A DNA stretch of 64,000 nucleotides from Marinobacter zhejiangensis (GTDB lineage: Bacteria; Pseudomonadota; Gammaproteobacteria; Pseudomonadales; Oleiphilaceae), in assembly GCF_900114775.1 (NCBI RefSeq), contig NZ_FOUE01000001.1:248001-312000 (forward strand), read 5' to 3'. Shown one piece after another: positions 1-64,000 of the stretch. The stretch's first letter is position 1; each line of letters opens with the position of its first letter. Under the pieces are notes generated by a model, which worked only from the letters and a program-made list of their open reading frames with translations, did not search any database and was not told where the DNA came from. Made by a program: the position numbers and the translations under genes.

Positions 1-1
1 A

Positions 2-955
2 GCCCAGCCCGTGGCAGCGGTACTGAATGACCCGGAACCCCCCCCGGAGCTGAAAGCAAAACTTGCGACCGCCACCACAGCCCTGGCGTTTGCCAGCGAC
101 CGCTTGGCGCTGCCAGTCGGTGATGCCTATTCCGACTATGTCGCGTTCGAGCGGCCGTTCGTGGTCGTTAATCTGATGGCGGTTCCAGAGTTCTCACTAA
201 CGCCGCACCAGTGGTGCTACCCCATCGTTGGCTGCCAATCCTACCGGGGCTATTTCGACCCGGACGACGCACGCGATGAGCAGGCAGAGTTCGACCAGCG
301 GCAATTCGATACGTTTATCGGCGGGGTGACAGCTTACTCCACCCTGGGCTGGTTTGATGACCCCCTGCACAGCGGCTTCACCCGCCTGCCGGACGACCGG
401 ATGGTAGCGCTGATTTTCCACGAACTCAGCCACCGGGTGGTCTATATGAACGGGGACACAGCGTTCAATGAAAGCTTTGCAACCGCCGTGGAACTGGAGG
501 GCCTACGGCTCTGGCTGGAGCAGATGAGTCAGCCGGAACGGTTTCAGCAGGCGCTGACGCGGCTGCAGCAGCGTAATCAGACACTGGCCCTGGTCGCCGA
601 TGCCAGCGTCCGGCTGGAGGCTATCTACCAGCGCCAGCAGGAGATAAGCCCAGAGCAGTTACGGGCCGAAAAAGCCCGCCAGATGAGCCAGCTGCGTGAG
701 GACTACCTGGCGCTCTCCGCTGATTGGGAACTCCCCGGCCCCTTTGGCCGCCAGCCACCCGCGTTCAACAATGCCCACCTGGCGCTGTTTCGGCAGTATA
801 ACCAGCACGTACCGGCGTTCCGCCAGCTATTGCGGGAGCTGAACTATCACTTCGATGATTTCTATCGTGCGGTTGAGGCCCTGTCAGAGCTGACCGAGGA
901 GCAGCGCAGCAAACAGCTGGCCACACTAGCACAGCGGTTTGACGAACACCTTTGA
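2..955 (+). CDS. Putative zinc aminopeptidase (PF10023-like), 5' end missing
   Basis: Product resembles the bacterial 'putative aminopeptidase' family, normally a lipoprotein of about 350 residues. Visible marks are an HELSH metal site (codons 419-433), followed by a TAFNESFAT segment that supplies the third zinc ligand in gluzincin-type peptidases, and the family segments EFSL, GYF and AYSTLGWFDDP. The frame stays open to the first base of the window and reads AQPVAAV, as family members do internally, so the signal peptide and real start lie upstream; the GTG at 11 is probably not the start. Its 3' end overlaps the convergent argA by 30 bp. Substrate is unknown; peptidase activity is inferred from the HExxH motif only. 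Confidence 0.8.
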   Translation, partial: AQPVAAVLNDPEPPPELKAKLATATTALAFASDRLALPVGDAYSDYVAFERPFVVVNLMAVPEFSLTPHQWCYPIVGCQSYRGYFDPDDARDEQAEFDQRQFDTFIGGVTAYSTLGWFDDPLHSGFTRLPDDRMVALIFHELSHRVVYMNGDTAFNESFATAVELEGLRLWLEQMSQPERFQQALTRLQQRNQTLALVADASVRLEAIYQRQQEISPEQLRAEKARQMSQLREDYLALSADWELPGPFGRQPPAFNNAHLALFRQYNQHVPAFRQLLRELNYHFDDFYRAVEALSELTEEQRSKQLATLAQRFDEHL

Positions 956-2236
956 GTTCCGCTGGGTGTTGTAGGATGCCAGCTTCGGGCCAGGCAGGGC
1001 CTGTACTGTCGAAGGCTGGAACCCGCGTTCACGGAACCAGTGCTCGGTCTGGGTGGTGAGGACAAACAGGCGCTGAATACCCTGGCGCCGTGCCAACTGC
1101 TCAATCGTCGCCAGCAGTTCATCACCCCGTCCAGCCCGGCGATAGCTGGCATCCACCGCAAAACAGGACAATTCCCCGGCCTTCTCATCCGGGTAATGGT
1201 ACAACGCGGCACAGCCGACCACCGTGCCGTCCCGCTCTGCCACCACAAAGCGATCCAGCTCGGTTTCAAGCATCTCCCTAGAGCGACGTACCAGTATGCC
1301 CTGCTCCTCCAGAGGCCGGATCAATTCCATGATCCCGCCAACATCTTCTACCCCGGCAGCCCGGATCTGTTCGTAGGTATCGCCGCTGACCAAGGTGCCG
1401 GAACCATCCCGGGTAAACAGTTCCTCCAGCAAGGCGCCGTCTGCCGCATAACTGATGATATGTGCCCGCTTCACCCCTTTTACGCAGGCCTCACAGGCGG
1501 CACGCAGCAGATCAGCGTCGTCACCGCTGGCCCTGGCCGCTGCCAGGCGATCAGAGGCCTGACCGGCCGACAGTTCACGAATCAGTTCCCCACCTTCATC
1601 CAGCACCCCCTGGTGACGGGTGAAGATAATCAGCTTCTCCGCCTGCAATGCCGCAGCGACCTGGCTACCGACATCCTCATAGGACAGGTTGAAAATATCA
1701 CCGGTCGGCGAATAACCCTGGGGCGGTACCAGCACAATGTGTCCAAGCTCCAGCAGGCTCTCGATGCCCGCCACGTCAATACGACGAACCCGCCCGGTAT
1801 GACCAAAATCGACACCGTCGAGCACGCCTACTGGCTTGGCGGTGACAAAGTTGCCACTGCTGACGCGGATTCGGGCGTTATGCATGGGCGAGTTCACCAG
1901 CCCCATGGAAAGCTGACTTTCAAGATAGGTCCTCAGCCCTCCAATCGCTTGTAAAACCTGGGACAAGTGCGCTTCCGGGGTCACCCGCAAACCGCGGTGG
2001 AAGGCCGACTCCAGACCCGCTTCATCAAGCCGGTGCTGGATCTGTGCCCGGGCACCAAAGGCGATCACCAGGCGCACGCCCAGGCTGCTGAGCAGGGTCA
2101 GGTCATGAATGATGTTGATCAGGTTGTCATGGGCAAGGGCATCCCCCCCGATGGACAACACCACGGTACGCCCCCGGTGCGCATTGATGTAGGGGGAGGA
2201 ATGGCGGAAACCATGCAACCAGTCGTTGGACTTCAA
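926..2236 (-). CDS. argA: N-acetylglutamate synthase
   Basis: Catalyses acetyl-CoA + glutamate to N-acetylglutamate, the first and feedback-controlled step of arginine synthesis, in the cytoplasm. At 436 residues it has the classic two-domain form: an amino-acid-kinase fold (about residues 15-280, with SPYINAHRGRT at the start and VIAFGAR further in) and a C-terminal GNAT acetyltransferase domain (about 290-436, with the acetyl-CoA loop near YRRAGRG). The start is a TTG preceded by GGAG at 7 nt, so TTG is accepted. It starts 4 nt after the argE stop and is probably the last gene of the algC-argB-X-argE-argA run. The 3' end overlaps the convergent upstream gene by 30 bp. Confidence 0.95.
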   Translation of the reverse strand: MKSNDWLHGFRHSSPYINAHRGRTVVLSIGGDALAHDNLINIIHDLTLLSSLGVRLVIAFGARAQIQHRLDEAGLESAFHRGLRVTPEAHLSQVLQAIGGLRTYLESQLSMGLVNSPMHNARIRVSSGNFVTAKPVGVLDGVDFGHTGRVRRIDVAGIESLLELGHIVLVPPQGYSPTGDIFNLSYEDVGSQVAAALQAEKLIIFTRHQGVLDEGGELIRELSAGQASDRLAAARASGDDADLLRAACEACVKGVKRAHIISYAADGALLEELFTRDGSGTLVSGDTYEQIRAAGVEDVGGIMELIRPLEEQGILVRRSREMLETELDRFVVAERDGTVVGCAALYHYPDEKAGELSCFAVDASYRRAGRGDELLATIEQLARRQGIQRLFVLTTQTEHWFRERGFQPSTVQALPGPKLASYNTQRNSKVFVKPLC

Positions 2237-2240
2237 GAAC

Positions 2241-3407
2241 TTACTCCAGACAGAAACGTTGAATCAGATCACCCAGCAGCTTAACCGCCGGCTGCACTTG
2301 GGACAGCGCCAGGTATTCATCGGGCTGGTGAGCCTGGTCGATGGAGCCTGGCCCCAGCACAATCGTCTCCATACCCAGCTTTTGCAACCACGGCGCTTCG
2401 GTGGCAAAGGCCACGGCTTCGGCGCGATGGCCGGTCAGCTGCTCGCAGGCGCGTACCAGCTCGGCGTTCTCAGGCGTTTCGAACGGCGGAACACCATCAA
2501 ACAGCGGCGAAAAGCTCATGGCCAGCTCTCGCTCCTGCGCCAACGGCTGCAGTCGTTGCAGGATGGCGTTGCGCAGTTCATCCATGTCCATGCCCGGCAG
2601 TGGCCGCAGGTCGAAATGCAGCTCGCAGCGACGGCAGATGCGGTTCGGGTTATCACCCCCGTGGATACAGCCCAGGTTCAGGGTTGGCACCTGGACTTCG
2701 AAGGCCGGGTTACGAAAACGGGACTGCCAGCCGGCCCTTAGCGCCAGCAACTCGGTCATAGCCGCGTGCATGCCTTCGAGCGCGTTTCGCCCCAGCGCCG
2801 GGTTGGAGGAATGACCCGACTGACCTTCAAAGACCAGCCGCTCCATCATAATGCCCTTGTGCATCCGGATTGGCCGCAGGCTGGTGGGCTCCCCAATAAC
2901 AGCGTAACGGGCCTTGGGGCGACCAGCCTCAGCCAGTGCCCTGGCACCGTTCATCGAGCTTTCTTCATCCGCAGTCGCCAGGATAATCAGCGGCTGCTTC
3001 AGGCGCGACGCATCCAGCCCCCTGACCGCCTCGATTGCCAGTGCGAAAAAGCCCTTCATGTCGCAGGTACCCAAACCGTACCAGCGGTCATCGCGCTCAC
3101 TGAGCACAAAAGGATCGCTGCTCCAGTTGCGCTCGTCGAAAGGTACCGTATCGGTATGGCCAGACAGTACCAACCCACCAGGGCCACGGCCGAGGGTGGC
3201 AATCAGGTTGACCTTGCCAGGCATCCCCGGCACCGGCATGATTTCGGTCTCAAAGCCCAGGGGCCGCAGCCATTCGGCCAGCGTTTGCACCACGGCCTCG
3301 TTACTCTGGTCCCACTGCGGCGAGGCACTGCTCACCGAGGGCAAGGATATCAGCCGGGCCATCATCTCCCGGACTGCGGGCGGCTGGTTCGCTTCCGTCA
3401 TTGTCAT
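2241..3407 (-). CDS. argE: Acetylornithine deacetylase
   Basis: Zinc-dependent M20-family hydrolase that removes acetate from N-acetylornithine to give ornithine. At 388 residues it has the usual length and metal sites: SGHTDTVP, GTCDMKG and the catalytic/metal pair in TADEESS, with GEPTS further on. Two in-frame ATGs lie close together (3407 and 3401); either is possible. It sits between an unknown membrane protein and argA with very short spacers, so co-transcription is likely. An ArgE enzyme together with ArgA and ArgB points to the linear acetyl pathway; whether an ArgJ transferase also exists cannot be seen from this window. Confidence 0.94.
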   Translation of the reverse strand: MTMTEANQPPAVREMMARLISLPSVSSASPQWDQSNEAVVQTLAEWLRPLGFETEIMPVPGMPGKVNLIATLGRGPGGLVLSGHTDTVPFDERNWSSDPFVLSERDDRWYGLGTCDMKGFFALAIEAVRGLDASRLKQPLIILATADEESSMNGARALAEAGRPKARYAVIGEPTSLRPIRMHKGIMMERLVFEGQSGHSSNPALGRNALEGMHAAMTELLALRAGWQSRFRNPAFEVQVPTLNLGCIHGGDNPNRICRRCELHFDLRPLPGMDMDELRNAILQRLQPLAQERELAMSFSPLFDGVPPFETPENAELVRACEQLTGHRAEAVAFATEAPWLQKLGMETIVLGPGSIDQAHQPDEYLALSQVQPAVKLLGDLIQRFCLE

Positions 3408-3425
3408 CCCCTTGTTCCCGATCAG

Positions 3426-4673
3426 TCAGCGTGCGGGGAGTTCTTCTCCCCGCTGCCAGACTTCAAAGCCAGTCACCGCAGACTGGGCCAGTGGATACAC
3501 CACCTCGCCTCCGTCCACAGGCCGTGCCACGTCCAGGTCAGCGTCGGTGACGCCATCAAGGCGACCTTCAACCACGCGGCCATTACGCAGCGTTACCCGC
3601 ACCTGATGCCCCTGCCACTGGGCAGCATTGTCCAGCGCACGGGCACGCCACCCGGAGGTGCCTGCCGATACCACTTCCTGAGCGGTATCGGCCGCTCCGT
3701 TTTCAGCGATGTCGGTCGCATCTTCCGCTGCCGGCAACAGGAACACCTCCGGCACCACCGCGCCATTGTAGAGCACCATCAACGCAGCCTGGTCGCTGCC
3801 AGAGCCCTGGACCGGGACACCAAAGGTTGCGTCGGACGGGTCCAGGGTCAAGGTCAGTTCTCCACCCTCGGACAACCAGCGTCGATACAGCGCCAACAGC
3901 TGTTCGCTGGCCTGATAGCCGTGTACAGACAGCTGCTGTTGGAGCAATTCGCCCGCCCGGGTACTCCATTGGCTTCCCGTCAGTTCCATCTCCCGCGAAC
4001 AATACGCGGCCACGGATCGCATAAGACCACCATCCCGCAGGGTCAGGGTCAGCGCAGAATCGGTGGACGCCATGACCGCCTGGGGATCCGTCACCGCCAG
4101 GTGAGCGCCAGGCCAGTCGAGCTCAAGGCTGCCGGTTCTGTCGGTATTGATTTCAACATGCAGGGCACCGCTGCGCTGGCCAATGATGACCTCCCCGGCA
4201 ATCTCACTGACACCAAGACGAAGCAACGCCGCACTGCCCAACTGCTGGCTGGGATCAGGGCCACACGGCGGCACAAACAAGCTAGGCTCGTTACTGTCCG
4301 CCGACGCGACCCAACTGCGGAACATGTTCGGCTCCAGCGTCATCCGCACCCCATCTGCCGCCAGCTGCCACTCAGCAGGCAGTCGGTCCGGATCAAACAG
4401 GGTCAGCATCAGGGGCAGTGGCGACCCGGCATCGAAACTCAGCCGGTCAATCTGAACCGGTTGGGTCAGGCGGAAATCTTCATAGCTGGCATTGCGCAGG
4501 CTAACCAGTCCCGCCACGCTGGAATGGATACTCCCCCGCTCAATCACCCCCTGGCCTTCCAGCTCGGCCCGAGCCTGACGCAGACCCTGGTCGGTAAACC
4601 ACCACACCGCAGCCTTGAACGCCACAAAGGCAACCAGCGCAAGCACCGCCAGTGTCGATATCAGCTTCTTCAC
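3426..4673 (-). CDS. Unknown membrane-anchored periplasmic protein in the arginine operon
   Basis: Not recognised as a named gene. It has 415 residues. A short basic N-terminus and one hydrophobic segment (about residues 4-26) suggest an inner-membrane anchor with the bulk in the periplasm. Residues 40-260 are rich in alternating beta-strand patterns such as SSVAGLVSLRNASYEDF, loosely like AsmA-type or DUF945-type proteins. An Ala/Glu-rich linker near 315-340 precedes a C-terminal stretch (about 350-410) with HQVRVTLRNGRVVEGRLDGV, which has the pattern of an Sm/LSm-like beta barrel. It lies 33 nt after argB and 18 nt before argE, all on one strand. No function is assigned; the domain guesses are by eye. 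Confidence 0.75.
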   Translation of the reverse strand: MKKLISTLAVLALVAFVAFKAAVWWFTDQGLRQARAELEGQGVIERGSIHSSVAGLVSLRNASYEDFRLTQPVQIDRLSFDAGSPLPLMLTLFDPDRLPAEWQLAADGVRMTLEPNMFRSWVASADSNEPSLFVPPCGPDPSQQLGSAALLRLGVSEIAGEVIIGQRSGALHVEINTDRTGSLELDWPGAHLAVTDPQAVMASTDSALTLTLRDGGLMRSVAAYCSREMELTGSQWSTRAGELLQQQLSVHGYQASEQLLALYRRWLSEGGELTLTLDPSDATFGVPVQGSGSDQAALMVLYNGAVVPEVFLLPAAEDATDIAENGAADTAQEVVSAGTSGWRARALDNAAQWQGHQVRVTLRNGRVVEGRLDGVTDADLDVARPVDGGEVVYPLAQSAVTGFEVWQRGEELPAR

Positions 4674-4706
4674 AATGCCTTCCCTCTCCGCTTCACCCGT
4701 TCCGTC

Positions 4707-5609
<903 letters not shown>

Positions 5610-5664
5610 TTAAACCTTTTGCCATTTACGTTGATACTGCCTCAGGCTGAACGCCGCCGCGGAC

Positions 5665-8310
5665 TTAGAAATCCACCGCCAGATCCGGCGCCACCTTCAG
5701 TAACTGTTCGCGGAAAACCGCCTTGATTCGCTCCAGGGCCTCATCGCTCTCGGCCTCGAAACGCAACACCAGCATGGGCGTGGTATTGGACGCTCGGCAT
5801 AGCCCCCAGCCATCAGGGTAGTCGACCCGGATGCCATCAATGGTGCTGATGCTGCCGTCACCAAAAGCGCCTTCGCGGCTGAGTTTGTCCACCAGCTCGA
5901 ACTTGCTGCTTTCGGTCACTTCGATGTTCAGCTCCGGCGTACTGACGTCCTCGGGAAAGTCAGCGAAGACCTCATCGCTTTGACGGTCTTCAATACCCAG
6001 GATTTCCAGCAACCGGGCGGCCGAGTATAGGCCATCGTCAAAGCCGTACCAGCGTTCCTGGAAGAACACGTGGCCACTCATTTCACCCGCCAGCAGCGCA
6101 CCGGTTTCCTTCATTTTGGCTTTCATCAGTGAGTGGCCGGTCTTCCACATGATCGGACGCCCGCCCGCTTCATTGATCACATTGGCCAGGCGCCGGCTGC
6201 ATTTGACGTCGTAAAGCACATCCGCTCCCGGGTTGCGGGAGACGACATCACGGGCAAACAGCATCAACAGCCGGTCAGGCCAGATAATCTTACCGGTGTT
6301 GGTGACCACACCCAGCCGGTCACCGTCACCATCGAAGGCAAGACCGATATCGGCGCCTTCCGCTTCGACCCGGCGAATCAGGTCTGCCAGGTTGGACGGT
6401 TTGCCCGGGTCCGGGTGATGGTTCGGGAAGCTGCCGTCAATGTCGCAATACATGGGGATAACTTCACACCCCAGCTCTTCAACCAGGATAGGACCGAGTT
6501 CACCGGCAATGCCGTTGCCAGCATCCAGCACCACTTTCAGCGGGGCAGCAACGGCGATATCACCCACGATTCGATCCAGATAAGCCCGGCGTACGTCGTC
6601 CTGGCTGCGCTCGCCCTGACCGACCACAAAGTCTCCGGACTGGATACGGCGCAACAGTTTCTGGATGGCGGCATCGGACAGGGTTTCACCCCCCAGCACC
6701 ATTTTCAGGCCATTGTAGTTTGCCGGGTTATGGCTGCCGGTCACCATCACCCCGGAGCCAGTCTCAAGATGATGGGTGGCAAAGTACAACACAGGTGTCG
6801 GCACCGCCCCCACTTCAATAACATTACAGCCGGTGGACAGAATGCCCCGGGCAAGGGCCGAAGCCAGTTCCGGGCTGGAGTGGCGACCATCGTAACCGAT
6901 ACACAGGGTATCCAGGGCACGACTGACAGCTTCGCTGCCGATAGCACGACCAATCAGCTCCACAATATCCGGGGTCAGCGTCTCGCCAACAACACCGCGG
7001 ATGTCATAGGCACGGAATATCTCCGGTGCGACGTGTACTTCCGGCAAGGCCACCTCTTCCAGGGCAACCCCACCGGGGTCGTCGGGCATGGAGCCCAGGC
7101 CAAGAATATCGTCGTCACCTTCAAGCATATCGATGTCCAGCGCATCGTTATCCTGGAACAACGGTTCATCGGCCCCCGCCTTGGCGCTGGACGGAGCGTT
7201 CGGCTGCGTCTTTGGCGATGCTGCAGCTTTGGCGGCACCGCTCTCAACCACTTTCTGCAGGCGCTTTTCAAGCGACTGGGACGAACGTTGCAGGGTTTCT
7301 GACAACGGCACCAGGAGGTCCCACTGCAGCGCAGGCTGTTTCTGACGTTCACCGCCAAACGCTTTCTGGCTCCACTGGATCAATACCGCCACCTCCTGTC
7401 GCAGCGATTTTCGGGCCGCGCCCAGCAGCAACCAGACCACCAGCGCAGCAACGGCCAAGGGCACCAGGATAACAAGCGCCACCATGATCACCGCCGCTGT
7501 TTCGCCGGCACCAGCCTGCGGCATGTACTGCAGGCTCCAGGTCGGCGTCGCCAGCATCACTTCGATACGCTCACCGCCACCACTACCATTTTCCAGAACC
7601 CGGGTCGCCTTGCCGGCAACTGTCTGTACCAAGGCAACCTGCCCCCCCTGGGCAGGGTCAAGCGCCGCAAGCGCGGGCTCCAGCACCGACGCCTTCATCA
7701 GCACCAGCAACGTACCCCTGACCGCACCGGTATTGGGGTTTTTCACCGGAGCTGCAAACTCGATGTACCACTGACCGTCACGAGGAAACGCGTCCGGATG
7801 TGCCGGCCGGCCAGTTTCCGTGCGCCGGGCCAGGTCCAGGCTGGCAAAGCCGAGGCCACCGTTCATCGTAGACCGGGGAATATCACCGTAGGCAAACAGG
7901 TACACATCCTGAATACCCGGTAACAACTGCTTGAGGTCTTCGGTCAGTGCCGCCACCTCGCCAGGCTCCCCCACAGCATCCAACACTCGGGCCTGGGACG
8001 CCAGGCCGTTGGTAAACTGCTGCAGCGTCTCGACTTGTTGTTCCAGGCGTGCGCGGGCGTGCTCCAACGCCAGAGCCGAGAATTCCTGCTGGCGTTCGTT
8101 CTGCGCTGGCTGCAACACCAGAAACTGCATCGCCACAACCGCCACAATGGCCGCAATCAGCACCACCAGTGCCTGCTGAGTCGCAATGCTGGTGAAGCGT
8201 TTACTGCCCGTCGCCTTTGATTTGCTGCCAGGCTTCCCCGGTTTTACCTGCGCGGCCTCCGGCTGGACCGCCACGCTTTCCTCGGATGCCTTTTTCTTCC
8301 CCAATTTCAT
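5665..8310 (-). CDS. algC: Phosphomannomutase/phosphoglucomutase with membrane-anchored N-terminal module
   Basis: The C-terminal part (about 430-881) is a complete alpha-D-phosphohexomutase: FRAYDIRG, phosphoserine loop VTGSHNPANYNG (S526), magnesium loop DGDGDR (660-665), sugar loop GEMSGH (742-747) and phosphate loop RASNTTP (839-845). It interconverts 1- and 6-phosphates of mannose and glucose for polysaccharide and LPS precursors. The characterised soluble enzyme is about 463 residues; here about 430 more precede it: a Lys-rich start, TM1 (46-66), a periplasmic domain (67-270), TM2 (271-297), a coiled-coil-like stretch (300-355) and an acidic linker. The frame is unbroken, so this is a real fusion rather than an overcalled start. 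A TATACT -10-like box lies on the minus strand at 8367-8372. Confidence 0.92.
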   Translation of the reverse strand: MKLGKKKASEESVAVQPEAAQVKPGKPGSKSKATGSKRFTSIATQQALVVLIAAIVAVVAMQFLVLQPAQNERQQEFSALALEHARARLEQQVETLQQFTNGLASQARVLDAVGEPGEVAALTEDLKQLLPGIQDVYLFAYGDIPRSTMNGGLGFASLDLARRTETGRPAHPDAFPRDGQWYIEFAAPVKNPNTGAVRGTLLVLMKASVLEPALAALDPAQGGQVALVQTVAGKATRVLENGSGGGERIEVMLATPTWSLQYMPQAGAGETAAVIMVALVILVPLAVAALVVWLLLGAARKSLRQEVAVLIQWSQKAFGGERQKQPALQWDLLVPLSETLQRSSQSLEKRLQKVVESGAAKAAASPKTQPNAPSSAKAGADEPLFQDNDALDIDMLEGDDDILGLGSMPDDPGGVALEEVALPEVHVAPEIFRAYDIRGVVGETLTPDIVELIGRAIGSEAVSRALDTLCIGYDGRHSSPELASALARGILSTGCNVIEVGAVPTPVLYFATHHLETGSGVMVTGSHNPANYNGLKMVLGGETLSDAAIQKLLRRIQSGDFVVGQGERSQDDVRRAYLDRIVGDIAVAAPLKVVLDAGNGIAGELGPILVEELGCEVIPMYCDIDGSFPNHHPDPGKPSNLADLIRRVEAEGADIGLAFDGDGDRLGVVTNTGKIIWPDRLLMLFARDVVSRNPGADVLYDVKCSRRLANVINEAGGRPIMWKTGHSLMKAKMKETGALLAGEMSGHVFFQERWYGFDDGLYSAARLLEILGIEDRQSDEVFADFPEDVSTPELNIEVTESSKFELVDKLSREGAFGDGSISTIDGIRVDYPDGWGLCRASNTTPMLVLRFEAESDEALERIKAVFREQLLKVAPDLAVDF

Positions 8311-8407
8311 AGCCAGCCCTGCGTCAAATGTGGTTTACCATTTAAGGCACTGAATCTTGTTGAAAAAGTATAGACGCGAACGCAATCCGTGCGCGTGCCC
8401 CATCTGA

Positions 8408-8869
8408 TCACCGGGTACCGGTCGACCCGAAACCGCCGGCGCCGCGATCACTGGCCTCAAAGGATTCAACCAGCTCAAAGTCCGCCTGCACCACTGGAAC
8501 CAGCACCAACTGAGCAATCCGTTCACCCACATCAATGGTGAAGGTGGTATGGCCCCGGTTCCAGCACGACACCATCAGTTCGCCCTGATAGTCTGAATCA
8601 ATCAGACCCACCAGGTTACCCAGGACGATTCCGTGCTTGTGGCCGAGACCGCTGCGCGGCAGGATCATGGCCGCCAGCCCCGGATCGGCAATATGAATGG
8701 AAAGTCCGGTCTTGAGCAGTTCAGTCTGCCCCGGTTCCAGGGTCAGCGGCTGGTCGAGGCAGGCCCGGAGATCAAGTCCCGCTGAACCTTCCGTCGCATA
8801 CTCGGGAAACGGGATGGTATCGCCAATTCGCGGGTCAAGAACCCGCACCTGAAAAGTTTGTCTGGTCAT
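8408..8869 (-). CDS. dut: Deoxyuridine 5'-triphosphate nucleotidohydrolase (dUTPase)
   Basis: Hydrolyses dUTP to dUMP and pyrophosphate, keeping uracil out of DNA and feeding dTMP synthesis. It has 153 residues, normal for the trimeric family. All family motifs are visible: the GSAGLDLRA region, [29 protein letters not shown] and the C-terminal glycine-rich arm [10 protein letters not shown] that closes over the active site. The ATG is preceded by AAGGA at 6 nt. It lies 37 nt after coaBC on the same strand and about 100 nt before algC. Confidence 0.96.
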
Positions 8870-8906
8870 GGGTAATCCTTACAGTTACGGCTTCGCTTCC
8901 GGGCAA

Positions 8907-10097
8907 TCAGGAGCCCCGGAAACGCTCTGAAATCAGTTCAACCAAGCGCACAGCCAGGCCCGCCTTGCTCTCAGTGGCAAACGCCTGCTGGCCGCCGGGC
9001 CAGAACACAGTGACCGCATTATCATCGCTATTGAAACCCACACCAGGGCAGGACACATCATTGGCGACAATCATGTTCAGTTTCTTTCGCTGCATTTTAT
9101 CGTTGGCATAGTGGGCCACGTCTGTGGTTTCTGCCGCAAATCCAACGGTAAATGGGGCGTCTGGACGTGCCGCGATGGTGGCCAGGGTGTCCGGGTTACG
9201 GACCAGCGCCAACGCCATGTCTTCGGCAGACTTCTTGATCTTCTGGTCAGCACAGGTAGCAGGGCGATAATCCGCCACCGCAGCGGTGGCAATAAAAATG
9301 TCACAGCCATCATCCACTGCCGCCGACGCCTGCGCCAGCATATCCGCGGCCGTCACCACCGTATGAACCCGAACCCCGGCCGGCGCGGTCAGATTGACCG
9401 GCCCGCTGACCAGGGTAACCTCAGCACCAGCCTGCCGGGCAGCCATCGCCAGGGCGTAGCCCATCTTCCCGGAACTGTGGTTGCTGATATAGCGTACCGG
9501 ATCAATGGGCTCCCGCGTGGGGCCTGCCGTGATCACGACACGAACCCCGGCAAGCGCGGTGTTCTCCGTATTTATCCGGTCAGCCAGAGTCTGGGGCTCC
9601 AGCATCCGCCCAGGACCAACATCCCCGCACGCCTGATCACCCTGATCAGGTCCCCACAGCTCTATTTGCGGGTCCGCCGCCAGCAGGGCGGCGTTGCGCT
9701 GAGTACGAGCATTGCGCCACATGGCCTGGTTCATGGCCGGAGCCAGCACAATGGGTGCCTCCGTCGCACTGCACACTGTGGTCAGCAGGTCGTCAGCCAT
9801 GCCTTGGGCCAGGCGTGCCATAAAATCCGCCGTCGCCGGGGCAACCAGAACCAGCTCAGCCCATTTGGCGAGCTCGATATGCCCCATGCCGAGTTCAGCT
9901 TCCGGATCCAGCAGCGAGGTTCTGACCGCTTCACCACTCAGCGCCTGAAAGGTCAGCGGCGTGACAAAAGCCTGGGCGCCGTCGGTCATTACCACGCGCA
10001 CCTGATGACCGCTTTTCTTCAACAACCTGACCAGTTCCGCGCTCTTGTAAGCGGCAATTCCGCCTGTCACGCCCAGCAGGATACGTTTCTTCGCCAT
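8907..10097 (-). CDS. coaBC: Bifunctional phosphopantothenoylcysteine decarboxylase/synthetase
   Basis: Carries out two steps of coenzyme A synthesis: CTP-dependent joining of cysteine to 4'-phosphopantothenate and FMN-dependent decarboxylation. At 396 residues it has both domains. The N-terminal CoaC flavoprotein shows the catalytic His in MGHIEL, the PAMNQAMW motif and the ACGDVGPGRM flap cysteine. The C-terminal CoaB domain begins around residue 185 with VVITAGPTREPIDPVRYISN and contains the lysine-bearing KKSAED. It is divergent from radC across about 140 nt. CoaD, a later step in the same pathway, lies 9.5 kb away in the window. Confidence 0.96.
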   Translation of the reverse strand: MAKKRILLGVTGGIAAYKSAELVRLLKKSGHQVRVVMTDGAQAFVTPLTFQALSGEAVRTSLLDPEAELGMGHIELAKWAELVLVAPATADFMARLAQGMADDLLTTVCSATEAPIVLAPAMNQAMWRNARTQRNAALLAADPQIELWGPDQGDQACGDVGPGRMLEPQTLADRINTENTALAGVRVVITAGPTREPIDPVRYISNHSSGKMGYALAMAARQAGAEVTLVSGPVNLTAPAGVRVHTVVTAADMLAQASAAVDDGCDIFIATAAVADYRPATCADQKIKKSAEDMALALVRNPDTLATIAARPDAPFTVGFAAETTDVAHYANDKMQRKKLNMIVANDVSCPGVGFNSDDNAVTVFWPGGQQAFATESKAGLAVRLVELISERFRGS

Positions 10098-10238
10098 CGG
10101 CTCTCCATACGTCAGCCCCGGAAAATGAAAGGCTTATAAGATAGCATCGCTCAAGCTCCGCCAACAGCCCACACTGGTGATACACTTCCAACCCGGCGCA
10201 GGACGCGCCCTAACCCAGCTCCCCTGAAAGGATTCACT

Positions 10239-10913
10239 ATGAACTCCCACTCCTGGCCCACTGACGAACGGCCCAGAGAACGGCTTCTGACCCATGGCGC
10301 CGCCAGCCTGTCGGATGCCGAACTGCTGGCCATTTTTCTCCGTACCGGCACCGCCGGCATGCCCGTGATGACCCTGGCCCGCCACCTGATTGACAGCTTT
10401 TCCGGACTGCGCGGCCTGATGACGGCTTCACAGCGCCAATTCTGTGCCATCAACGGTCTTGGTCCGGCCAAGTACGCCCAAGTCCAGGCGGCCATGGAGA
10501 TGGCCCGCCGGGTGATGGACGAACCCATCCGCCAGGGCGACCCCCTGCGCTCTCCCGAAGACACCCGCAGCTACCTGCGCAGCCGCCTTGGCACCTACCG
10601 GCATGAGGTGTTTGCCGGCCTGTTCCTGGATAATCGCCACCGGGTGATTCATTACCGTGAGCTGTTTCGTGGTACCATTGACGGCGCTGCGGTCTACCCA
10701 CGGGAAGTTGTGCGCCAGGCATTAGAAGATAATGCCGCCGCGGTGATTTTCGCCCACAACCACCCCTCCGGCGTTGCCGAGCCCAGCCAGGCTGACATCA
10801 CCCTCACCCGCAGGCTGAAAGATGCACTGGCGTTGGTCGATATTCGCGTACTCGATCACATGGTGGTCGGGCACGGAGAAGTGGTGTCCCTTGCAGAACG
10901 GGGACTTATGTAG
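10239..10913 (+). CDS. radC: RadC-family JAB1/MPN (JAMM) metalloprotein
   Basis: At 224 residues it has an N-terminal helix-hairpin-helix-like part and a C-terminal JAMM domain with the HNHPSG...D zinc motif (residues near 173-186). The family was once linked to DNA repair, but its true role is unsettled; related proteins are found with mobile elements and in recombination. Here it sits in the usual chromosomal place upstream of rpmB-rpmG. The start is set by AAGGA 6 nt before the ATG. It is followed by a strong promoter for rpmB, so radC is not needed for ribosomal gene expression. Confidence 0.93.
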
Positions 10914-10940
10914 AAAGCTGGCCAAATTCCCAACAATTTT

Positions 10941-10969
10941 TTGCTTTGCTGGGGCGCTTCTGGTATAAA
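10941..10969 (+). promoter_or_regulatory. Sigma-70 type promoter for rpmB-rpmG
   Basis: A -35 box TTGCTT at 10941-10946 and a -10 box TATAAA at 10964-10969 are separated by 17 nt. This predicts transcription starting near 10976 and a leader of about 140 nt before rpmB. The match to consensus and the placement before two ribosomal protein genes make it one of the clearest promoters in the window. Confidence 0.75.
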
Positions 10970-11117
10970 AGCGTCCCTATTTCTGGCGGCGTCTGGCGGG
11001 CAGCGTGCATTTTTGGGCGCAAGTGGTACTCATGACCCACGCATCGACCCACGCAGCAACCAGAGACCCGATATAACGAATTCGTTTTTAAGACCAACGC
11101 TCAGGTCGGAGGCAAGT

Positions 11118-11354
11118 ATGTCCAGAGTTTGTCAGGTCACCGGTAAGCGACCGGTAACCGGTAACAATGTTTCTCACGCTATGAACCACACCAAGCGTCG
11201 TTTTCTGCCGAACCTGCAGAACCATCGCTTCTGGGTCGAGTCTGAGAAGCGCTTCGTAAAACTGCGTGTATCTACCAAAGGCATGCGCATTATCGACAAA
11301 AAAGGCATTGACGCTGTGCTGGCCGATCTTCGTGCCCGCGGCGAGAAAGTTTAA
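11118..11354 (+). CDS. rpmB: 50S ribosomal protein L28
   Basis: The 78-residue product starts [24 protein letters not shown] in two runs and ends with [12 protein letters not shown], the standard L28 sequence of gammaproteobacteria. The frame is open further upstream, but the ATG at 11118 is chosen because it begins the L28 match and follows GGAGG by 5-6 nt. It is translated together with rpmG, 11 nt downstream, from the promoter at 10941-10969. L28 binds 23S rRNA in the large subunit. Confidence 0.98.
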
Positions 11355-11365
11355 GGAGCCGTATC

Positions 11366-11521
11366 ATGCGCGAAAAGATCAAGCTGGTATCTTCAGCAGG
11401 CACTGGTCACTTCTACACGACCATCAAGAACAAGCGTAACACCCCGGAAAAAGTCGAACTCAAGAAGTACGACCCGGTTGTTCGCAAGCACGTTGCTTAC
11501 AAAGAAGCCAAGATCAAGTAA
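11366..11521 (+). CDS. rpmG: 50S ribosomal protein L33
   Basis: Short gene of 51 codons: [19 protein letters not shown]... ending AYKEAKIK. This is the usual length and sequence of L33. No CxxC zinc pairs are present, so it is the zinc-free (C-minus) form. AAGGAG lies 7 nt before the ATG, right after the rpmB stop, and a strong terminator begins 16 nt after its stop. The rpmB-rpmG pair is a two-gene operon. Confidence 0.98.
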
Positions 11522-11537
11522 TTCCGATCTAGCTGAC

Positions 11538-11568
11538 AAAAAAGCCCGGCAAATTGCCGGGCTTTTTT
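11538..11568 (+). terminator. Rho-independent terminator after rpmG, probably two-way
   Basis: Stem GCCCGGC / GCCGGGC around an AAATT loop, flanked by six A and six T. It ends the rpmB-rpmG message; because of its symmetry it can also end the convergent EEP-family gene whose stop is at 11591. Confidence 0.93.
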
Positions 11569-11590
11569 GTATCCACTGTCACGCCATCAC

Positions 11591-12451
11591 TCAATACGCA
11601 GCCACATACCCTTTCGGCAATGCGATATCCATCGCAATGGGCAGGTGATCCGACAACGGATAGCTAACCACCTCCGCACGCCGAATCTCCAGACTGGGAC
11701 TGACCAGGATATGATCCAACGCTCGTTCAGGGCGCCAACTGGGAAAACTGTGGGCAGTTGAGGGCAACGGAATCAGGTCCGTTTCTTTCAGCGGGGTCTT
11801 ACCCAACAACTCTTCGGCATGGTTGTTCATGTCCCCCATCAGCACCACATGGCGGTAATCCGCAATCAGCTCACGAATATACCCCAACTGCCTCTGCTGG
11901 CCAGAACGGCTCAGGGACAGGTGCATCATAACCAGGACCAGCGGGTCTTCCTCACTGCCATAACGGGCAATAATGGCGCCGCGACCGGGGAGCAGCCCAG
12001 GCAAACGATGCTCGGTCACATCCAGCGGCCGAAACCGGCTCAGCAAACCATTACTGTGTTGAGCCAAGGGGCCAAGGTTGCGGTTGAGCTGCTGATACCA
12101 GTAGGGAATGCTGGAGGCTTCCGCCAGGTATTGCACCTGATTGATGTAGGCACTCCGCAGGCTGCCCCCATCGCACTCCTGTAGCGCCACCACGTCGTAA
12201 CTGCGCAACAGCGCAGCAATACGATCCAGGTTCTCGATCCGACGACGGTGAGGCAACAGGTGCTGCCAGCTCCGAGTAACGTAGTGACGATAGGATGAGG
12301 TATTGATGCCGACCTGGATGTTGAAGGTCAGCAGACGGATATGGCGATGAGGCTCAAAATCCGGGACGTGATCCGCACCCGAGCAGCGACCACGAGGGGC
12401 CGCCTCGGCACCCTGGGCTTCGTTCAGTTGCTTGCGGATCCGTTTATACAT
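11591..12451 (-). CDS. Endonuclease/exonuclease/phosphatase (EEP) family hydrolase
   Basis: The 286-residue product belongs to the DNase I/exonuclease III-like phosphohydrolase fold: LLTFNIQVG (Asn metal/substrate site), DVVALQECDGG (metal-binding Glu), MMHLSLSR, HVVLMGDMNNH (Asp/Asn pair), RALDHILVS and a final YPLSDHLPIAMDI with the catalytic Asp-His. The fold acts on nucleic acids, inositol phosphates or lipids, and the substrate here cannot be told. No signal peptide is seen, so it is probably cytoplasmic. AGGAG lies 6 nt before the ATG. It is 62 nt downstream of dsbA on the same strand. Confidence 0.85.
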   Translation of the reverse strand: MYKRIRKQLNEAQGAEAAPRGRCSGADHVPDFEPHRHIRLLTFNIQVGINTSSYRHYVTRSWQHLLPHRRRIENLDRIAALLRSYDVVALQECDGGSLRSAYINQVQYLAEASSIPYWYQQLNRNLGPLAQHSNGLLSRFRPLDVTEHRLPGLLPGRGAIIARYGSEEDPLVLVMMHLSLSRSGQQRQLGYIRELIADYRHVVLMGDMNNHAEELLGKTPLKETDLIPLPSTAHSFPSWRPERALDHILVSPSLEIRRAEVVSYPLSDHLPIAMDIALPKGYVAAY

Positions 12452-12513
12452 TTCCCGCTCCTCTTGAAGCGAGGCGCCTGATCAGACCCCTCACCCATCC
12501 GGACTGCCGAGCC

Positions 12514-13146
12514 TCAGCGTCCGGCTCGCTCCTGCTCAATCAAATAGTCCACCACTTCAAGCATAGCCTCATGACCGCCGGCGGTGCTTGCACTGACTTT
12601 GAACTTACCATTGACCAGCATGGCCGGCACACCGGTAATGCGGGCACCACGCACCTTGGATTGCGCCTGCTGGAACTGGGCATTCACCCCAAAGCTGCCA
12701 TACGCCTTGAGGAACTCCTCAGAATCAACACCATAGTCCGCCAGGAACGCCGCAATCTGCTCAGGCGCGTTCAGCGGTCGATGCTCTCCAGCGATGGCAT
12801 CAAACAGCGCATCGTTCGTGGTCTGGTTCAGCTGACCCAAAGCCTGCAGGGCATAGAAGGTACGTGCATGGACCTCCCAGGTTCGCCCCAGGGCTGCCGG
12901 CAACATAGTAAAGCTGACACCTTCCGGCAACTCGGTTTCCCAGGCTTCCACCAGCGGCTTGAGGGTATAGCAGTGCGGGCAGCCATACCAGAACACCTCC
13001 GTCACCTCGACGGTATCGGCGTTAGCGGTACGGATGGGATTTTCCAGACGCTCGTAGTGACGCCCCTCCACCCAAGCAGTTTCCGCCTGGACAGAAAAGG
13101 AAGCCACCAACATGAGACACACCGCTGCCTTGAGCAGTTTGGTCAT
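12514..13146 (-). CDS. dsbA: Periplasmic thiol:disulfide oxidoreductase DsbA
   Basis: Introduces disulfide bonds into exported proteins. The 210-residue precursor has a clear signal peptide (about residues 1-21, ending SVQA) and a thioredoxin fold with the redox site CPHC at 56-59 inside FWYGCPHCY. The cis-proline loop TGVPAMLVNGK is also present. GGAG lies 7 nt before the ATG. It is downstream of cytochrome c4, separated by that gene's terminator, so it has its own promoter in the 13147-13289 gap. The partner DsbB is not in the window. Confidence 0.96.
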   Translation of the reverse strand: MTKLLKAAVCLMLVASFSVQAETAWVEGRHYERLENPIRTANADTVEVTEVFWYGCPHCYTLKPLVEAWETELPEGVSFTMLPAALGRTWEVHARTFYALQALGQLNQTTNDALFDAIAGEHRPLNAPEQIAAFLADYGVDSEEFLKAYGSFGVNAQFQQAQSKVRGARITGVPAMLVNGKFKVSASTAGGHEAMLEVVDYLIEQERAGR

Positions 13147-13289
13147 AACAATTCTCCGGTCGTTTCGAATACATCACACCATGGCGCCTTTGAAAAACCA
13201 CCATGACTCAATAAATTCCAGTCGTCAGGATTATGACCCAGCAACTGTCAGGACTTCCACTGCCGCCAGATTACACACCGGTAACCCAC

Positions 13290-13318
13290 AAAAAAACCCG
13301 CCGAAGCGGGTTTTTTTT
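13290..13318 (-). terminator. Rho-independent terminator of the cytochrome c4 gene
   Basis: Stem ACCCGC / GCGGGT with a stable four-base UUCG loop on the minus strand, followed in that direction by seven T (A run at 13290-13296). It lies 16 nt past the cytochrome c4 stop. Flanking T runs on both strands would allow two-way use, though no plus-strand gene ends here. Confidence 0.92.
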
Positions 13319-13333
13319 GGATCTATCCGTCGC

Positions 13334-13942
13334 TTAGTGCAGACCGGACACGTAGTTTGCCACCGCCGCGATTTCATCGTCGGTCAGGCGAGCGGCTACG
13401 TCAGCCATGATCTGCGCATTGGCGGTCGCCGAACGGCTGCCATCGCGGAATGCCTTGAGCTGCTTGGCAATGTAATCCGCGTTCTGGCCGCTCAGACGGG
13501 GGTAGCCGGCAGGCTCGTTACCGATACCGTTCGGGCTGTGACAACCGCTACAAGCCGGTACACCAGAGGCCATGTTGCCACCGCGATAGATGGCAGCACC
13601 ACGATCAACCAGCTCAGGATCCGCCTGGTTCACCGATGCCGGGTTCTGGTCAAAATACGCAGCCAGATCCTGCAAATCCTGGTCAGACAGGTTATTCAAC
13701 AGGCCGGTCATTTCGGGCACGGTGCGCGCACCGCTCTTGATGTCGCTCAGCTGACGGTAAATGTATGCTTCACCCAGCCCAGCCAACTTGGGATATGTTG
13801 ACATCACCGGCTGGCCGCCGCCTTGGCCATGACAGCCCGCACAAACGGCTGCATTCTGTTCACCAGCGGCAGGGTTACCTGCTGCATGGGCCACTGCTGT
13901 AAGACCTACGCCGAGAACAACTCCCGCGATCAGTTTTTTCAT
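13334..13942 (-). CDS. Diheme cytochrome c4
   Basis: Periplasmic electron carrier of 202 residues. Signal peptide about 1-20 (ending AHA), then two similar cytochrome c domains, each with a CxxCH heme site: CAGCH at 34-38 and CSGCH at 131-135. Candidate Met axial ligands follow each (QPVMSTYP and NAQIMADVA). Cytochrome c4 passes electrons from the bc1 complex to terminal oxidases such as cbb3. GGAG lies 5 nt before the ATG. It is divergent from engB, as in many pseudomonads. A TATAAT box on the minus strand at 14114-14119 could be its promoter, giving a leader of about 165 nt. Confidence 0.95.
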   Translation of the reverse strand: MKKLIAGVVLGVGLTAVAHAAGNPAAGEQNAAVCAGCHGQGGGQPVMSTYPKLAGLGEAYIYRQLSDIKSGARTVPEMTGLLNNLSDQDLQDLAAYFDQNPASVNQADPELVDRGAAIYRGGNMASGVPACSGCHSPNGIGNEPAGYPRLSGQNADYIAKQLKAFRDGSRSATANAQIMADVAARLTDDEIAAVANYVSGLH

Positions 13943-14113
13943 GCTCGCTCCGCTTCTCTCATCTTTAATAGAAGAATCTTTTTATGCAGCCGGCAGGCAA
14001 TGGCCAGGAACAGCCTCCAACCGGGACAGGAAAGGCTGCGCCCGCAAATAACAGGACCGACCAACCGCTTCCATGGGCGCAACGCTCAGCGCTGCGCCTA
14101 AAATTGGTGTAGC

Positions 14114-14141
14114 ATTATACATTAATCCCTGATAACTGAAA
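14114..14141 (-). promoter_or_regulatory. Possible promoter for cytochrome c4
   Basis: On the minus strand a perfect TATAAT (14114-14119) is preceded by TTTCAG (14136-14141) with 16 nt between. The -10 is ideal and the -35 poor. The stretch is AT-rich compared with its surroundings and lies in the 221-nt gap between the divergent cytochrome c4 and engB genes. Confidence 0.45.
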
Positions 14142-14163
14142 TCCAATAGGAAAATCTAAATCC

Positions 14164-14805
14164 GTGACGGATGAACTGCTCCCCAAACCGGTTTCTTTCA
14201 ACAGCGCCCGTTTTCTGATCAGCGCTTCCCGCCTGGACGAATGCCCCGCCGACTTTGGCGCAGAGGTCGCGTTTGCCGGCCGCTCCAATGCCGGAAAGTC
14301 CAGCGCCATCAACTGTATTACCAACAACGGAAAATTGGCCCGGACCAGTAAAACCCCCGGCCGCACGCGACTGATCAACTTTTTTTCCCTGAACCGGGAG
14401 AACTGCCGCCTGGTTGATTTACCAGGTTATGGCTACGCCAAGGTTTCAAGGGACATGAAGGACGACTGGCAGCAGCACCTGGGCCATTATCTGAATGAGC
14501 GCCAGTGCCTGAGAGGACTGGTTCTGGTCATAGATATCCGCCACCCGCTGACCGACTTTGACCAGATGATGGTGGATTGGTGCGAACACAATCAGCTTCC
14601 GCTGACGATCCTGGCAACCAAGGCGGACAAGCTGAAGTTTGGCCAGGCCAAGACCACCATGCTGACCATCGCCCGCAAACTGAAGCCTTACAGCTGTGTC
14701 CAGAATCTCGTGATGTTTTCGGCCACCGCAAAACAGGGCCTGGACGAAGTCCGGGGCATCCTGACCAACTGGCTGGAAGCCCCCCTCGACGACAGCGAAG
14801 AATAA
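14164..14805 (+). CDS. engB: Ribosome-biogenesis GTPase EngB/YihA
   Basis: A 213-residue TRAFAC GTPase that assists late assembly of the 50S subunit and is usually essential. The G motifs are in order: P-loop GRSNAGKS (39-46), switch region TPGRTR, DLPGYGYA, and TKADK for guanine. The start is GTG at 14164; no nearby in-frame ATG exists and the first residues match the family start. The only hairpin downstream faces the other strand. Confidence 0.95.
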   Translation: MTDELLPKPVSFNSARFLISASRLDECPADFGAEVAFAGRSNAGKSSAINCITNNGKLARTSKTPGRTRLINFFSLNRENCRLVDLPGYGYAKVSRDMKDDWQQHLGHYLNERQCLRGLVLVIDIRHPLTDFDQMMVDWCEHNQLPLTILATKADKLKFGQAKTTMLTIARKLKPYSCVQNLVMFSATAKQGLDEVRGILTNWLEAPLDDSEE

Positions 14806-14814
14806 CCGAGGCAC

Positions 14815-14847
14815 AAAAAAGCCGGCTCACCATTGGAAGGAGCCGGC
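14815..14847 (-). terminator. Terminator for the minus-strand TetR gene
   Basis: Perfect stem GCCGGCTC / GAGCCGGC (14821-14828 with 14840-14847, loop 11 nt). Six A precede it on the plus strand, giving a U tract only for minus-strand transcripts; nothing T-rich follows on the plus strand. It therefore fits termination of the TetR gene ending at 14969, about 120 nt upstream in that direction, better than engB. Confidence 0.7.
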
Positions 14848-14968
14848 AATACGTCAGGGTTTGCGACGTGCTAAAACCTGAGAACTCACTCAGGGAGACG
14901 CCCCGGATGTCCGAATCCAATTGCGTCATTTTAAAAGACACTCGAACTGATCAAAAGTTCAACAATTT

Positions 14969-15649
14969 TTATTCGCTCGTCAACAAACGACTGCTCCTGG
15001 TCTCCGGCAATTCCGGCCGGTATTTATCCCGTAGCGCCAACACCGTCTCTCGATACTCCGGCATCAGGTAGGGAAGCTCGAGCGTCAGGACCTGGTAAAT
15101 CCCCTGCTTTAGCTTGTGAATAGAAGGCTGGTCAGACAGGTCACTGCCGTGCGCCGTTTTCAGGAACGCCATCCAGTTGGTCACCACCAGCCAGACGTTC
15201 AATGACATTGCGGAACGCAGTTCAGGCGGCTGGGCTTCAATCACCCCACCGTCGGCAAGACCGTTAAAAATCTGCCCGATGGCATCCAGGCAACGGCTGG
15301 TGAACTTGCGGTAGTCCTCCCTGAGACGCTCATCGCTGTCGAGCAGAAACTCCAGGTCACGATGAAAGAACCGGTAGCTCCAAAGGCCGTCAAAGACCGA
15401 CTCCAGATAGAACATCATGTCTTCGAGGGTCAGCGGCCGATCATCCGGAATCTGCAGGTAATAGTTCACCAGCTTTTCGTATTCCAGAAAGATCTCGTAA
15501 ATGATGTCCGACTTGTTACGGAAGTGGTAGTAGAGGTTTCCGGGTGAAATCGCCAGGTGTGCCGCAATGTGGTTGGTGGTGACATTGCGCTCACCCCGCT
15601 CGTTGAACAGTTCCAGGCTGGCGAGAATGATCTTGTCTCTTGTCTTCAT
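14969..15649 (-). CDS. TetR-family regulator of the aldehyde/alcohol oxidation operon
   Basis: The 226-residue protein has an N-terminal TetR helix-turn-helix (about 1-50, with TTNHIAAHLAISPGNLYYHFRNKSDI in segments) and a divergent ligand-binding half with several aromatic residues (WSYRFFHRDLEFL). It is transcribed away from the aldehyde dehydrogenase gene, with 174 nt between them holding a perfect 16-bp palindrome. Classic TetR arrangement suggests it represses both itself and the 15824-19557 operon until an aldehyde, alcohol or acyl-CoA ligand binds. The ligand is unknown. As I recall, the same neighbour pair occurs in Pseudomonas aeruginosa (PA0366/PA0367). Confidence 0.88.
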   Translation of the reverse strand: MKTRDKIILASLELFNERGERNVTTNHIAAHLAISPGNLYYHFRNKSDIIYEIFLEYEKLVNYYLQIPDDRPLTLEDMMFYLESVFDGLWSYRFFHRDLEFLLDSDERLREDYRKFTSRCLDAIGQIFNGLADGGVIEAQPPELRSAMSLNVWLVVTNWMAFLKTAHGSDLSDQPSIHKLKQGIYQVLTLELPYLMPEYRETVLALRDKYRPELPETRSSRLLTSE

Positions 15650-15683
15650 AGGCCGACTGACTATATCGCTTCCTAATTTTTTG

Positions 15684-15714
15684 TTGTTAACTCAAACCTA
15701 GAGTATATACTCTA
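15684..15714 (+). promoter_or_regulatory. Promoter with overlapping 16-bp palindromic TetR operator
   Basis: TAGAGTATATACTCTA at 15699-15714 is a perfect 16-bp palindrome. A -35-like TTGTTA (15684-15689) and a -10 TATACT (15706-15711), 16 nt apart, place the plus-strand promoter so that the palindrome covers the -10 box. This is how a repressor would block the aldehyde dehydrogenase operon. Position between the divergent TetR and target genes supports the reading; binding itself is inferred. Confidence 0.72.
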
Positions 15715-15823
15715 ATCACAAACAACCATACAGCCAATAATTCTTTAACCGGCACCAAGACCGGATGGTCCCGCACCCTGACCACCGAGAACCGTCATCC
15801 AACAAGAGTGGAAGGAGGAAACC

Positions 15824-17269
15824 ATGGCTTCAACTGTCATCGAGTTGACCGAAAGCAAAAAGCACATTCAACGCATTGGTCAGATCTTCACCGCCCAACG
15901 CACTGCTTTTCGCAAGAACCCCATGCCCTCACTGACCGAGCGCCTGGAAAACCTCAAGCGCCTCAAACGCACGCTACTGGTAAACCAGGACCGTCTGCTG
16001 GATGCGATTTACCAGGACTTCAGCTGCCGCTCCAGGGATGAAACCCTGATTGCCGAAATCATGCCCTCCGTACAGGGCATCAACTACGTCACAAAACACC
16101 TCGCCGGCTGGATGAAACCGTCCAACCGCCATGTGTCGGTCTTGTTCCAGCCGGCCAGCAACCAGGTGCACTACCAGCCCAAGGGCGTGGTCGGCATTAT
16201 CGTGCCCTGGAATTACCCGCTGTTCCTGGCGGTGGGTCCGCTGGTCGCCGCACTGGCTGCTGGCAACCGGGCCATGATCAAGATGTCCGAGTTTACCCCT
16301 CACACCTCGGCCCTGTTCCGCGAGCTGATGGCAGACACCTTCCCCGAAGACCTGGTTTCGGTCGTTCTCGGCGAAGCGGATGTCGCTGCCAACTTTACCA
16401 ACCGGCCGTTTGACCACCTGCTGTTTACCGGCTCCACCTCCGTCGGACGACTGGTGATGAAAGCGGCCTCCGAGAACCTGACTCCGGTCACCCTGGAGCT
16501 GGGCGGAAAGTCACCGGCCATTATCTCCTCGGACGTTCCGATGGCAGACGCCGCCCAGCGGCTCGCCTTCGGCAAGGCCTTCAACGTAGGCCAGACCTGT
16601 GTGGCCCCGGATTACGTGCTGTGCCCGGCGGACCGCCTGCAAAGTTTTGTGGATGAATTCCGCAGCCAGCTGTCAACGATGTACCCAACCATCCGCGATA
16701 ACGACGACTACACCGCCATCATCAACGAGCGCCAGTATCAGCGCCTGCAGGGTTACCTGGACGACGCCCGTGAAAAAGGCGCCCGGCTGATCGAAATCAA
16801 CCCGGCGGGCGAGAATCTCAGCGATGGCACCCGCAAGCTGCCGGTAACACTGGTGCTCGACACCACGCCGGAAATGAAGCTGATGCAGGACGAAATCTTC
16901 GGTCCGATCCTGCCGGTGCTGACCTATGACTCACTGGACGAAGCCATCCATTACATCAATGAACGCCCGCGCCCATTGGCCCTGTACTATTTCGGTTACG
17001 ACAAGGGGCTGCAGAAAAAGGTGATCGAGCAGACCCACTCTGGCGGCATGTGCATCAACGACGCGCTCATGCACGTTGCTCAGGATGACCTGCCCTTTGG
17101 CGGTGTCGGTGATTCCGGCATGGGACATTACCACGGCAAAGAAGGCTTCCTGACCTTCAGCCATCACCGTTCCATTTTCGCCAAACAGCGTTTCAACAGT
17201 GGCAAGGCGGTCTACGCCCCCCATGGCACCGCGATTCACAAACTGGTTTATCGCCTGTTCATCCGCTAG
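15824..17269 (+). CDS. Coniferyl-aldehyde-dehydrogenase-like NAD(P)+ aldehyde dehydrogenase
   Basis: The 481-residue product oxidises aldehydes to acids with NAD(P)+. It is a complete ALDH: PWNYPL in the cofactor-binding part, FTGSTSVGR, the general base in LELGGKSP (E225) and the nucleophile in VGQTCVAP (C259), with the C-terminal FGGVGDSGMGHYHG typical of class 3/coniferyl-type enzymes. Class 3-like ALDHs often take medium- to long-chain aliphatic aldehydes, so the coniferyl name should not be taken as the substrate. GGAGG lies 7 nt before the ATG. It is the first gene of a three-gene operon with a Tat lipoprotein and a GMC oxidoreductase, which could make the aldehyde it uses. Confidence 0.92.
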   Translation: MASTVIELTESKKHIQRIGQIFTAQRTAFRKNPMPSLTERLENLKRLKRTLLVNQDRLLDAIYQDFSCRSRDETLIAEIMPSVQGINYVTKHLAGWMKPSNRHVSVLFQPASNQVHYQPKGVVGIIVPWNYPLFLAVGPLVAALAAGNRAMIKMSEFTPHTSALFRELMADTFPEDLVSVVLGEADVAANFTNRPFDHLLFTGSTSVGRLVMKAASENLTPVTLELGGKSPAIISSDVPMADAAQRLAFGKAFNVGQTCVAPDYVLCPADRLQSFVDEFRSQLSTMYPTIRDNDDYTAIINERQYQRLQGYLDDAREKGARLIEINPAGENLSDGTRKLPVTLVLDTTPEMKLMQDEIFGPILPVLTYDSLDEAIHYINERPRPLALYYFGYDKGLQKKVIEQTHSGGMCINDALMHVAQDDLPFGGVGDSGMGHYHGKEGFLTFSHHRSIFAKQRFNSGKAVYAPHGTAIHKLVYRLFIR

Positions 17270-17311
17270 TCCGGCACCCCTGGCCCAATAACATAATAAC
17301 GAGTTCCAGAC

Positions 17312-17944
17312 ATGCCAACTCCCACAGCAGTCACAGACAAGGCGCCCGATTACGGGCGCCGCAGTTTTCTTAAAACCGGCCTTGGTGGCGCCCTGTTCCT
17401 CGGCGGCGTCAGCATGACCGCAGGGCTGAGCGGGTGTGCCTCAGCGCCCGCAGGTCTCCAGTCCGAAGGCCCCGCCAGCCCGACCAGCGGCTATGAATTC
17501 CGCTTTCTGAGCTCCGACGACATTGTCCTGTTCGAAGCGTTGATCCCCGCCATTCTGGGAGCAGCACTCACCGAACAGCCTGACCTGCGCCGACGTCAGG
17601 TCCGCACGACCATCGAGACGATTGATGCCGGCATCGTGCAGTTCGGCAATGCCAACCAGCAGGAGCTTCGCAAACTCTTCGACCTGTTGAACTTCGGCCT
17701 TACTCGCGCCACCCTGGCCGGCGTCTGGTCCAGCTGGGAAAATGCCAGCACCGACGATGCCCGGTCTTTCCTGGAGCGCTGGGAAACCAGCAGCATCGGC
17801 CTGTTCAACAACGGCTACATTGCCCTCACCAAGATCACCAATGCCTCTTATTACGGACAACCGGAGCACTGGTCACAAACCGGTTACCCCGGCCCCCCGG
17901 AATGGGCCGTCAGCGCATTGCCCCAGTTCCAGACCCACAGCTGA
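17312..17944 (+). CDS. Tat-exported lipoprotein, small-subunit-like partner of the GMC oxidoreductase
   Basis: The 210-residue product has a twin-arginine motif (RRSFLKTG near residues 16-23), a hydrophobic stretch and a lipobox LSGC, so it should be folded, Tat-exported and lipid-anchored. The mature part is mainly helical and resembles the gluconate 2-dehydrogenase subunit 3 group. In those enzymes the small subunit carries the Tat signal and brings the flavoprotein across the membrane. It is 42 nt downstream of the aldehyde dehydrogenase and 20 nt upstream of the GMC gene, which lacks its own signal. Partnership is inferred from this and from the family model. Confidence 0.8.
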   Translation: MPTPTAVTDKAPDYGRRSFLKTGLGGALFLGGVSMTAGLSGCASAPAGLQSEGPASPTSGYEFRFLSSDDIVLFEALIPAILGAALTEQPDLRRRQVRTTIETIDAGIVQFGNANQQELRKLFDLLNFGLTRATLAGVWSSWENASTDDARSFLERWETSSIGLFNNGYIALTKITNASYYGQPEHWSQTGYPGPPEWAVSALPQFQTHS

Positions 17945-17964
17945 TCCGTACCAGGAGTAACCTC

Positions 17965-20150
<2,186 letters not shown>

Positions 20151-20164
20151 GCCCCACGAGCGGG

Positions 20165-20185
20165 AGGGCGGAAACGCCCTTTTTT
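20165..20185 (+). terminator. Rho-independent terminator of coaD
   Basis: Stem AGGGCG / CGCCCT with a stable GAAA tetraloop followed by six T, 15 nt after the coaD stop. The next gene (ferredoxin) has a TAGAAT -10-like box at 20199-20204 that could start its own message. Confidence 0.9.
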
Positions 20186-20201
20186 CCGCAAATTCCGGTA
20201 G

Positions 20202-20492
<291 letters not shown>

Positions 20493-20498
20493 GACAGG

Positions 20499-20533
20499 AA
20501 CACCGCAGCCAGCAATCGCTGGCTGCGGTGTTT
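20499..20533 (+). terminator. Terminator between ferredoxin and convergent ppk1
   Basis: Long perfect stem AACACCGCAGCCAGC / GCTGGCTGCGGTGTT with a four-base loop, followed by TTTGTTATTT. It starts 6 nt after the ferredoxin stop and ends beside the ppk1 stop at 20535, so it can serve both convergent genes. Confidence 0.85.
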
Positions 20534-20534
20534 G

Positions 20535-22667
20535 TTATTTGTTGATCAAACCTTCCAGCAGCGCCTGCTGCGCCACGAAACGCTCTTCCCCTTCCGCCGG
20601 GTGGTTCTGGACATAGCTACCGTCCGTCTGCAGCTCCCAGCTCTGGCAATTGTCAGTCAGGTACGCATTCAGATCGCTGATCATCCGTTCCGCCAGCGAC
20701 TTGTCGTCGACCGGGAAGGCCACTTCAACCCGGTTGATCAGGTTGCGCACCATACCGTCGGCGCTGGAGCCATAGATCTCCGGCTTGCCATTATTGCCGA
20801 AGTAATACACCCGAGTGTGCTCCAGGAAACGGCCGATAATGGAACGGACGTGGATGTTTTCCGACAACCCCGGCACGCCCGGGCGCAAACAACAGATGCC
20901 ACGAATGATCAGATCCACCCGCACCCCGGCCTGGGAGGCCCGGTACAGCGCCAGCATCACTTCCGGCTCAGTCAGGGCATTGATCTTGAAGATAATGTGG
21001 CCCTTGTCACCGTAGCTGGCCTCCCGGTCAATCATTTCGATCAACCGCTTGTGCAGGGTGAACGGGGCGTGGAAGAGCTTCTTGATCTTCAACACCTTAC
21101 CCATGCCGGTTAACTGCTGGAACAACTTGTTGACGTCATCGCCCAAGGCGTCATCGCAGGACAACAGACTGTAATCCGTGTACAGGCGGGCATTCCCGGC
21201 ATGGTAGTTCCCGGTTCCCAGGTGTACGTAACGCTTCAGCCGTCCGTCTTCCCGCCGAACAACCATGATCATCTTGGCGTGGGTTTTGAAGCCGACCACA
21301 CCGTAAACCACCACCACCCCCGCTTCCTGCAGGCGACTGGCCAGCTCCAGGTTCTCGGCTTCATCGAAACGTGCGCGCAATTCAATGACCGCGGTCACTT
21401 CTTTACCACGACGAGCCGCATCCATCAGGGCCTCGACGATCTCCGAACCGGTACCAGTACGATACAGGGTCTGGCGAATGGCCAGGACGTTAGGATCCTT
21501 GGCTGCTTGGCGAAGGAAATCGATGACCGGCGTAAAGCTTTCGTACGGGTGATGAAGCAGGATCGGCTTCTGACGGATCACCCCAAAAATGTCTTCGTTA
21601 TTGCGAATTTTCTTGGGCACCGCCGGCGAAAACCCGGGGTACAGCAAATCAGGACGGTCGACCAGGCTGCCGACCGCCATCAGCCGGGTCAGGTTGACCG
21701 GGCCATGCACCTGATAAAGATCCCGCTCGCTGAGCCCAAACTCCCGCAGCAGGAACTGGATCAGCTCGTCTGGACAATTATCGGCCACTTCCAACCGGAC
21801 ACCGTCACCGAAACGACGACTGAGCAATTCACCCCGCAGCGCCGAAGCCAGGTCTTCCAGATCATCTTCCAGCACCAAATCAGCGTTCCGGGTCAGGCGG
21901 AACTGGTAGCACCCCTTGATCTCCATACCGGGAAACAGTTCGTCGGCGTGGGCATGGATCATGGACGACAGGAACACCAGATTGTCACCACCGTCACACA
22001 CCTCATCCGGCAGCCGCACCAAGCGGGGCAATGACTTCGGAGCAGGCACGATAGCCATGCCGGTTTCTCGACCGAATGCGTCCTTGCCGTCGAGCTCAAC
22101 GATGAAGTTAAGGCTCTTGTTCACCAACCGGGGGAACGGGTGGGACGGGTCCAGACCGATCGGGTTGACCACCGGCAGGATCTCTTCTTCGAAGTAAGTA
22201 CGTACCCACTCCGCTTGCGCTGGCGTCCATTCACGACGGCGTACAAACCGGATGTTCTCCTTCTCCATCTCTGGAATCAGTACGTTATTGAGGATGTCGT
22301 ACTGTTCCTCGATGTACTGGTGGGCCACCTGGCTGATGTCAGTGAGCAACTGGGTCGGCAGGATACCGTCCGGGCCGACGCTTTCGCGGCCATACTTCAT
22401 TTGCTGGCGCAGGCCAGCTACCCGGATCTCGAAGAACTCGTCCATGTTGCTGCTGAAGATGCAGCAGAAGATCAACCGGTTGATCAACGGGTGGCTTGGG
22501 TCCAGCGCCTGCTGGAGCACCCGGTAGTTAAACTGGAGGTGACTCAGCTCGCGGTTGAAGTAGTTCTCGTTGGCTGTCGGATCAACCACCGGACTCTCGC
22601 TTTCGACAGCACTCGCCCCGGCTGTGCCTGGCACCGTTTTTTCAGCGTTTGCCGTTTCCATTGTCAT
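20535..22667 (-). CDS. ppk1: Polyphosphate kinase 1
   Basis: Makes long polyphosphate chains from ATP. The 710-residue product has all PPK1 parts: NRELSHLQFNYRVL at the start, the SSNMDEFFEIRVAGL region, PILLHHPYESF, the phosphate-accepting His in LGTGNYHAGNARLYTDYSL and IIRGICCLRPGVPGLSENI. The start is uncertain: TTG at 22703 has no good ribosome site, while ATG at 22667 (used here, GAGG 11 nt upstream) and ATG at 22661 are both plausible; the first 40 residues are poorly conserved. It lies 61 nt after hemB on the same strand. With PhoBR and PiT it forms part of the phosphate economy in this window. Confidence 0.95.
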   Translation of the reverse strand: MTMETANAEKTVPGTAGASAVESESPVVDPTANENYFNRELSHLQFNYRVLQQALDPSHPLINRLIFCCIFSSNMDEFFEIRVAGLRQQMKYGRESVGPDGILPTQLLTDISQVAHQYIEEQYDILNNVLIPEMEKENIRFVRRREWTPAQAEWVRTYFEEEILPVVNPIGLDPSHPFPRLVNKSLNFIVELDGKDAFGRETGMAIVPAPKSLPRLVRLPDEVCDGGDNLVFLSSMIHAHADELFPGMEIKGCYQFRLTRNADLVLEDDLEDLASALRGELLSRRFGDGVRLEVADNCPDELIQFLLREFGLSERDLYQVHGPVNLTRLMAVGSLVDRPDLLYPGFSPAVPKKIRNNEDIFGVIRQKPILLHHPYESFTPVIDFLRQAAKDPNVLAIRQTLYRTGTGSEIVEALMDAARRGKEVTAVIELRARFDEAENLELASRLQEAGVVVVYGVVGFKTHAKMIMVVRREDGRLKRYVHLGTGNYHAGNARLYTDYSLLSCDDALGDDVNKLFQQLTGMGKVLKIKKLFHAPFTLHKRLIEMIDREASYGDKGHIIFKINALTEPEVMLALYRASQAGVRVDLIIRGICCLRPGVPGLSENIHVRSIIGRFLEHTRVYYFGNNGKPEIYGSSADGMVRNLINRVEVAFPVDDKSLAERMISDLNAYLTDNCQSWELQTDGSYVQNHPAEGEERFVAQQALLEGLINK

Positions 22668-22728
22668 TGCAAATTGATCCTCAGCATCAAGTTCCTTGAC
22701 CAACCCGTCGCAGGCCCTGCCCTAACGG

Positions 22729-23742
<1,014 letters not shown>

Positions 23743-24034
23743 TCAATCCTCCTGGGGCGTTATTGGCGTATCAAACTCGTTGAAATCCCCTAATCATACA
23801 CGCCCTGGCCACAACGGACAGACTCCATCACCGAAAGGTTAACCGATGAATTGTGACAAATTTATGACGACCCCCCGGATTGCCACAATGACGCAGGCAA
23901 TTCAGCCGGTGCCGACACCGGTACTGGCGTTACAATAGGTCGTAACTGTGGCTGCACATTCCTCCTGGAATAACGCATCGCCCCGCGTTGACACAAGGAA
24001 TGAATAATGATTCACTTTTATGAGGCAAGCGCTC
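23743..24034. promoter_or_regulatory. Divergent control region between hemB and the TetR-AidB genes
   Basis: About 290 nt without a gene. On the plus strand a perfect TTGACA (23988-23993) is followed by an interrupted palindrome TGAAT-AATG-ATTCA (24001-24014) just before the TetR gene, suggesting a promoter under autorepression; no good -10 box was found at the ideal distance. On the minus strand TATGAT (23793-23798) is a candidate -10 for hemB. Confidence 0.45.
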
Positions 24035-24667
24035 ATGGCCTATCGTGAAACGGAAAAGATGCGCCTGCGCAAAGCCGAAACCCGACAACGGATTCTGGAC
24101 TGCGCGCTGCAACTGGTGATGGAAGGCGGGTTTCGCAATGCCCAGGTCAGCCAGGTTGCCCGTCGGGCGGAAATCGCTACCGGCACCATTTACCGGCACT
24201 TCACCGCCAAGGAAGAGCTGTTTGCGGAAGTCTTCCGAACAGCCACTCGCCGGGAAGTCACCAAGGTGGGTGAGTCGCTGGCCGAAGCGGGTAGCGTCAT
24301 CGAACGGCTGGAGCAGGCCCTGAGGCAGTTTGCCGCACGGGCGCTAAACCGACCGATGATGGCCTGGGCACTGATCGCTGAGCCTGTCGATCCCAAGGTC
24401 GAAGCCGAACGACTGACGTACCGGAAAGCCTATGCGGAACTGTTTGAGCAGGCGATCCGCGAAGGCATGAACGAAGGCTGTCTGCCACCACAGGACGCCG
24501 TATGCAGCAGTACCTGTCTGGTGGGCGCCCTTGCTGAAAGCCTCGTCGGGCCCCTGTCACCTGTTCAGGGCAGCACCGACGAGACCAGTCACACATCAAA
24601 TACAGAGACACTGGTCAACGGCATTGTGCGTTTCTGCCTACAGGGGTTGACCGGCACCGGGAGGTAA
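24035..24667 (+). CDS. TetR-family regulator next to an AidB-like acyl-CoA dehydrogenase
   Basis: The 210-residue protein has a TetR DNA-binding domain: RQRILDCALQLVMEGGF, QVSQVARRAEIATGTIYRHFTAKEEL in segments (about residues 12-60), then a larger ligand domain. The ATG at 24035 has GAGG 9 nt upstream; the earlier in-frame ATG at 24020 has no ribosome site and lies against the palindrome. The acyl-CoA dehydrogenase gene starts only 4 nt after its stop, so they are co-transcribed and the regulator likely controls that gene and itself. TetR proteins in this setting often sense acyl-CoAs, but the ligand is not shown. Confidence 0.88.
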   Translation: MAYRETEKMRLRKAETRQRILDCALQLVMEGGFRNAQVSQVARRAEIATGTIYRHFTAKEELFAEVFRTATRREVTKVGESLAEAGSVIERLEQALRQFAARALNRPMMAWALIAEPVDPKVEAERLTYRKAYAELFEQAIREGMNEGCLPPQDAVCSSTCLVGALAESLVGPLSPVQGSTDETSHTSNTETLVNGIVRFCLQGLTGTGR

Positions 24668-24671
24668 CACC

Positions 24672-26369
24672 ATGAACGCCCCTCAATCCACACCAGAAAC
24701 GGAAGACCGTTATCTCGCGGTCACCCATACCGTCACCAACCAGCCAACCGCCCTGGAAAACTACAACCTGTACCAACAAGACCAGGCACTGCAGGATGGC
24801 CTGAGCCGCGAAGGTGCCGCCTGGGCCGAGCAGGAACTGGTCGAGTTCGGCGAATTGACCGGCCGGTCCGACATCATTGACCTGGGCTTCAAGGCCAACG
24901 AAAACAAACCCACGTTCAACACCCACGACCGCTTTGGTCACCGTATCGACGAGGTGGAGTTCCACCCGGCTTACCATGAGCTGATGCGACTTTCCATGGG
25001 GCACGGTCTGCACAGCAGCCCCTGGACCGACCCACGCAGCGGTGCTCACGTCGCCCGTGCCGCCAAGTACTACCTGCACTCTCAGGTTGAAGCCGCTCAT
25101 TGCTGCCCGATTACCATGACCTTTGCTGCCATCCCATCGATTCGCAAGCAACCGGAACTGGCGGCGCTCTGGGAATCAAAGATTCTTCACAACGACTACG
25201 ACCCACGCAATGTGCCTGATAGCGCCAAGCAGTCCGTCACCATTGGCATGGCCATGACCGAAAAGCAGGGCGGCAGTGATGTCCGCGCCAACAGCACCCG
25301 CGCCTTCCCGCTGGGTCAGGGCGGGTCTGGTCAGGCCTACGAACTGGTCGGCCACAAGTGGTTTGTTTCGGCCCCCATGTGCGACGCTTTTCTGGTACTG
25401 GCCCAGGCCCCTGGCGGCTTGTCCTGCTTCCTGATGCCCCGCTGGCGCCCGGACGGCAGCAAGAACCCCTGGCAAATACAGCGCCTGAAACACAAGATGG
25501 GCAACGTCGCCAACGCATCCAGTGAAGCCGAACTCCGCGGCGCGCTGGCCTGGATGGTGGGCGAGGAAGGCCGTGGCGTACCCACCATCATCGAAATGGT
25601 CTCCATGACCCGCTTCGACTGCATGATCGGTAGTTCTGGCGGCATGCGCCAGGCCGCCGCCCAGGCCCTGCATCACTGCCGCCACCGCAGCGCCTTTGGC
25701 GCTACCCTGAGCGACCAGCCGCTGATGCAGAATGTCCTGGCAGACCTGGCGCTGGAAAGCGAAGCAGCCCTGGCCCTGACCTTGCGAGTAGCGCGAGCCC
25801 TGGACAATCAGGACGACGAGCATGAACGGCTGCTGACCCGGCTAGCCACTCCCGTTGGCAAATACTGGATCTGCAAGCGCTCCCCCAACCACGCCTACGA
25901 ATCCATGGAATGCATTGGTGGCAGCGGTGTTATGGAGAACTGCATCATGCCGCGACTGTTCCGGGAATCCCCGGTCAACGCTATCTGGGAAGGCAGCGGC
26001 AACGTCCAGTGCCTGGACACCCTGCGGGCGCTGCAGAAATCACCGGATTCGCTGCAAGCCTTCTTCAACGAGCTGGATCAGGCTCGGGGCAGCGACGCCC
26101 GCTACGACCGATTTGTTGGCGATCTGAAGCAGGAGTTCGGTAACCTCGGGGACAACCCTGACGACATTCAGTACCGCGCTCGCAATCTGGTGGACCGTAT
26201 GGCGCTGTCACTGCAGGCGTCGGTCCTGCTGCAACACTCTATCCCGGAGGTGGCCGATGCGTTCTGCGCCTCGCGCCTGCAAAGCCACGGCGGCTTGAAC
26301 TACGGCAACCTGCCCCGAGGACTGGACGTTCGCGCCATTATCGAACGAGCCACGCCTGTAGTAGACTGA
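24672..26369 (+). CDS. aidB: AidB-like acyl-CoA dehydrogenase
   Basis: The 565-residue flavoprotein is close to E. coli AidB (541 residues): ARAAKYYLHSQVEA, CPITMTFAA, the hallmark GMAMTEKQGGSDVRANSTRA, MTRFDCMIGSS, and PVNAIWEGSGNVQCLD all align by eye. AidB in E. coli belongs to the Ada adaptive response to alkylation and binds DNA with its C-terminal part. Here it is paired with a TetR regulator instead of Ada, so its induction signal may be metabolic. The true substrate of the family is not established. Confidence 0.92.
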   Translation: MNAPQSTPETEDRYLAVTHTVTNQPTALENYNLYQQDQALQDGLSREGAAWAEQELVEFGELTGRSDIIDLGFKANENKPTFNTHDRFGHRIDEVEFHPAYHELMRLSMGHGLHSSPWTDPRSGAHVARAAKYYLHSQVEAAHCCPITMTFAAIPSIRKQPELAALWESKILHNDYDPRNVPDSAKQSVTIGMAMTEKQGGSDVRANSTRAFPLGQGGSGQAYELVGHKWFVSAPMCDAFLVLAQAPGGLSCFLMPRWRPDGSKNPWQIQRLKHKMGNVANASSEAELRGALAWMVGEEGRGVPTIIEMVSMTRFDCMIGSSGGMRQAAAQALHHCRHRSAFGATLSDQPLMQNVLADLALESEAALALTLRVARALDNQDDEHERLLTRLATPVGKYWICKRSPNHAYESMECIGGSGVMENCIMPRLFRESPVNAIWEGSGNVQCLDTLRALQKSPDSLQAFFNELDQARGSDARYDRFVGDLKQEFGNLGDNPDDIQYRARNLVDRMALSLQASVLLQHSIPEVADAFCASRLQSHGGLNYGNLPRGLDVRAIIERATPVVD

Positions 26370-26438
26370 CCAGATCTTCCAACATGATGGGGCTGGCCGC
26401 CACCCGGCGTCCGGCCCCGAGTTACCCGGATCAAGGTC

Positions 26439-26780
26439 ATGTCAGAACAACTGCGCCGCCTGCTTCAGGCCGGCCAACCCCAAGCCGCCACCATTACCCC
26501 ACACCTGGGCGTGATGACCCTGCATTTCCAGCTTTATGGCTGCGAAGATATCAAAGCCAAGCGCCGCACCTTTGCTCCGCTCAAGGCCATCTGGGGCAAG
26601 GAAAGCGATCTCGCTGTCGCGGAAACCGCCGACCAGGACACGCTTGATTGTGCCACCTGGACCATTGCCGCCATTGGCACCTCCTCCCAACTGATCAGCC
26701 AACGTCTGGATCAGGTGGAAAAGGCCATTGCCGAGCGCATTGACGCCCCTATTCTGGAAGTCCAGCGGGAACTGCTGTGA
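26439..26780 (+). CDS. DUF503-family small protein
   Basis: The 113-residue product matches the DUF503/YlxP-like pattern: VMTLHFQLYGCEDIKAKRRTFAPLKAIWGKESDLAVAE in segments, then AIGTSSQLISQRLDQVEKAIAE. The fold is a small ferredoxin-like alpha/beta protein; no biochemical role is established. It lies 69 nt after the AidB gene on the same strand. The ribosome site is weak. The assignment is by recognised sequence pattern. Confidence 0.78.
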   Translation: MSEQLRRLLQAGQPQAATITPHLGVMTLHFQLYGCEDIKAKRRTFAPLKAIWGKESDLAVAETADQDTLDCATWTIAAIGTSSQLISQRLDQVEKAIAERIDAPILEVQRELL

Positions 26781-26854
26781 ACGTTAGTCGGTCAGCCCTG
26801 CGCCATTCCGCAACCGCTCAAAGAAACCGTGGCACCTTAAGACCATAGGCGCTG

Positions 26855-26883
26855 TGGCAAGGGCATGGGTGACGCCGTATACT
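26855..26883 (+). promoter_or_regulatory. Possible promoter for the PanP gene
   Basis: TGGCAA (26855-26860) and TATACT (26878-26883) are 17 nt apart in the 253-nt gap before the decarboxylase gene. The -10 is good and the -35 is weak. The leader would be about 145 nt. I see no known riboswitch in it. Confidence 0.45.
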
Positions 26884-27033
26884 ACGCTCCCTTAAAAGGA
26901 CGCCAGAGTGCAGCAGCGGGAACCAAACGGAGTGGTACCAGACTGTCTGTGCCCGACTGATGGGAATGAATTGACCCCGGTGATCCGCCGTGCCTGATGA
27001 CGGCCCGCGGACAACGACTGAGACATTGGCGCT

Positions 27034-28701
27034 ATGACTGGTAAGAAAAAATCCGCCCAGGCCTCGCTGGAGGCAATGTACCGTGTGTTTACCGTGCCCG
27101 AGGCACCGGAATCCACCCTGAGCAGGATCGACCAGAACATTTCAACAAACCTGGCCGGCTTCCTCCAGGAACACATCGTCGCTATCGAACGCGATCTCAG
27201 CGAAGTCGAGAAAGACTTTTCCGACCCGGTCATTCCCGAAAAACCGATCTTCGTCTCGGAACAAACCCAGTTCCTGCTCGACAAACTGGTCGCCAATTCG
27301 GTCCACACCGCCTCCCCCAGTTTTATCGGCCACATGACATCAGCGCTGCCCTACTTCATGCTGCCGCTGTCGAAGATCATGATTGCGCTGAACCAGAACC
27401 TGGTGAAAACAGAGACCTCCAAGGCCTTCACCCCCATGGAACGCCAGGTTCTCGGGATGATTCACCGGCTGGTCTACGATGAGGATGGCGCCTTCTACCG
27501 CAAGTGGATGCACGACCCCCGCCACTCCCTCGGCGCCATGTGTTCAGGCGGCACCGTCGCCAACCTGACGGCACTCTGGGTAGCTCGGAACCGGGCTTTC
27601 CCGGCAGAAGGCAGCTTCAGGGGCATTCATCAGGAGGGGCTGTTCCGCGCCCTGCGCTACTACGGCCACGAAGGTGCAGCCATTCTGGTGTCCCGGCGCG
27701 GCCACTACTCCCTTCGCAAGACGGCCGATGTCCTTGGACTGGGCCGGGAGTCGCTGGTAGCGGTAGATACCGACGACCACAACCGGATCCAGACTGACGC
27801 CCTGCGGGACAAATGCCTGGAACTGCAGAAGCAGAAGATCAAGATTATGGCGATCTGCGGCATTGCCGGCACCACCGAGACCGGCAACGTCGATCCGCTG
27901 GAGGCTATGGCCGACATTGCGCGGGAATTCGGCGCTCACTTCCACGTGGATGCGGCCTGGGGCGGACCAACCCTGTTCTCCCGCCGTCACAGCCACTTGC
28001 TGAAAGGCATTGAACAGGCCGACTCGGTCACTATCGACGCCCACAAACAGCTGTATGTCCCCATGGGCTCAGGCCTGGTGGTGTTCCGTGACCCCGCCCT
28101 GGCCAGTGCGGTTGAGCACCACGCCCAGTACATCATTCGTCAGGGCTCCCGGGACCTGGGCAGTACCACCCTGGAAGGATCACGCCCGGGGATGTCGATG
28201 CTGATTCACTCCGGCCTGAAAATCCTGGCACGGGAAGGCTACGAGATCCTGATCGACCAGGGTATTGCCAAGGCTCGCAGCTTTGCCGATATGATCCAGG
28301 CGCGACCGGATTTCGAGCTGGTGACCGAGCCCGAGCTGAACATTCTCACATACCGCTATGCCCCCGCCGAGGCCCAACAGGCCCTGACGCTGGCAGACCC
28401 GATTCAGGCCGAACGCATCAATGCCTGCCTCAACCGGATCACCAAGTTCATCCAGAAGACACAGCGGGAGCGGGGAAAAGCGTTTGTGTCACGGACACGA
28501 CTGGAGCCGGCCCGTTACCACCACTTCCCATGCCTGGTGTTCCGGGTGGTGTTGGCCAACCCGTTGACCACCGAAGACATCCTCAGGGACATCCTGAACG
28601 AGCAGGAAGAACTGGCGGCAGATGCGGGCATCAGTGATGAATTCGCCATCCTCAATCAGCTCACCAACACAGTCCTGGCGGCGGTCGACACAGACGGCTA
28701 G
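27034..28701 (+). CDS. panP: PLP-dependent aspartate 1-decarboxylase, PanP type
   Basis: The 555-residue group II decarboxylase resembles the glutamate decarboxylase-like enzymes (TIGR03799 type) that stand in for PanD in Vibrio and relatives, making beta-alanine from aspartate for pantothenate and CoA. Visible: GHMTSALPYFMLP, SGGTVANLTALWVARN, HVDAAWGGP and the PLP lysine in DAHKQLYVPMGSG (K338). The N-terminal 60 residues form a charged extension. It seems to be a single-gene unit with a candidate promoter at 26855. CoA synthesis is otherwise represented by coaBC and coaD in this window. A glutamate or other amino-acid substrate cannot be ruled out by reading alone. Confidence 0.87.
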   Translation: MTGKKKSAQASLEAMYRVFTVPEAPESTLSRIDQNISTNLAGFLQEHIVAIERDLSEVEKDFSDPVIPEKPIFVSEQTQFLLDKLVANSVHTASPSFIGHMTSALPYFMLPLSKIMIALNQNLVKTETSKAFTPMERQVLGMIHRLVYDEDGAFYRKWMHDPRHSLGAMCSGGTVANLTALWVARNRAFPAEGSFRGIHQEGLFRALRYYGHEGAAILVSRRGHYSLRKTADVLGLGRESLVAVDTDDHNRIQTDALRDKCLELQKQKIKIMAICGIAGTTETGNVDPLEAMADIAREFGAHFHVDAAWGGPTLFSRRHSHLLKGIEQADSVTIDAHKQLYVPMGSGLVVFRDPALASAVEHHAQYIIRQGSRDLGSTTLEGSRPGMSMLIHSGLKILAREGYEILIDQGIAKARSFADMIQARPDFELVTEPELNILTYRYAPAEAQQALTLADPIQAERINACLNRITKFIQKTQRERGKAFVSRTRLEPARYHHFPCLVFRVVLANPLTTEDILRDILNEQEELAADAGISDEFAILNQLTNTVLAAVDTDG

Positions 28702-28708
28702 AAAACCT

Positions 28709-28729
28709 GAGCCGGAAGAACTCCGGCTC
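28709..28729 (+). terminator. Hairpin after the PanP gene
   Basis: GAGCCGGA / TCCGGCTC (8 bp, 5-nt loop), 8 nt after the stop codon. There is no U tract, so termination may be weak or Rho-dependent. Confidence 0.45.
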
Positions 28730-28750
28730 GGCAGGGATCCGGTTACCGGA

Positions 28751-29017
28751 TCAGTACAGCGCCGCCTCGTCGTCGAGAACCTCATGGAGGATCTCGATGA
28801 ACATGCGATCCGCCTCACTCCAGTTCTCAGGAATCCGAACCGTGGTGCTGGCGCTGATTTCCTGGGCGATCAGCTCGTCAGCCCCAGGCTGCCCCCGGTA
28901 TTTCCGGGCGATCTCCACGGACTTCACCGCAACCGTAGGATCACTCAATACTTTACGAATAAACCCGCGCAGTTCCTGAATGGTTTTGGACTGACGGCTC
29001 TCAGCTGCTGAGCTCAT
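28751..29017 (-). CDS. Small acidic protein of unknown function
   Basis: Not recognised. The 88-residue product is helical in pattern, with TIQELRGFIRKVLSDP, SVEIARKYRGQPGADELIAQEIS and ENWSEADRMFIEILHEVLDDEAALY in pieces, and has no signal peptide or membrane segment. A strong AGGAG lies 7 nt before its ATG, which makes it a real gene. It is downstream of the phosphate transporter gene by 93 nt on the same strand and convergent to PanP. Conservation elsewhere was not checked. Confidence 0.68.
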   Translation of the reverse strand: MSSAAESRQSKTIQELRGFIRKVLSDPTVAVKSVEIARKYRGQPGADELIAQEISASTTVRIPENWSEADRMFIEILHEVLDDEAALY

Positions 29018-29110
29018 TGCTTACTCCTGGAAAATGGCACCTGGCGGACCCCAAGGGCCCGCCACTTATTGATACGATCATTGCCTACCACGGCTGCCCA
29101 TGCAAGGCCA

Positions 29111-30685
29111 TTAAAGCATCAGACCACGAAGCGTGAAGAACAGGAGCGCAGCCATCGAGGCTGACGCTGGTACGGTAATCACCCACGCCGCAACAATCTT
29201 GGTCAGGTGAGACCGTTTGACCAGCTCCTGACGATAGATCTTTTTCAGGCGCTTACGCTCCGGCTTGGAAAGCGGCAGCTCCCGCTTGTTGCGACGGGCC
29301 TTCTGCAACAGGCTCTCCATCTCTTCCACCGAGGCACTGCGGAAATCGTCAAGGAACGGCTTCAGCCGGGCCCGCTCTTTCTCATCATGGTTTTCCATGA
29401 TCGAGTGTAGTTGAGTGGCATAGTTGGTTTTCAGGTATTCCCGCAGGAAGCCCACACCAAACACCCCGCCAATCGCAATGTGGGTCGAGCTCACCGGCAA
29501 CCCAAGCTGGGAGGCAATAATAACCGTCAAGGCGGCCGACAGCGCAATACAGAAGGCACGGGTCTTGTCCAGTTCGGTAATCTCGCTGCCCACGGTCTTG
29601 ATCAGGCGCGGCCCGAACAGCATCAGTCCGACTGCCAGCCCCAGCGCACCGACCATCATCACCCACAGCGGAATGCTGGCGGACGTCACCACACCTCCGG
29701 CCGTGATGGCATCGTTGATGGCCGCCAGCGGGCCGATGGCATTGGCCACATCATTCGCACCATGGGCGAAACTCAGCAGCGCCGCCGCAAAGATCAACGG
29801 CCAGGTGAACAGGGTGTTCACGCCACTGGCACTGTTCTCCATGGTTGCCGCCCGGCGTGACACCAGGGTCCTCATGGCCACCAGGGTCACCACCGCCAGC
29901 GCAAAGCCAACCAGCGACGCCATCATAAAGTCGACCTTAACGATCTTTTTGACGCCTTTGACCATCAGGTAGGTGCCAAACGCCCACGCCATGATGGCCA
30001 CCAGCCAGGGCACGAATCGCCGGGCAGCAGGAATAACATCGCTCTTATAGAGCACCGATTTTTTGATAACGAACAGGAACAGGGCCGCCAAAAGCCCGCC
30101 CAGGGCCGGTGATATCACCCAGCTCGCCACGATTTTCCCCATCACCGCCCAGTTGGCGATTCCCCAACCACCGGCCGCAATCCCCGCACCAAGGACACCG
30201 CCGACAATGGAGTGGGTGGTTGACACCGGCGCCCCCATCCAGGTCGCCAGGTTCAGCCACAAAGCACCCGCCAGTAGTGCTGCAGTCATCAACCAGACAA
30301 AGCTTTCCGGGTGACTCAAACGCTCCGGCGAAATGATGCCGCCCTTGATGGTCGACACTACGTCGCCTCCGGCAATCAGGGCTCCGGCAGCTTCAAACAC
30401 GGCCGCCAGCAGGACAGCCCCACCCAGGGTAATTGCCCCGGAGCCAACCGCTGGCCCAACATTATTGGCAACATCGTTAGCCCCGATGTTGATCGCCATG
30501 TAGCCGCCAATGACGGCAGCGGCCATCAACAGCATGCCATTGGGCATATCGCTGACACTGTGGCCAACAAAAAGCCAGATGGCGAACAGGAAAAGCAGGC
30601 TGATACCGATGCGGTAACGTTCAGTAGTGGGACTGGTTAGCAGGTTATCGAGAAAACCGTTGGACGTGGCCATGGTAGGCACCAT
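29111..30685 (-). CDS. pit: PiT-family inorganic phosphate transporter
   Basis: Proton- or sodium-coupled phosphate uptake across the inner membrane. At 524 residues it has the two inverted PiT signatures: GANDVANNVGPAVGSGAIT and AHGANDVANAIGPLA, each ending a set of membrane helices, with about ten helices in all. A charged cytoplasmic loop (HSIMENHDEKERARLK... KRLKKIYRQELVKRSH) precedes the last helix. The ATG at 30685 is used; a second at 30673 is equally possible, since neither has a strong ribosome site. PhoBR is 10 kb away; no Pho box was noticed before this gene. Confidence 0.93.
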   Translation of the reverse strand: MVPTMATSNGFLDNLLTSPTTERYRIGISLLFLFAIWLFVGHSVSDMPNGMLLMAAAVIGGYMAINIGANDVANNVGPAVGSGAITLGGAVLLAAVFEAAGALIAGGDVVSTIKGGIISPERLSHPESFVWLMTAALLAGALWLNLATWMGAPVSTTHSIVGGVLGAGIAAGGWGIANWAVMGKIVASWVISPALGGLLAALFLFVIKKSVLYKSDVIPAARRFVPWLVAIMAWAFGTYLMVKGVKKIVKVDFMMASLVGFALAVVTLVAMRTLVSRRAATMENSASGVNTLFTWPLIFAAALLSFAHGANDVANAIGPLAAINDAITAGGVVTSASIPLWVMMVGALGLAVGLMLFGPRLIKTVGSEITELDKTRAFCIALSAALTVIIASQLGLPVSSTHIAIGGVFGVGFLREYLKTNYATQLHSIMENHDEKERARLKPFLDDFRSASVEEMESLLQKARRNKRELPLSKPERKRLKKIYRQELVKRSHLTKIVAAWVITVPASASMAALLFFTLRGLML

Positions 30686-30886
30686 TCGTTGAAAGACAGG
30701 ATTCTGGGCGCCACTATAATTTTTTTGTCATCAAATTGAAATCCGTTGCCGGCCTGGATCAGCGTGAGGCACCGGCCAGACACCCCTAACGGGTTGGCCT
30801 GATCTGACTCAACCCTCTGTCAACTTATGGAAATTTGGAGCATAATTTGTCGGCGTACATTCCATAACTATAAGAACAGAGAACAC

Positions 30887-31996
30887 ATGAGCCGAGCAAA
30901 GGCGCCAGCCACTTTTTCTGCGGAAGACGAAGATTACCGCCGTGCCTTCCAGCTGACGACCCTGCTGGCCATTCTCGCCCTGGTTTTGCTGCTGGGGATC
31001 GGGACAAAGTCCTGGCTTTCCGGCCACACCGAACACGCCATCGTACTTTGGTCGTTCGCAACCCTGATCGCAATCAACGCGACCATCTTTGCTTTGCTGC
31101 GCAACCTTCAGTTACACATGCTCGGACTGCTGGCGATTGTTGTTACCCTGTTTATCTATCTGTTTGCCTCTGGCGGCGAGAGCAACACCGGCCCACTTTG
31201 GTTTTACGCCTTTCCCCCCCTGCTGTTCTACCTGACCAGCCTGAGGCTGGGGGTCATCATACTGACCTTTTGCCTGGTCATGGCACTGGTGATTTTCCAG
31301 TGGCCGGAACTGCCCTTTGTGACCACCGAATACAACACCGATTTCAAAATCCGCTTCCTCGCCACGGTAACGTTTGAGTCAGTCTTCTGTTTCATCCTGG
31401 AGTTCAGTCGCCTACGGGTTCGCAGCCGGCTCCTGGAACTGGCTCACAGCCATGAACAGGCGGCCCGAACCGATGAACTCACCGGCCTGCCCAACCGCCG
31501 CGCCATGCATCAACGCCTGATGGAGGAATACTCCCGTTACCAACGCACCGGGCATCACTTTTCTGTCGTGCTGATTGACCTCGACTGGTTCAAGCGCATC
31601 AACGATGAGTATGGCCACGATGCTGGCGATGCCGCCCTCAAACAGTTTGCCGAGCTGATGCGGGAAATTGTCCGCCAAACCGACCTGGCGGCACGCTGGG
31701 GCGGAGAAGAGTTCCTGCTCCTGCTGCCGGATACATCACTGATACAGGCGCTGACACTCGCGGAACGGCTACGTCACAAGGTTGCCGAGGCCGAGTTTCA
31801 CTTCCGCGACCAGATCCTGCCGGTGTCCATCAGTGCTGGCGTCAGTTCCATCACCCAGTCGGACTCCATGAACCATTTGCTCAAACAAGTGGACGTTCAG
31901 CTATACACTGCCAAGGAAAATGGCCGCAACCAAATCTCCCCGCGGGTCAAAAGCAAGCCGACAACCACCGCACCAGACTCACCGCCCGATTCTTGA
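30887..31996 (+). CDS. Membrane-bound diguanylate cyclase
   Basis: The 369-residue protein has about six membrane helices in its first 180 residues and a C-terminal GGDEF domain. The active site is intact, GGEEF at 272-276, and the inhibitory site RQTD (263-266) is at the correct five-residue distance upstream, so it should make c-di-GMP and be product-inhibited. DELTGLPNRRAMHQRL opens the domain. Start is uncertain: the frame allows ATG at 30827, but 30887 is preferred because it leads into an ordinary N-terminus just before the first helix. No sensor domain beyond the helices is seen. Confidence 0.92.
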   Translation: MSRAKAPATFSAEDEDYRRAFQLTTLLAILALVLLLGIGTKSWLSGHTEHAIVLWSFATLIAINATIFALLRNLQLHMLGLLAIVVTLFIYLFASGGESNTGPLWFYAFPPLLFYLTSLRLGVIILTFCLVMALVIFQWPELPFVTTEYNTDFKIRFLATVTFESVFCFILEFSRLRVRSRLLELAHSHEQAARTDELTGLPNRRAMHQRLMEEYSRYQRTGHHFSVVLIDLDWFKRINDEYGHDAGDAALKQFAELMREIVRQTDLAARWGGEEFLLLLPDTSLIQALTLAERLRHKVAEAEFHFRDQILPVSISAGVSSITQSDSMNHLLKQVDVQLYTAKENGRNQISPRVKSKPTTTAPDSPPDS

Positions 31997-32052
31997 GCCC
32001 GGCAGGGAACGCCGGTACCATGGCGGCCTCATTGACTCAGAGTGGCTGAAAC

Positions 32053-32508
32053 ATGGCTTCAATCCGGATTCTGGTAGGCAGTGTCTACGGTGGCGCACTG
32101 ATGACCGCACGCACCCTCAAAAAAGACCTGGAGCAGGAAGGGCACGAGATCACCGTGCTGGAGAATCCGAGCCTGGCCGACATTACCGGCAACAACGACC
32201 CCATCCTGATCTGCACCTCAACGACCGGCCAGGGCGAAGTTCCCCCCAACTTACTGCCCTTTTACCTGGAGCTTCGGGACCTGCTGCCACAGCAGCCCGG
32301 CCGCCCCTTTGGCGTCATCGTTCTGGGCGACAGCTCCTACGGCGACACCTTCTGTGGCGCAGGCGAGCTGATGGAGGAAGCATTTTTTGAAACCGGAGCC
32401 CGTAAGGTAGGCGACACCCTGCGTATTGATGCCCTCGAAGTTACAGATCCGGAAGAAGTTGCCCTCCCCTGGGTCAGGGAGTGGCTGGAAAGCGTAATTT
32501 GTCCTTGA
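32053..32508 (+). CDS. Flavodoxin-like protein (MioC/YqcA type)
   Basis: The 151-residue protein has the flavodoxin fold and FMN loops: GSVYGGALMTA for phosphate, TSTTGQGEVPPNL and GDSSYGDTFCGAG for the flavin ring. Length matches E. coli MioC and YqcA (about 147-149). It is a cytoplasmic one-electron carrier; its partners here are unknown. It follows the diguanylate cyclase by 56 nt, but a functional link is not evident. Confidence 0.88.
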   Translation: MASIRILVGSVYGGALMTARTLKKDLEQEGHEITVLENPSLADITGNNDPILICTSTTGQGEVPPNLLPFYLELRDLLPQQPGRPFGVIVLGDSSYGDTFCGAGELMEEAFFETGARKVGDTLRIDALEVTDPEEVALPWVREWLESVICP

Positions 32509-32636
32509 GCCAAGCATCGGTAGACGCCATACTGAATTCCAGATCGCCAATAATTCGATAATAACGGCGAAGGTTTCGGGGGTATGCGTACACTCCCGCA
32601 GCGCGACAACAACAATCACAACAATATCGGACAACC

Positions 32637-35189
32637 GTGCGCCAAATTGCATCATTGATCGCCTTCCTGGTGACTCTTAGTCTATTGGCCTTCCAGGTTC
32701 ACAGCGAACCCGGCACGACCAGTTTGTTTCCGACAAACATCACCTACCTGAAAGCGACTGACTCCCAGGCTCCGTCCGAAGCACTGGCCAGTGACGACTG
32801 GCAAATGCTTCAGGAAGCCTCGCCGAACTTTGGTTACAACACCGTTCCCTACTGGTTCCGCATGGCCGTCTCCAGCCAACCGGAACACCAGATTCTTGAC
32901 ATCAGCTACCCGCTGTTGGACCGGGTCGAGTTCTTTCTGCTGGAAAGCGGCAACGTCACAGAGCACGTTGTGGTCGGTGACACCCTGCCATTTGAACACC
33001 GGCCCCTGAACCACCCGACCTTCCTTATCCCCTTTAGCACCCAAGCCGATAAGCAGTACGAAATCCTGCTCAAGGTCGAGACCCATGGCTCGTTGCAGGT
33101 ACCCATCCGAATCTGGGCCCAGAATGAGCTGTTCGATGCCATCGCCATGGAAGATCAGCTTCACAGCCTCTACTACGGCGTGCTGATTACCGTCATTTTC
33201 TTCAATGTCTTCATATTCCTGGCGCTGCGGGAACTCACCTACCTGCTTTACGTACTCTCAACCTTTGGCTACCTGTTCCTGCTAGCCGCCCTGCGGGGGG
33301 TAACCTTCCAGATCCTGTGGCCGGAAAATCCACAGTTGCACAACCTGTCGATCCTGCTCGCAATCCCTTGTGCCATGCTGCTCACCCTGTTGTTTGGGCG
33401 TTCATTCCTAAGGCTGAAGAGCAATGCGCCGCATATAGACAAGGTGGTCAAGCTGTTCATCGCCCTCAACCTGGCTGCCATCGCAGGGGCATTTGTCCTG
33501 GATTACAACCTTTCGATCCGGCTATCGGTGGCCTTGGCCATTCCAGGCTGCCTGTTGCTGACGTTTACGGGACCCTTGCTGTGGCTTCGGGGCGTCCCCC
33601 AAGCCATGTTCTACACCATTGCCTGGGGCCTGCTGACCATCGGCAGCGCAATAACCGCCGCCAACAAATATGGCTGGGTACCCACCAACTTCGTCACCAC
33701 CTACGGGATGGAGATCGGCTCCGCCCTCGAAGCCATCCTGTTGACCATCGCACTGGCCGCGAGACTCTACCAGGAGCGCGAAGGCAAGATGCTGGCGCGG
33801 GAAGCGGAGCTCAATGCCATGGCGGCTCGCCGCAAGGCCGAACTGCGAATGATGGATCAGGCCCTGCACAACCCCACCACTGGGCTCCCCAACCGCACCA
33901 GCTTTGAGATGGTGATCAATGACCTGATCAACCGTGAATCGAAAAAGCGCCACGCGGTCGGCATCATTTACCTCACCAACCTGCAGGCCATCACCAAAAC
34001 CCTGGGTCACCGCAATACCGACCGCCTTCTGGAACTGGCGGCCCGTCGATTCAACAGCATCATCAGCGGATTGCCCGGGGTGTACCCGATTGAAGTCACT
34101 GACCAGCGCTCGTTCCACCTCGCCTCGCTGGAACCGGCCGCCCTCGGTTTTATCATCAACGCCGACGAGATCTCATCCACCCCTCGCAGTATTGTGTTGG
34201 CGCTGGAACAGCTCGGAGAACCCATTGACTACCTCGGCATGCAGCTCCCCCTCGATCCCCAGACCGGCGTAGCGATCTTTCCGGACCACGCCCAGGACAC
34301 CAACGCTCTGATCCGCCGCGCGTACATTGCCCAGGAATCGGACGAAGCCCGGGATCGCGGACTGGCGTACTACCAGCCCGCACGGGACTCTTACAGTGCC
34401 GACCGCCTGACCTTGGTATCAGAACTTCGACAGGCACTGAGAGACAACGAACTCGCCCTGCACCTGCAGCCCAAACTGTGCCTGAAGACCCATGAAGTGG
34501 TAGGCGCGGAAGCGCTGATTCGCTGGCCAGGGCGCAAGGTACCCATCCCCGCTGACCAGTTGGTGTCCATCGCCGAGCAGACCGGGCTGATCAAACCCCT
34601 CACCCGCTGGGTTCTGGAACAGTCACTGTCGTTGCGCAACCAGTTGATCGAACGTGGTTACCCCATCGGCATCTCGGTCAACATTTCGCCCAACAACCTG
34701 CGCGAGCCGGAATTCCCGCTGTACGTGCAACGTCTGATGGCGGCCTACCCCCGACATCGTGGCCAGATCATTCTGGAAGTCACGGAAACCTCCATGATGC
34801 TGGACCCCGCGAACTCGTTGCGTGCCCTGCAGTCCCTGAACGCCACAGGCATTCCACTGTCCATCGACGACTTTGGTTCGGGGTATTCGTCACTGTCCTA
34901 CATCAAGCAGTTGCCAGCAAAAGAGATCAAGATCGACCGTTCACTGATCCATGACCTGCTGAATGAAAGTGAAGACCGGGTGATCGTTCAGACCACCATC
35001 GATATGTGCCACAGTCTTGGCTATCAGGTGGTGGCGGAAGGTGTGGAGGATGAAGCGACACTGGCCCTGCTGAAATCCATGGGCTGCGACATGATCCAGG
35101 GGTACTTGCTGACCCCGCCGCTGCCCATTCGCGAATTGCTGACCTGGCTGGACAACCGGGGCTCCGGAGCCGCCCGCCAGATCGGCTAA
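32637..35189 (+). CDS. 7TM-DISM sensor with decayed GGDEF and intact EAL domain (c-di-GMP phosphodiesterase)
   Basis: The 850-residue protein has a signal sequence (about 1-23), a periplasmic 7TMR-DISM-type beta domain (about 35-170), seven membrane helices (about 180-385), a short coiled coil, a GGDEF-like domain (about 415-570) and an EAL domain (about 595-840). The GGDEF signature is lost (the region reads EVTDQRSFHLAS), so cyclase activity is not expected. EAL looks functional: EAL at 625-627, EVTET, DDFGSGYSSL, KIDRSL and VAEGVED. It should cleave c-di-GMP in response to a periplasmic ligand. The start is GTG, chosen because it leads directly into the signal sequence. Confidence 0.9.
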   Translation: MRQIASLIAFLVTLSLLAFQVHSEPGTTSLFPTNITYLKATDSQAPSEALASDDWQMLQEASPNFGYNTVPYWFRMAVSSQPEHQILDISYPLLDRVEFFLLESGNVTEHVVVGDTLPFEHRPLNHPTFLIPFSTQADKQYEILLKVETHGSLQVPIRIWAQNELFDAIAMEDQLHSLYYGVLITVIFFNVFIFLALRELTYLLYVLSTFGYLFLLAALRGVTFQILWPENPQLHNLSILLAIPCAMLLTLLFGRSFLRLKSNAPHIDKVVKLFIALNLAAIAGAFVLDYNLSIRLSVALAIPGCLLLTFTGPLLWLRGVPQAMFYTIAWGLLTIGSAITAANKYGWVPTNFVTTYGMEIGSALEAILLTIALAARLYQEREGKMLAREAELNAMAARRKAELRMMDQALHNPTTGLPNRTSFEMVINDLINRESKKRHAVGIIYLTNLQAITKTLGHRNTDRLLELAARRFNSIISGLPGVYPIEVTDQRSFHLASLEPAALGFIINADEISSTPRSIVLALEQLGEPIDYLGMQLPLDPQTGVAIFPDHAQDTNALIRRAYIAQESDEARDRGLAYYQPARDSYSADRLTLVSELRQALRDNELALHLQPKLCLKTHEVVGAEALIRWPGRKVPIPADQLVSIAEQTGLIKPLTRWVLEQSLSLRNQLIERGYPIGISVNISPNNLREPEFPLYVQRLMAAYPRHRGQIILEVTETSMMLDPANSLRALQSLNATGIPLSIDDFGSGYSSLSYIKQLPAKEIKIDRSLIHDLLNESEDRVIVQTTIDMCHSLGYQVVAEGVEDEATLALLKSMGCDMIQGYLLTPPLPIRELLTWLDNRGSGAARQIG

Positions 35190-35216
35190 CCGACACCCCA
35201 GCCCGTTGAAAAGGTA

Positions 35217-36074
35217 TTATTTGCGCTGGCGGATCAGTGCTTCCTGAGTGGTGGATGCCACCAGCACACCGTTACGATCAAAGAAATTGCCACGATTGAA
35301 TCCCCGCCCGCCGGAAGCGCTGGGGCTGTCCTTATCGTAAAGCAGCCAGTCATCAAAGCGGAATTCCCGGTGGAACCAGATGGCATGGTCCAGGCTCGCC
35401 ACCTGCATATTGCGGCTCATGAATGTCACTCCATGAGGGTTCAGCGAGGTACCCAGGAAGGAGAAGTCCGAGGCGTAGGCCAGCAGGCAGCGATGCAACA
35501 CAGGGTCATCTGGCAGTTCACCCTGGACTCTCAGCCAGCTCTGCTTCATCGGCGGCTTCGCTTCCGGTTTCAGCGGGTTCACCGGATCAATCGGGCGGAT
35601 TTCGACCGGGCGGTTTCGGGACAGCTTGGCCTGCATGGCTTCCGGAATTTTCGGCAACAGCTTTTCGACATAGTCCGACTCCGACGGCAGCCCTTCATAG
35701 CCTGCCGCAGGCGGCATCTCCATCTGATGCTCAAAGCCTTCCTCCGCCACCTGGAAAGAAACCGCAGCGGTCAGGATTTCCCGGCCATCCTGACGGGCAA
35801 TGACCCGGCGAACGGAGAAAGATCCACCATCACGGACCCGCTGCACTTCGTAATCAATCGGCAGACTGTGATTGCCCGGGCGCAGGAAATAGGCGTGAAG
35901 GGAGTGCGCCGCCCGATCTTCAACGGTGCGGCTGGCCGCCATAAGGGACTGCCCGAGTACCTGGCCGCCAAATACGTTGGGGAAGCCCAGGTCTTCACTA
36001 TCGCCCTGAAAATGGTCGTCACCCGTTGGCGACAGGTCCAGCAACTCTACCAGCTTTCTGGTAACTTCCAGCAT
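35217..36074 (-). CDS. tesB: Acyl-CoA thioesterase II
   Basis: Hydrolyses medium- and long-chain acyl-CoA to free acid and CoA. The 285-residue double-hotdog protein matches TesB length. GGQVLGQSLMAASRTV and HSLHAYFLRPG mark the first half. In the second half the catalytic Asp (SLDHAIWFH) and Gln (STTQEALIR) are present; the Thr found in the E. coli site falls in DSPSASGGRG, where a serine probably serves. AGGAG lies 5 nt before the ATG. It may drain acyl-CoA made during hydrocarbon or fatty-acid use. Confidence 0.94.
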   Translation of the reverse strand: MLEVTRKLVELLDLSPTGDDHFQGDSEDLGFPNVFGGQVLGQSLMAASRTVEDRAAHSLHAYFLRPGNHSLPIDYEVQRVRDGGSFSVRRVIARQDGREILTAAVSFQVAEEGFEHQMEMPPAAGYEGLPSESDYVEKLLPKIPEAMQAKLSRNRPVEIRPIDPVNPLKPEAKPPMKQSWLRVQGELPDDPVLHRCLLAYASDFSFLGTSLNPHGVTFMSRNMQVASLDHAIWFHREFRFDDWLLYDKDSPSASGGRGFNRGNFFDRNGVLVASTTQEALIRQRK

Positions 36075-36197
36075 GCTCGCTCCTGTGGTTCATATGTCGG
36101 TATCGTGCCAGCCTCAGCCGGCCCTGCCAAAGCCGAATTGGCTTCTTAGCTCGCTAACCATCCGTTCTACCCCAGAACCAACGATGTTGGCAATGCG

Positions 36198-36234
36198 AAA
36201 AAGGAGCATCCGGACTGACCGGAATGCTCCTTTT
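36198..36234 (-). terminator. Rho-independent terminator of the rubredoxin operon
   Basis: Long stem AAAAGGAGCAT / ATGCTCCTTTT with an inner CCGG/CCGG pairing and a single bulge. On the minus strand it lies 33 nt after the rubredoxin reductase stop and is followed by T residues. Confidence 0.85.
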
Positions 36235-36266
36235 CGTAGGTAATACCGTCGAGATGATGATGCCGG

Positions 36267-37421
36267 TCAGCTATGAATCGGCGGCACCTCTTTCGCCAAC
36301 GCCTGCTTTTCCATGGCGTAATCGCCAGTCACGGCAAAGCCCAGGACCTGGCCATCACCGTCCTTGAACAAAGCCCGCACGTTGTTACCGTCACGCTCCA
36401 CCTGCCAGTCACCCTCGGCACCTTGCGGTGGCGGGCAGACTGCGGTTGGACAGCAGGGGGTTTTCACCATCACCGGCATGGTTCCGTAGGCAACCTCCAC
36501 ACGCTCGCCCAACAGGGTCTTGGCCAGCGCACGGGAGCAGGCCATCAGCGGCAGCACGTACAGCAGTACATGACCATCCACTTCGGCGCAGTCACCCAAC
36601 GCATAGACATCCTCAGCGGAGGTTTCCAGCGCACGGTTGACCACAATACCCCGGTTCACCTGAAGGCCGGCACCGGCCGCCAGGCTGGTACGTGGACGCA
36701 GACCGACGGCAGAAACCACCAGGTCTGCGGAAACCTGCTCGCCATTGGCCAGGATCAGGTTCACGCCATCGCCATCCTGGTCGATGCGATCCACCACGGT
36801 TTCCAGGTGGAACGCCACCCCGGCCTCGGCCAGGGCATCTTTGACCGCATCGGCGGCAACCTTTGGCAACAAGCCTGGCATCACGGTATCGGAGGGGGCA
36901 ATGATATCCACCTCGTAGTCACCGTTGCGAAGGTCATTGGCAAACTCACAGCCAATCAGACCCGCGCCCATAATCGCTACCCGCTTCTTGCCCTCAACCG
37001 CTTTACGGAAAACCCGGTAATCCATCAGGTCGTTGATGGAGAACACATGCTCCTGCCCGGTCCCTTCAATCGGCAGGCGGATAACGTCCGCACCCCAGGC
37101 CAGTACCAGTTTGCTGTACGTCAGGCGCTCTTCGCCGATGCACAGTTGGTGCGCGGCGGTATCGATACCGGTCACCGTGGTGTGAACACGCAGGTCGATG
37201 TTGAGCTGCTCCACCATAGTCGCAGCCGTGGCCTGGGCCAGTTCATCCGCCTCTTTGCCTTTGGTGAAGCCAGTGGAAAGCATCGGCTTGGAATAGCTGA
37301 ACCCGTCGTCAGCCGTGACCATCAGGATTGGCACTTCCTTGTCCTGCTTACGGATTTCCCGGGCCAGGGAAAAGCCTGACAAGCCGGTGCCGACGATTAC
37401 GATGGGGGCTTCTGCACTCAT
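36267..37421 (-). CDS. rubB: Rubredoxin-NAD(+) reductase
   Basis: The 384-residue FAD protein passes electrons from NADH to rubredoxin. It has the two dinucleotide sites IVGTGLSGFSLAREI (about 8-22) and VAIMGAGLIGCEFA (about 145), and the FAD-binding YALGDCAEVDG near 275. GGAG lies 8 nt before the ATG. The rubredoxin gene is 32 nt upstream on the same strand, making a rubA-rubB operon. The natural electron acceptor of this pair is often an alkane hydroxylase (AlkB), but no alkB is in the window. In pseudomonads the same pair lies near ubiC-ubiA-phoB as here. Confidence 0.94.
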   Translation of the reverse strand: MSAEAPIVIVGTGLSGFSLAREIRKQDKEVPILMVTADDGFSYSKPMLSTGFTKGKEADELAQATAATMVEQLNIDLRVHTTVTGIDTAAHQLCIGEERLTYSKLVLAWGADVIRLPIEGTGQEHVFSINDLMDYRVFRKAVEGKKRVAIMGAGLIGCEFANDLRNGDYEVDIIAPSDTVMPGLLPKVAADAVKDALAEAGVAFHLETVVDRIDQDGDGVNLILANGEQVSADLVVSAVGLRPRTSLAAGAGLQVNRGIVVNRALETSAEDVYALGDCAEVDGHVLLYVLPLMACSRALAKTLLGERVEVAYGTMPVMVKTPCCPTAVCPPPQGAEGDWQVERDGNNVRALFKDGDGQVLGFAVTGDYAMEKQALAKEVPPIHS

Positions 37422-37453
37422 TCACTCTACTCCGCTTGCTTGAACCGTTCGGC

Positions 37454-37621
37454 TTAGCCGATCTCAATCATTTCAAAATCTTCTTTACCCACGCCACAGT
37501 CAGGGCAAACCCAGTCGTCCGATATGTCTTCCCACTTGGTGCCCGGCTCGATGCCATCTTCTGGCCAGCCTTCCGCTTCGTCGTAGATCCAGCCACACAC
37601 CACGCATTGCCACTTCTTCAT
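37454..37621 (-). CDS. rubA: Rubredoxin
   Basis: Short gene of 55 codons. The product has the four iron-binding cysteines as CVVC (6-9) and CPDC (39-42), the family pieces [15 protein letters not shown] and [17 protein letters not shown], and an acidic surface. It carries single electrons on one Fe(Cys)4 site and is reduced by RubB, encoded 32 nt downstream. GGAGGT lies 7 nt before the ATG. The sequence is of the general (AlkG2-like) reducible type by eye. Confidence 0.97.
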
Positions 37622-37851
37622 GCTTTACACCTCCACATCATCAGGGTGCCGCGTTATCGGGCACGCTTGCGTTTATGCTTGAAATTCCACTATCAATCCG
37701 ACGCATTGTCGTTGTTGGTGGCCTATCATACCGAGCGAACACCCGTACACCAATGCCACCTGGACAAGGTTTTTCTGACTGCGCTGCCAATAACGGCAAT
37801 TACCCACCCATTCCGAGTCGCTTCAACCTCCCCACTGCAAACCGGCTTAGG

Positions 37852-37857
37852 TATAAT
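37852..37857 (+). promoter_or_regulatory. -10 box for hpt-ubiC
   Basis: A perfect TATAAT 30 nt before the hpt ATG, in the 265-nt gap between the divergent rubredoxin operon and hpt. No good -35 box is visible at 16-18 nt, so an activator may be needed or the call may be chance. Confidence 0.5.
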
Positions 37858-37886
37858 GCCTCGTTTTACGACAGGATCTGACCGCT

Positions 37887-38444
37887 ATGACCGATACCGT
37901 CGCCGAGATGAACCAAGTACTCGCCGAGGCCGACTGCCTGGTGGCCGAACCCGAGGTTCACGCCGCTATCCAAACCATGGCAAACGCCATTACCGAGCGA
38001 CTCAAAGACAGCGATCCGTTGCTGTTCTGCGTGATGAACGGTGGCCTGATCCTGACCGGGCAGCTGCTGCCGCTGCTGAAATTTCCGGTCCAGGCCGAGT
38101 ACCTGCACGCCACCCGCTACCGCCAGGAAACCACCGGAGGCATTCTGGAGTGGAAATTGCGCCCAGAGGAGAGCATGCAGGGGCGGACAGTCCTGATCGT
38201 CGACGACATTCTTGACGAAGGCAACACCCTCGCGGCCATCGCCGACTACTGCAAGTCCATGGGCGCCGAAGAGGTGCTGACCGCTGTGCTGGTTGATAAG
38301 CAACACGATCGCAAAGCCCGCCCTGACCTGAAGGCAGACTTTACCGGCCTGGAGGTGGAAGACCGCTTCCTGTTTGGTTTTGGCATGGACTACAAGGGCT
38401 ACTGGCGTAATGCGCCGGGGATTTATGCCGTCAAAGGACTCTGA
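37887..38444 (+). CDS. hpt: Hypoxanthine-guanine phosphoribosyltransferase
   Basis: Purine salvage: base + PRPP to IMP or GMP. The 185-residue type I phosphoribosyltransferase shows the PRPP motif VLIVDDILDEGNTL (about 103-116), FCVMNGGLILTGQLL at the start and DYKGYWRNAPGIYAV near the end, as in the shorter bacterial group. Its 3' end overlaps the ubiC start by 20 nt, so the two are translationally coupled although their pathways are unrelated. Confidence 0.91.
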   Translation: MTDTVAEMNQVLAEADCLVAEPEVHAAIQTMANAITERLKDSDPLLFCVMNGGLILTGQLLPLLKFPVQAEYLHATRYRQETTGGILEWKLRPEESMQGRTVLIVDDILDEGNTLAAIADYCKSMGAEEVLTAVLVDKQHDRKARPDLKADFTGLEVEDRFLFGFGMDYKGYWRNAPGIYAVKGL

Positions 38445-39000
38445 GCACGGCCGAATTCCGGCGGCGTTACCGCCAACCACCTGGTATTGCTCTCTGGCAG
38501 CCGCCAACCTGAAGCGCCACGGTCTCGACCCTGTCAGCCGCTACTGGCTCCAACTGGAAGGTTCGCTGACACGGGCCTTACAGCTGCGATGCCAGCAGGG
38601 CTTTCATGTTGAAGTCGCCCGGGAGGGTTTTTATCGCCCAACCCGGGAGGAAGCGCTGACCCTCGGCATTCCCATGGGCCAGGTCGCCTGGATCCGGGAG
38701 GTTCGTCTCTGCGGCGATGACACCCCCTGGGTGCTCGCACGCACCATAATTCCCCGCAGCACACTCCGTGGCGCCGACCGCCGCCTGAAGAACCTCGGCC
38801 GCACACCGCTGGGCGCCTATCTGTTCAGCAGCCAGCGCTGGTCCCGGGGTCCTTTGCAAACCGGCCTTTGCCATCGCCGTGACCAGGAGCAACCCCCGGT
38901 TGCCCGACGCTCACTGTTCCACTCTGGAGAGCGCCGCCTGCTGGTTGGGGAATATTTTCTACCCGACCTGCTGGCCCGTCCGGATAGCAATCGCACTTAA
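38425..39000 (+). CDS. ubiC: Chorismate pyruvate-lyase
   Basis: Splits chorismate into 4-hydroxybenzoate and pyruvate, the first committed step of ubiquinone synthesis. The 191-residue product has the family segments WYCSLAAANLKRHG... LQLEGSLTRALQ, REVRLCGDDTPWVLARTIIP (with the key Arg), LGRTPLGAYLF and the final GERRLLVGEYFLP with the catalytic Glu. The frame is open to 38374; ATG at 38425 is chosen as the nearest sensible start inside the end of hpt. UbiA, the next enzyme, follows 75 nt later. Confidence 0.92.
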   Translation: MPSKDSEHGRIPAALPPTTWYCSLAAANLKRHGLDPVSRYWLQLEGSLTRALQLRCQQGFHVEVAREGFYRPTREEALTLGIPMGQVAWIREVRLCGDDTPWVLARTIIPRSTLRGADRRLKNLGRTPLGAYLFSSQRWSRGPLQTGLCHRRDQEQPPVARRSLFHSGERRLLVGEYFLPDLLARPDSNRT

Positions 39001-39026
39001 GTTAAGCAACAGCAACGGGCTATAAT
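38997..39026 (+). promoter_or_regulatory. Possible promoter for ubiA
   Basis: TTAAGT (38997-39002) and a perfect TATAAT (39021-39026), 18 nt apart, overlap the end of ubiC and precede the ubiA ATG by 50 nt. This would let ubiA be expressed separately from hpt-ubiC. Confidence 0.5.
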
Positions 39027-39075
39027 CGCCCCAGTTATCGTCGCGAACCACAGCACGAGCAAGGACCCGGTCAGC

Positions 39076-39960
39076 ATGCCCCTGGATATCACTTCGCCAG
39101 CACTGAAATCCCGCCTCTCCGATTACGCCAAACTCATGCGCATTGATCGCCCCATTGGCACTCTGCTGCTGTTGTGGCCAACGTACTGGGCGTTATGGCT
39201 GGCTGCCGGCGGCCTGCCGAGCATCAGCAACCTGATCATTTTCACCCTCGGTGTTTTCCTGATGCGCGCTGCCGGCTGCGCCATTAATGACTTTGCCGAC
39301 CGCAAGGTCGACGGACATGTCAAACGCACCAAAGAACGCCCCCTGGCCGCCGGGCGCATTGATGCCAGGGAAGCGGTGGCGGTGTTCCTGACCCTGGCCC
39401 TGGTGTCATTCCTGATGGTGGTTCTGTTCACCAACACCCTGACCCTTTACCTGTCCTTCGGCGGCCTGGCCCTGGCCTTTTGCTACCCGTTCATGAAACG
39501 CTTTACCCACCTGCCACAACTGGTTCTGGGGGCGGCGTTCTCCTGGGCAATTCCCATGGCCTGGGCTGCAGAGACCGGAGAACTGGCCCGGCTCGCGTGG
39601 TTGCTATTTACCGCAAACCTGCTGTGGACCGTCGCCTACGACACCTTCTACGCCATGGTCGATCGGGACGATGACCTGAAGATTGGCGTAAAGTCCACCG
39701 CCATCCTGTTCGGCGACAGCGACCGAGTCATCATTGCAACCCTGCAGGCCCTGGTGGTTCTGATCCTGGTCATGGTTGGTGTTCAGGCAAAATTGGGCGC
39801 ATTTTTCTATCTGGGCACCGTGGTCATGGCCTGCCTGTTTGTCTATCAACAGCATTTGGCACGCAACCGAGATCGCGATGGCTGCTTTAAGGCTTTCCTT
39901 AACAACAATTGGGCAGGGTTCTCGGTCTTTGCAGGGCTGGCCCTGGATCTGGCATTTTGA
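39076..39960 (+). CDS. ubiA: 4-hydroxybenzoate octaprenyltransferase
   Basis: Attaches the polyprenyl tail to 4-hydroxybenzoate in the inner membrane. The 294-residue product has about eight or nine membrane helices and both Asp-rich magnesium-diphosphate sites: [23 protein letters not shown] in segments and [42 protein letters not shown] opens the protein as in other UbiA enzymes. It works directly on the UbiC product. Confidence 0.96.
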
Positions 39961-40014
39961 GCCACAACGGCTGAACAGCGCCTCACCCGTGACAATAACG
40001 ACGACACACCAACC

Positions 40015-40048
40015 CTGTCATATACTTGTAACAGTTGGTCGTTGTAAT
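40015..40048 (+). promoter_or_regulatory. Pho box and -10 of the phoB-phoR promoter
   Basis: CTGTCAT-ATAC-TTGTAAC (40015-40032) has the 7-4-7 layout of a PhoB-binding site and matches consensus closely in both half-sites. A TGTAAT -10-like box begins 10 nt later (40043-40048), the spacing expected when the Pho box replaces the -35. It lies 35 nt before the phoB start and predicts self-induction under phosphate limitation. Confidence 0.82.
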
Positions 40049-40082
40049 GAGGCAGCAACAATAATCCGATGGATACAGGTTA

Positions 40083-40781
40083 ATGCCCATGTCTGGAAAA
40101 ACTGTCCTGATCGTCGATGACGAAGCCCCGATCCGGGAAATGATCGCCGTTGCCCTCGAGATGGCAGATTACAACTATTTAGAGGCAGCGGATGCCCGAG
40201 AGGCGCATGCCCTGATCATTGATAAACAGCCGGACCTTATCCTGCTCGACTGGATGCTGCCCGGTACCAGCGGTGTCGAGCTGGCGCGCCGGCTGAAGAA
40301 AGAGGAAAGCACCTCCGAGATTCCGATCATCATGCTGACCGCGAAGGTGGAGGAAGACAACAAAATCCAGGGACTGGAAGTGGGTGCCGATGACTACATC
40401 ACCAAGCCATTTTCGCCCCGGGAGCTGGTCGCCCGCCTAAAGGCAGTGCTACGCCGTACTACACCGCCCGGCGTTGAAAGCCCCATTGAAGTTGAGGGCC
40501 TGACTCTGGACCCGGTCGGACACCGGGTCACTACCGGCGAAGGCGCACTCAGTATGGGCCCGACCGAGTACCGTCTGCTGCAATTTTTCATGACGCACCA
40601 GGAACGGGTCTACACCCGCTCCCAGCTGCTGGACCAGGTCTGGGGTGGCAATGTCTATGTTGAAGAGCGTACCGTGGATGTCCATATCCGTCGCTTGCGC
40701 AAGGCGCTGGGCGAGAAATACGATCACCTGATCCAGACCGTCCGAGGGACCGGCTATCGGTTCTCCACCCGGGCCGCCTAA
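40083..40781 (+). CDS. phoB: Phosphate-regulon response regulator PhoB
   Basis: OmpR-type activator of 232 residues. The receiver domain (about 5-120) has the acidic pocket VDDE, phosphorylation Asp56 in LLDWMLPG, and the T/K pair in IIMLTAK and YITKPFSP. The winged-helix domain (about 135-230) has [35 protein letters not shown] in segments. Two ATGs (40083, 40089) are possible starts. phoR follows 27 nt later. It activates its own promoter through the Pho box upstream. Confidence 0.97.
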
Positions 40782-40808
40782 CTGTCAAAACCCGATATCG
40801 GTAGCTAC

Positions 40809-42140
40809 ATGCAGCACAATTGGTCGCGCTATCTGCGCATCATCATCGCCATCCTGATCGCGTTCACCGGTGTTGGGCTGTTCTTCGGGCAACCTGTCCT
40901 GGGCCTGCTGACCGGCCTCCTGGTCTACCTGACCTGGACGCTGGTTCAGGCCCGTAAGCTATACCAGTGGCTGCTCAACCCAAACGGGATGGCTGGCGCC
41001 CCGGAAAGCCTCGGGTTGTGGGGGGATATTTTCGACGGTCTGCACAAGATGCGGCAGAACCACCTGAGCAACCGCGACCGCCTGCTGCGGCAGATCAACC
41101 GGGTCCAGGAGTCCACCAACGCCATGCGTGACGGTGTCATCATGACCGACTCCCGCGGCACCATGGAATGGTGGAATGGATCAGCTGAGCATTTACTGGG
41201 CTTTCAGCGCGAATCGGATCGCGGCCAGCCCATTCATAACCTGATCCGTACCCCCGCGTTTAAAGCCTACTTCGATACCTGTGATTACCGCGAGCCGCTG
41301 GAGCTTACCTCTCCCGCCAAGCCCCATATTCACCTGCAGATACAGATCAGCCTGTTCGGTGATGACGACCGCCTGATCGTGGCCAAAGACGTTACCCGGT
41401 TGTACCAGCTGGAACAGATGCGGCGGGATTTTGTGGGCAACGTTTCCCATGAGATGCGCACGCCATTGACCGTGATCAGTGGCTATCTGGAAACCCTGGT
41501 GGACAATGCCGACGATCTCCCCCCCAAGTGGCGTCGGGCTATCCTGACCATGGACCAGCAGGCCTCACGGATGGAAGCGCTGATTACCGACCTGATCCTG
41601 CTGTCAAAAATCGAAACCGGCGAACATTCCGCCCCGGACAGCGTCATTGATGTCGGCAACATGATCTCCCTGATCTGTAACGATGCCCGAGCCCTGAGCG
41701 GCGACCAGGCCCATGAGATCACCATGGACATTGGCGAGCGGCGGCTGCTCACCGGCGACGAGAGCCAGATTCGCAGCGCCTTCTCCAACCTGATCTTCAA
41801 CGCGGTCAAATACACGCCGGCTGGCGGCCAGGTTTTCATTTCCTGGTACACCGACCGCAATGGCGCCCACCTGTCCGTACGCGACAGTGGAATCGGCATC
41901 GACCCGGTCCATATCCCCCGGCTCACCGAGCGCTTCTATCGTGCCGACCCCAGCCGCCACAAGGAAACCGGCGGTACAGGCCTGGGTCTTGCGATCGTCA
42001 AGCACGTCTTGCTGAACCATGACGGCAACCTGGAGATCAAGAGCCGGATTGGCGAAGGCAGCGAATTCATCTGTCACTTCCCCCGCGGGCGCCTGACCGA
42101 ACTGCCCCCTGAAACCCCGGACTCAGAAATCCCCAATTAA
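40809..42140 (+). CDS. phoR: Phosphate-regulon sensor kinase PhoR
   Basis: The 443-residue membrane histidine kinase has two N-terminal helices with almost no periplasmic loop (about 10-50), a PAS domain (about 95-200), the phospho-acceptor His214 in NVSHEMRTPLTVISGYLE, and a full ATPase domain with NLIFNAVKYTP, DSGIGI and GGTGLGLAIVKH. As in other PhoRs, phosphate status is probably reported by PhoU and the Pst transporter, neither of which is encoded here. It ends 6 nt from the convergent REC gene. Confidence 0.96.
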   Translation: MQHNWSRYLRIIIAILIAFTGVGLFFGQPVLGLLTGLLVYLTWTLVQARKLYQWLLNPNGMAGAPESLGLWGDIFDGLHKMRQNHLSNRDRLLRQINRVQESTNAMRDGVIMTDSRGTMEWWNGSAEHLLGFQRESDRGQPIHNLIRTPAFKAYFDTCDYREPLELTSPAKPHIHLQIQISLFGDDDRLIVAKDVTRLYQLEQMRRDFVGNVSHEMRTPLTVISGYLETLVDNADDLPPKWRRAILTMDQQASRMEALITDLILLSKIETGEHSAPDSVIDVGNMISLICNDARALSGDQAHEITMDIGERRLLTGDESQIRSAFSNLIFNAVKYTPAGGQVFISWYTDRNGAHLSVRDSGIGIDPVHIPRLTERFYRADPSRHKETGGTGLGLAIVKHVLLNHDGNLEIKSRIGEGSEFICHFPRGRLTELPPETPDSEIPN

Positions 42141-42146
42141 CGCGGA

Positions 42147-43016
42147 TCAAAGCCCAGCACGAAAGCGGGAGATGAAGCGCGACAGCTCTTCCAGCTTCAC
42201 CGGGTCTTCGTCGACAAAGCGAATCACCATACTGACAAAGTCGGTGTCCTGGCGCTTGTCCACCGCCTGCAGCTGGTGGACATAGCCGTTTAAGCGCGAC
42301 ACCTGCCCCTCGGCGGTCTCGATGTCCACCACCGCAGGCTCCAGAATGCCGGGAAATGACTGCCCCCGCTTGGCAATGACCTGCACTTCAGTCAGATTGA
42401 TATCTTTCACAACAGAGCGCAGAGAGCTGTCAGCGAATCGTACCGACGCCATGCTTCTTGGCCCTTGCGGGGCGGGCGCTCTTGGTACAGTCGCCGGTTT
42501 TACCTGGGCAGCGGCCGGAGCCGACGCCGGACTAACCGGGGCCGGCGATGACTTCCGGGTCAACAGCGCCGCAGATTCCGCAAAGGCGTCGGGCGGTCCG
42601 GCGAGGGACTTACCTGCCCGGGCCATGGCCTCCTCCAGCCGCCGCCCCATCACCTTGATGATCTTTTTGCCCAACCCTTCCGGACTGAATGGCTTGCCCA
42701 GATATTCCGATACACCCTGCTTAACCGCCTCAACAACATGCTCCTTGTCGCCGCGGCTGGTAATCATGATAAACGGAACCTTGCGATAGGCCTCAGCCTG
42801 ACGCATCCACTGCAGCAACTCCAGACCGGACATCTCCGGCATTTCCCAATCGCACAGGATCAAGTCGAACTGGGTCCGCATCATCAGCGACTGCGCCCGT
42901 TTTCCATTGGGCGCCTCAGAAACGTCAATCACTGGAAAACTCTGACGCATGGTGCGCTTGACCAAGTCACGAACAAAGCTGGCATCATCAACCACCAGCG
43001 CCTTCAACAACGCCAT
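42147..43016 (-). CDS. Response regulator with a C-terminal PilZ-like domain
   Basis: The 289-residue protein has a CheY-like receiver (1-125; VVDDASFVRDLV, phosphorylation Asp56 in CDWEMPEMSG, ITSRGDK and YLGKPFSP). A Pro/Ala-rich linker (about 145-195) leads to a C-terminal domain (about 195-289) with VVKDINLTEVQVIAKRG and DTDFVSMVIRFVDED, a beta pattern like PilZ. The RxxxR c-di-GMP motif is not evident, so nucleotide binding is doubtful. No DNA-binding or catalytic output domain is present and no kinase is adjacent except the convergent phoR. A similar regulator sits near phoR in P. aeruginosa, from memory. Confidence 0.82.
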   Translation of the reverse strand: MALLKALVVDDASFVRDLVKRTMRQSFPVIDVSEAPNGKRAQSLMMRTQFDLILCDWEMPEMSGLELLQWMRQAEAYRKVPFIMITSRGDKEHVVEAVKQGVSEYLGKPFSPEGLGKKIIKVMGRRLEEAMARAGKSLAGPPDAFAESAALLTRKSSPAPVSPASAPAAAQVKPATVPRAPAPQGPRSMASVRFADSSLRSVVKDINLTEVQVIAKRGQSFPGILEPAVVDIETAEGQVSRLNGYVHQLQAVDKRQDTDFVSMVIRFVDEDPVKLEELSRFISRFRAGL

Positions 43017-43231
43017 AGACAGGCACCTTCCTCAACAACGGTGACCAGGCAAACCAGCAACGCCGCCTGGAGAAATGGTTCCTTCAACTATAGATCAAAG
43101 CGCCTTATCCCGACGCTAACCAACGGCTCCTTAAACATTTGTCACCTTATGCCGCAAAATCAGCCGCTCTTTTAGCCGCAAACGCGCTACCATTGGGGCC
43201 AGATTACAACCACCGTTTGTCGAGGTCTCAC

Positions 43232-44518
43232 GTGCTCAACCTGCACTCCCGGTACCAGGATCGGAACCGTACCCCAGCCATAATCCGCAACCCGCTTTAC
43301 TCGCTGGCGCTGCTGGCAAGTCTGACGTCCTTCCAGGCGCACGCCGAAAGCCAAGACCAAACCACCGGCCAGCCCGAAACCGCCGCCGAGAGCCAGGAAC
43401 GGTTCCGTGAATGCGTTGCCGGACTGGAAACCAAAGCCGTCGAAGCCGGTGTGTCAGCCCCCACCGCCAACCAGGTGCTGGCCCAGGTGGAGCACCTGGA
43501 TCGGGTCATCGAGCTAGACCGCAAGCAGCCCGAGTTCACCACCACCTTTGCCGACTACCTGAACCGGCGGGTCAATACCCGGCGCATTGTTGAGGGCCGG
43601 CTGCTTCTGCGCACCCATGATGAACTGTTGCAACGGGTGACCCGGGAAACCGGTGTTCCAGCCCCGTACCTGCTGGCCTTTTGGGGGCTGGAAACCAACT
43701 TTGGCAGCTACTTTGGCAACATGTCAGTGCCCAGCGCCCTCGCGACCCTGGCCTGTGACCCTCGACGCAGCCGGTTCTTCACCACCCAGCTGATCGCTGC
43801 CTTGCAGATCATTGATGAGGGCGCCATCCCCGTCGAACAGATGGAAGGCTCCTGGGCTGGCGCCATGGGACATGTCCAGTTCATGCCAACGGTGTTCCTG
43901 CAACACGCAGTGGATGCCGATGGTGATGGCCGCCGCGACCTCTGGCACAGCCTGCCCGATGCCCTGATGTCCGCTGGCAAATTCTTGCAGTCCATGGGCT
44001 GGGATGGCGACTACCGCTGGGGTCGCGAAGTGTTGCTGCCGGCCAACTTTGATTATGCCCTCGCCGATGGCGCCCGGCGCCCGTTGAGTGAGTGGCGTGC
44101 CATGGGCCTGAAAGACGCTTTCGGCCATCCGCTGGACAATGCCTCAATCCAGGCCGCACTGATTGTACCGTCGGGCCATAGCGGCCCTGCGTTTCTTGCC
44201 TACCACAACTTCAAGGTCATCATGGGCTGGAACCGCTCGGAGTTCTACGCCATTTCCGTCGGCCACCTGGCAGACCGGATCGCCGGTGCCGGCGGCCTGA
44301 CCAACCCGCCGCCAGAGGATCTGCCACGGCTGTCAAGGGCAACCATCAAGACGCTGCAACAAACCCTCAATGACCAGGGCTTCAGCGCGGGTGAACCTGA
44401 TGGCATTCTGGGGCCCTCCACCCGTCGGGCCATCCGCCAGTTCCAGCACGCCAATAACCTGATCGCCGATGGCTATCCGGATCAGGGCCTGCTGGAAAAC
44501 CTGGGAATCACTCTCTAG
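43232..44518 (+). CDS. Lytic murein transglycosylase, MltB family, with peptidoglycan-binding tail
   Basis: Cleaves the glycan strand of peptidoglycan, leaving 1,6-anhydro ends. The 428-residue precursor has an N-terminal signal sequence ending FQAHAES, an SLT_2/MltB catalytic domain (catalytic Glu154 in FWGLETNFG; GSWAGAMGHVQFMPT; DADGDGRRDLWHSLPDALMS) and a C-terminal peptidoglycan-binding domain (about 360-428; TLQQTLNDQGF, DGILGPSTRRAIRQFQ). The frame opens at 43139, but the GTG at 43232 has GAGG 6 nt upstream and gives a normal signal peptide, so it is chosen. No lipobox is seen. Confidence 0.9.
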   Translation: MLNLHSRYQDRNRTPAIIRNPLYSLALLASLTSFQAHAESQDQTTGQPETAAESQERFRECVAGLETKAVEAGVSAPTANQVLAQVEHLDRVIELDRKQPEFTTTFADYLNRRVNTRRIVEGRLLLRTHDELLQRVTRETGVPAPYLLAFWGLETNFGSYFGNMSVPSALATLACDPRRSRFFTTQLIAALQIIDEGAIPVEQMEGSWAGAMGHVQFMPTVFLQHAVDADGDGRRDLWHSLPDALMSAGKFLQSMGWDGDYRWGREVLLPANFDYALADGARRPLSEWRAMGLKDAFGHPLDNASIQAALIVPSGHSGPAFLAYHNFKVIMGWNRSEFYAISVGHLADRIAGAGGLTNPPPEDLPRLSRATIKTLQQTLNDQGFSAGEPDGILGPSTRRAIRQFQHANNLIADGYPDQGLLENLGITL

Positions 44519-44531
44519 GTCGGCACACTCC

Positions 44532-45224
44532 ATGCGACTGGATTTCTTTATCGCCAACGCCTCCGGACTGTCCCGCAAAGAAGCCAAGCGGGCGCTGGGG
44601 GCTGGCGAGATCGAGGTGGACGGCGAGGTCTGCCGCAAAGGCGCGTACAAGCTCCAGAGCGGGCAGCAGGTGACCCTGCAGGGGCAGCCACTCGCCTTAC
44701 CCGGAGAGCGTTATCTGATGCTGCACAAGCCGGCGGGGGTGGTCTGTTCAACGGAGGACGGTGACCATTTGTCCGTGCTCAGCCTGATCCCCGCCGACCA
44801 GCGGCGAGGACTGGTGATCGTCGGACGGCTTGATCTGGACACCACCGGGCTACTGCTGCTGACCACTGATGGGCAGTGGAGCCATCGGGTCACATCGCCC
44901 CGACACCAATGCCCCAAGACCTACCGGGTCAGCCTGGCCGAACCCCTGGCAGAAGACGCCGTGGTGTTGTTGACGGAGGGCGTGATGCTGAGGAATGACT
45001 CCAAACCCGCAGTGGCAGCAGACGTATCGCTGGTGGATGAGCTCACCATAGACCTCACCATTACCGAAGGGCGCTATCATCAAGTCAAACGCATGATCGC
45101 CGCCGTCGGCAACCGGGTAACCGGGCTGCACCGGCTTAAAGTAGGCGGCATTATGCTGGACCCCGCACTGGCTGCTGGTGAGTACCGCCAGCTCACGGCT
45201 GAGGAAATTGCCTGTATGGCGTGA
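44532..45224 (+). CDS. rsuA: 16S rRNA pseudouridine(516) synthase
   Basis: The 230-residue product matches RsuA in length. It has an S4 RNA-binding domain (about 1-60; RLDFFIANASGLSRKEAKRAL in parts) and a pseudouridine synthase domain with the catalytic Asp in VGRLDLDTTGLLLLTTDG and the later GRYHQVKRMIAAVGN. It turns U516 of 16S rRNA into pseudouridine. The frame is open upstream, but the ATG at 44532 begins the family match. It starts 13 nt after the transglycosylase stop and converges on the asparaginase-like gene 11 nt away. Confidence 0.93.
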   Translation: MRLDFFIANASGLSRKEAKRALGAGEIEVDGEVCRKGAYKLQSGQQVTLQGQPLALPGERYLMLHKPAGVVCSTEDGDHLSVLSLIPADQRRGLVIVGRLDLDTTGLLLLTTDGQWSHRVTSPRHQCPKTYRVSLAEPLAEDAVVLLTEGVMLRNDSKPAVAADVSLVDELTIDLTITEGRYHQVKRMIAAVGNRVTGLHRLKVGGIMLDPALAAGEYRQLTAEEIACMA

Positions 45225-45235
45225 TGGCTTCGGGC

Positions 45236-45715
45236 TCAGCTCCGCTCGAAGCGCTGGGCCGCCAGGTTCTTTCGCACCTGACCGGCTTCGAACACCTCGC
45301 CGTTCATGGCAATGTATACCCCTGCTGGCAACAGTTTCAGCGCTGCCCAGGCAAACCCCAGGTTAAAGACCGCATCGCTACGCCGCATACGCGCTGGCTG
45401 CATGGCCCCCATCAGCACCACGGTTTTGCCTGCAATCCCAGACAGCGCCTGCGCCGTGTCCGGCATGGTGTCGGTGCCATGGGTGATCAGAATACGCGAA
45501 GTTTCAGCTCCGGATACCGCAGCCACAATGGCCAGGCGGTCCTGCTCGGTGATCTCCAGGCTGTCTTTGCGTAACAGCTCGGTTATGTGGAAGCGATCGG
45601 TGATGTTGGCTTCCTGCAGCAGTTCCGGCAACAGGCTGTCGGCAATCTCAAATTCGCTGTTGGCGTCGAAGTAGTGCTTATCAATCGTTCCGCCGGTGGT
45701 AAAAACCTGAATCAT
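45236..45715 (-). CDS. Single-domain asparaginase-like protein
   Basis: The 159-residue product covers only the N-terminal asparaginase/glutaminase domain. TTGGTID (Thr nucleophile motif) and THGTDTMPDTAQAL (second catalytic Thr-Asp) are both present, but the roughly 150-residue C-terminal domain of classical enzymes is missing; the frame ends normally at VRKNLAAQRFERS. Proteins of this short length exist as their own group, so it is not a clear pseudogene. Start at 45715 is chosen because it opens the match; the frame continues upstream through a repeat. Activity on asparagine is unproven. Confidence 0.78.
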   Translation of the reverse strand: MIQVFTTGGTIDKHYFDANSEFEIADSLLPELLQEANITDRFHITELLRKDSLEITEQDRLAIVAAVSGAETSRILITHGTDTMPDTAQALSGIAGKTVVLMGAMQPARMRRSDAVFNLGFAWAALKLLPAGVYIAMNGEVFEAGQVRKNLAAQRFERS

Positions 45716-45730
45716 TCCCTGCCCCCAAAA

Positions 45731-45776
45731 GTGCCCTGAAATAGTGCCCTGAGTAGCGCCCTGAGTAGCGCCCTGA
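45731..45776. repeat. 12-bp imperfect tandem repeat (about four copies)
   Basis: The unit is TAGYGCCCTGAG: two exact copies with C, one with T and one partial copy at the left edge with an A insertion. It fills most of the space between the stop of the PBP7-type gene and the asparaginase-like start. In the asparaginase frame it reads as GATQ repeats on the minus strand. Confidence 0.8.
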
Positions 45777-46685
45777 TCAATTGACGGTCCGAGCGCTATC
45801 CGCCGCCGCAAACTGCGGATTTCGCCGCTGCTCGTAAGCCTTCGCCGCGCCGGCTACCCGCCCCAGATCACCAGTGCGCAGCCAGCGTTTGATTCTACCC
45901 GCATCACCCACCGGCGAACGGGAACCAAAGGAGTCCAGCAGTACCATCACCACATCGCGGCCATCCAGCTCCGACACCATCACCAGGCAGCGTCCCGCTT
46001 CATTAAGGTAACCGGTTTTGCTCAATGCCACGTCCCAGCTGTCCCGGTGAACCAAGATATTGGTATTACCAAAATCCAACGTGTAACGAGGCTGGCGGAA
46101 ATTGGCGGTGAAGTACTGAGTGGTCGAATACTCCCGAATTGCCTCATGAGCGCTGGCTGCCACCACCAGCTTGACCAGGTCTGCGGCGGTTGAATAGTTA
46201 CCAGCGGACAGACCGGTGGGGTCGACGAAGTGAGTGCCGGTCATACCCAAGGTTTCGGCCTGCCGGTTCATGGCCGCTACAAAGGCGTCGTAACCACCGG
46301 GGTGATGGCGAGCCAGGGTATAGGCCGCAAAGTTCTCGGAAGACATCAGCGCAATCCGCAACACGTCGCCCCGACGCAGGGTCGATCCAACCCGAATGCG
46401 GGTATAGGCATTGTTGGGGGCTTGCTGGTGACGCGCCAGGAACTCCAGCGGTTCATCCAGGGATTGCCCGGATTCCAACACCACCAGCGCGGTCATCAGT
46501 TTGGTTATGGAAGCAATCGGCACTTCCCGATCCGCGTTTTTCGACAACAGCAATTCCCCATCATCGAGATAGGCGGCCGCTGCATTGACCGACGCCAGGT
46601 TAGGCAATGGTGACGTGTCGGCCTGCGCCGACAAGGCACTGCTGACCAGCAGCACCAGAAAGGAAATCAGAATCGATGACCGCAT
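45777..46685 (-). CDS. pbpG: D-alanyl-D-alanine endopeptidase (PBP7/8)
   Basis: Periplasmic serine peptidase that cuts peptide cross-links in peptidoglycan. The 302-residue precursor has a signal peptide (about 1-23, ending LSAQA) and all three penicillin-binding motifs: SxxK as SITK, SxN as SSEN and KTG as KTGYLN. The frame extends to 46727, but the ATG at 46685 with AAGG upstream gives a standard signal peptide. The C-terminal 40 residues (AKAYEQRRNPQF) are not conserved. Together with the transglycosylase at 43232 it represents cell-wall turnover. Confidence 0.92.
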   Translation of the reverse strand: MRSSILISFLVLLVSSALSAQADTSPLPNLASVNAAAAYLDDGELLLSKNADREVPIASITKLMTALVVLESGQSLDEPLEFLARHQQAPNNAYTRIRVGSTLRRGDVLRIALMSSENFAAYTLARHHPGGYDAFVAAMNRQAETLGMTGTHFVDPTGLSAGNYSTAADLVKLVVAASAHEAIREYSTTQYFTANFRQPRYTLDFGNTNILVHRDSWDVALSKTGYLNEAGRCLVMVSELDGRDVVMVLLDSFGSRSPVGDAGRIKRWLRTGDLGRVAGAAKAYEQRRNPQFAAADSARTVN

Positions 46686-47020
46686 CCCGGGTACCTTATT
46701 TTTGCAGAAAATTTTGACCCACTTCACCCGCCACGGCGTTTTACGACTAAGCTCATAGGAGAGTTCGATTCAGACCGGAACTCGCGGGGTGTTGCAGGAT
46801 CGATGAGGCCTACTATACCAGCGCCAGCCCCAACCTTGAGCACCCGCAGAATGGATAATGCATGAACACTTGGCCATGAAACTTTCAGACAGCCATGGGA
46901 ACAGACTTTAAAATCTCGTAAAATGCTTTTAAGCTCAAGCTCTTATTAGTTAGGCAAATGGATTATCTCTCAGCACTTTCCCAAACTCGCTTGAGGAAAG
47001 GATAAACAGGTCAGCTGTCC
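46686..47020. promoter_or_regulatory. Divergent control region between pbpG and the second EAL gene
   Basis: 335 nt without a gene. On the minus strand an extended -10 box TGGTATAGT (TATAGT at 46812-46817) could drive pbpG with a leader of about 125 nt. On the plus strand the 46905-46960 stretch is AT-rich (GTAAAATGCTTTTAAGC) and could hold the promoter of the EAL gene, but no pair of boxes stands out. No terminator or repeat is seen. Confidence 0.4.
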
Positions 47021-49624
47021 ATGGATTTTGAACATCCTTCCCACGGTTCATTAGCCGGCTCGCGGGTCGATCGCCTACAGCGCTCAATCACCAACCTGTG
47101 GCGGCCGCTGCTACTGGTCATCGCCGCCATTCTGTACGGCCTGCTGGCACAATCTGTGTTCAACACCCCCAGTCACGCCCCCTCCGGCGCCATCACCAGC
47201 TCGACCCCTGCGAACGACATTCGTGTCGACTATTCGATGCGAGATCTGGACGAAATTCTTACCGGCCGGCTCTGGCAGGACGACCAGTGGCTCCACGCCG
47301 AGCGCAGCGGGAGCGGCCTGGGCTATCTCAGGCATCCAGTGACTTTCCGCTTCCGCATCGAAAACCTGTCGGAGCGCCCCATGGAGCGGCTGATTGTGGT
47401 ACCGGCACCGTTCCTGGACCATATCGCCCCCGCGGCGATTGGCCGCGACGGCGTTACCCGCATGCCGGTGATGGGGGATGAGTACCCGTTCAGCAACCGT
47501 ATATACGACCTTCCGCAATGGGTCTGGCCGGTCACCATCGCCCCACAAAGCTCCACCCTGTTCCTGTTTGAAGTTCGCAACTCAGGGCCCACCATGCTGC
47601 CAGTATCACTGCAGACCCCGGAATCGGTGGTCGGGTCCACCGCCAGCACATTGGTCTGGAAGGCCTTTGTCAGTGGCGTCCTGGGGTTTGCCCTGTTGCT
47701 CAACCTGATGATCGTGACCCTGCTGCGACGCCCTGGTTTGGCGTGGCTCAGCGTATTGATGATCAGCATTATCCTTTCCCAGCTGGTGCTGGAGGGCTTT
47801 GGCCCATGGCTGCTCTGGCCCAATTACCCGGCGGCGAATGGCCTGCTCAGTGTCACCCTGCCCCTGTGTGTCATCGCCATCTGCCAGTTTACGCCACACT
47901 TTATTGACCTCCCGAGGCGCCCCACCTGGATCCTCAATGCGGTGTCGTTGATCGCCTTGCTGCTGCTGGTCACCACTCCGATCCGGATTCCCTACCTTGG
48001 CCAAGGCACGCTCCTGATTATCGCCGGTGCCGCACTTTTCTATATCCTGATCATTGTCACCAAGCGCCTGCATTCCCATCTATACGCCCGCTACTACGCG
48101 CTGGCGGTTATTGCCATATTCATTGGCGCAATCACGTCATCGATCCGCACAGTGGGCTTGGTTCCCGTCAACAGCGTAACCAACTCGGCGTTTTTCCTGG
48201 GCACAGCCATTGCCTCGATACTGCTGACCATGGGTATCGGACAGCTACTGCTGGAAGAACGCCGGCGGCGCCTGAGTGCCTCGATCCAGGCTCGTCAAGA
48301 GAAGTTGCGCCGAACCCGCCTGAAAGCCGATTACGACCAATTGCTGATCACCCACCAGAATACCGGTCTGCCCAACCGCCTGGTTCTGGAAGAAACCCTG
48401 GAAGAGATGCAGCGCCGGGGCGAACGCTACAACCTGTTCCTGGTACGCCTGGAATACTTCAGCCAGATCGAACAGTCGCTGGGTTACCAGGCCGCAACCA
48501 ACCTGCTCAACAGCTACCTGGCCCGGCTCAACGATTTCCTCCGGGATACCTTTGGTGAGGCCCTGGTTCGCTTCAACCATAAAGGGCTGGCCACCATCGA
48601 CATTACCAGCCACGCCTTCGCACTGCGAACCAACATGCTTCCCGGGCGGCCAGCCGCCATCCATAAAACCATCACCGACTGGCTCGAAGGCAGCTACATT
48701 GAAGGCCGCTATGCGTTCAGCTGGCACCCGTCTGTGGGCGTCGCCGATTCAGCCATTCACGGTAAATCCTCCGCTGAGGTGCTGTCCTGCGCCGGCTTCG
48801 CCGCACTTGATAAAAACCAGACTCTGACCGAATACGACTCTGATATCGCCCAGCAACAGTTGCGCAAGCAGGTCCTGATGCTCGACCTGGAAAATGCCCT
48901 CAGCAGCGGCGATATCTACCTGCTGTACCAGCCCAAAGTCAGTGTCCGCGACGGCAAGACAGTAGCATTCGAAGCACTGATCCGCTGGCAACACCGGGAG
49001 TTCGGCATGGTCACCCCCGACCAGTGGATACCGCTGGCGGAGCAGGTCGGAGCCATCTATCCGGTCACCCTTTGGGCACTGGACCGCGCCTGCCGCGACT
49101 GGCCATTACTGGCCCAGCACTACGGCCGCGAAGTTGCGGTGGCGATCAATATTTCCGCCCAGGATCTGAGCCAGCCAGGCTTTGATCAGGCCGTACTTGC
49201 CACCCTGCAAAACCACATGGTGCAGCCTCGTAACCTGATCCTTGAGATCACAGAAACGTCGGTGATGAGCAATACGGACAAAGCCAGGGCGATGATCCAC
49301 CAACTGAGCAGTGCCGGTATCCAGATCGCACTGGATGACTTTGGCACCGGGCACTCCTCCCTGGGTACCCTGGCCAGCTTCGACCTCGATGAGCTAAAGA
49401 TCGACCGCAGTTTCCTGGAGGACATCCTGACCAACCCAACCCGGCAACGGATATTCCGCACAGCGCTGGAACTGGGAGATGCCTTGCAGCTGAATATTGT
49501 GGTGGAAGGGGTAGAGAACGAGGCAACGGCCTATTGGCTCCAGCAGTTCCCGGGCCTGTACGGCCAGGGTTACTACTGGAGTCGGCCAGCGAGTGTTAAG
49601 CAGTTACTAGAGAGTAATCCCTGA
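47021..49624 (+). CDS. 7TM sensor with decayed GGDEF and intact EAL domain (c-di-GMP phosphodiesterase)
   Basis: The 867-residue protein is built like the one at 32637: a membrane helix (about 29-48), a periplasmic domain (about 50-205), seven helices (about 212-410), a GGDEF-like domain (about 440-600) and an EAL domain (about 620-867). The GGDEF signature is gone (the region reads RFNHKGLATID), while EAL is complete: EAL at 651-653, EITET, DDFGTGHSSLG, KIDRSF and VEGVEN. It lacks a cleavable signal and its periplasmic domain differs from the first, so the ligand probably differs. It overlaps the convergent monooxygenase gene by 29 nt. Confidence 0.9.
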   Translation: MDFEHPSHGSLAGSRVDRLQRSITNLWRPLLLVIAAILYGLLAQSVFNTPSHAPSGAITSSTPANDIRVDYSMRDLDEILTGRLWQDDQWLHAERSGSGLGYLRHPVTFRFRIENLSERPMERLIVVPAPFLDHIAPAAIGRDGVTRMPVMGDEYPFSNRIYDLPQWVWPVTIAPQSSTLFLFEVRNSGPTMLPVSLQTPESVVGSTASTLVWKAFVSGVLGFALLLNLMIVTLLRRPGLAWLSVLMISIILSQLVLEGFGPWLLWPNYPAANGLLSVTLPLCVIAICQFTPHFIDLPRRPTWILNAVSLIALLLLVTTPIRIPYLGQGTLLIIAGAALFYILIIVTKRLHSHLYARYYALAVIAIFIGAITSSIRTVGLVPVNSVTNSAFFLGTAIASILLTMGIGQLLLEERRRRLSASIQARQEKLRRTRLKADYDQLLITHQNTGLPNRLVLEETLEEMQRRGERYNLFLVRLEYFSQIEQSLGYQAATNLLNSYLARLNDFLRDTFGEALVRFNHKGLATIDITSHAFALRTNMLPGRPAAIHKTITDWLEGSYIEGRYAFSWHPSVGVADSAIHGKSSAEVLSCAGFAALDKNQTLTEYDSDIAQQQLRKQVLMLDLENALSSGDIYLLYQPKVSVRDGKTVAFEALIRWQHREFGMVTPDQWIPLAEQVGAIYPVTLWALDRACRDWPLLAQHYGREVAVAINISAQDLSQPGFDQAVLATLQNHMVQPRNLILEITETSVMSNTDKARAMIHQLSSAGIQIALDDFGTGHSSLGTLASFDLDELKIDRSFLEDILTNPTRQRIFRTALELGDALQLNIVVEGVENEATAYWLQQFPGLYGQGYYWSRPASVKQLLESNP

Positions 49625-51080
49625 GATCCAGCTCTTTCATCTGGTTAGCGTACTGGGACGCGAACCCCGGGTACATGGTGGCATTGAAGCCATCCTCGGT
49701 GAGATACCAGCTCTTGCAGCCGGAATTCCAGTTGGTCTTGGCCAGACGTTGCTGGATGGCCTCGTTGTACTCCTGCTGGGCACGATCCCGGACGGCAAGC
49801 GCTTTCAGGTTCCGGCTCAGAATGGTCTTGACGCCTTTGACGATGTAGTCGATCTGAGACTCCATGTAGACCAGCGCCGAGTTGTGCCCCGGTCCGGAGT
49901 TGGGCCCAAAGGTCAGGAACAGATTGGGATACCCGGCCACGTTGATGCTCTTGTAGGCCTGGGCACCGCGCTTCCAGTCATCGGCCAGGAGCCGGCCACC
50001 ACTGCCACGCACCGGGAACGGCGTGCCCGAGTGGCTAACGTCAAACCCGGTCGCAAACACAATCGCATCGAACTGGTGCTCAATCCCCTCCACCGTACGA
50101 ATACCGTGCTCCGATAGCCGGGCAATCGGCCAGGTAATCAATTTGCAGTTCGGCTGCTGCAAGGCCGGGTAGTAATCGTTCGACACCAGGATTCGTTTGC
50201 AGCCAATGCGGTAGTCCGGCGTGAGTTGTCGGCGCAGCCAGCGATCCTTGACCTGGCGCTTGAGGTGCCAGCGGCCCAGCCGTTCAGCCATCCGGGTGAC
50301 CGGAGAATCCCAGATAACCGCCAGCGCCATGGATTCGTGAGCCAGATACAGCCCTTTGCGCAGCGCTGACTGGCTGGCCGGTACCTTGCGGAACAAGGTC
50401 TTCTGCCAGTCCGGGGTTTCAAAATCCGGACGCGGCATCACCCAGGCCGGCGTACGCTGGAACACCGTCAGCTTGCCAGCCTCCTTGACCAGCTCCGGAA
50501 TGATCTGGATGGCGCTGGCTCCGGTGCCGATCACACCAACTTTCTTGCCGCGGAAATCGTAGTCGTGATCCCAGGCGGCGCTGTGGATCTTATGGCCCTG
50601 ATAGTCTTCGATACCCGGAATGTCGGGGAAGCCGGCGTTGGACAAGGGTCCCTGGGCCATCACTGCGGCACGGCCAGAAAAGACCTCCCCCGCCTCGGTG
50701 GTGGCATGCCACACCCCCAGCTCATCATCGAAGGCCAGGTCGGTCACGTTCTGGTTGAAACGGATGTACTTCTGAAGCCCGAAACGCTCCACCATCGCCT
50801 GGATATAACCAAGAATTTCTTCGCTGCCAGAAAAACTGCGGGACCAGTCCGGGTTCTGGTCAAAGGAGTAGGAATACAGGTTGGACGGGATGTCACAGGC
50901 CGCCCCCGGGTAATTGTTATCCCGCCAGGTACCGCCGACACGGTCAGCACGCTCCAGGGTCACGATATCGCGGATACCCGCCTGCTGCAGGCGGATGGCG
51001 GCACCCAGACCAGCAAAACCGGCGCCAACGATCAGTACCGTGGCCGAGGGGTTCTTGCGGGTTGTTGTCGATTTGCTCAT
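49596..51080 (-). CDS. Baeyer-Villiger-type flavin monooxygenase
   Basis: The 494-residue NADPH- and FAD-dependent monooxygenase has VLIVGAGFAGLGAAIRL (FAD), GGTWRDNNYPGAACD, the Baeyer-Villiger fingerprint YQGHKIHSAAW and the NADPH site VGVIGTGASAIQ. The Asp in the GACD segment and the fingerprint favour ketone-oxidising enzymes over simple N/S-oxygenases or AlmA-type alkane enzymes. It is last in a minus-strand set SDR-diiron protein-BVMO, 21 nt after the diiron gene. Such a set could oxidise a hydrophobic alcohol to a ketone and then an ester; substrate unknown. Confidence 0.88.
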   Translation of the reverse strand: MSKSTTTRKNPSATVLIVGAGFAGLGAAIRLQQAGIRDIVTLERADRVGGTWRDNNYPGAACDIPSNLYSYSFDQNPDWSRSFSGSEEILGYIQAMVERFGLQKYIRFNQNVTDLAFDDELGVWHATTEAGEVFSGRAAVMAQGPLSNAGFPDIPGIEDYQGHKIHSAAWDHDYDFRGKKVGVIGTGASAIQIIPELVKEAGKLTVFQRTPAWVMPRPDFETPDWQKTLFRKVPASQSALRKGLYLAHESMALAVIWDSPVTRMAERLGRWHLKRQVKDRWLRRQLTPDYRIGCKRILVSNDYYPALQQPNCKLITWPIARLSEHGIRTVEGIEHQFDAIVFATGFDVSHSGTPFPVRGSGGRLLADDWKRGAQAYKSINVAGYPNLFLTFGPNSGPGHNSALVYMESQIDYIVKGVKTILSRNLKALAVRDRAQQEYNEAIQQRLAKTNWNSGCKSWYLTEDGFNATMYPGFASQYANQMKELDLRDYSLVTA

Positions 51081-51101
51081 ATCACACTCTCAGGGCCCAG
51101 G

Positions 51102-52028
51102 TCAGGCGGTCGGTTTGTAGGTCAGTTCCCGTACCCAGCTTGGGATGGCCGGCAGGGCCTTGCGGGGGATGTACCCGGTCAATCTGACGATGGCGTCCAC
51201 GGGTGCGTGGTAGAAACGGTTGTCACGATCCACCACCCAACGGGAATGCTGCTTGATGATCTGAAACCAGACGTTGCGCCGCCCGTCTTCAGTGCGACCA
51301 CCGATTTTCTCGAACTTGCGCATGCACTCGTACAGTTTCTCTTCGGACAGCCCCATAGCCACAACGTTGTCCCTCATTTTGTTGAGCAGAGGGAAATAGG
51401 AAGCAATGCCCAGGATCAGCCGCGGGTCCATCAGCTGTGCCGCCATCTCCACCATCTTGATGTAGGTAGCGCCATGGCCCTGCATTTCCATCACCGTGAA
51501 CCCAACCCCCAAGTGGCGAGACTCGTCATCGTTGATCTTCTCGAACGCCTGGTGGCAAACCGGGTCGTCCACGGTATCGAGCAGGAACTTGCACAATGCG
51601 CCATCGAGCGCGATTTCCAGCATCGGCACCACTGTGCCCAGTACATAGACCGGCATTTCATCGCTGTATCGGTCCAGCCACTCGATGACCAGGCGCAGGT
51701 TGATGTTGGGCTCTGGCAGTTCGTCGCCGTCGAGCATCCCCCAGCGCTTCATCAGCGCCATTTCGGCATTGGCGTGGCGCTGTTCTTCGGCGTGGAAGTA
51801 GGTGTACAGCTCCCGTAAGGTGTCCGTAGGTGCCTTCTTGGCCATGGCGGCAAAAGCGCGGGCGCCCACGTGTTCGATCCACATCAGGTCGGCCATGAAC
51901 TCTTTGAGCTTTGGCCATTGTTCTTCCGTAATCAGGTCGGCCCCTGGGGCCTCCCAATCAATGTCTGACAGCGCCCACTGGGTGTTCTTCACCTTGGTGA
52001 GCATTTTATCCAGGTCGATCTTAGCCAT
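51102..52028 (-). CDS. Ferritin-like diiron protein of unknown substrate
   Basis: The 308-residue helical protein has the ligand set of a carboxylate-bridged diiron site: E52 (IEHV), E82xxH85 (EEQRH), E138 (PMLE) and E169xxH172 (ESRH), in four regions as in the AurF/ribonucleotide reductase-like fold. A C-terminal extension (about 210-308) has basic and aromatic residues. It has no signal peptide. It lies between the SDR and BVMO genes with 21- and 25-nt spacers and an AAGGAG start, so the three work together. It may be an oxygenase, desaturase or oxidase; I cannot name the reaction. Confidence 0.83.
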   Translation of the reverse strand: MAKIDLDKMLTKVKNTQWALSDIDWEAPGADLITEEQWPKLKEFMADLMWIEHVGARAFAAMAKKAPTDTLRELYTYFHAEEQRHANAEMALMKRWGMLDGDELPEPNINLRLVIEWLDRYSDEMPVYVLGTVVPMLEIALDGALCKFLLDTVDDPVCHQAFEKINDDESRHLGVGFTVMEMQGHGATYIKMVEMAAQLMDPRLILGIASYFPLLNKMRDNVVAMGLSEEKLYECMRKFEKIGGRTEDGRRNVWFQIIKQHSRWVVDRDNRFYHAPVDAIVRLTGYIPRKALPAIPSWVRELTYKPTA

Positions 52029-52053
52029 GAGTTACTCCTTGCGGCCGGGGAAT

Positions 52054-52896
52054 TCAGTTCAGACGGCTGGCGCCAAAGCGGTTGATCAGGCCCGTGCCCA
52101 GTGCATAAGTGCGAGGGATCAGGCGTTTGGCCCGCCAGATCAGACGGGCATCAAACTGGGGCATAACGTAGAGATCACCCCGATCAAGGGCATTGAGGGC
52201 ATCGTTGACCACCCGCTCGGCGGACATGCCAAAGCGGTTCATCAGCCGGTCAAACAGTTTTGAGGAATCACCAACGATGCGGCCGTTGGCATTGATGTTG
52301 GTTTTCACCAGGGTGGGACACAGCGCGGTCACAGCCACCCCGGATCCGGCCAGTTCCGCCGCCAGGGTTTCAGTGAGGGCAAGGGCGCCCGCTTTGGTCA
52401 CGTTGTACGGCCCCATCAACGGCGCCGCTGAGAAGCTGGCGGTTGAGGCAACATTCACAAGGCCGCCCCGTCCGAGCTTGCGCAGCCTGGGCGCAAACAC
52501 ATGACAGCCATGGATCACCCCCCAGAGGTTAATCCCCAGGGTCCAGTGCCAATCCTCAATGGCGGTTTCGCCAATGGGTAAGCCACCGATCCCCACCCCG
52601 GCGTTGTTGATGACCAGGTCCACGTCACCGGGAAGATGCTCATCCGCGGCCTTGGCTAACGCTTCCACCTGGCCCAGGTCACTGACATCGCATTGGCAGG
52701 CCCTGGCCTGACCTCCACTGGCGGTGATCTGCCCGGCGGTTTCTTCAGCGGCGGCGAGATTGATATCCGAACACAGTACCGCGCCACCCCGGTTGGCGAT
52801 TTCCAGGGCAAAGGCGCGACCAATACCACTGCCAGCGCCCGTAACAACCGCATTGGCACAGCTGCTCGGTTTCTTCGGCGAACCCATTCCGAACAT
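52054..52896 (-). CDS. Short-chain dehydrogenase/reductase
   Basis: The 280-residue classical SDR has the NAD(P) site VVTGAGSGIGRAF (about 18-30), NNAGVGIGG, and the catalytic YNVTK after the Ser in STASFSAAP. Start choice: the frame opens at 52959, but ATG at 52896 (AGGT 6 nt upstream) precedes the fold; ATG at 52887 is also possible. First gene of the SDR-diiron-BVMO set, divergent from a TetR gene. It could oxidise the alcohol whose ketone the BVMO uses; the direction is inferred. Confidence 0.88.
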   Translation of the reverse strand: MFGMGSPKKPSSCANAVVTGAGSGIGRAFALEIANRGGAVLCSDINLAAAEETAGQITASGGQARACQCDVSDLGQVEALAKAADEHLPGDVDLVINNAGVGIGGLPIGETAIEDWHWTLGINLWGVIHGCHVFAPRLRKLGRGGLVNVASTASFSAAPLMGPYNVTKAGALALTETLAAELAGSGVAVTALCPTLVKTNINANGRIVGDSSKLFDRLMNRFGMSAERVVNDALNALDRGDLYVMPQFDARLIWRAKRLIPRTYALGTGLINRFGASRLN

Positions 52897-53000
52897 GAAA
52901 GACCTACAATCGTTGCTTAACGTTTTCGTGGCCACAGACAGACCACCACCTGAGACCACGTTAAAGCGAATGCTTGTTCGGGTTCAATTCGGGAAAAATT

Positions 53001-53612
53001 ATGGCCAGAGTACCTCGACAGAAACGTGCCAAAGCAACCGTCAACGCCATTATCGAAGCCGGATTCATCGCGATGGCCGAGCATGGCCCGGCAGCGACAA
53101 CTACCCGGCAAATTGCTGATATTGCAGGGGTTGGTGTGGGCTCGCTGTATGAGTATTTCGACAACAAAGAGCAGATATTCCAGGTCATGGCCGAGCGCTT
53201 CGTGGCCGACACCATCGGCCTGATCCAGCCACTCATTCCGGCCCTTGTTCGGAAACCCATCAAGGAAGCCGTACGGGATTTGCTGCAACACTTCCGCAAT
53301 TTCCTGCAGCAGGACGACGAGCGCTACCTGAAATGTGCCCGTCATGCCATGACCCTTGGCTTCGAAGAGCATATGGAGCCGTTACAGAAGGCCTTATCGG
53401 AACTGGTCACCCAGTACCTGATGCACCACCCGGAAACCCTCCGTATCCGGAACATCCCGACCATGAGCTACATTCTGATCAACGGCGGAATTTTTTCAGT
53501 GGTGCGGCATCTCTGTGACCCGGCCCCGCCCATCAGTTTCGACGAACTGGTGGATGGACTGGCCACCATGGTTGGCCATTACACAGAGCAGGAGATGGTA
53601 TTGACGCAGTAG
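53001..53612 (+). CDS. TetR-family regulator of the SDR-diiron-BVMO cluster
   Basis: The 203-residue protein has the TetR DNA-binding domain RAKATVNAIIEAGFIAMAEHG, TTTRQIADIAGVGVGSLYEYFDNKEQI in segments (about 8-55). The frame starts earlier (TTG at 52974), but ATG at 53001 is a better start just before the domain. It is divergent from the SDR gene with 104 nt between, the normal place for a local repressor. The ligand half has no clue to the inducer. Confidence 0.86.
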   Translation: MARVPRQKRAKATVNAIIEAGFIAMAEHGPAATTTRQIADIAGVGVGSLYEYFDNKEQIFQVMAERFVADTIGLIQPLIPALVRKPIKEAVRDLLQHFRNFLQQDDERYLKCARHAMTLGFEEHMEPLQKALSELVTQYLMHHPETLRIRNIPTMSYILINGGIFSVVRHLCDPAPPISFDELVDGLATMVGHYTEQEMVLTQ

Positions 53613-53679
53613 GGAAAAGCACCGGCAGGGCGGTAGGAGCGCTGCCACCCAGGCCAGGTGGCAGCAGGGCAAACGATGA

Positions 53680-54291
53680 TTAGCCGCTGACAAAGACCGG
53701 ACCGAAGCCAAAGTTCCACAGCAGCACCGAGCCCACCCGGGTAGACACCAGTATCACCAGCGCCACCGTCAACAAGGCTCCGCCGTACATAACAGCCCGC
53801 TCCTTGGGAATCTGCATCACAATGGGCAACCCATCGTACATCAGCCAGGCGCCATAACAGGCTGCGCCCAGAAACACCAAGGCGTTGAACCAGGGCACCG
53901 GATACAGCAAGGCGAAGCCGGCCAGGAACAGCGGGGTACAGGAATACGCCGCCAGCGCGATGCCGTTAGCCGCGTTGTGCTCCTCCCTGGCACCGTAAGT
54001 ACGGGCCATCCAGTTGATGGCGTAGCCCAGGGCGAAAACCCCCACCAGCATGGCCAGGTAAGTCAGCACACTCAGCTGAATCGCACTGATTTCAGTCAGT
54101 TTGATGATCCGGTCACTGCCCACGGTCCAGCCAAAATAGGCGGTGGAGACATAAGCACAGATTGGCGCAATCGCCGCCAGCAGCAACACATACGTTACAT
54201 ACACTCGTGTTGGTGTTTCGTGTTCTTTTCGGATGGATGCCCACTCGTCGTCAGGGTGGGTAAACAGACCAAACGCATGACCCAGAAGCAT
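53680..54291 (-). CDS. Yip1-family inner-membrane protein
   Basis: The 203-residue protein opens with GLFTHPDDEWASIRKE, the start typical of bacterial Yip1-domain proteins, and has five membrane helices. Bacterial members have no settled function. GAGGGA lies 6 nt before the ATG. It is monocistronic by its spacing (67 nt past the TetR stop on the other strand, 100 nt from GST). Confidence 0.82.
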   Translation of the reverse strand: MLLGHAFGLFTHPDDEWASIRKEHETPTRVYVTYVLLLAAIAPICAYVSTAYFGWTVGSDRIIKLTEISAIQLSVLTYLAMLVGVFALGYAINWMARTYGAREEHNAANGIALAAYSCTPLFLAGFALLYPVPWFNALVFLGAACYGAWLMYDGLPIVMQIPKERAVMYGGALLTVALVILVSTRVGSVLLWNFGFGPVFVSG

Positions 54292-54391
54292 AGCCGTTTC
54301 CCTCTTATTGTGTCAGTCACAGTCCGGAGTGCCGAAACACACCGGTGCACTTCACTAAAAACCTAGTCCAGAAACGGCAAAAGCTCCAACA

Positions 54392-54964
54392 TCAGCTCAC
54401 ACGGGGATCGGTCTCGACCACACCAGGCCGATCACGGCAGCGGTCACGGTAAGCCAGTAAGACCGGCGCAGCTTTCCCCTCAAGCAAATCGCGGAAATCA
54501 ATCCAGTCGACAAGGCAATAGAGGCAGATGGCCGGGTAGTTCCAGTGGTCAAAGTCTCCCGCCTCAACCTGTTCTGCCAGCGCATTCAGGGTCCGGGTTA
54601 CCCGCTCGTGCTGGAGGGTGTAGAACAGGGAGTCCTGGTCAATATCGATGCCCGAGCGCTTCGACAGCAGCAGAGTGACGAACGAATCATTGGCTGCATC
54701 CACCAGGGTCAGCTGGTTTTCCTGATCCCAGTTCAGTGGTGGCAACCCCAGCTTCGGGCTCAGGTATCGGGCAATCACGCGGGAGTCGTACAGCACCTGA
54801 CCGTTATCTTCCAGCATCGGAATCTTCAGTGCCGGCGTCTGCCTGCGCAGCTCATCCCGGTCACCGCCATAGATGTCGAGATTGACAAAATCGTGTGGGG
54901 TGCCGGCCAGTAACAGGCGGATCCGGCGTGCGTAGGGCGAGGTTGTGGAACCTACCAGTTTCAT
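54392..54964 (-). CDS. Glutathione S-transferase family protein
   Basis: The 190-residue product has the thioredoxin-like N-terminal domain MKLVGSTTSPYARRIRLLL with a Ser/Tyr site and the cis-Pro loop LKIPMLEDNGQVLYDSRVIARYL (in segments), then a helical domain (about 85-190). It is shorter than typical GSTs (200-230). GAGGGA lies 5 nt before the ATG and 9 nt after the ald stop, so it is probably translated from the ald message. Substrate unknown. Confidence 0.86.
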   Translation of the reverse strand: MKLVGSTTSPYARRIRLLLAGTPHDFVNLDIYGGDRDELRRQTPALKIPMLEDNGQVLYDSRVIARYLSPKLGLPPLNWDQENQLTLVDAANDSFVTLLLSKRSGIDIDQDSLFYTLQHERVTRTLNALAEQVEAGDFDHWNYPAICLYCLVDWIDFRDLLEGKAAPVLLAYRDRCRDRPGVVETDPRVS

Positions 54965-54973
54965 GTCATTCCC

Positions 54974-56104
54974 TCAGCGTCTGGAAAGTTGGTCAAGCAG
55001 AATGGAAGCCGCAACCGGCGTATAGCCATGGGCTTCGGCCACGCTTGGGTGTACCACCTGCCCACAACCGATGTTCAGGCCAGCCAGCAGGTGGGGGTCA
55101 TCTCTGAGTGCCGCCACCGGCCCTTTGTTGGCCAATGCCAGTACAAAGGGCAGGGTCGCATTGTTGAGCGCCATCGCGGAGGTTCGAGCTACAGCGCCAG
55201 GCATGTTGGCCACACAGTAGTGCACCACCCCCTCTTCTACAAAGGTGGGATCGGCATGGGTTGTTGGCCTGGAGGTTTCCCCACATCCTCCCTGGTCAAT
55301 GGCAACATCAACAAACACGCTACCTTCGGCCATCCGCCGTAACATGTCACGGGTCACCAGTTTTGGCGTCGATGCCCCGGGTACCAGCACAGCCCCCACG
55401 ACCAGGTCGGCATTGATTACCGCTTGTTCAAGGGCCTCCTGGGTGGAAAACAGGGTTTTTATACGGTTGCCGTAGACATGGTCAAGGTGACGTAGCACGC
55501 CCAGGTCGCGATCCAGCACGGTGACATCCGCCCCCATCCCGACCGCAATGGTTGTCGCGCTTCGCCCGACCACACCGCCTCCAATCACGGTGACCCGTGC
55601 GGCAGATACACCGGGGACACCACCGAGCAGCACCCCCCGACCGCCCATGGACTTTTCCAGGCAATAGGCGCCAGCCTGCACAGCCATGCGCCCGGCCACC
55701 TCCGACATCGGCGCCAGCAACGGCAAGTGTCCGAGTTCGTCAGTCACCGTCTCATAGGCAATACATAGGGCTCCAGACGCCACGAGCTCGTCAGTCTGAG
55801 GGCGGTCCGGAGCGAGGTGCAAATAGGTAAACAGGGTGTGGCTGGAGTTGAGCAGCCGACGTTCACTTGCCTGGGGCTCCTTCACCTTCACAATCATTTC
55901 GGCTCTGGCATAGACCTCATCAGCACCGTCGACCAATAACGCTCCCGCAGCGCCATAATCGGCATCGCTGAACCCGGTTCCAGCGCCTGCCATGGCTTCA
56001 ACCACAACCTGATGACCGTTGTGGCACAGTTCCCGGACCGAGGCCGGTATCAAGCCGACGCGGTATTCATGGTTCTTGATCTCCTTCGGAACGCCAATCA
56101 ACAT
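54974..56104 (-). CDS. ald: Alanine dehydrogenase
   Basis: NAD+-linked oxidative deamination of L-alanine to pyruvate and ammonia. The 376 residues start [20 protein letters not shown] as in the family; KVKEPQ holds the pyruvate-binding Lys, LHLAPD the catalytic His, and [22 protein letters not shown] the NAD site. GGGAGGT precedes the ATG. It heads a probable two-gene unit with GST. It may supply pyruvate and ammonia during growth on amino acids. Confidence 0.95.
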
Positions 56105-56126
56105 GACTACCTACCTCCCATCATTT

Positions 56127-57944
56127 TTACCGCTCATCCAGATAAGATGGCACCCTGTCCCACAGTTCAGCAGACTCACGGATTTCCGACAACTGGTTCC
56201 ACATCAGCTCACAGAACTCCGGGTAACGGTCATAGAACCGCTTCGAAAACACCAGATAGGATGCCCCTTCCCCCAAATCGAGCGGAACCCGCTGGACACG
56301 CCCCCGGTAGCGTTCGTCCGCTGTCAGTAGCAGGTCCGCCAGCAGGTCGTAGTCCACAACCGCCTGGACCCGACCCCGGAGCAACATTTCAAACCGACTT
56401 TCCAGACGTGGGTTTTCGTAGACTTCAAGCCCCATGGCGCGCAAGCGCGCCGCCGCAGACGATGCCGTTGGCGCTAACACCGGCGATGGTAGCCAAGACG
56501 ATGTCGGCAGATCGTCTGGCTGCTCAGGGCTGAGCCGGTAGGTCGCCCAGTTCCAAAGCATCAATGCCCGCTCACGGTCCGGACGCCCCGGTTCACCGGG
56601 TAGACGACCAACCTCATCAAACAGCGCCGGATCGGTCACACTGACCAGCGCATCCACACCGCCCTGGCGAAGGCTGATTACCCCTCTCCGGCGGGGCTGT
56701 CGCACGTAGTCGATACGAATCCCCATTCGCTCTTCCGCGATCGCAAGGGCATCCACCAGCAACCCCGGTCGCGGTTGAACCAGCTCATCGCCACTCCCCA
56801 CCACCAAGGGAAACCGGGCCTCATCGGGCAGTACCAGGGTTAGAGCCTCGGGGCGGAAGGCCGAGTCAGTCAGCGCCTGCCAAAGCTCGGTATTCTCGTA
56901 ACCGGTTTCCGGATCGAGCACACCCAGGACGATCTTGCGTTCAGCCATCTCAAGGTGCCGCACCAACGCCTCACCCAACAACGGCCGGCTGTATTCATCA
57001 ATCGCCAGGCTCAAACCGCCCTGAGCAAGCCCCAGCATCTTGTGAGAGGCACTCCAGAGCCGGTAGCGCTCATTGATCAGCGAAACGTAGACCGCCTCAT
57101 CCAGACGTTTCACCGCCGAGGTCAACACGACGCCGGGGAAAAGCGCGTTCTGGTTGGCATCCACACCAATCACCAGCCGGCGCTGGCGCCCGGCTTCCGC
57201 CATCGCCCCCAGGCCACTTCGCCCAGCCACCGAAAACAGGACGTCCACACCGTCCGCGTATAACTCGGCAGCCAGCCTCGCCCCCTGATCAGGGTCATCC
57301 CAGGGCCGCCGGCTGTGCTTTGACAGGTACACCTCGTGAACGTCGATCGCTGGATTGATGAATCGGGCGCCGGCCTCAAACCCGCGACGGAACTCACGAA
57401 TAACGGATTGAGGTTGCGCCCCCATAAACCCGACATGACCCGAGGAACTGCGAGAGGCCGCCGCCATACCCGCCAGGAAAGCGACTTCCGCCTCCCGGAA
57501 CGCCACCGAATGGACGTTTGGCAGAGTCAGGATGTAATCGAGCGTGACAAAGGTGGTCGCCGGGTAACGAGGTGCAACAGCAAGCACCGCTGGTGTCGAA
57601 CTGCTGCTGGGGACCAGGATGGGGCTATAGCCCTGGCTGGCGATCGTCTCCAGCCGTTGCATACGTTGCTCCGGGTCGGCTCCGACGAAGCGGGTCACCG
57701 CAACATCATAGCGGTGTTCAAAGCGTTCAATACCTTCAATCAACTGGGCATTGAAACCGCTATCATCCAACGGGGCGCTGTTAAACAAAATCGCTGGACG
57801 GAACAGGGACAGGCCACTTGCCGGGACCTCCGCCGCCGGTGCCAAAGTTGTCGTCAGCAGCACTGTCAGCAAAACCGTCACCAGCCGCCGCAACGCCAAG
57901 TTCCGCTGCCGCCAACCTTCGATCCACCACCCCCAACCGTTCAC
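56127..57944 (-). CDS. Periplasmic fusion of a Bmp/PnrA-type and an SBP family 3-type binding domain
   Basis: The 605-residue protein starts with a signal peptide (about 15-38, ending APAA). Residues about 45-330 resemble the Bmp/Med basic membrane protein/PnrA nucleoside-binding domain (DSGFNAQLIEGIERF, GVDANQNALFPG, VVLTSAVKRLDEAVY). Residues about 350-600 resemble an extracellular solute-binding protein family 3 domain (LVVGSGDE, LLVDALAIAEERMGIRIDYV, GVDALVSVTDPA, GRVQAVVDYDLLADLLL). No membrane anchor, kinase, cyclase or transporter gene lies beside it. Start is GTG with AGGAG 8 nt upstream. It ends 22 nt before ald. Function unknown; a ligand-sensing or scavenging role is guessed. Confidence 0.82.
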   Translation of the reverse strand: MNGWGWWIEGWRQRNLALRRLVTVLLTVLLTTTLAPAAEVPASGLSLFRPAILFNSAPLDDSGFNAQLIEGIERFEHRYDVAVTRFVGADPEQRMQRLETIASQGYSPILVPSSSSTPAVLAVAPRYPATTFVTLDYILTLPNVHSVAFREAEVAFLAGMAAASRSSSGHVGFMGAQPQSVIREFRRGFEAGARFINPAIDVHEVYLSKHSRRPWDDPDQGARLAAELYADGVDVLFSVAGRSGLGAMAEAGRQRRLVIGVDANQNALFPGVVLTSAVKRLDEAVYVSLINERYRLWSASHKMLGLAQGGLSLAIDEYSRPLLGEALVRHLEMAERKIVLGVLDPETGYENTELWQALTDSAFRPEALTLVLPDEARFPLVVGSGDELVQPRPGLLVDALAIAEERMGIRIDYVRQPRRRGVISLRQGGVDALVSVTDPALFDEVGRLPGEPGRPDRERALMLWNWATYRLSPEQPDDLPTSSWLPSPVLAPTASSAAARLRAMGLEVYENPRLESRFEMLLRGRVQAVVDYDLLADLLLTADERYRGRVQRVPLDLGEGASYLVFSKRFYDRYPEFCELMWNQLSEIRESAELWDRVPSYLDER

Positions 57945-58033
57945 CCACTCAGCTCCTTTCCGTCACGCAGGCCAGAACCAGCTACTCTTACGTTACCACC
58001 CGTTAAATAAAACCCATGACCCGAGGGAATGCA

Positions 58034-58831
58034 ATGAAGCCCCATGCCCTGCTCCACCCCCTGATCGTGCTGGCAATCGCCCCTGCGCTGGTTCAAGCCG
58101 AGCTGCACACCGAGGAAATCAACTACCGGGTAGGCGATGATCAATTCACCGGCTACCTTGCTTACGATGACCAGATCAGCGGTCAGCGGCCCGGCATCCT
58201 GATCGTTCATGAGTGGTGGGGGCACAACGAGTTTGCCCGCCAGCAAGCGGAACGGCTCGCTACCGAGGGCTTCACCGCCTTTGCCCTGGATATGTACGGC
58301 AGTGGCAAGGTGGCCGACCATCCCGATAACGCCCGCCAGTTCATGCAGGCCGCCACGGAAAACAGCGACGTCATTCGCGAACGGTTCGAGGCAGCCATGC
58401 GGCTGCTTCAGGATCAGCCAACGGTGGATGCGAGCAAGATCGCTGCCCAGGGCTACTGCTTCGGTGGCGCAGTGGTCCTGAACATGGCGCGGATGGGGAT
58501 GGATCTGGCTGGTGTTGTTAGCATCCATGGCTCCCTGGCCAGCCCGATTCAGGCCGAACCCGGACGGGTCAAGGCACGGGTTCAGGTCTATACCGGCGGA
58601 GCAGACCAAATGGTTCCGGCCGACCAGGTCGCCGCGCTGGTTCATGAAATGCAGTCCGCGGGCGTTGATTTAACCCTGACCAGCTATCCCGGCGTGAAGC
58701 ATTCGTTCAGCAACCCGGACGCCGATGTCGTGGCCGAACGTTTTGGCATGCCCGTCGCCTATGACGAACAGGCTGCCGAGCGCACCTGGCGCGGCACCCT
58801 GGCCTTCTATCAGGAGCTGTTCGGGCGTTAA
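58034..58831 (+). CDS. Exported dienelactone hydrolase family protein
   Basis: The 265-residue alpha/beta hydrolase has a signal peptide (about 1-21, ending LVQA) and the dienelactone-hydrolase triad: Cys in GYCFGGAV, Asp in the GGADQMVP region and His in VKHSFSNPDAD. GILIVHEWWGHNEFARQQAERLA is the typical oxyanion part. Dienelactone hydrolases act in ring-cleavage pathways, but most secreted relatives have unknown esters as substrates. Start: ATG at 58034 with GAGGGA upstream is preferred over 58016. A terminator follows. Confidence 0.9.
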   Translation: MKPHALLHPLIVLAIAPALVQAELHTEEINYRVGDDQFTGYLAYDDQISGQRPGILIVHEWWGHNEFARQQAERLATEGFTAFALDMYGSGKVADHPDNARQFMQAATENSDVIRERFEAAMRLLQDQPTVDASKIAAQGYCFGGAVVLNMARMGMDLAGVVSIHGSLASPIQAEPGRVKARVQVYTGGADQMVPADQVAALVHEMQSAGVDLTLTSYPGVKHSFSNPDADVVAERFGMPVAYDEQAAERTWRGTLAFYQELFGR

Positions 58832-58850
58832 ACGAAAAACCTACAGGCAC

Positions 58851-58878
58851 AAAAAAAGGCAGCCTAAGCTGCCTTTTT
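58851..58878 (+). terminator. Two-way terminator between dienelactone hydrolase and csp
   Basis: GGCAGC / GCTGCC stem with a CTAA loop, flanked by seven A and five T. It serves the dienelactone hydrolase gene (plus) and the convergent cold-shock gene, whose stop is at 58895. Confidence 0.92.
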
Positions 58879-58894
58879 AGTTATTGCCTGTTAA

Positions 58895-59101
58895 TTACAG
58901 AGCAACAACGTTCTCCGCCTGAGGACCTTTCTGGCCCTGGGTAACGGTGAACTCAACCTGCTGGCCTTCAGCCAGGGTCTTGAAACCGTTGCCCTGAATT
59001 GCGCTGTAGTGAACGAATACGTCAGGACCACCTTCACGGGTGATGAAACCAAAACCTTTCGCTTCGTTGAAGAATTTAACGGTACCGGTAGTAGTAGACA
59101 T
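58895..59101 (-). CDS. Cold-shock domain protein (CspA family)
   Basis: The 68-residue OB-fold protein has both RNA-binding motifs, GFGFI and VFVHYSAI, in the usual [12 protein letters not shown] and GGPDVFVHY settings. It binds single-stranded RNA or DNA and unwinds message structure. Start at 59101 is chosen because it begins the family match ([13 protein letters not shown]) and has AGGAAG 7 nt upstream; the frame extends to 59122. The 226 nt upstream of the start may hold a long structured leader typical of csp genes. Confidence 0.96.
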
Positions 59102-59327
59102 GCTTACACTTCCTGAAATCAATCATATTACTGCCGCCACACTCACGGTGACGGACGTTTATAGGGAAAAACTCAACGCGCGGGTTCAAAAACAGGACGA
59201 TGCACTACACACTACGGCGGAATACGTCTTATTCATGAAATGCTTTGCTAATCTTTCCTTCAGTGAGCACTCTACTCTTAGTTCCCTGACTTGCCAAGGG
59301 CATTTTCAATATAATAGGTGAGAATAC

Positions 59328-59714
59328 TCAGCCCTTTAGCCAGTTGTAAGTCATGACCCCCAGCAACACCATCAGCAGGCTGCCCAGCAAATGCGCCAGG
59401 CTGCCAGTGACGGCCATCAGGTACTTGCCGCCCTGAAGGGCGGCGTACATTTCCAGGGAAAAGGTGGAAAACGTCGTCAGCGCGCCACAAAGCCCGGTGA
59501 CCGCAAACAGACGCCACTCCGGGGCCAGCGTGGTGCCATGGCTAAAGTAGCTGATCAGTATACCGATCAGCCAGCCTCCGGCCAGATTGGCTACCAGTGT
59601 GCCCACCGGTATCACATGGTAGGGCGTATTCAGCCACAGTCCCAGCAACCACCGCAGATTAGCGCCAATGATGGCGCCGGTGCTGACAGCCAAAGCAGAC
59701 CACCACAGGCTCAT
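59328..59714 (-). CDS. crcB: Fluoride ion channel CrcB/Fluc
   Basis: Small membrane protein of 128 residues with four helices that lets fluoride leave the cell as a dual-topology dimer. Family marks are GANLRWLLG, GTLVANLAGGWLIG (with the pore Asn) and the conserved GLCGALTTFSTFS. It follows fadE by 43 nt on the same strand. No fluoride riboswitch is seen in that short gap, so it may be read from the fadE message. Confidence 0.93.
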   Translation of the reverse strand: MSLWWSALAVSTGAIIGANLRWLLGLWLNTPYHVIPVGTLVANLAGGWLIGILISYFSHGTTLAPEWRLFAVTGLCGALTTFSTFSLEMYAALQGGKYLMAVTGSLAHLLGSLLMVLLGVMTYNWLKG

Positions 59715-59757
59715 TGGCGCTTCCCTTTCGTCACTACCCGCGTCACCAAACTATGCA

Positions 59758-62205
59758 CTACGCTGCGGAATGCCGGACCAGGGTTTCCTGGTTGCGGGCA
59801 AAGGCGTCGAATGCAAAATCATCCACAGTCAGCATTTCGAGAACACGGGCTTCGTAATCACGCATGAATTCCGCTTCCTCAGCCGACAGCAGGCCGGCCT
59901 CCAGCGCAGACTCCACCCGTTGTTCAGGGTGCAGGGATTCAACCGGCAGCTCACCTTTTCCGTAGGCCTTGGCAACCTTGCGATACAGCCCTTCCGCCCG
60001 TGCGTAGCCCTTAAGCAGGTGGTTGTAACTGGCCACCGGATTTTGTGCGCTACCCTCGCTTACAGACGTCCAGGCGCCTTCCAGCAGGCTTCCACGCAAG
60101 GCGGTATCCGTGGACATGGCCCTGGCCACCACACGGGTCAGGTCATCCCCGGGCGCATGCCAGCGCCGTCCCAGTGGCAGCGTGATTGCCCGCAAGGCCA
60201 TGGCAACCGGCCGGTTGGGCAGGTTGAGCAGGAATTCATCCAACGCCTTTTCCGCCCGGTGGAGCAGCAGTTGCAGGCTGTAGCTCATCAACTCCTCCTC
60301 GCTTTCCACCGGTCGTGCTTCATACCACTGCTTCAGAACCATGGAGGCCAGGTAAAGGTTGGCAAGGACGTCACCCAGTCGCGCCGAGATCAGTTCACGC
60401 ATTTTCAACTCCGCCCCCAGCGTGGTCATGGCCGCGTCGGAACACAGTCCGAATGCCGCACTGAAGCGGGCGACAGCCTGAGCATAGCGGCGAGAGACAC
60501 TGTCAAAAGGCACTTCCGGGCGACCCAGTCCCAGCGCTTGGGTAAAGGCACGGGCCGCGTTCCCGAAGATCAGGCCGGCATGGCCGAAGAAGGCTTCGTC
60601 AAAGGCCATCTGGTCGTCGTTATCCTTAGCCGCCAGTTCCTGCAACACATAAGGATGACAACGGATCGCGCCCTGACCAAAGATCATCAGGCTACGGGTC
60701 ATGATATTCGCGCCTTCAACGGTGATCGACACCGGCACGCCAGCGTAGCTGATGCCCAGGTAGTTGCGGGGACCCAGGGTCACCGCCTTGCCGCCGTGGA
60801 CATCCATCGCGTCGGCCAGAGTCTGACGCTGGAATTCCGTCAGGTGGTACTTGAGGATCGCCGATGGCACCGCGGGCTTTTCCCCGTTGTCCACCATGTT
60901 GGCGGTCTGGTTGACCGCCGCCCGGGTAATGTAGGCGTGGGCGGCAATGCGGGCCAGTGGCTCCTGCACCCCTTCCATCTCAGCCACCGGTGTATTGAAC
61001 TGCCGGCGCACCCGGGTGAAACCACCGGCGGTGCCCACCGCATAAGCCGCAGCTCCGGCCGCACCGGACGGCAAGGTGATGCAACGCCCGACCGACAGGC
61101 ACTCCACCAGCATCCGCCAGCCCTGCCCCGCCATTTCCTGACCACCGATAATAAATTCCAGGGGAATGAACACGTCCTTACCGACGATGGGCCCATTCAT
61201 AAAGGGACTGCCAACCGGGCAGTGGCGCCGGCCAATCTCCATGCCGTCGGTATCCCGGGGCACCAGGGCACAGGTAATGCCGTAGTCACGAGTATCACCG
61301 AGCAATCCGTCCGGATCAAACATGCGGAACGCCAGCCCCACCACGGTGGCGACTGGCGCCAGGGTAATCCAGCGTTTTTCAAAATTGAGGCGAAGGCCAA
61401 TAACTTCCTTACCGTCGTAGGTCCCCTTACAAACAATGCCGGTATCGGGGATAGACGTCGCATCGGAACCCGCCCGGGGCCCGGTCAGGCCAAAACAGGG
61501 AATTTCACGGCCATCGGCCAGACGCGGGAGATAATGGTTCTTTTGTTCGTCAGTGCCGTATTTCAGCAGCAGCTCACCGGGCCCCAGGGAGTTAGGCACA
61601 CCCACGGTGACCATTAGCGACTCATTGGGCGCCAGCTTCTGCAGCACCGCGGACTGGGCTTTGGCGGAAAAGCCAAGGCCACCGTAGGACTTGGGAATGA
61701 TCATGCCGAAGAATTTTTCTTTCTTGAGGAAGTCCCACGCTTCCTGCGGCAGGTCCGCGCGCTCCACCGCCACGTCCCAGGCATTGCACATGGCAATGGC
61801 GGTTTCGCAGGGACCATCGACAAAGGCCTGCTCTTCTTCAGTTAAACCGGTATTGCGGTTGATCAACAGGTTGTGCCAATCCGGCCGCCCGCTGAACAGC
61901 TCTCCGTCCCAACCAACAGTACCGGCTTCAAGGGCAGTCTTCTCGGTCTCGGAAACCTTCGGAGCAACCTTCTTGAAGGTGTCGAACATTCGTCCCGTCA
62001 ACCAGCTCTGACGAAAGCCCGGAAGACCCGCCGCGGCCACCGCGCCAGCGGCAATAAACAACACCAGGGCCAGCGTGCCGGAAGCAAACAGCAGGGACAC
62101 CACACCCACCGCCGCCAACACCATAATGGCCGGCTTTGCGCCAGACTCCCTGGCCATCACCATCAGTAGTCCGGCAATGGCAACAAACAGAAGAAACCAG
62201 GTCAT
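59758..62205 (-). CDS. fadE: Acyl-CoA dehydrogenase FadE
   Basis: First step of fatty-acid beta-oxidation. The 815-residue product matches E. coli FadE (814) in length and layout: two or three hydrophobic segments (about 1-65), then the large acyl-CoA dehydrogenase with FFGMIIPKSYGGLGFS, CFGLTGPRAGSDATS, SITVEGANIMTRSLMIFGQGA and a long C-terminal DUF1974-like helical part (ELISARLGDVLANLYLASMVLKQW). AGAGG lies 5 nt before the ATG. It is the main fatty-acid entry enzyme of the window and likely linked to the TesB and rubredoxin functions. Confidence 0.96.
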   Translation of the reverse strand: MTWFLLFVAIAGLLMVMARESGAKPAIMVLAAVGVVSLLFASGTLALVLFIAAGAVAAAGLPGFRQSWLTGRMFDTFKKVAPKVSETEKTALEAGTVGWDGELFSGRPDWHNLLINRNTGLTEEEQAFVDGPCETAIAMCNAWDVAVERADLPQEAWDFLKKEKFFGMIIPKSYGGLGFSAKAQSAVLQKLAPNESLMVTVGVPNSLGPGELLLKYGTDEQKNHYLPRLADGREIPCFGLTGPRAGSDATSIPDTGIVCKGTYDGKEVIGLRLNFEKRWITLAPVATVVGLAFRMFDPDGLLGDTRDYGITCALVPRDTDGMEIGRRHCPVGSPFMNGPIVGKDVFIPLEFIIGGQEMAGQGWRMLVECLSVGRCITLPSGAAGAAAYAVGTAGGFTRVRRQFNTPVAEMEGVQEPLARIAAHAYITRAAVNQTANMVDNGEKPAVPSAILKYHLTEFQRQTLADAMDVHGGKAVTLGPRNYLGISYAGVPVSITVEGANIMTRSLMIFGQGAIRCHPYVLQELAAKDNDDQMAFDEAFFGHAGLIFGNAARAFTQALGLGRPEVPFDSVSRRYAQAVARFSAAFGLCSDAAMTTLGAELKMRELISARLGDVLANLYLASMVLKQWYEARPVESEEELMSYSLQLLLHRAEKALDEFLLNLPNRPVAMALRAITLPLGRRWHAPGDDLTRVVARAMSTDTALRGSLLEGAWTSVSEGSAQNPVASYNHLLKGYARAEGLYRKVAKAYGKGELPVESLHPEQRVESALEAGLLSAEEAEFMRDYEARVLEMLTVDDFAFDAFARNQETLVRHSAA

Positions 62206-62340
62206 GGTAGCCTCTCTTTCCCGTTGGTTATCCTGAAATTCACTGCCCCAGGGTCACCCTACGACCAGGGGCAAAACCGTTAAATCACCTGGCACCACGT
62301 TACCCGATCACCAGACCGGTCGCCAGCACCAGGCCCGCCG

Positions 62341-63999
62341 TTACGAGGTCACGATCACACGAATGCCTTCCAGCACCAGGGTGGCGCGCGCCAGGGCTTC
62401 TTCGCTCATCGCCAGCTGGTCGCGGAAGAAGTCGATTTCCTCGTCACGAATGGCAGGATTGGTCTTCCGCAGTGCCTCCAGACGCTGGATCTCTGGCTGC
62501 AGGAAACCTTTCACCCGCGCCAGGGCCGCCTCACGCAGCGGCTCCAGATGATCCGCCGACAGCCGTTCTATGTGCCCCACCATGGTTTCCACTTCTGTGC
62601 GGATCTTTGGCACCACCGCCTGCGCAGTACGGCGGCGAATGTTGGAGCACAGATCATTAAGCCGGTCGTGTGGCAACGCCGCTGACAGGTCCCGTCCACG
62701 CACATCCACCAGCAGCCGCAGGGGCGACAGCGGCAGGTAGCGGGAAAGTTCCAGGGCATCCGGCGATGGGCAGTGCACACGGAACAGTCCTTCCAGCATC
62801 AGGGTACCTGGGGGCAGCCCTTTGACCGACATACTCGCCAGGGCGGCCTTGCCAAGATCCGTGCTGGTCACGGATTCCAGCACGCCCGTTACCAAAGGAT
62901 GCTCCCAGCTCATGAAGGCCATGTCTTCCCGTTCCAGCGCCTGGCGCCGGTCCCAGGTGACGGTCAGGCCGTCTTCCGGGAGGTCGGGAACATGGCCGGT
63001 ATGCCGCTGTTCGCTGGGCTTCAGTATATCGGCATGCTCTGAATGGTCTTCCACATCCACCCCGAGAATATCAAACGCCTCCATCATGAATTCCCGCACT
63101 TGCACGGAGCTCTCTTCCTCTTCGATCTGGGCAATCAGGGCTTGCGCCTGTTCCCGACGACAGGAGTTCAGCTCAATGAGCGCATCCCGGCCATTCTGCA
63201 GCAGGGCACGGAGGCGGTCCGCCTCGGTACGGCTGGCGGCCACCAGCGCCTCCAGATCAGCCCCGTCTTCGCCGTTGATCACCGCCTGCCAGGCATCCAT
63301 CACCGTCTCCTGAACGGCCACGCCCACAGCACAGCTCTCAGCAAACGCATTCAGCCCTTCGTGGAACCAGCGGTACTGGGCTTCCTGGGTGGTCCCCTGC
63401 AGATACGGCAGGTGGATATGAATGGTTTCTGACTGACCAATACGGTCGAGACGACCAATGCGCTGCTCCAGCAGGTCCGGATTGGCCGGCAGGTCAAACA
63501 GCACCAGATGGTGAGCGAACTGGAAGTTGCGGCCCTCACTGCCAATCTCCGAGCAGATCAGTGCCTGGGCACCCTGCTCGTTTTCGGCAAAATACGCCGC
63601 AGCCCGGTCACGCTCAATCAGGCTCAGGTGCTCATGAAAGGCCGCACTACGGATGCCCGCCCGTAACTGCAGGTGGTATTCCAGCGCCATCGCCGTTTCC
63701 GCATGGGCGCAGATCACCACCACCTTCTCCCGCTTCAGACCCGTCAGCGTCTTTTCCAGCCACGCGACTCTCGGGTCCTCAGCCAGCCAGGCCTCGTCGG
63801 CAACGGCCCGTTCAGGGGCCAACGCTGCCATCCCGTGAGCATCAGCGTACAGATCCGGGCAGGGCAGTGGCACCGGCTCTGGCCGGCGTTCCGGAAAGCC
63901 CTGAATCGCAGCACGGGTGTTACGGAACAGCACCCTGCCCGTACCATGGCGATCAAGCAGGGCGTCCACAATGGCGGCAACCGGCTCTTCGGCCTGCAT
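62341..63999 (-). CDS. rapA: RNA polymerase-associated helicase RapA (C-terminal part; 5' end outside the window)
   Basis: RapA recycles RNA polymerase; the E. coli protein is 968 residues. Only the last 552 codons are here: the second helicase lobe with VVICAHAETAMALEYHLQ, ALICSEIGSEGRNFQFAHHLVLFD and EQRIGRLDRIGQ (motifs V and VI), then the RapA-specific C-terminal region ending VLEGIRVIVTS. The frame is open to the window edge, and its ATG-like triplet at 63997-63999 is an internal Met, not the start. The N-terminal Tudor-like domains and Walker motifs lie beyond base 64000. Confidence 0.94.
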   Translation of the reverse strand: MQAEEPVAAIVDALLDRHGTGRVLFRNTRAAIQGFPERRPEPVPLPCPDLYADAHGMAALAPERAVADEAWLAEDPRVAWLEKTLTGLKREKVVVICAHAETAMALEYHLQLRAGIRSAAFHEHLSLIERDRAAAYFAENEQGAQALICSEIGSEGRNFQFAHHLVLFDLPANPDLLEQRIGRLDRIGQSETIHIHLPYLQGTTQEAQYRWFHEGLNAFAESCAVGVAVQETVMDAWQAVINGEDGADLEALVAASRTEADRLRALLQNGRDALIELNSCRREQAQALIAQIEEEESSVQVREFMMEAFDILGVDVEDHSEHADILKPSEQRHTGHVPDLPEDGLTVTWDRRQALEREDMAFMSWEHPLVTGVLESVTSTDLGKAALASMSVKGLPPGTLMLEGLFRVHCPSPDALELSRYLPLSPLRLLVDVRGRDLSAALPHDRLNDLCSNIRRRTAQAVVPKIRTEVETMVGHIERLSADHLEPLREAALARVKGFLQPEIQRLEALRKTNPAIRDEEIDFFRDQLAMSEEALARATLVLEGIRVIVTS

Positions 64000-64000
64000 C

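Follow-up and report, generated by a model that had tools for sequence, protein, structure and literature searches.

An orphan periplasmic protein family joining a Bmp/PnrA-type and a type II binding-protein domain in Marinobacter zhejiangensis and its relatives

The gene and its predicted product

The window, by which we mean the whole analyzed stretch of 64,000 nucleotides from Marinobacter zhejiangensis, carries on its minus strand a gene for a two-domain periplasmic binding protein (56127..57944) that encodes 605 residues followed by a stop codon. The reading frame begins at a GTG codon, and a likely ribosome-binding site, GGAAAGGAG (57953..57961, minus strand), could be read in the sequence 8 nt upstream of this start. 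The initial annotation had described a single 605-residue frame that opens with one signal peptide and terminates after a second domain, and this description is confirmed, with the minus strand, which had not been given, now added. The next gene on this strand, after a gap of 22 nt, is ald for alanine dehydrogenase (54974..56104, minus strand). On the other side, a gene of the dienelactone hydrolase family, abbreviated DLH in the following, is located in divergent orientation (58016..58831, plus strand), with 71 nt separating it from the fusion's start.

The signal peptide covers residues 1 to about 38 (57831..57944, minus strand). It was recognized from hydropathy and the cysteine count, and its cleavage site was placed by eye: the N-terminus has a charged start and a hydrophobic run, which is then followed by the motif APAA. 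The only cysteine of the protein is C578, so that a count over the whole protein leaves no lipobox, and past the signal peptide no 19-residue window exceeds a hydropathy value of 1.3. As C578 is the sole cysteine and no hydrophobic segment follows the signal peptide, the mature protein is predicted to be soluble and periplasmic, without an anchor, and hydropathy thereby agrees with the earlier view that a membrane part is missing. The lipobox is a weak criterion in this respect, because Gram-negative soluble binding proteins likewise do without one.

Two binding-protein folds

The first domain comprises residues 47-347 (56904..57806, minus strand), as delimited by the Pfam family PF02608 and by VIA, and is assigned to the type I fold of the Bmp/PnrA nucleoside-binding type. 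PF02608 (Bmp) matches residues 52-319 with an E-value of 2.9e-47 and 161.6 bits at a cut-off of 24.1 bits, and the fusion copies of all seven genomes that carry the protein (described below) lie above this cut-off. The full-length AlphaFold model, which was calculated from a five-row alignment of the window protein and the relatives L033-L036, reached a mean pLDDT of 80.6 and a pTM of 0.78. In VIA comparisons, residues 47-347 gave Z-scores of 34.1 with Lbp in complex with guanosine (7x0r), 34.0 with PnrA in complex with inosine (2fqw), and 32.7 with BmpD in complex with adenosine. A Bmp/PnrA-like first domain, as originally proposed, is therefore supported by Pfam, AlphaFold and Foldseek/VIA alike. 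In its fold, the domain resembles the nucleoside binders of ABC importers PnrA/TmpC, BmpD, BmpA and Lbp (Z 32-34), it shares 24-30% sequence identity with Lbp, PnrA and BmpD, and it has most of the nucleoside pocket positions in common with them. Unlike the one-domain PnrA and Bmp proteins, however, the fusion protein possesses a second domain, is devoid of a lipobox, and could not be linked to an importer. PnrA and Bmp have been described as lipoproteins.

Two reports state that the base is sandwiched by Phe27 and Phe176 in BmpA and BmpD, that the second of these residues corresponds to Phe186 of PnrA, and that the ribose is bound via an Asp and a Lys in both proteins (PMC13325309, PMC7093131). 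We placed the pocket positions of the window protein via an alignment to PnrA, partly by eye, using the chain index plus 15 as PnrA numbering, an offset that agrees with Asp27, Ser28 and Phe186 of PnrA. In this placement the two sandwich phenylalanines map to F64 and W215, and F185, D262 and K279 occupy other pocket positions. Residue 64 is F or Y and residue 215 is W or F in the family, so that both positions are aromatic in all seven copies. K279 is present in every copy as well, and F185, D262 and D136 are each found in six of the seven, with single exchanges to L, to E and (in G066) to G, respectively. Since the aromatic sandwich has been preserved, as have most of the polar residues of the pocket, a nucleoside or a similar compound is likely to have remained the ligand of domain 1. 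A further study predicts sugars as ligands for most Bmp proteins, unlike what is seen in the nucleoside-bound structures (PMC9602780).

The second domain, residues 363-605 (56130..56858, minus strand), was assigned to the type II fold with likeness to SBP_bac_3 on the basis of the Pfam matches of relatives, AlphaFold, VIA and Foldseek. Pfam gave no match for residues 320-605 of the window protein itself. In a scan with SBP_bac_3 (PF00497, cut-off 26.4 bits) that took in the window protein and nine relatives, five of them stand-alone versions of the domain, the stand-alone proteins L016 (30.3 bits) and L018 (29.5 bits) passed, whereas the stand-alone L017, L019 and L020 and the fusion members L004, L009 and L008 remained below the cut-off (E 7e-6 to 0.009; 23.0, 21.2 and 16.3 bits for the three fusion members), and the fusion member L005 was not matched. 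As the domain of the window protein lies below the cut-off and stand-alone relatives pass it, we use the label SBP_bac_3-like. The claim of an SBP family 3-like second domain thus holds for the type II fold, but not at the level of the protein's own Pfam score.

When folded alone, the AlphaFold model of domain 2 has a pLDDT of 80.4. In the VIA comparison, 998 of the 1000 chains compared reached a Z-score of at least 8, and the best 50 rows lie between 15 and 19. The best value was found for VFT2 of BvgS (18.7), and further sensory proteins are the GluR0 ligand core (17.9), RmcA (17.1) and a histidine-kinase sensor (16.6). Plain transporter proteins appear here too, namely an engineered glutamine-binding protein (17.3) and TTC0807 (16.9), and since these are within 1-2 Z units of the sensory rows, the latter do not discriminate between the two classes. 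Foldseek also retrieved type II binding proteins (best E 4.4e-13), and a profile of 14 domain-2 sequences matched amino-acid binding proteins in the PDB with a best E-value of 4.3e-9. Both domains are thus upheld by structure prediction and Pfam as binding-protein folds, and these folds are unrelated to one another, as the initial annotation had stated.

Domain 2 agrees with GlnH, HisJ, the GluR0 ligand core and VFT2 of BvgS in its fold (Z 15-19) and probably also in the arginine of the carboxylate site. It differs from SBP_bac_3 proteins by its Pfam score below the cut-off, by its position behind a type I domain, and by the lack of an attached permease, channel or kinase. The arginine, R459, is found in all seven copies, and judged by eye it is situated where amino-acid binders have their arginine for the carboxylate, so that it is a candidate for this role. 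The position of the Asp that usually holds the amino group varies in domain 2, and the usual residue is not clearly present. From the invariant arginine at the likely carboxylate position we infer that domain 2 may bind a small carboxylate, for example an amino acid.

Distribution and genomic neighborhood

Seven of the 163 genomes searched from the GTDB family encode the two-domain protein, the genome of the window included; three carriers belong to the window's genus, three to a second genus and one to a third. A contig scan with profile A1 yielded 4 two-domain copies among the best 80 of 116 loci, the other 76 having the Bmp part only, and these copies come from M. xestospongiae (G133), M. 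maroccanus (G066), M. halodurans (G023) and the metagenome-assembled genome DOLZORAL124_50_18 (G002). The protein of G133 is 55% identical to that of the window, and the other five show 41 to 35% identity. This recurrence of the same architecture in six further genomes at 35-55% identity argues that the fusion is not due to chance. All seven copies end no more than about 35 residues past the domain-2 motif, and none of them contains a further domain, be it a kinase, GGDEF, MCP or other domain. With the A1 profile, no two-domain match outside the own genome was detected among 390 genomes of the order, 369 of the class and 398 of the phylum (samples that include the own genome, searched at E<=1e-30, 1e-60 and 1e-60, respectively, with up to three candidates scored per genome). 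Within 219 genomes of the phylum, PF02608 had at least 120 matches, 119 of which are in 49 genomes other than that of the window; five of these 119 are in open frames of more than 560 residues, and by eye these look like ordinary Bmp proteins at one end of the frame. Among the open-access papers listed by literature searches, no title or abstract opening described a bacterial fusion of a Bmp with a type II domain. We conclude that the fusion is a real, small and orphan protein family of two-headed binding proteins.

In a tree of 73 Bmp sequences, made up of the 7 fusion domains and 66 other Bmp sequences, the fusion domains form one clade (support 100/99) with a stem of 1.16 and long tips. Owing to a branch of 3.3 for the distant sequence L032 and a program warning about the meeting of long branches, we claim only the unity of the seven from this tree. 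This L032 (6277-7389) is a second, very divergent Bmp protein of G002, a genome whose three BPD_transp_2 matches are all on other contigs. The family search also detected the Bmp part alone in six genomes of the genus g5. By eye, three loci of this genus have the Bmp gene in an operon with genes for an ABC ATPase, permeases, a ribokinase-like and a nucleoside-hydrolase-like protein, and thus these relatives (L029-L031), unlike the fusion, are found in importer operons.

The patchy presence in 7 of 163 genomes could be taken as a sign that the fusion is a decaying or neutral domain shuffle, that is, an accidental joining without a function of its own. The fast-evolving branches in the Bmp tree point the same way, as does the lower conservation of domain 2, which shows 29-55% identity to the window protein compared to 41-59% for domain 1. 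We nevertheless consider this very improbable, given that an open frame, a start resembling a signal peptide and most pocket residues have been kept in seven genomes of three genera, and that the composition of the gene is that of its surroundings. Indeed, its G+C content is 0.614 as compared to 0.592 for the whole window, and the third-position G+C matches that of the neighbors. A recent foreign origin is likewise unsupported by these values.

The genes next to the fusion were compared between genomes. G133 has the same two neighbors as the window, with ald at a distance of 220 nt from the fusion. The window's genes were compared by tblastn with 13 DLH loci from other genomes of the genus (L179-L191), the best-scoring of 33 DLH matches outside the window's genome; of the remaining matches, the carrier G133 (L023) was read. 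The fusion is absent from all 13 loci, and it does not occur elsewhere in these 13 genomes at E<=1e-60. In five of them (L180, L184, L187, L190 and L191), ald is directly beside DLH without the fusion. Five others (L188, L179, L183, L185 and L186) lack ald and have gst or yip1 next to DLH, two (L181 and L189) show another context, and in L182 ald consists of two overlapping fragments between DLH and gst (2429-2688), apparently the remnant of a pseudogene. The pair of ald and DLH thus does not depend on the fusion for its presence at this site, and it reveals little about what the fusion does. The two neighbors named in the initial annotation are present, but the comparison with related genomes rejects them as functional clues.

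In the remaining carriers the surroundings vary. An SDR gene adjoins the fusion in G041 and G023, and in G035 a gene for an Hpt-REC-REC protein intervenes, which follows the fusion after about 82 nt in the same orientation (L025, 5955-7172) and is missing from the otherwise similar locus of G041. In M. halodurans (G023), genes for a REC-PAS-GGDEF-EAL-REC, a REC-HD and a REC protein are located upstream on the same strand (L026, 1763-7005), and about 790 nt separate the last of these receiver genes from the fusion. Other genes flank the fusion in G066, of which one side was read, and in G002. Signaling genes therefore occur near two of the seven copies only, those nearest to the fusion encoding receiver-domain proteins, and the other five copies, including that of the window, have no adjoining signaling gene. 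We regard this as suggestive: the neighborhood hints at signaling in two cases and is silent in five.

The lack of a constant neighbor in the seven genomes would fit a periplasmic scavenger or buffer that holds two ligands, nucleosides and amino acids, without any dedicated partner. Stand-alone relatives of domain 2 do not have a directly adjoining permease at six loci either, although an ABC ATPase/permease cluster is situated on the far side of a dioxygenase gene in L161 and L164. However, length, domain order and the C-terminal motif have been kept over 35-55% identity, which rather suggests a specific partner surface, and buffering nutrients with a protein of 605 residues would probably be costly. 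We therefore consider a mere scavenger to be clearly unlikely.

Possible partners of the protein

Binding proteins usually consist of one domain and serve one transporter. The main rival to the role that we propose below is transport, in which one or both domains feed an ABC transporter that is encoded elsewhere. Both folds are binding-protein folds of transporters, and the binding domains of GlnPQ as well as amino-acid binding proteins are among the best solved sequence relatives of domain 2. Most likely, a permease of the PAAT type would then dock domain 2, and the Bmp domain would provide an accessory ligand site, comparable to the situation in GlnPQ. The tandem binding domains of the GlnPQ type are joined to their permease, however, whereas the fusion protein is soluble. 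Neither an ABC operon nor an importer was found beside any of the seven copies, with G066 covered on the downstream side only, as the contig ends 313 nt before its copy begins; an operon of an iron-type ABC system, recognized by eye, is about 6.7 kb away in that genome on the other strand. The initial annotation had pointed out that its reading would fail if the same domain pair were commonly encoded beside a transporter operon, and this is not what the seven loci show.

An unlinked nucleoside importer was looked for with the nucleoside-ABC permease of the g5 relative L029. At E<=1e-3, this permease matched nothing in the window's genome (G000), in G133 or in G002, and in G066 it gave a partial match only (E 9.4e-4). 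Besides the fusion, PF02608 detected no Bmp protein in the window's genome, and the same is true for G133 and G066. A second, single-domain Bmp protein is present in G023, G035, G041 and G002, and the first three of these genomes also have matches to the permease (1.1e-41, 4.7e-43 and 1.6e-38, respectively), so that the fusion could dock there too. The window's genome further encodes seven BPD_transp_2 permeases in four systems. According to Pfam, two of these systems have a Peripla_BP_6 and one an ABC_sub_bind binding protein, and the fourth, in the urea cluster, has an open reading frame that resembles a binding protein by eye just upstream of the permease. As each system has its own binding protein nearby, none of the four is in want of one. 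The orphan status assigned by the initial annotation is thus borne out, as a nucleoside-type permease could not be matched and the BPD_transp_2 systems are already served. Domain 2 could nonetheless feed a permease of the BPD_transp_1 type, since the permease searches covered the nucleoside type and BPD_transp_2. Weighing these points, we think that transport by an unlinked ABC transporter is rather unlikely.

The reading that we prefer, with a confidence that falls somewhat short of even, is a co-receptor, in other words a protein that binds two ligands and signals to a membrane receptor whose gene lies elsewhere. In this proposal, domain 1 would bind a nucleoside-like ligand and domain 2 a small carboxylate, and binding would close one or both domains. 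The loaded protein might then dock on the periplasmic part of an unlinked histidine kinase, chemoreceptor or GGDEF/EAL protein, in the way LuxP docks on LuxQ or TorT on TorS, which would permit two nutrient signals to be read by one protein. We favor this because no importer was found, because the protein has no anchor and has diverged from transporter proteins, because signaling genes are near two copies, and because precedents exist. According to one publication, LuxP-LuxQ, TorT-TorS and XylFII-LytS are pairs in which a binding protein acts on a sensor kinase (PMC6321045). The proposed mode for the fusion protein, a soluble binding protein acting on a sensor kinase, is that of these pairs, with the difference that LuxP, TorT and XylFII are single-domain proteins whose kinase is known. 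Against the co-receptor stands that a fused kinase or cyclase does not occur in the relatives and that the sensory rows of the VIA comparison are close to those of transporters. The initial annotation had considered that the protein could be the extracellular half of a split receptor; this finds no direct support, since homologues with an attached kinase or GGDEF domain were not detected in the family, order, class or phylum samples.

The order of the two folds, type I followed by type II, is also that of the ectodomain of ionotropic glutamate receptors (iGluRs), in which the ATD precedes the LBD. Among the best 50 rows of a Foldseek search with the whole model, only iGluRs align over both domains, and they do so because type I precedes type II there too. 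These rows include GluD2 (5l2e, E 1.1e-13), GluK2, GluA2 and others, with identities of 8-12%. Over the whole chain, the TM-score normalized by the query is 0.26-0.31 and the rmsd 29-37 Å, and in contrast to iGluRs the fusion protein has neither channel segments nor a membrane helix, so that agreement is confined to the order and the single folds. The low TM-score, the high rmsd and the lack of a channel argue for an analogy of order, not for membership. A review traces the LBD and the ATD of iGluRs to bacterial binding proteins that were joined in separate fusion events (PMC3483616). It can be imagined that the fusion protein is a convergent, soluble bacterial counterpart of the iGluR ectodomain, with coupled type I (nucleoside) and type II (amino-acid-like) domains whose joint state would be passed to an unlinked sensor, but we give this a low probability.

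A soluble chain of a type I and a type II domain offers a modest model in which to ask how binding proteins may leave transport for a role in sensing, and whether two ligand sites in one chain communicate. As a soluble bacterial protein with the domain order of glutamate receptors, it lends itself to expression and analysis with no channel attached.

A minor observation concerns the stand-alone relatives of domain 2, which are proteins of about 270-300 residues. In five of the six loci their genes are found near a dioxygenase gene, L162 being the exception (L160, 7320-8126; L161, 8021-8842; L163, 7361-8257; L164, 7154-7963; L165, 6934-7767). The dioxygenase gene is about 3 kb away in L163 and directly adjoining in the other four. 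The enzyme encoded in L161 is a TauD according to Pfam (PF02668), and those of the other loci look alike by eye.
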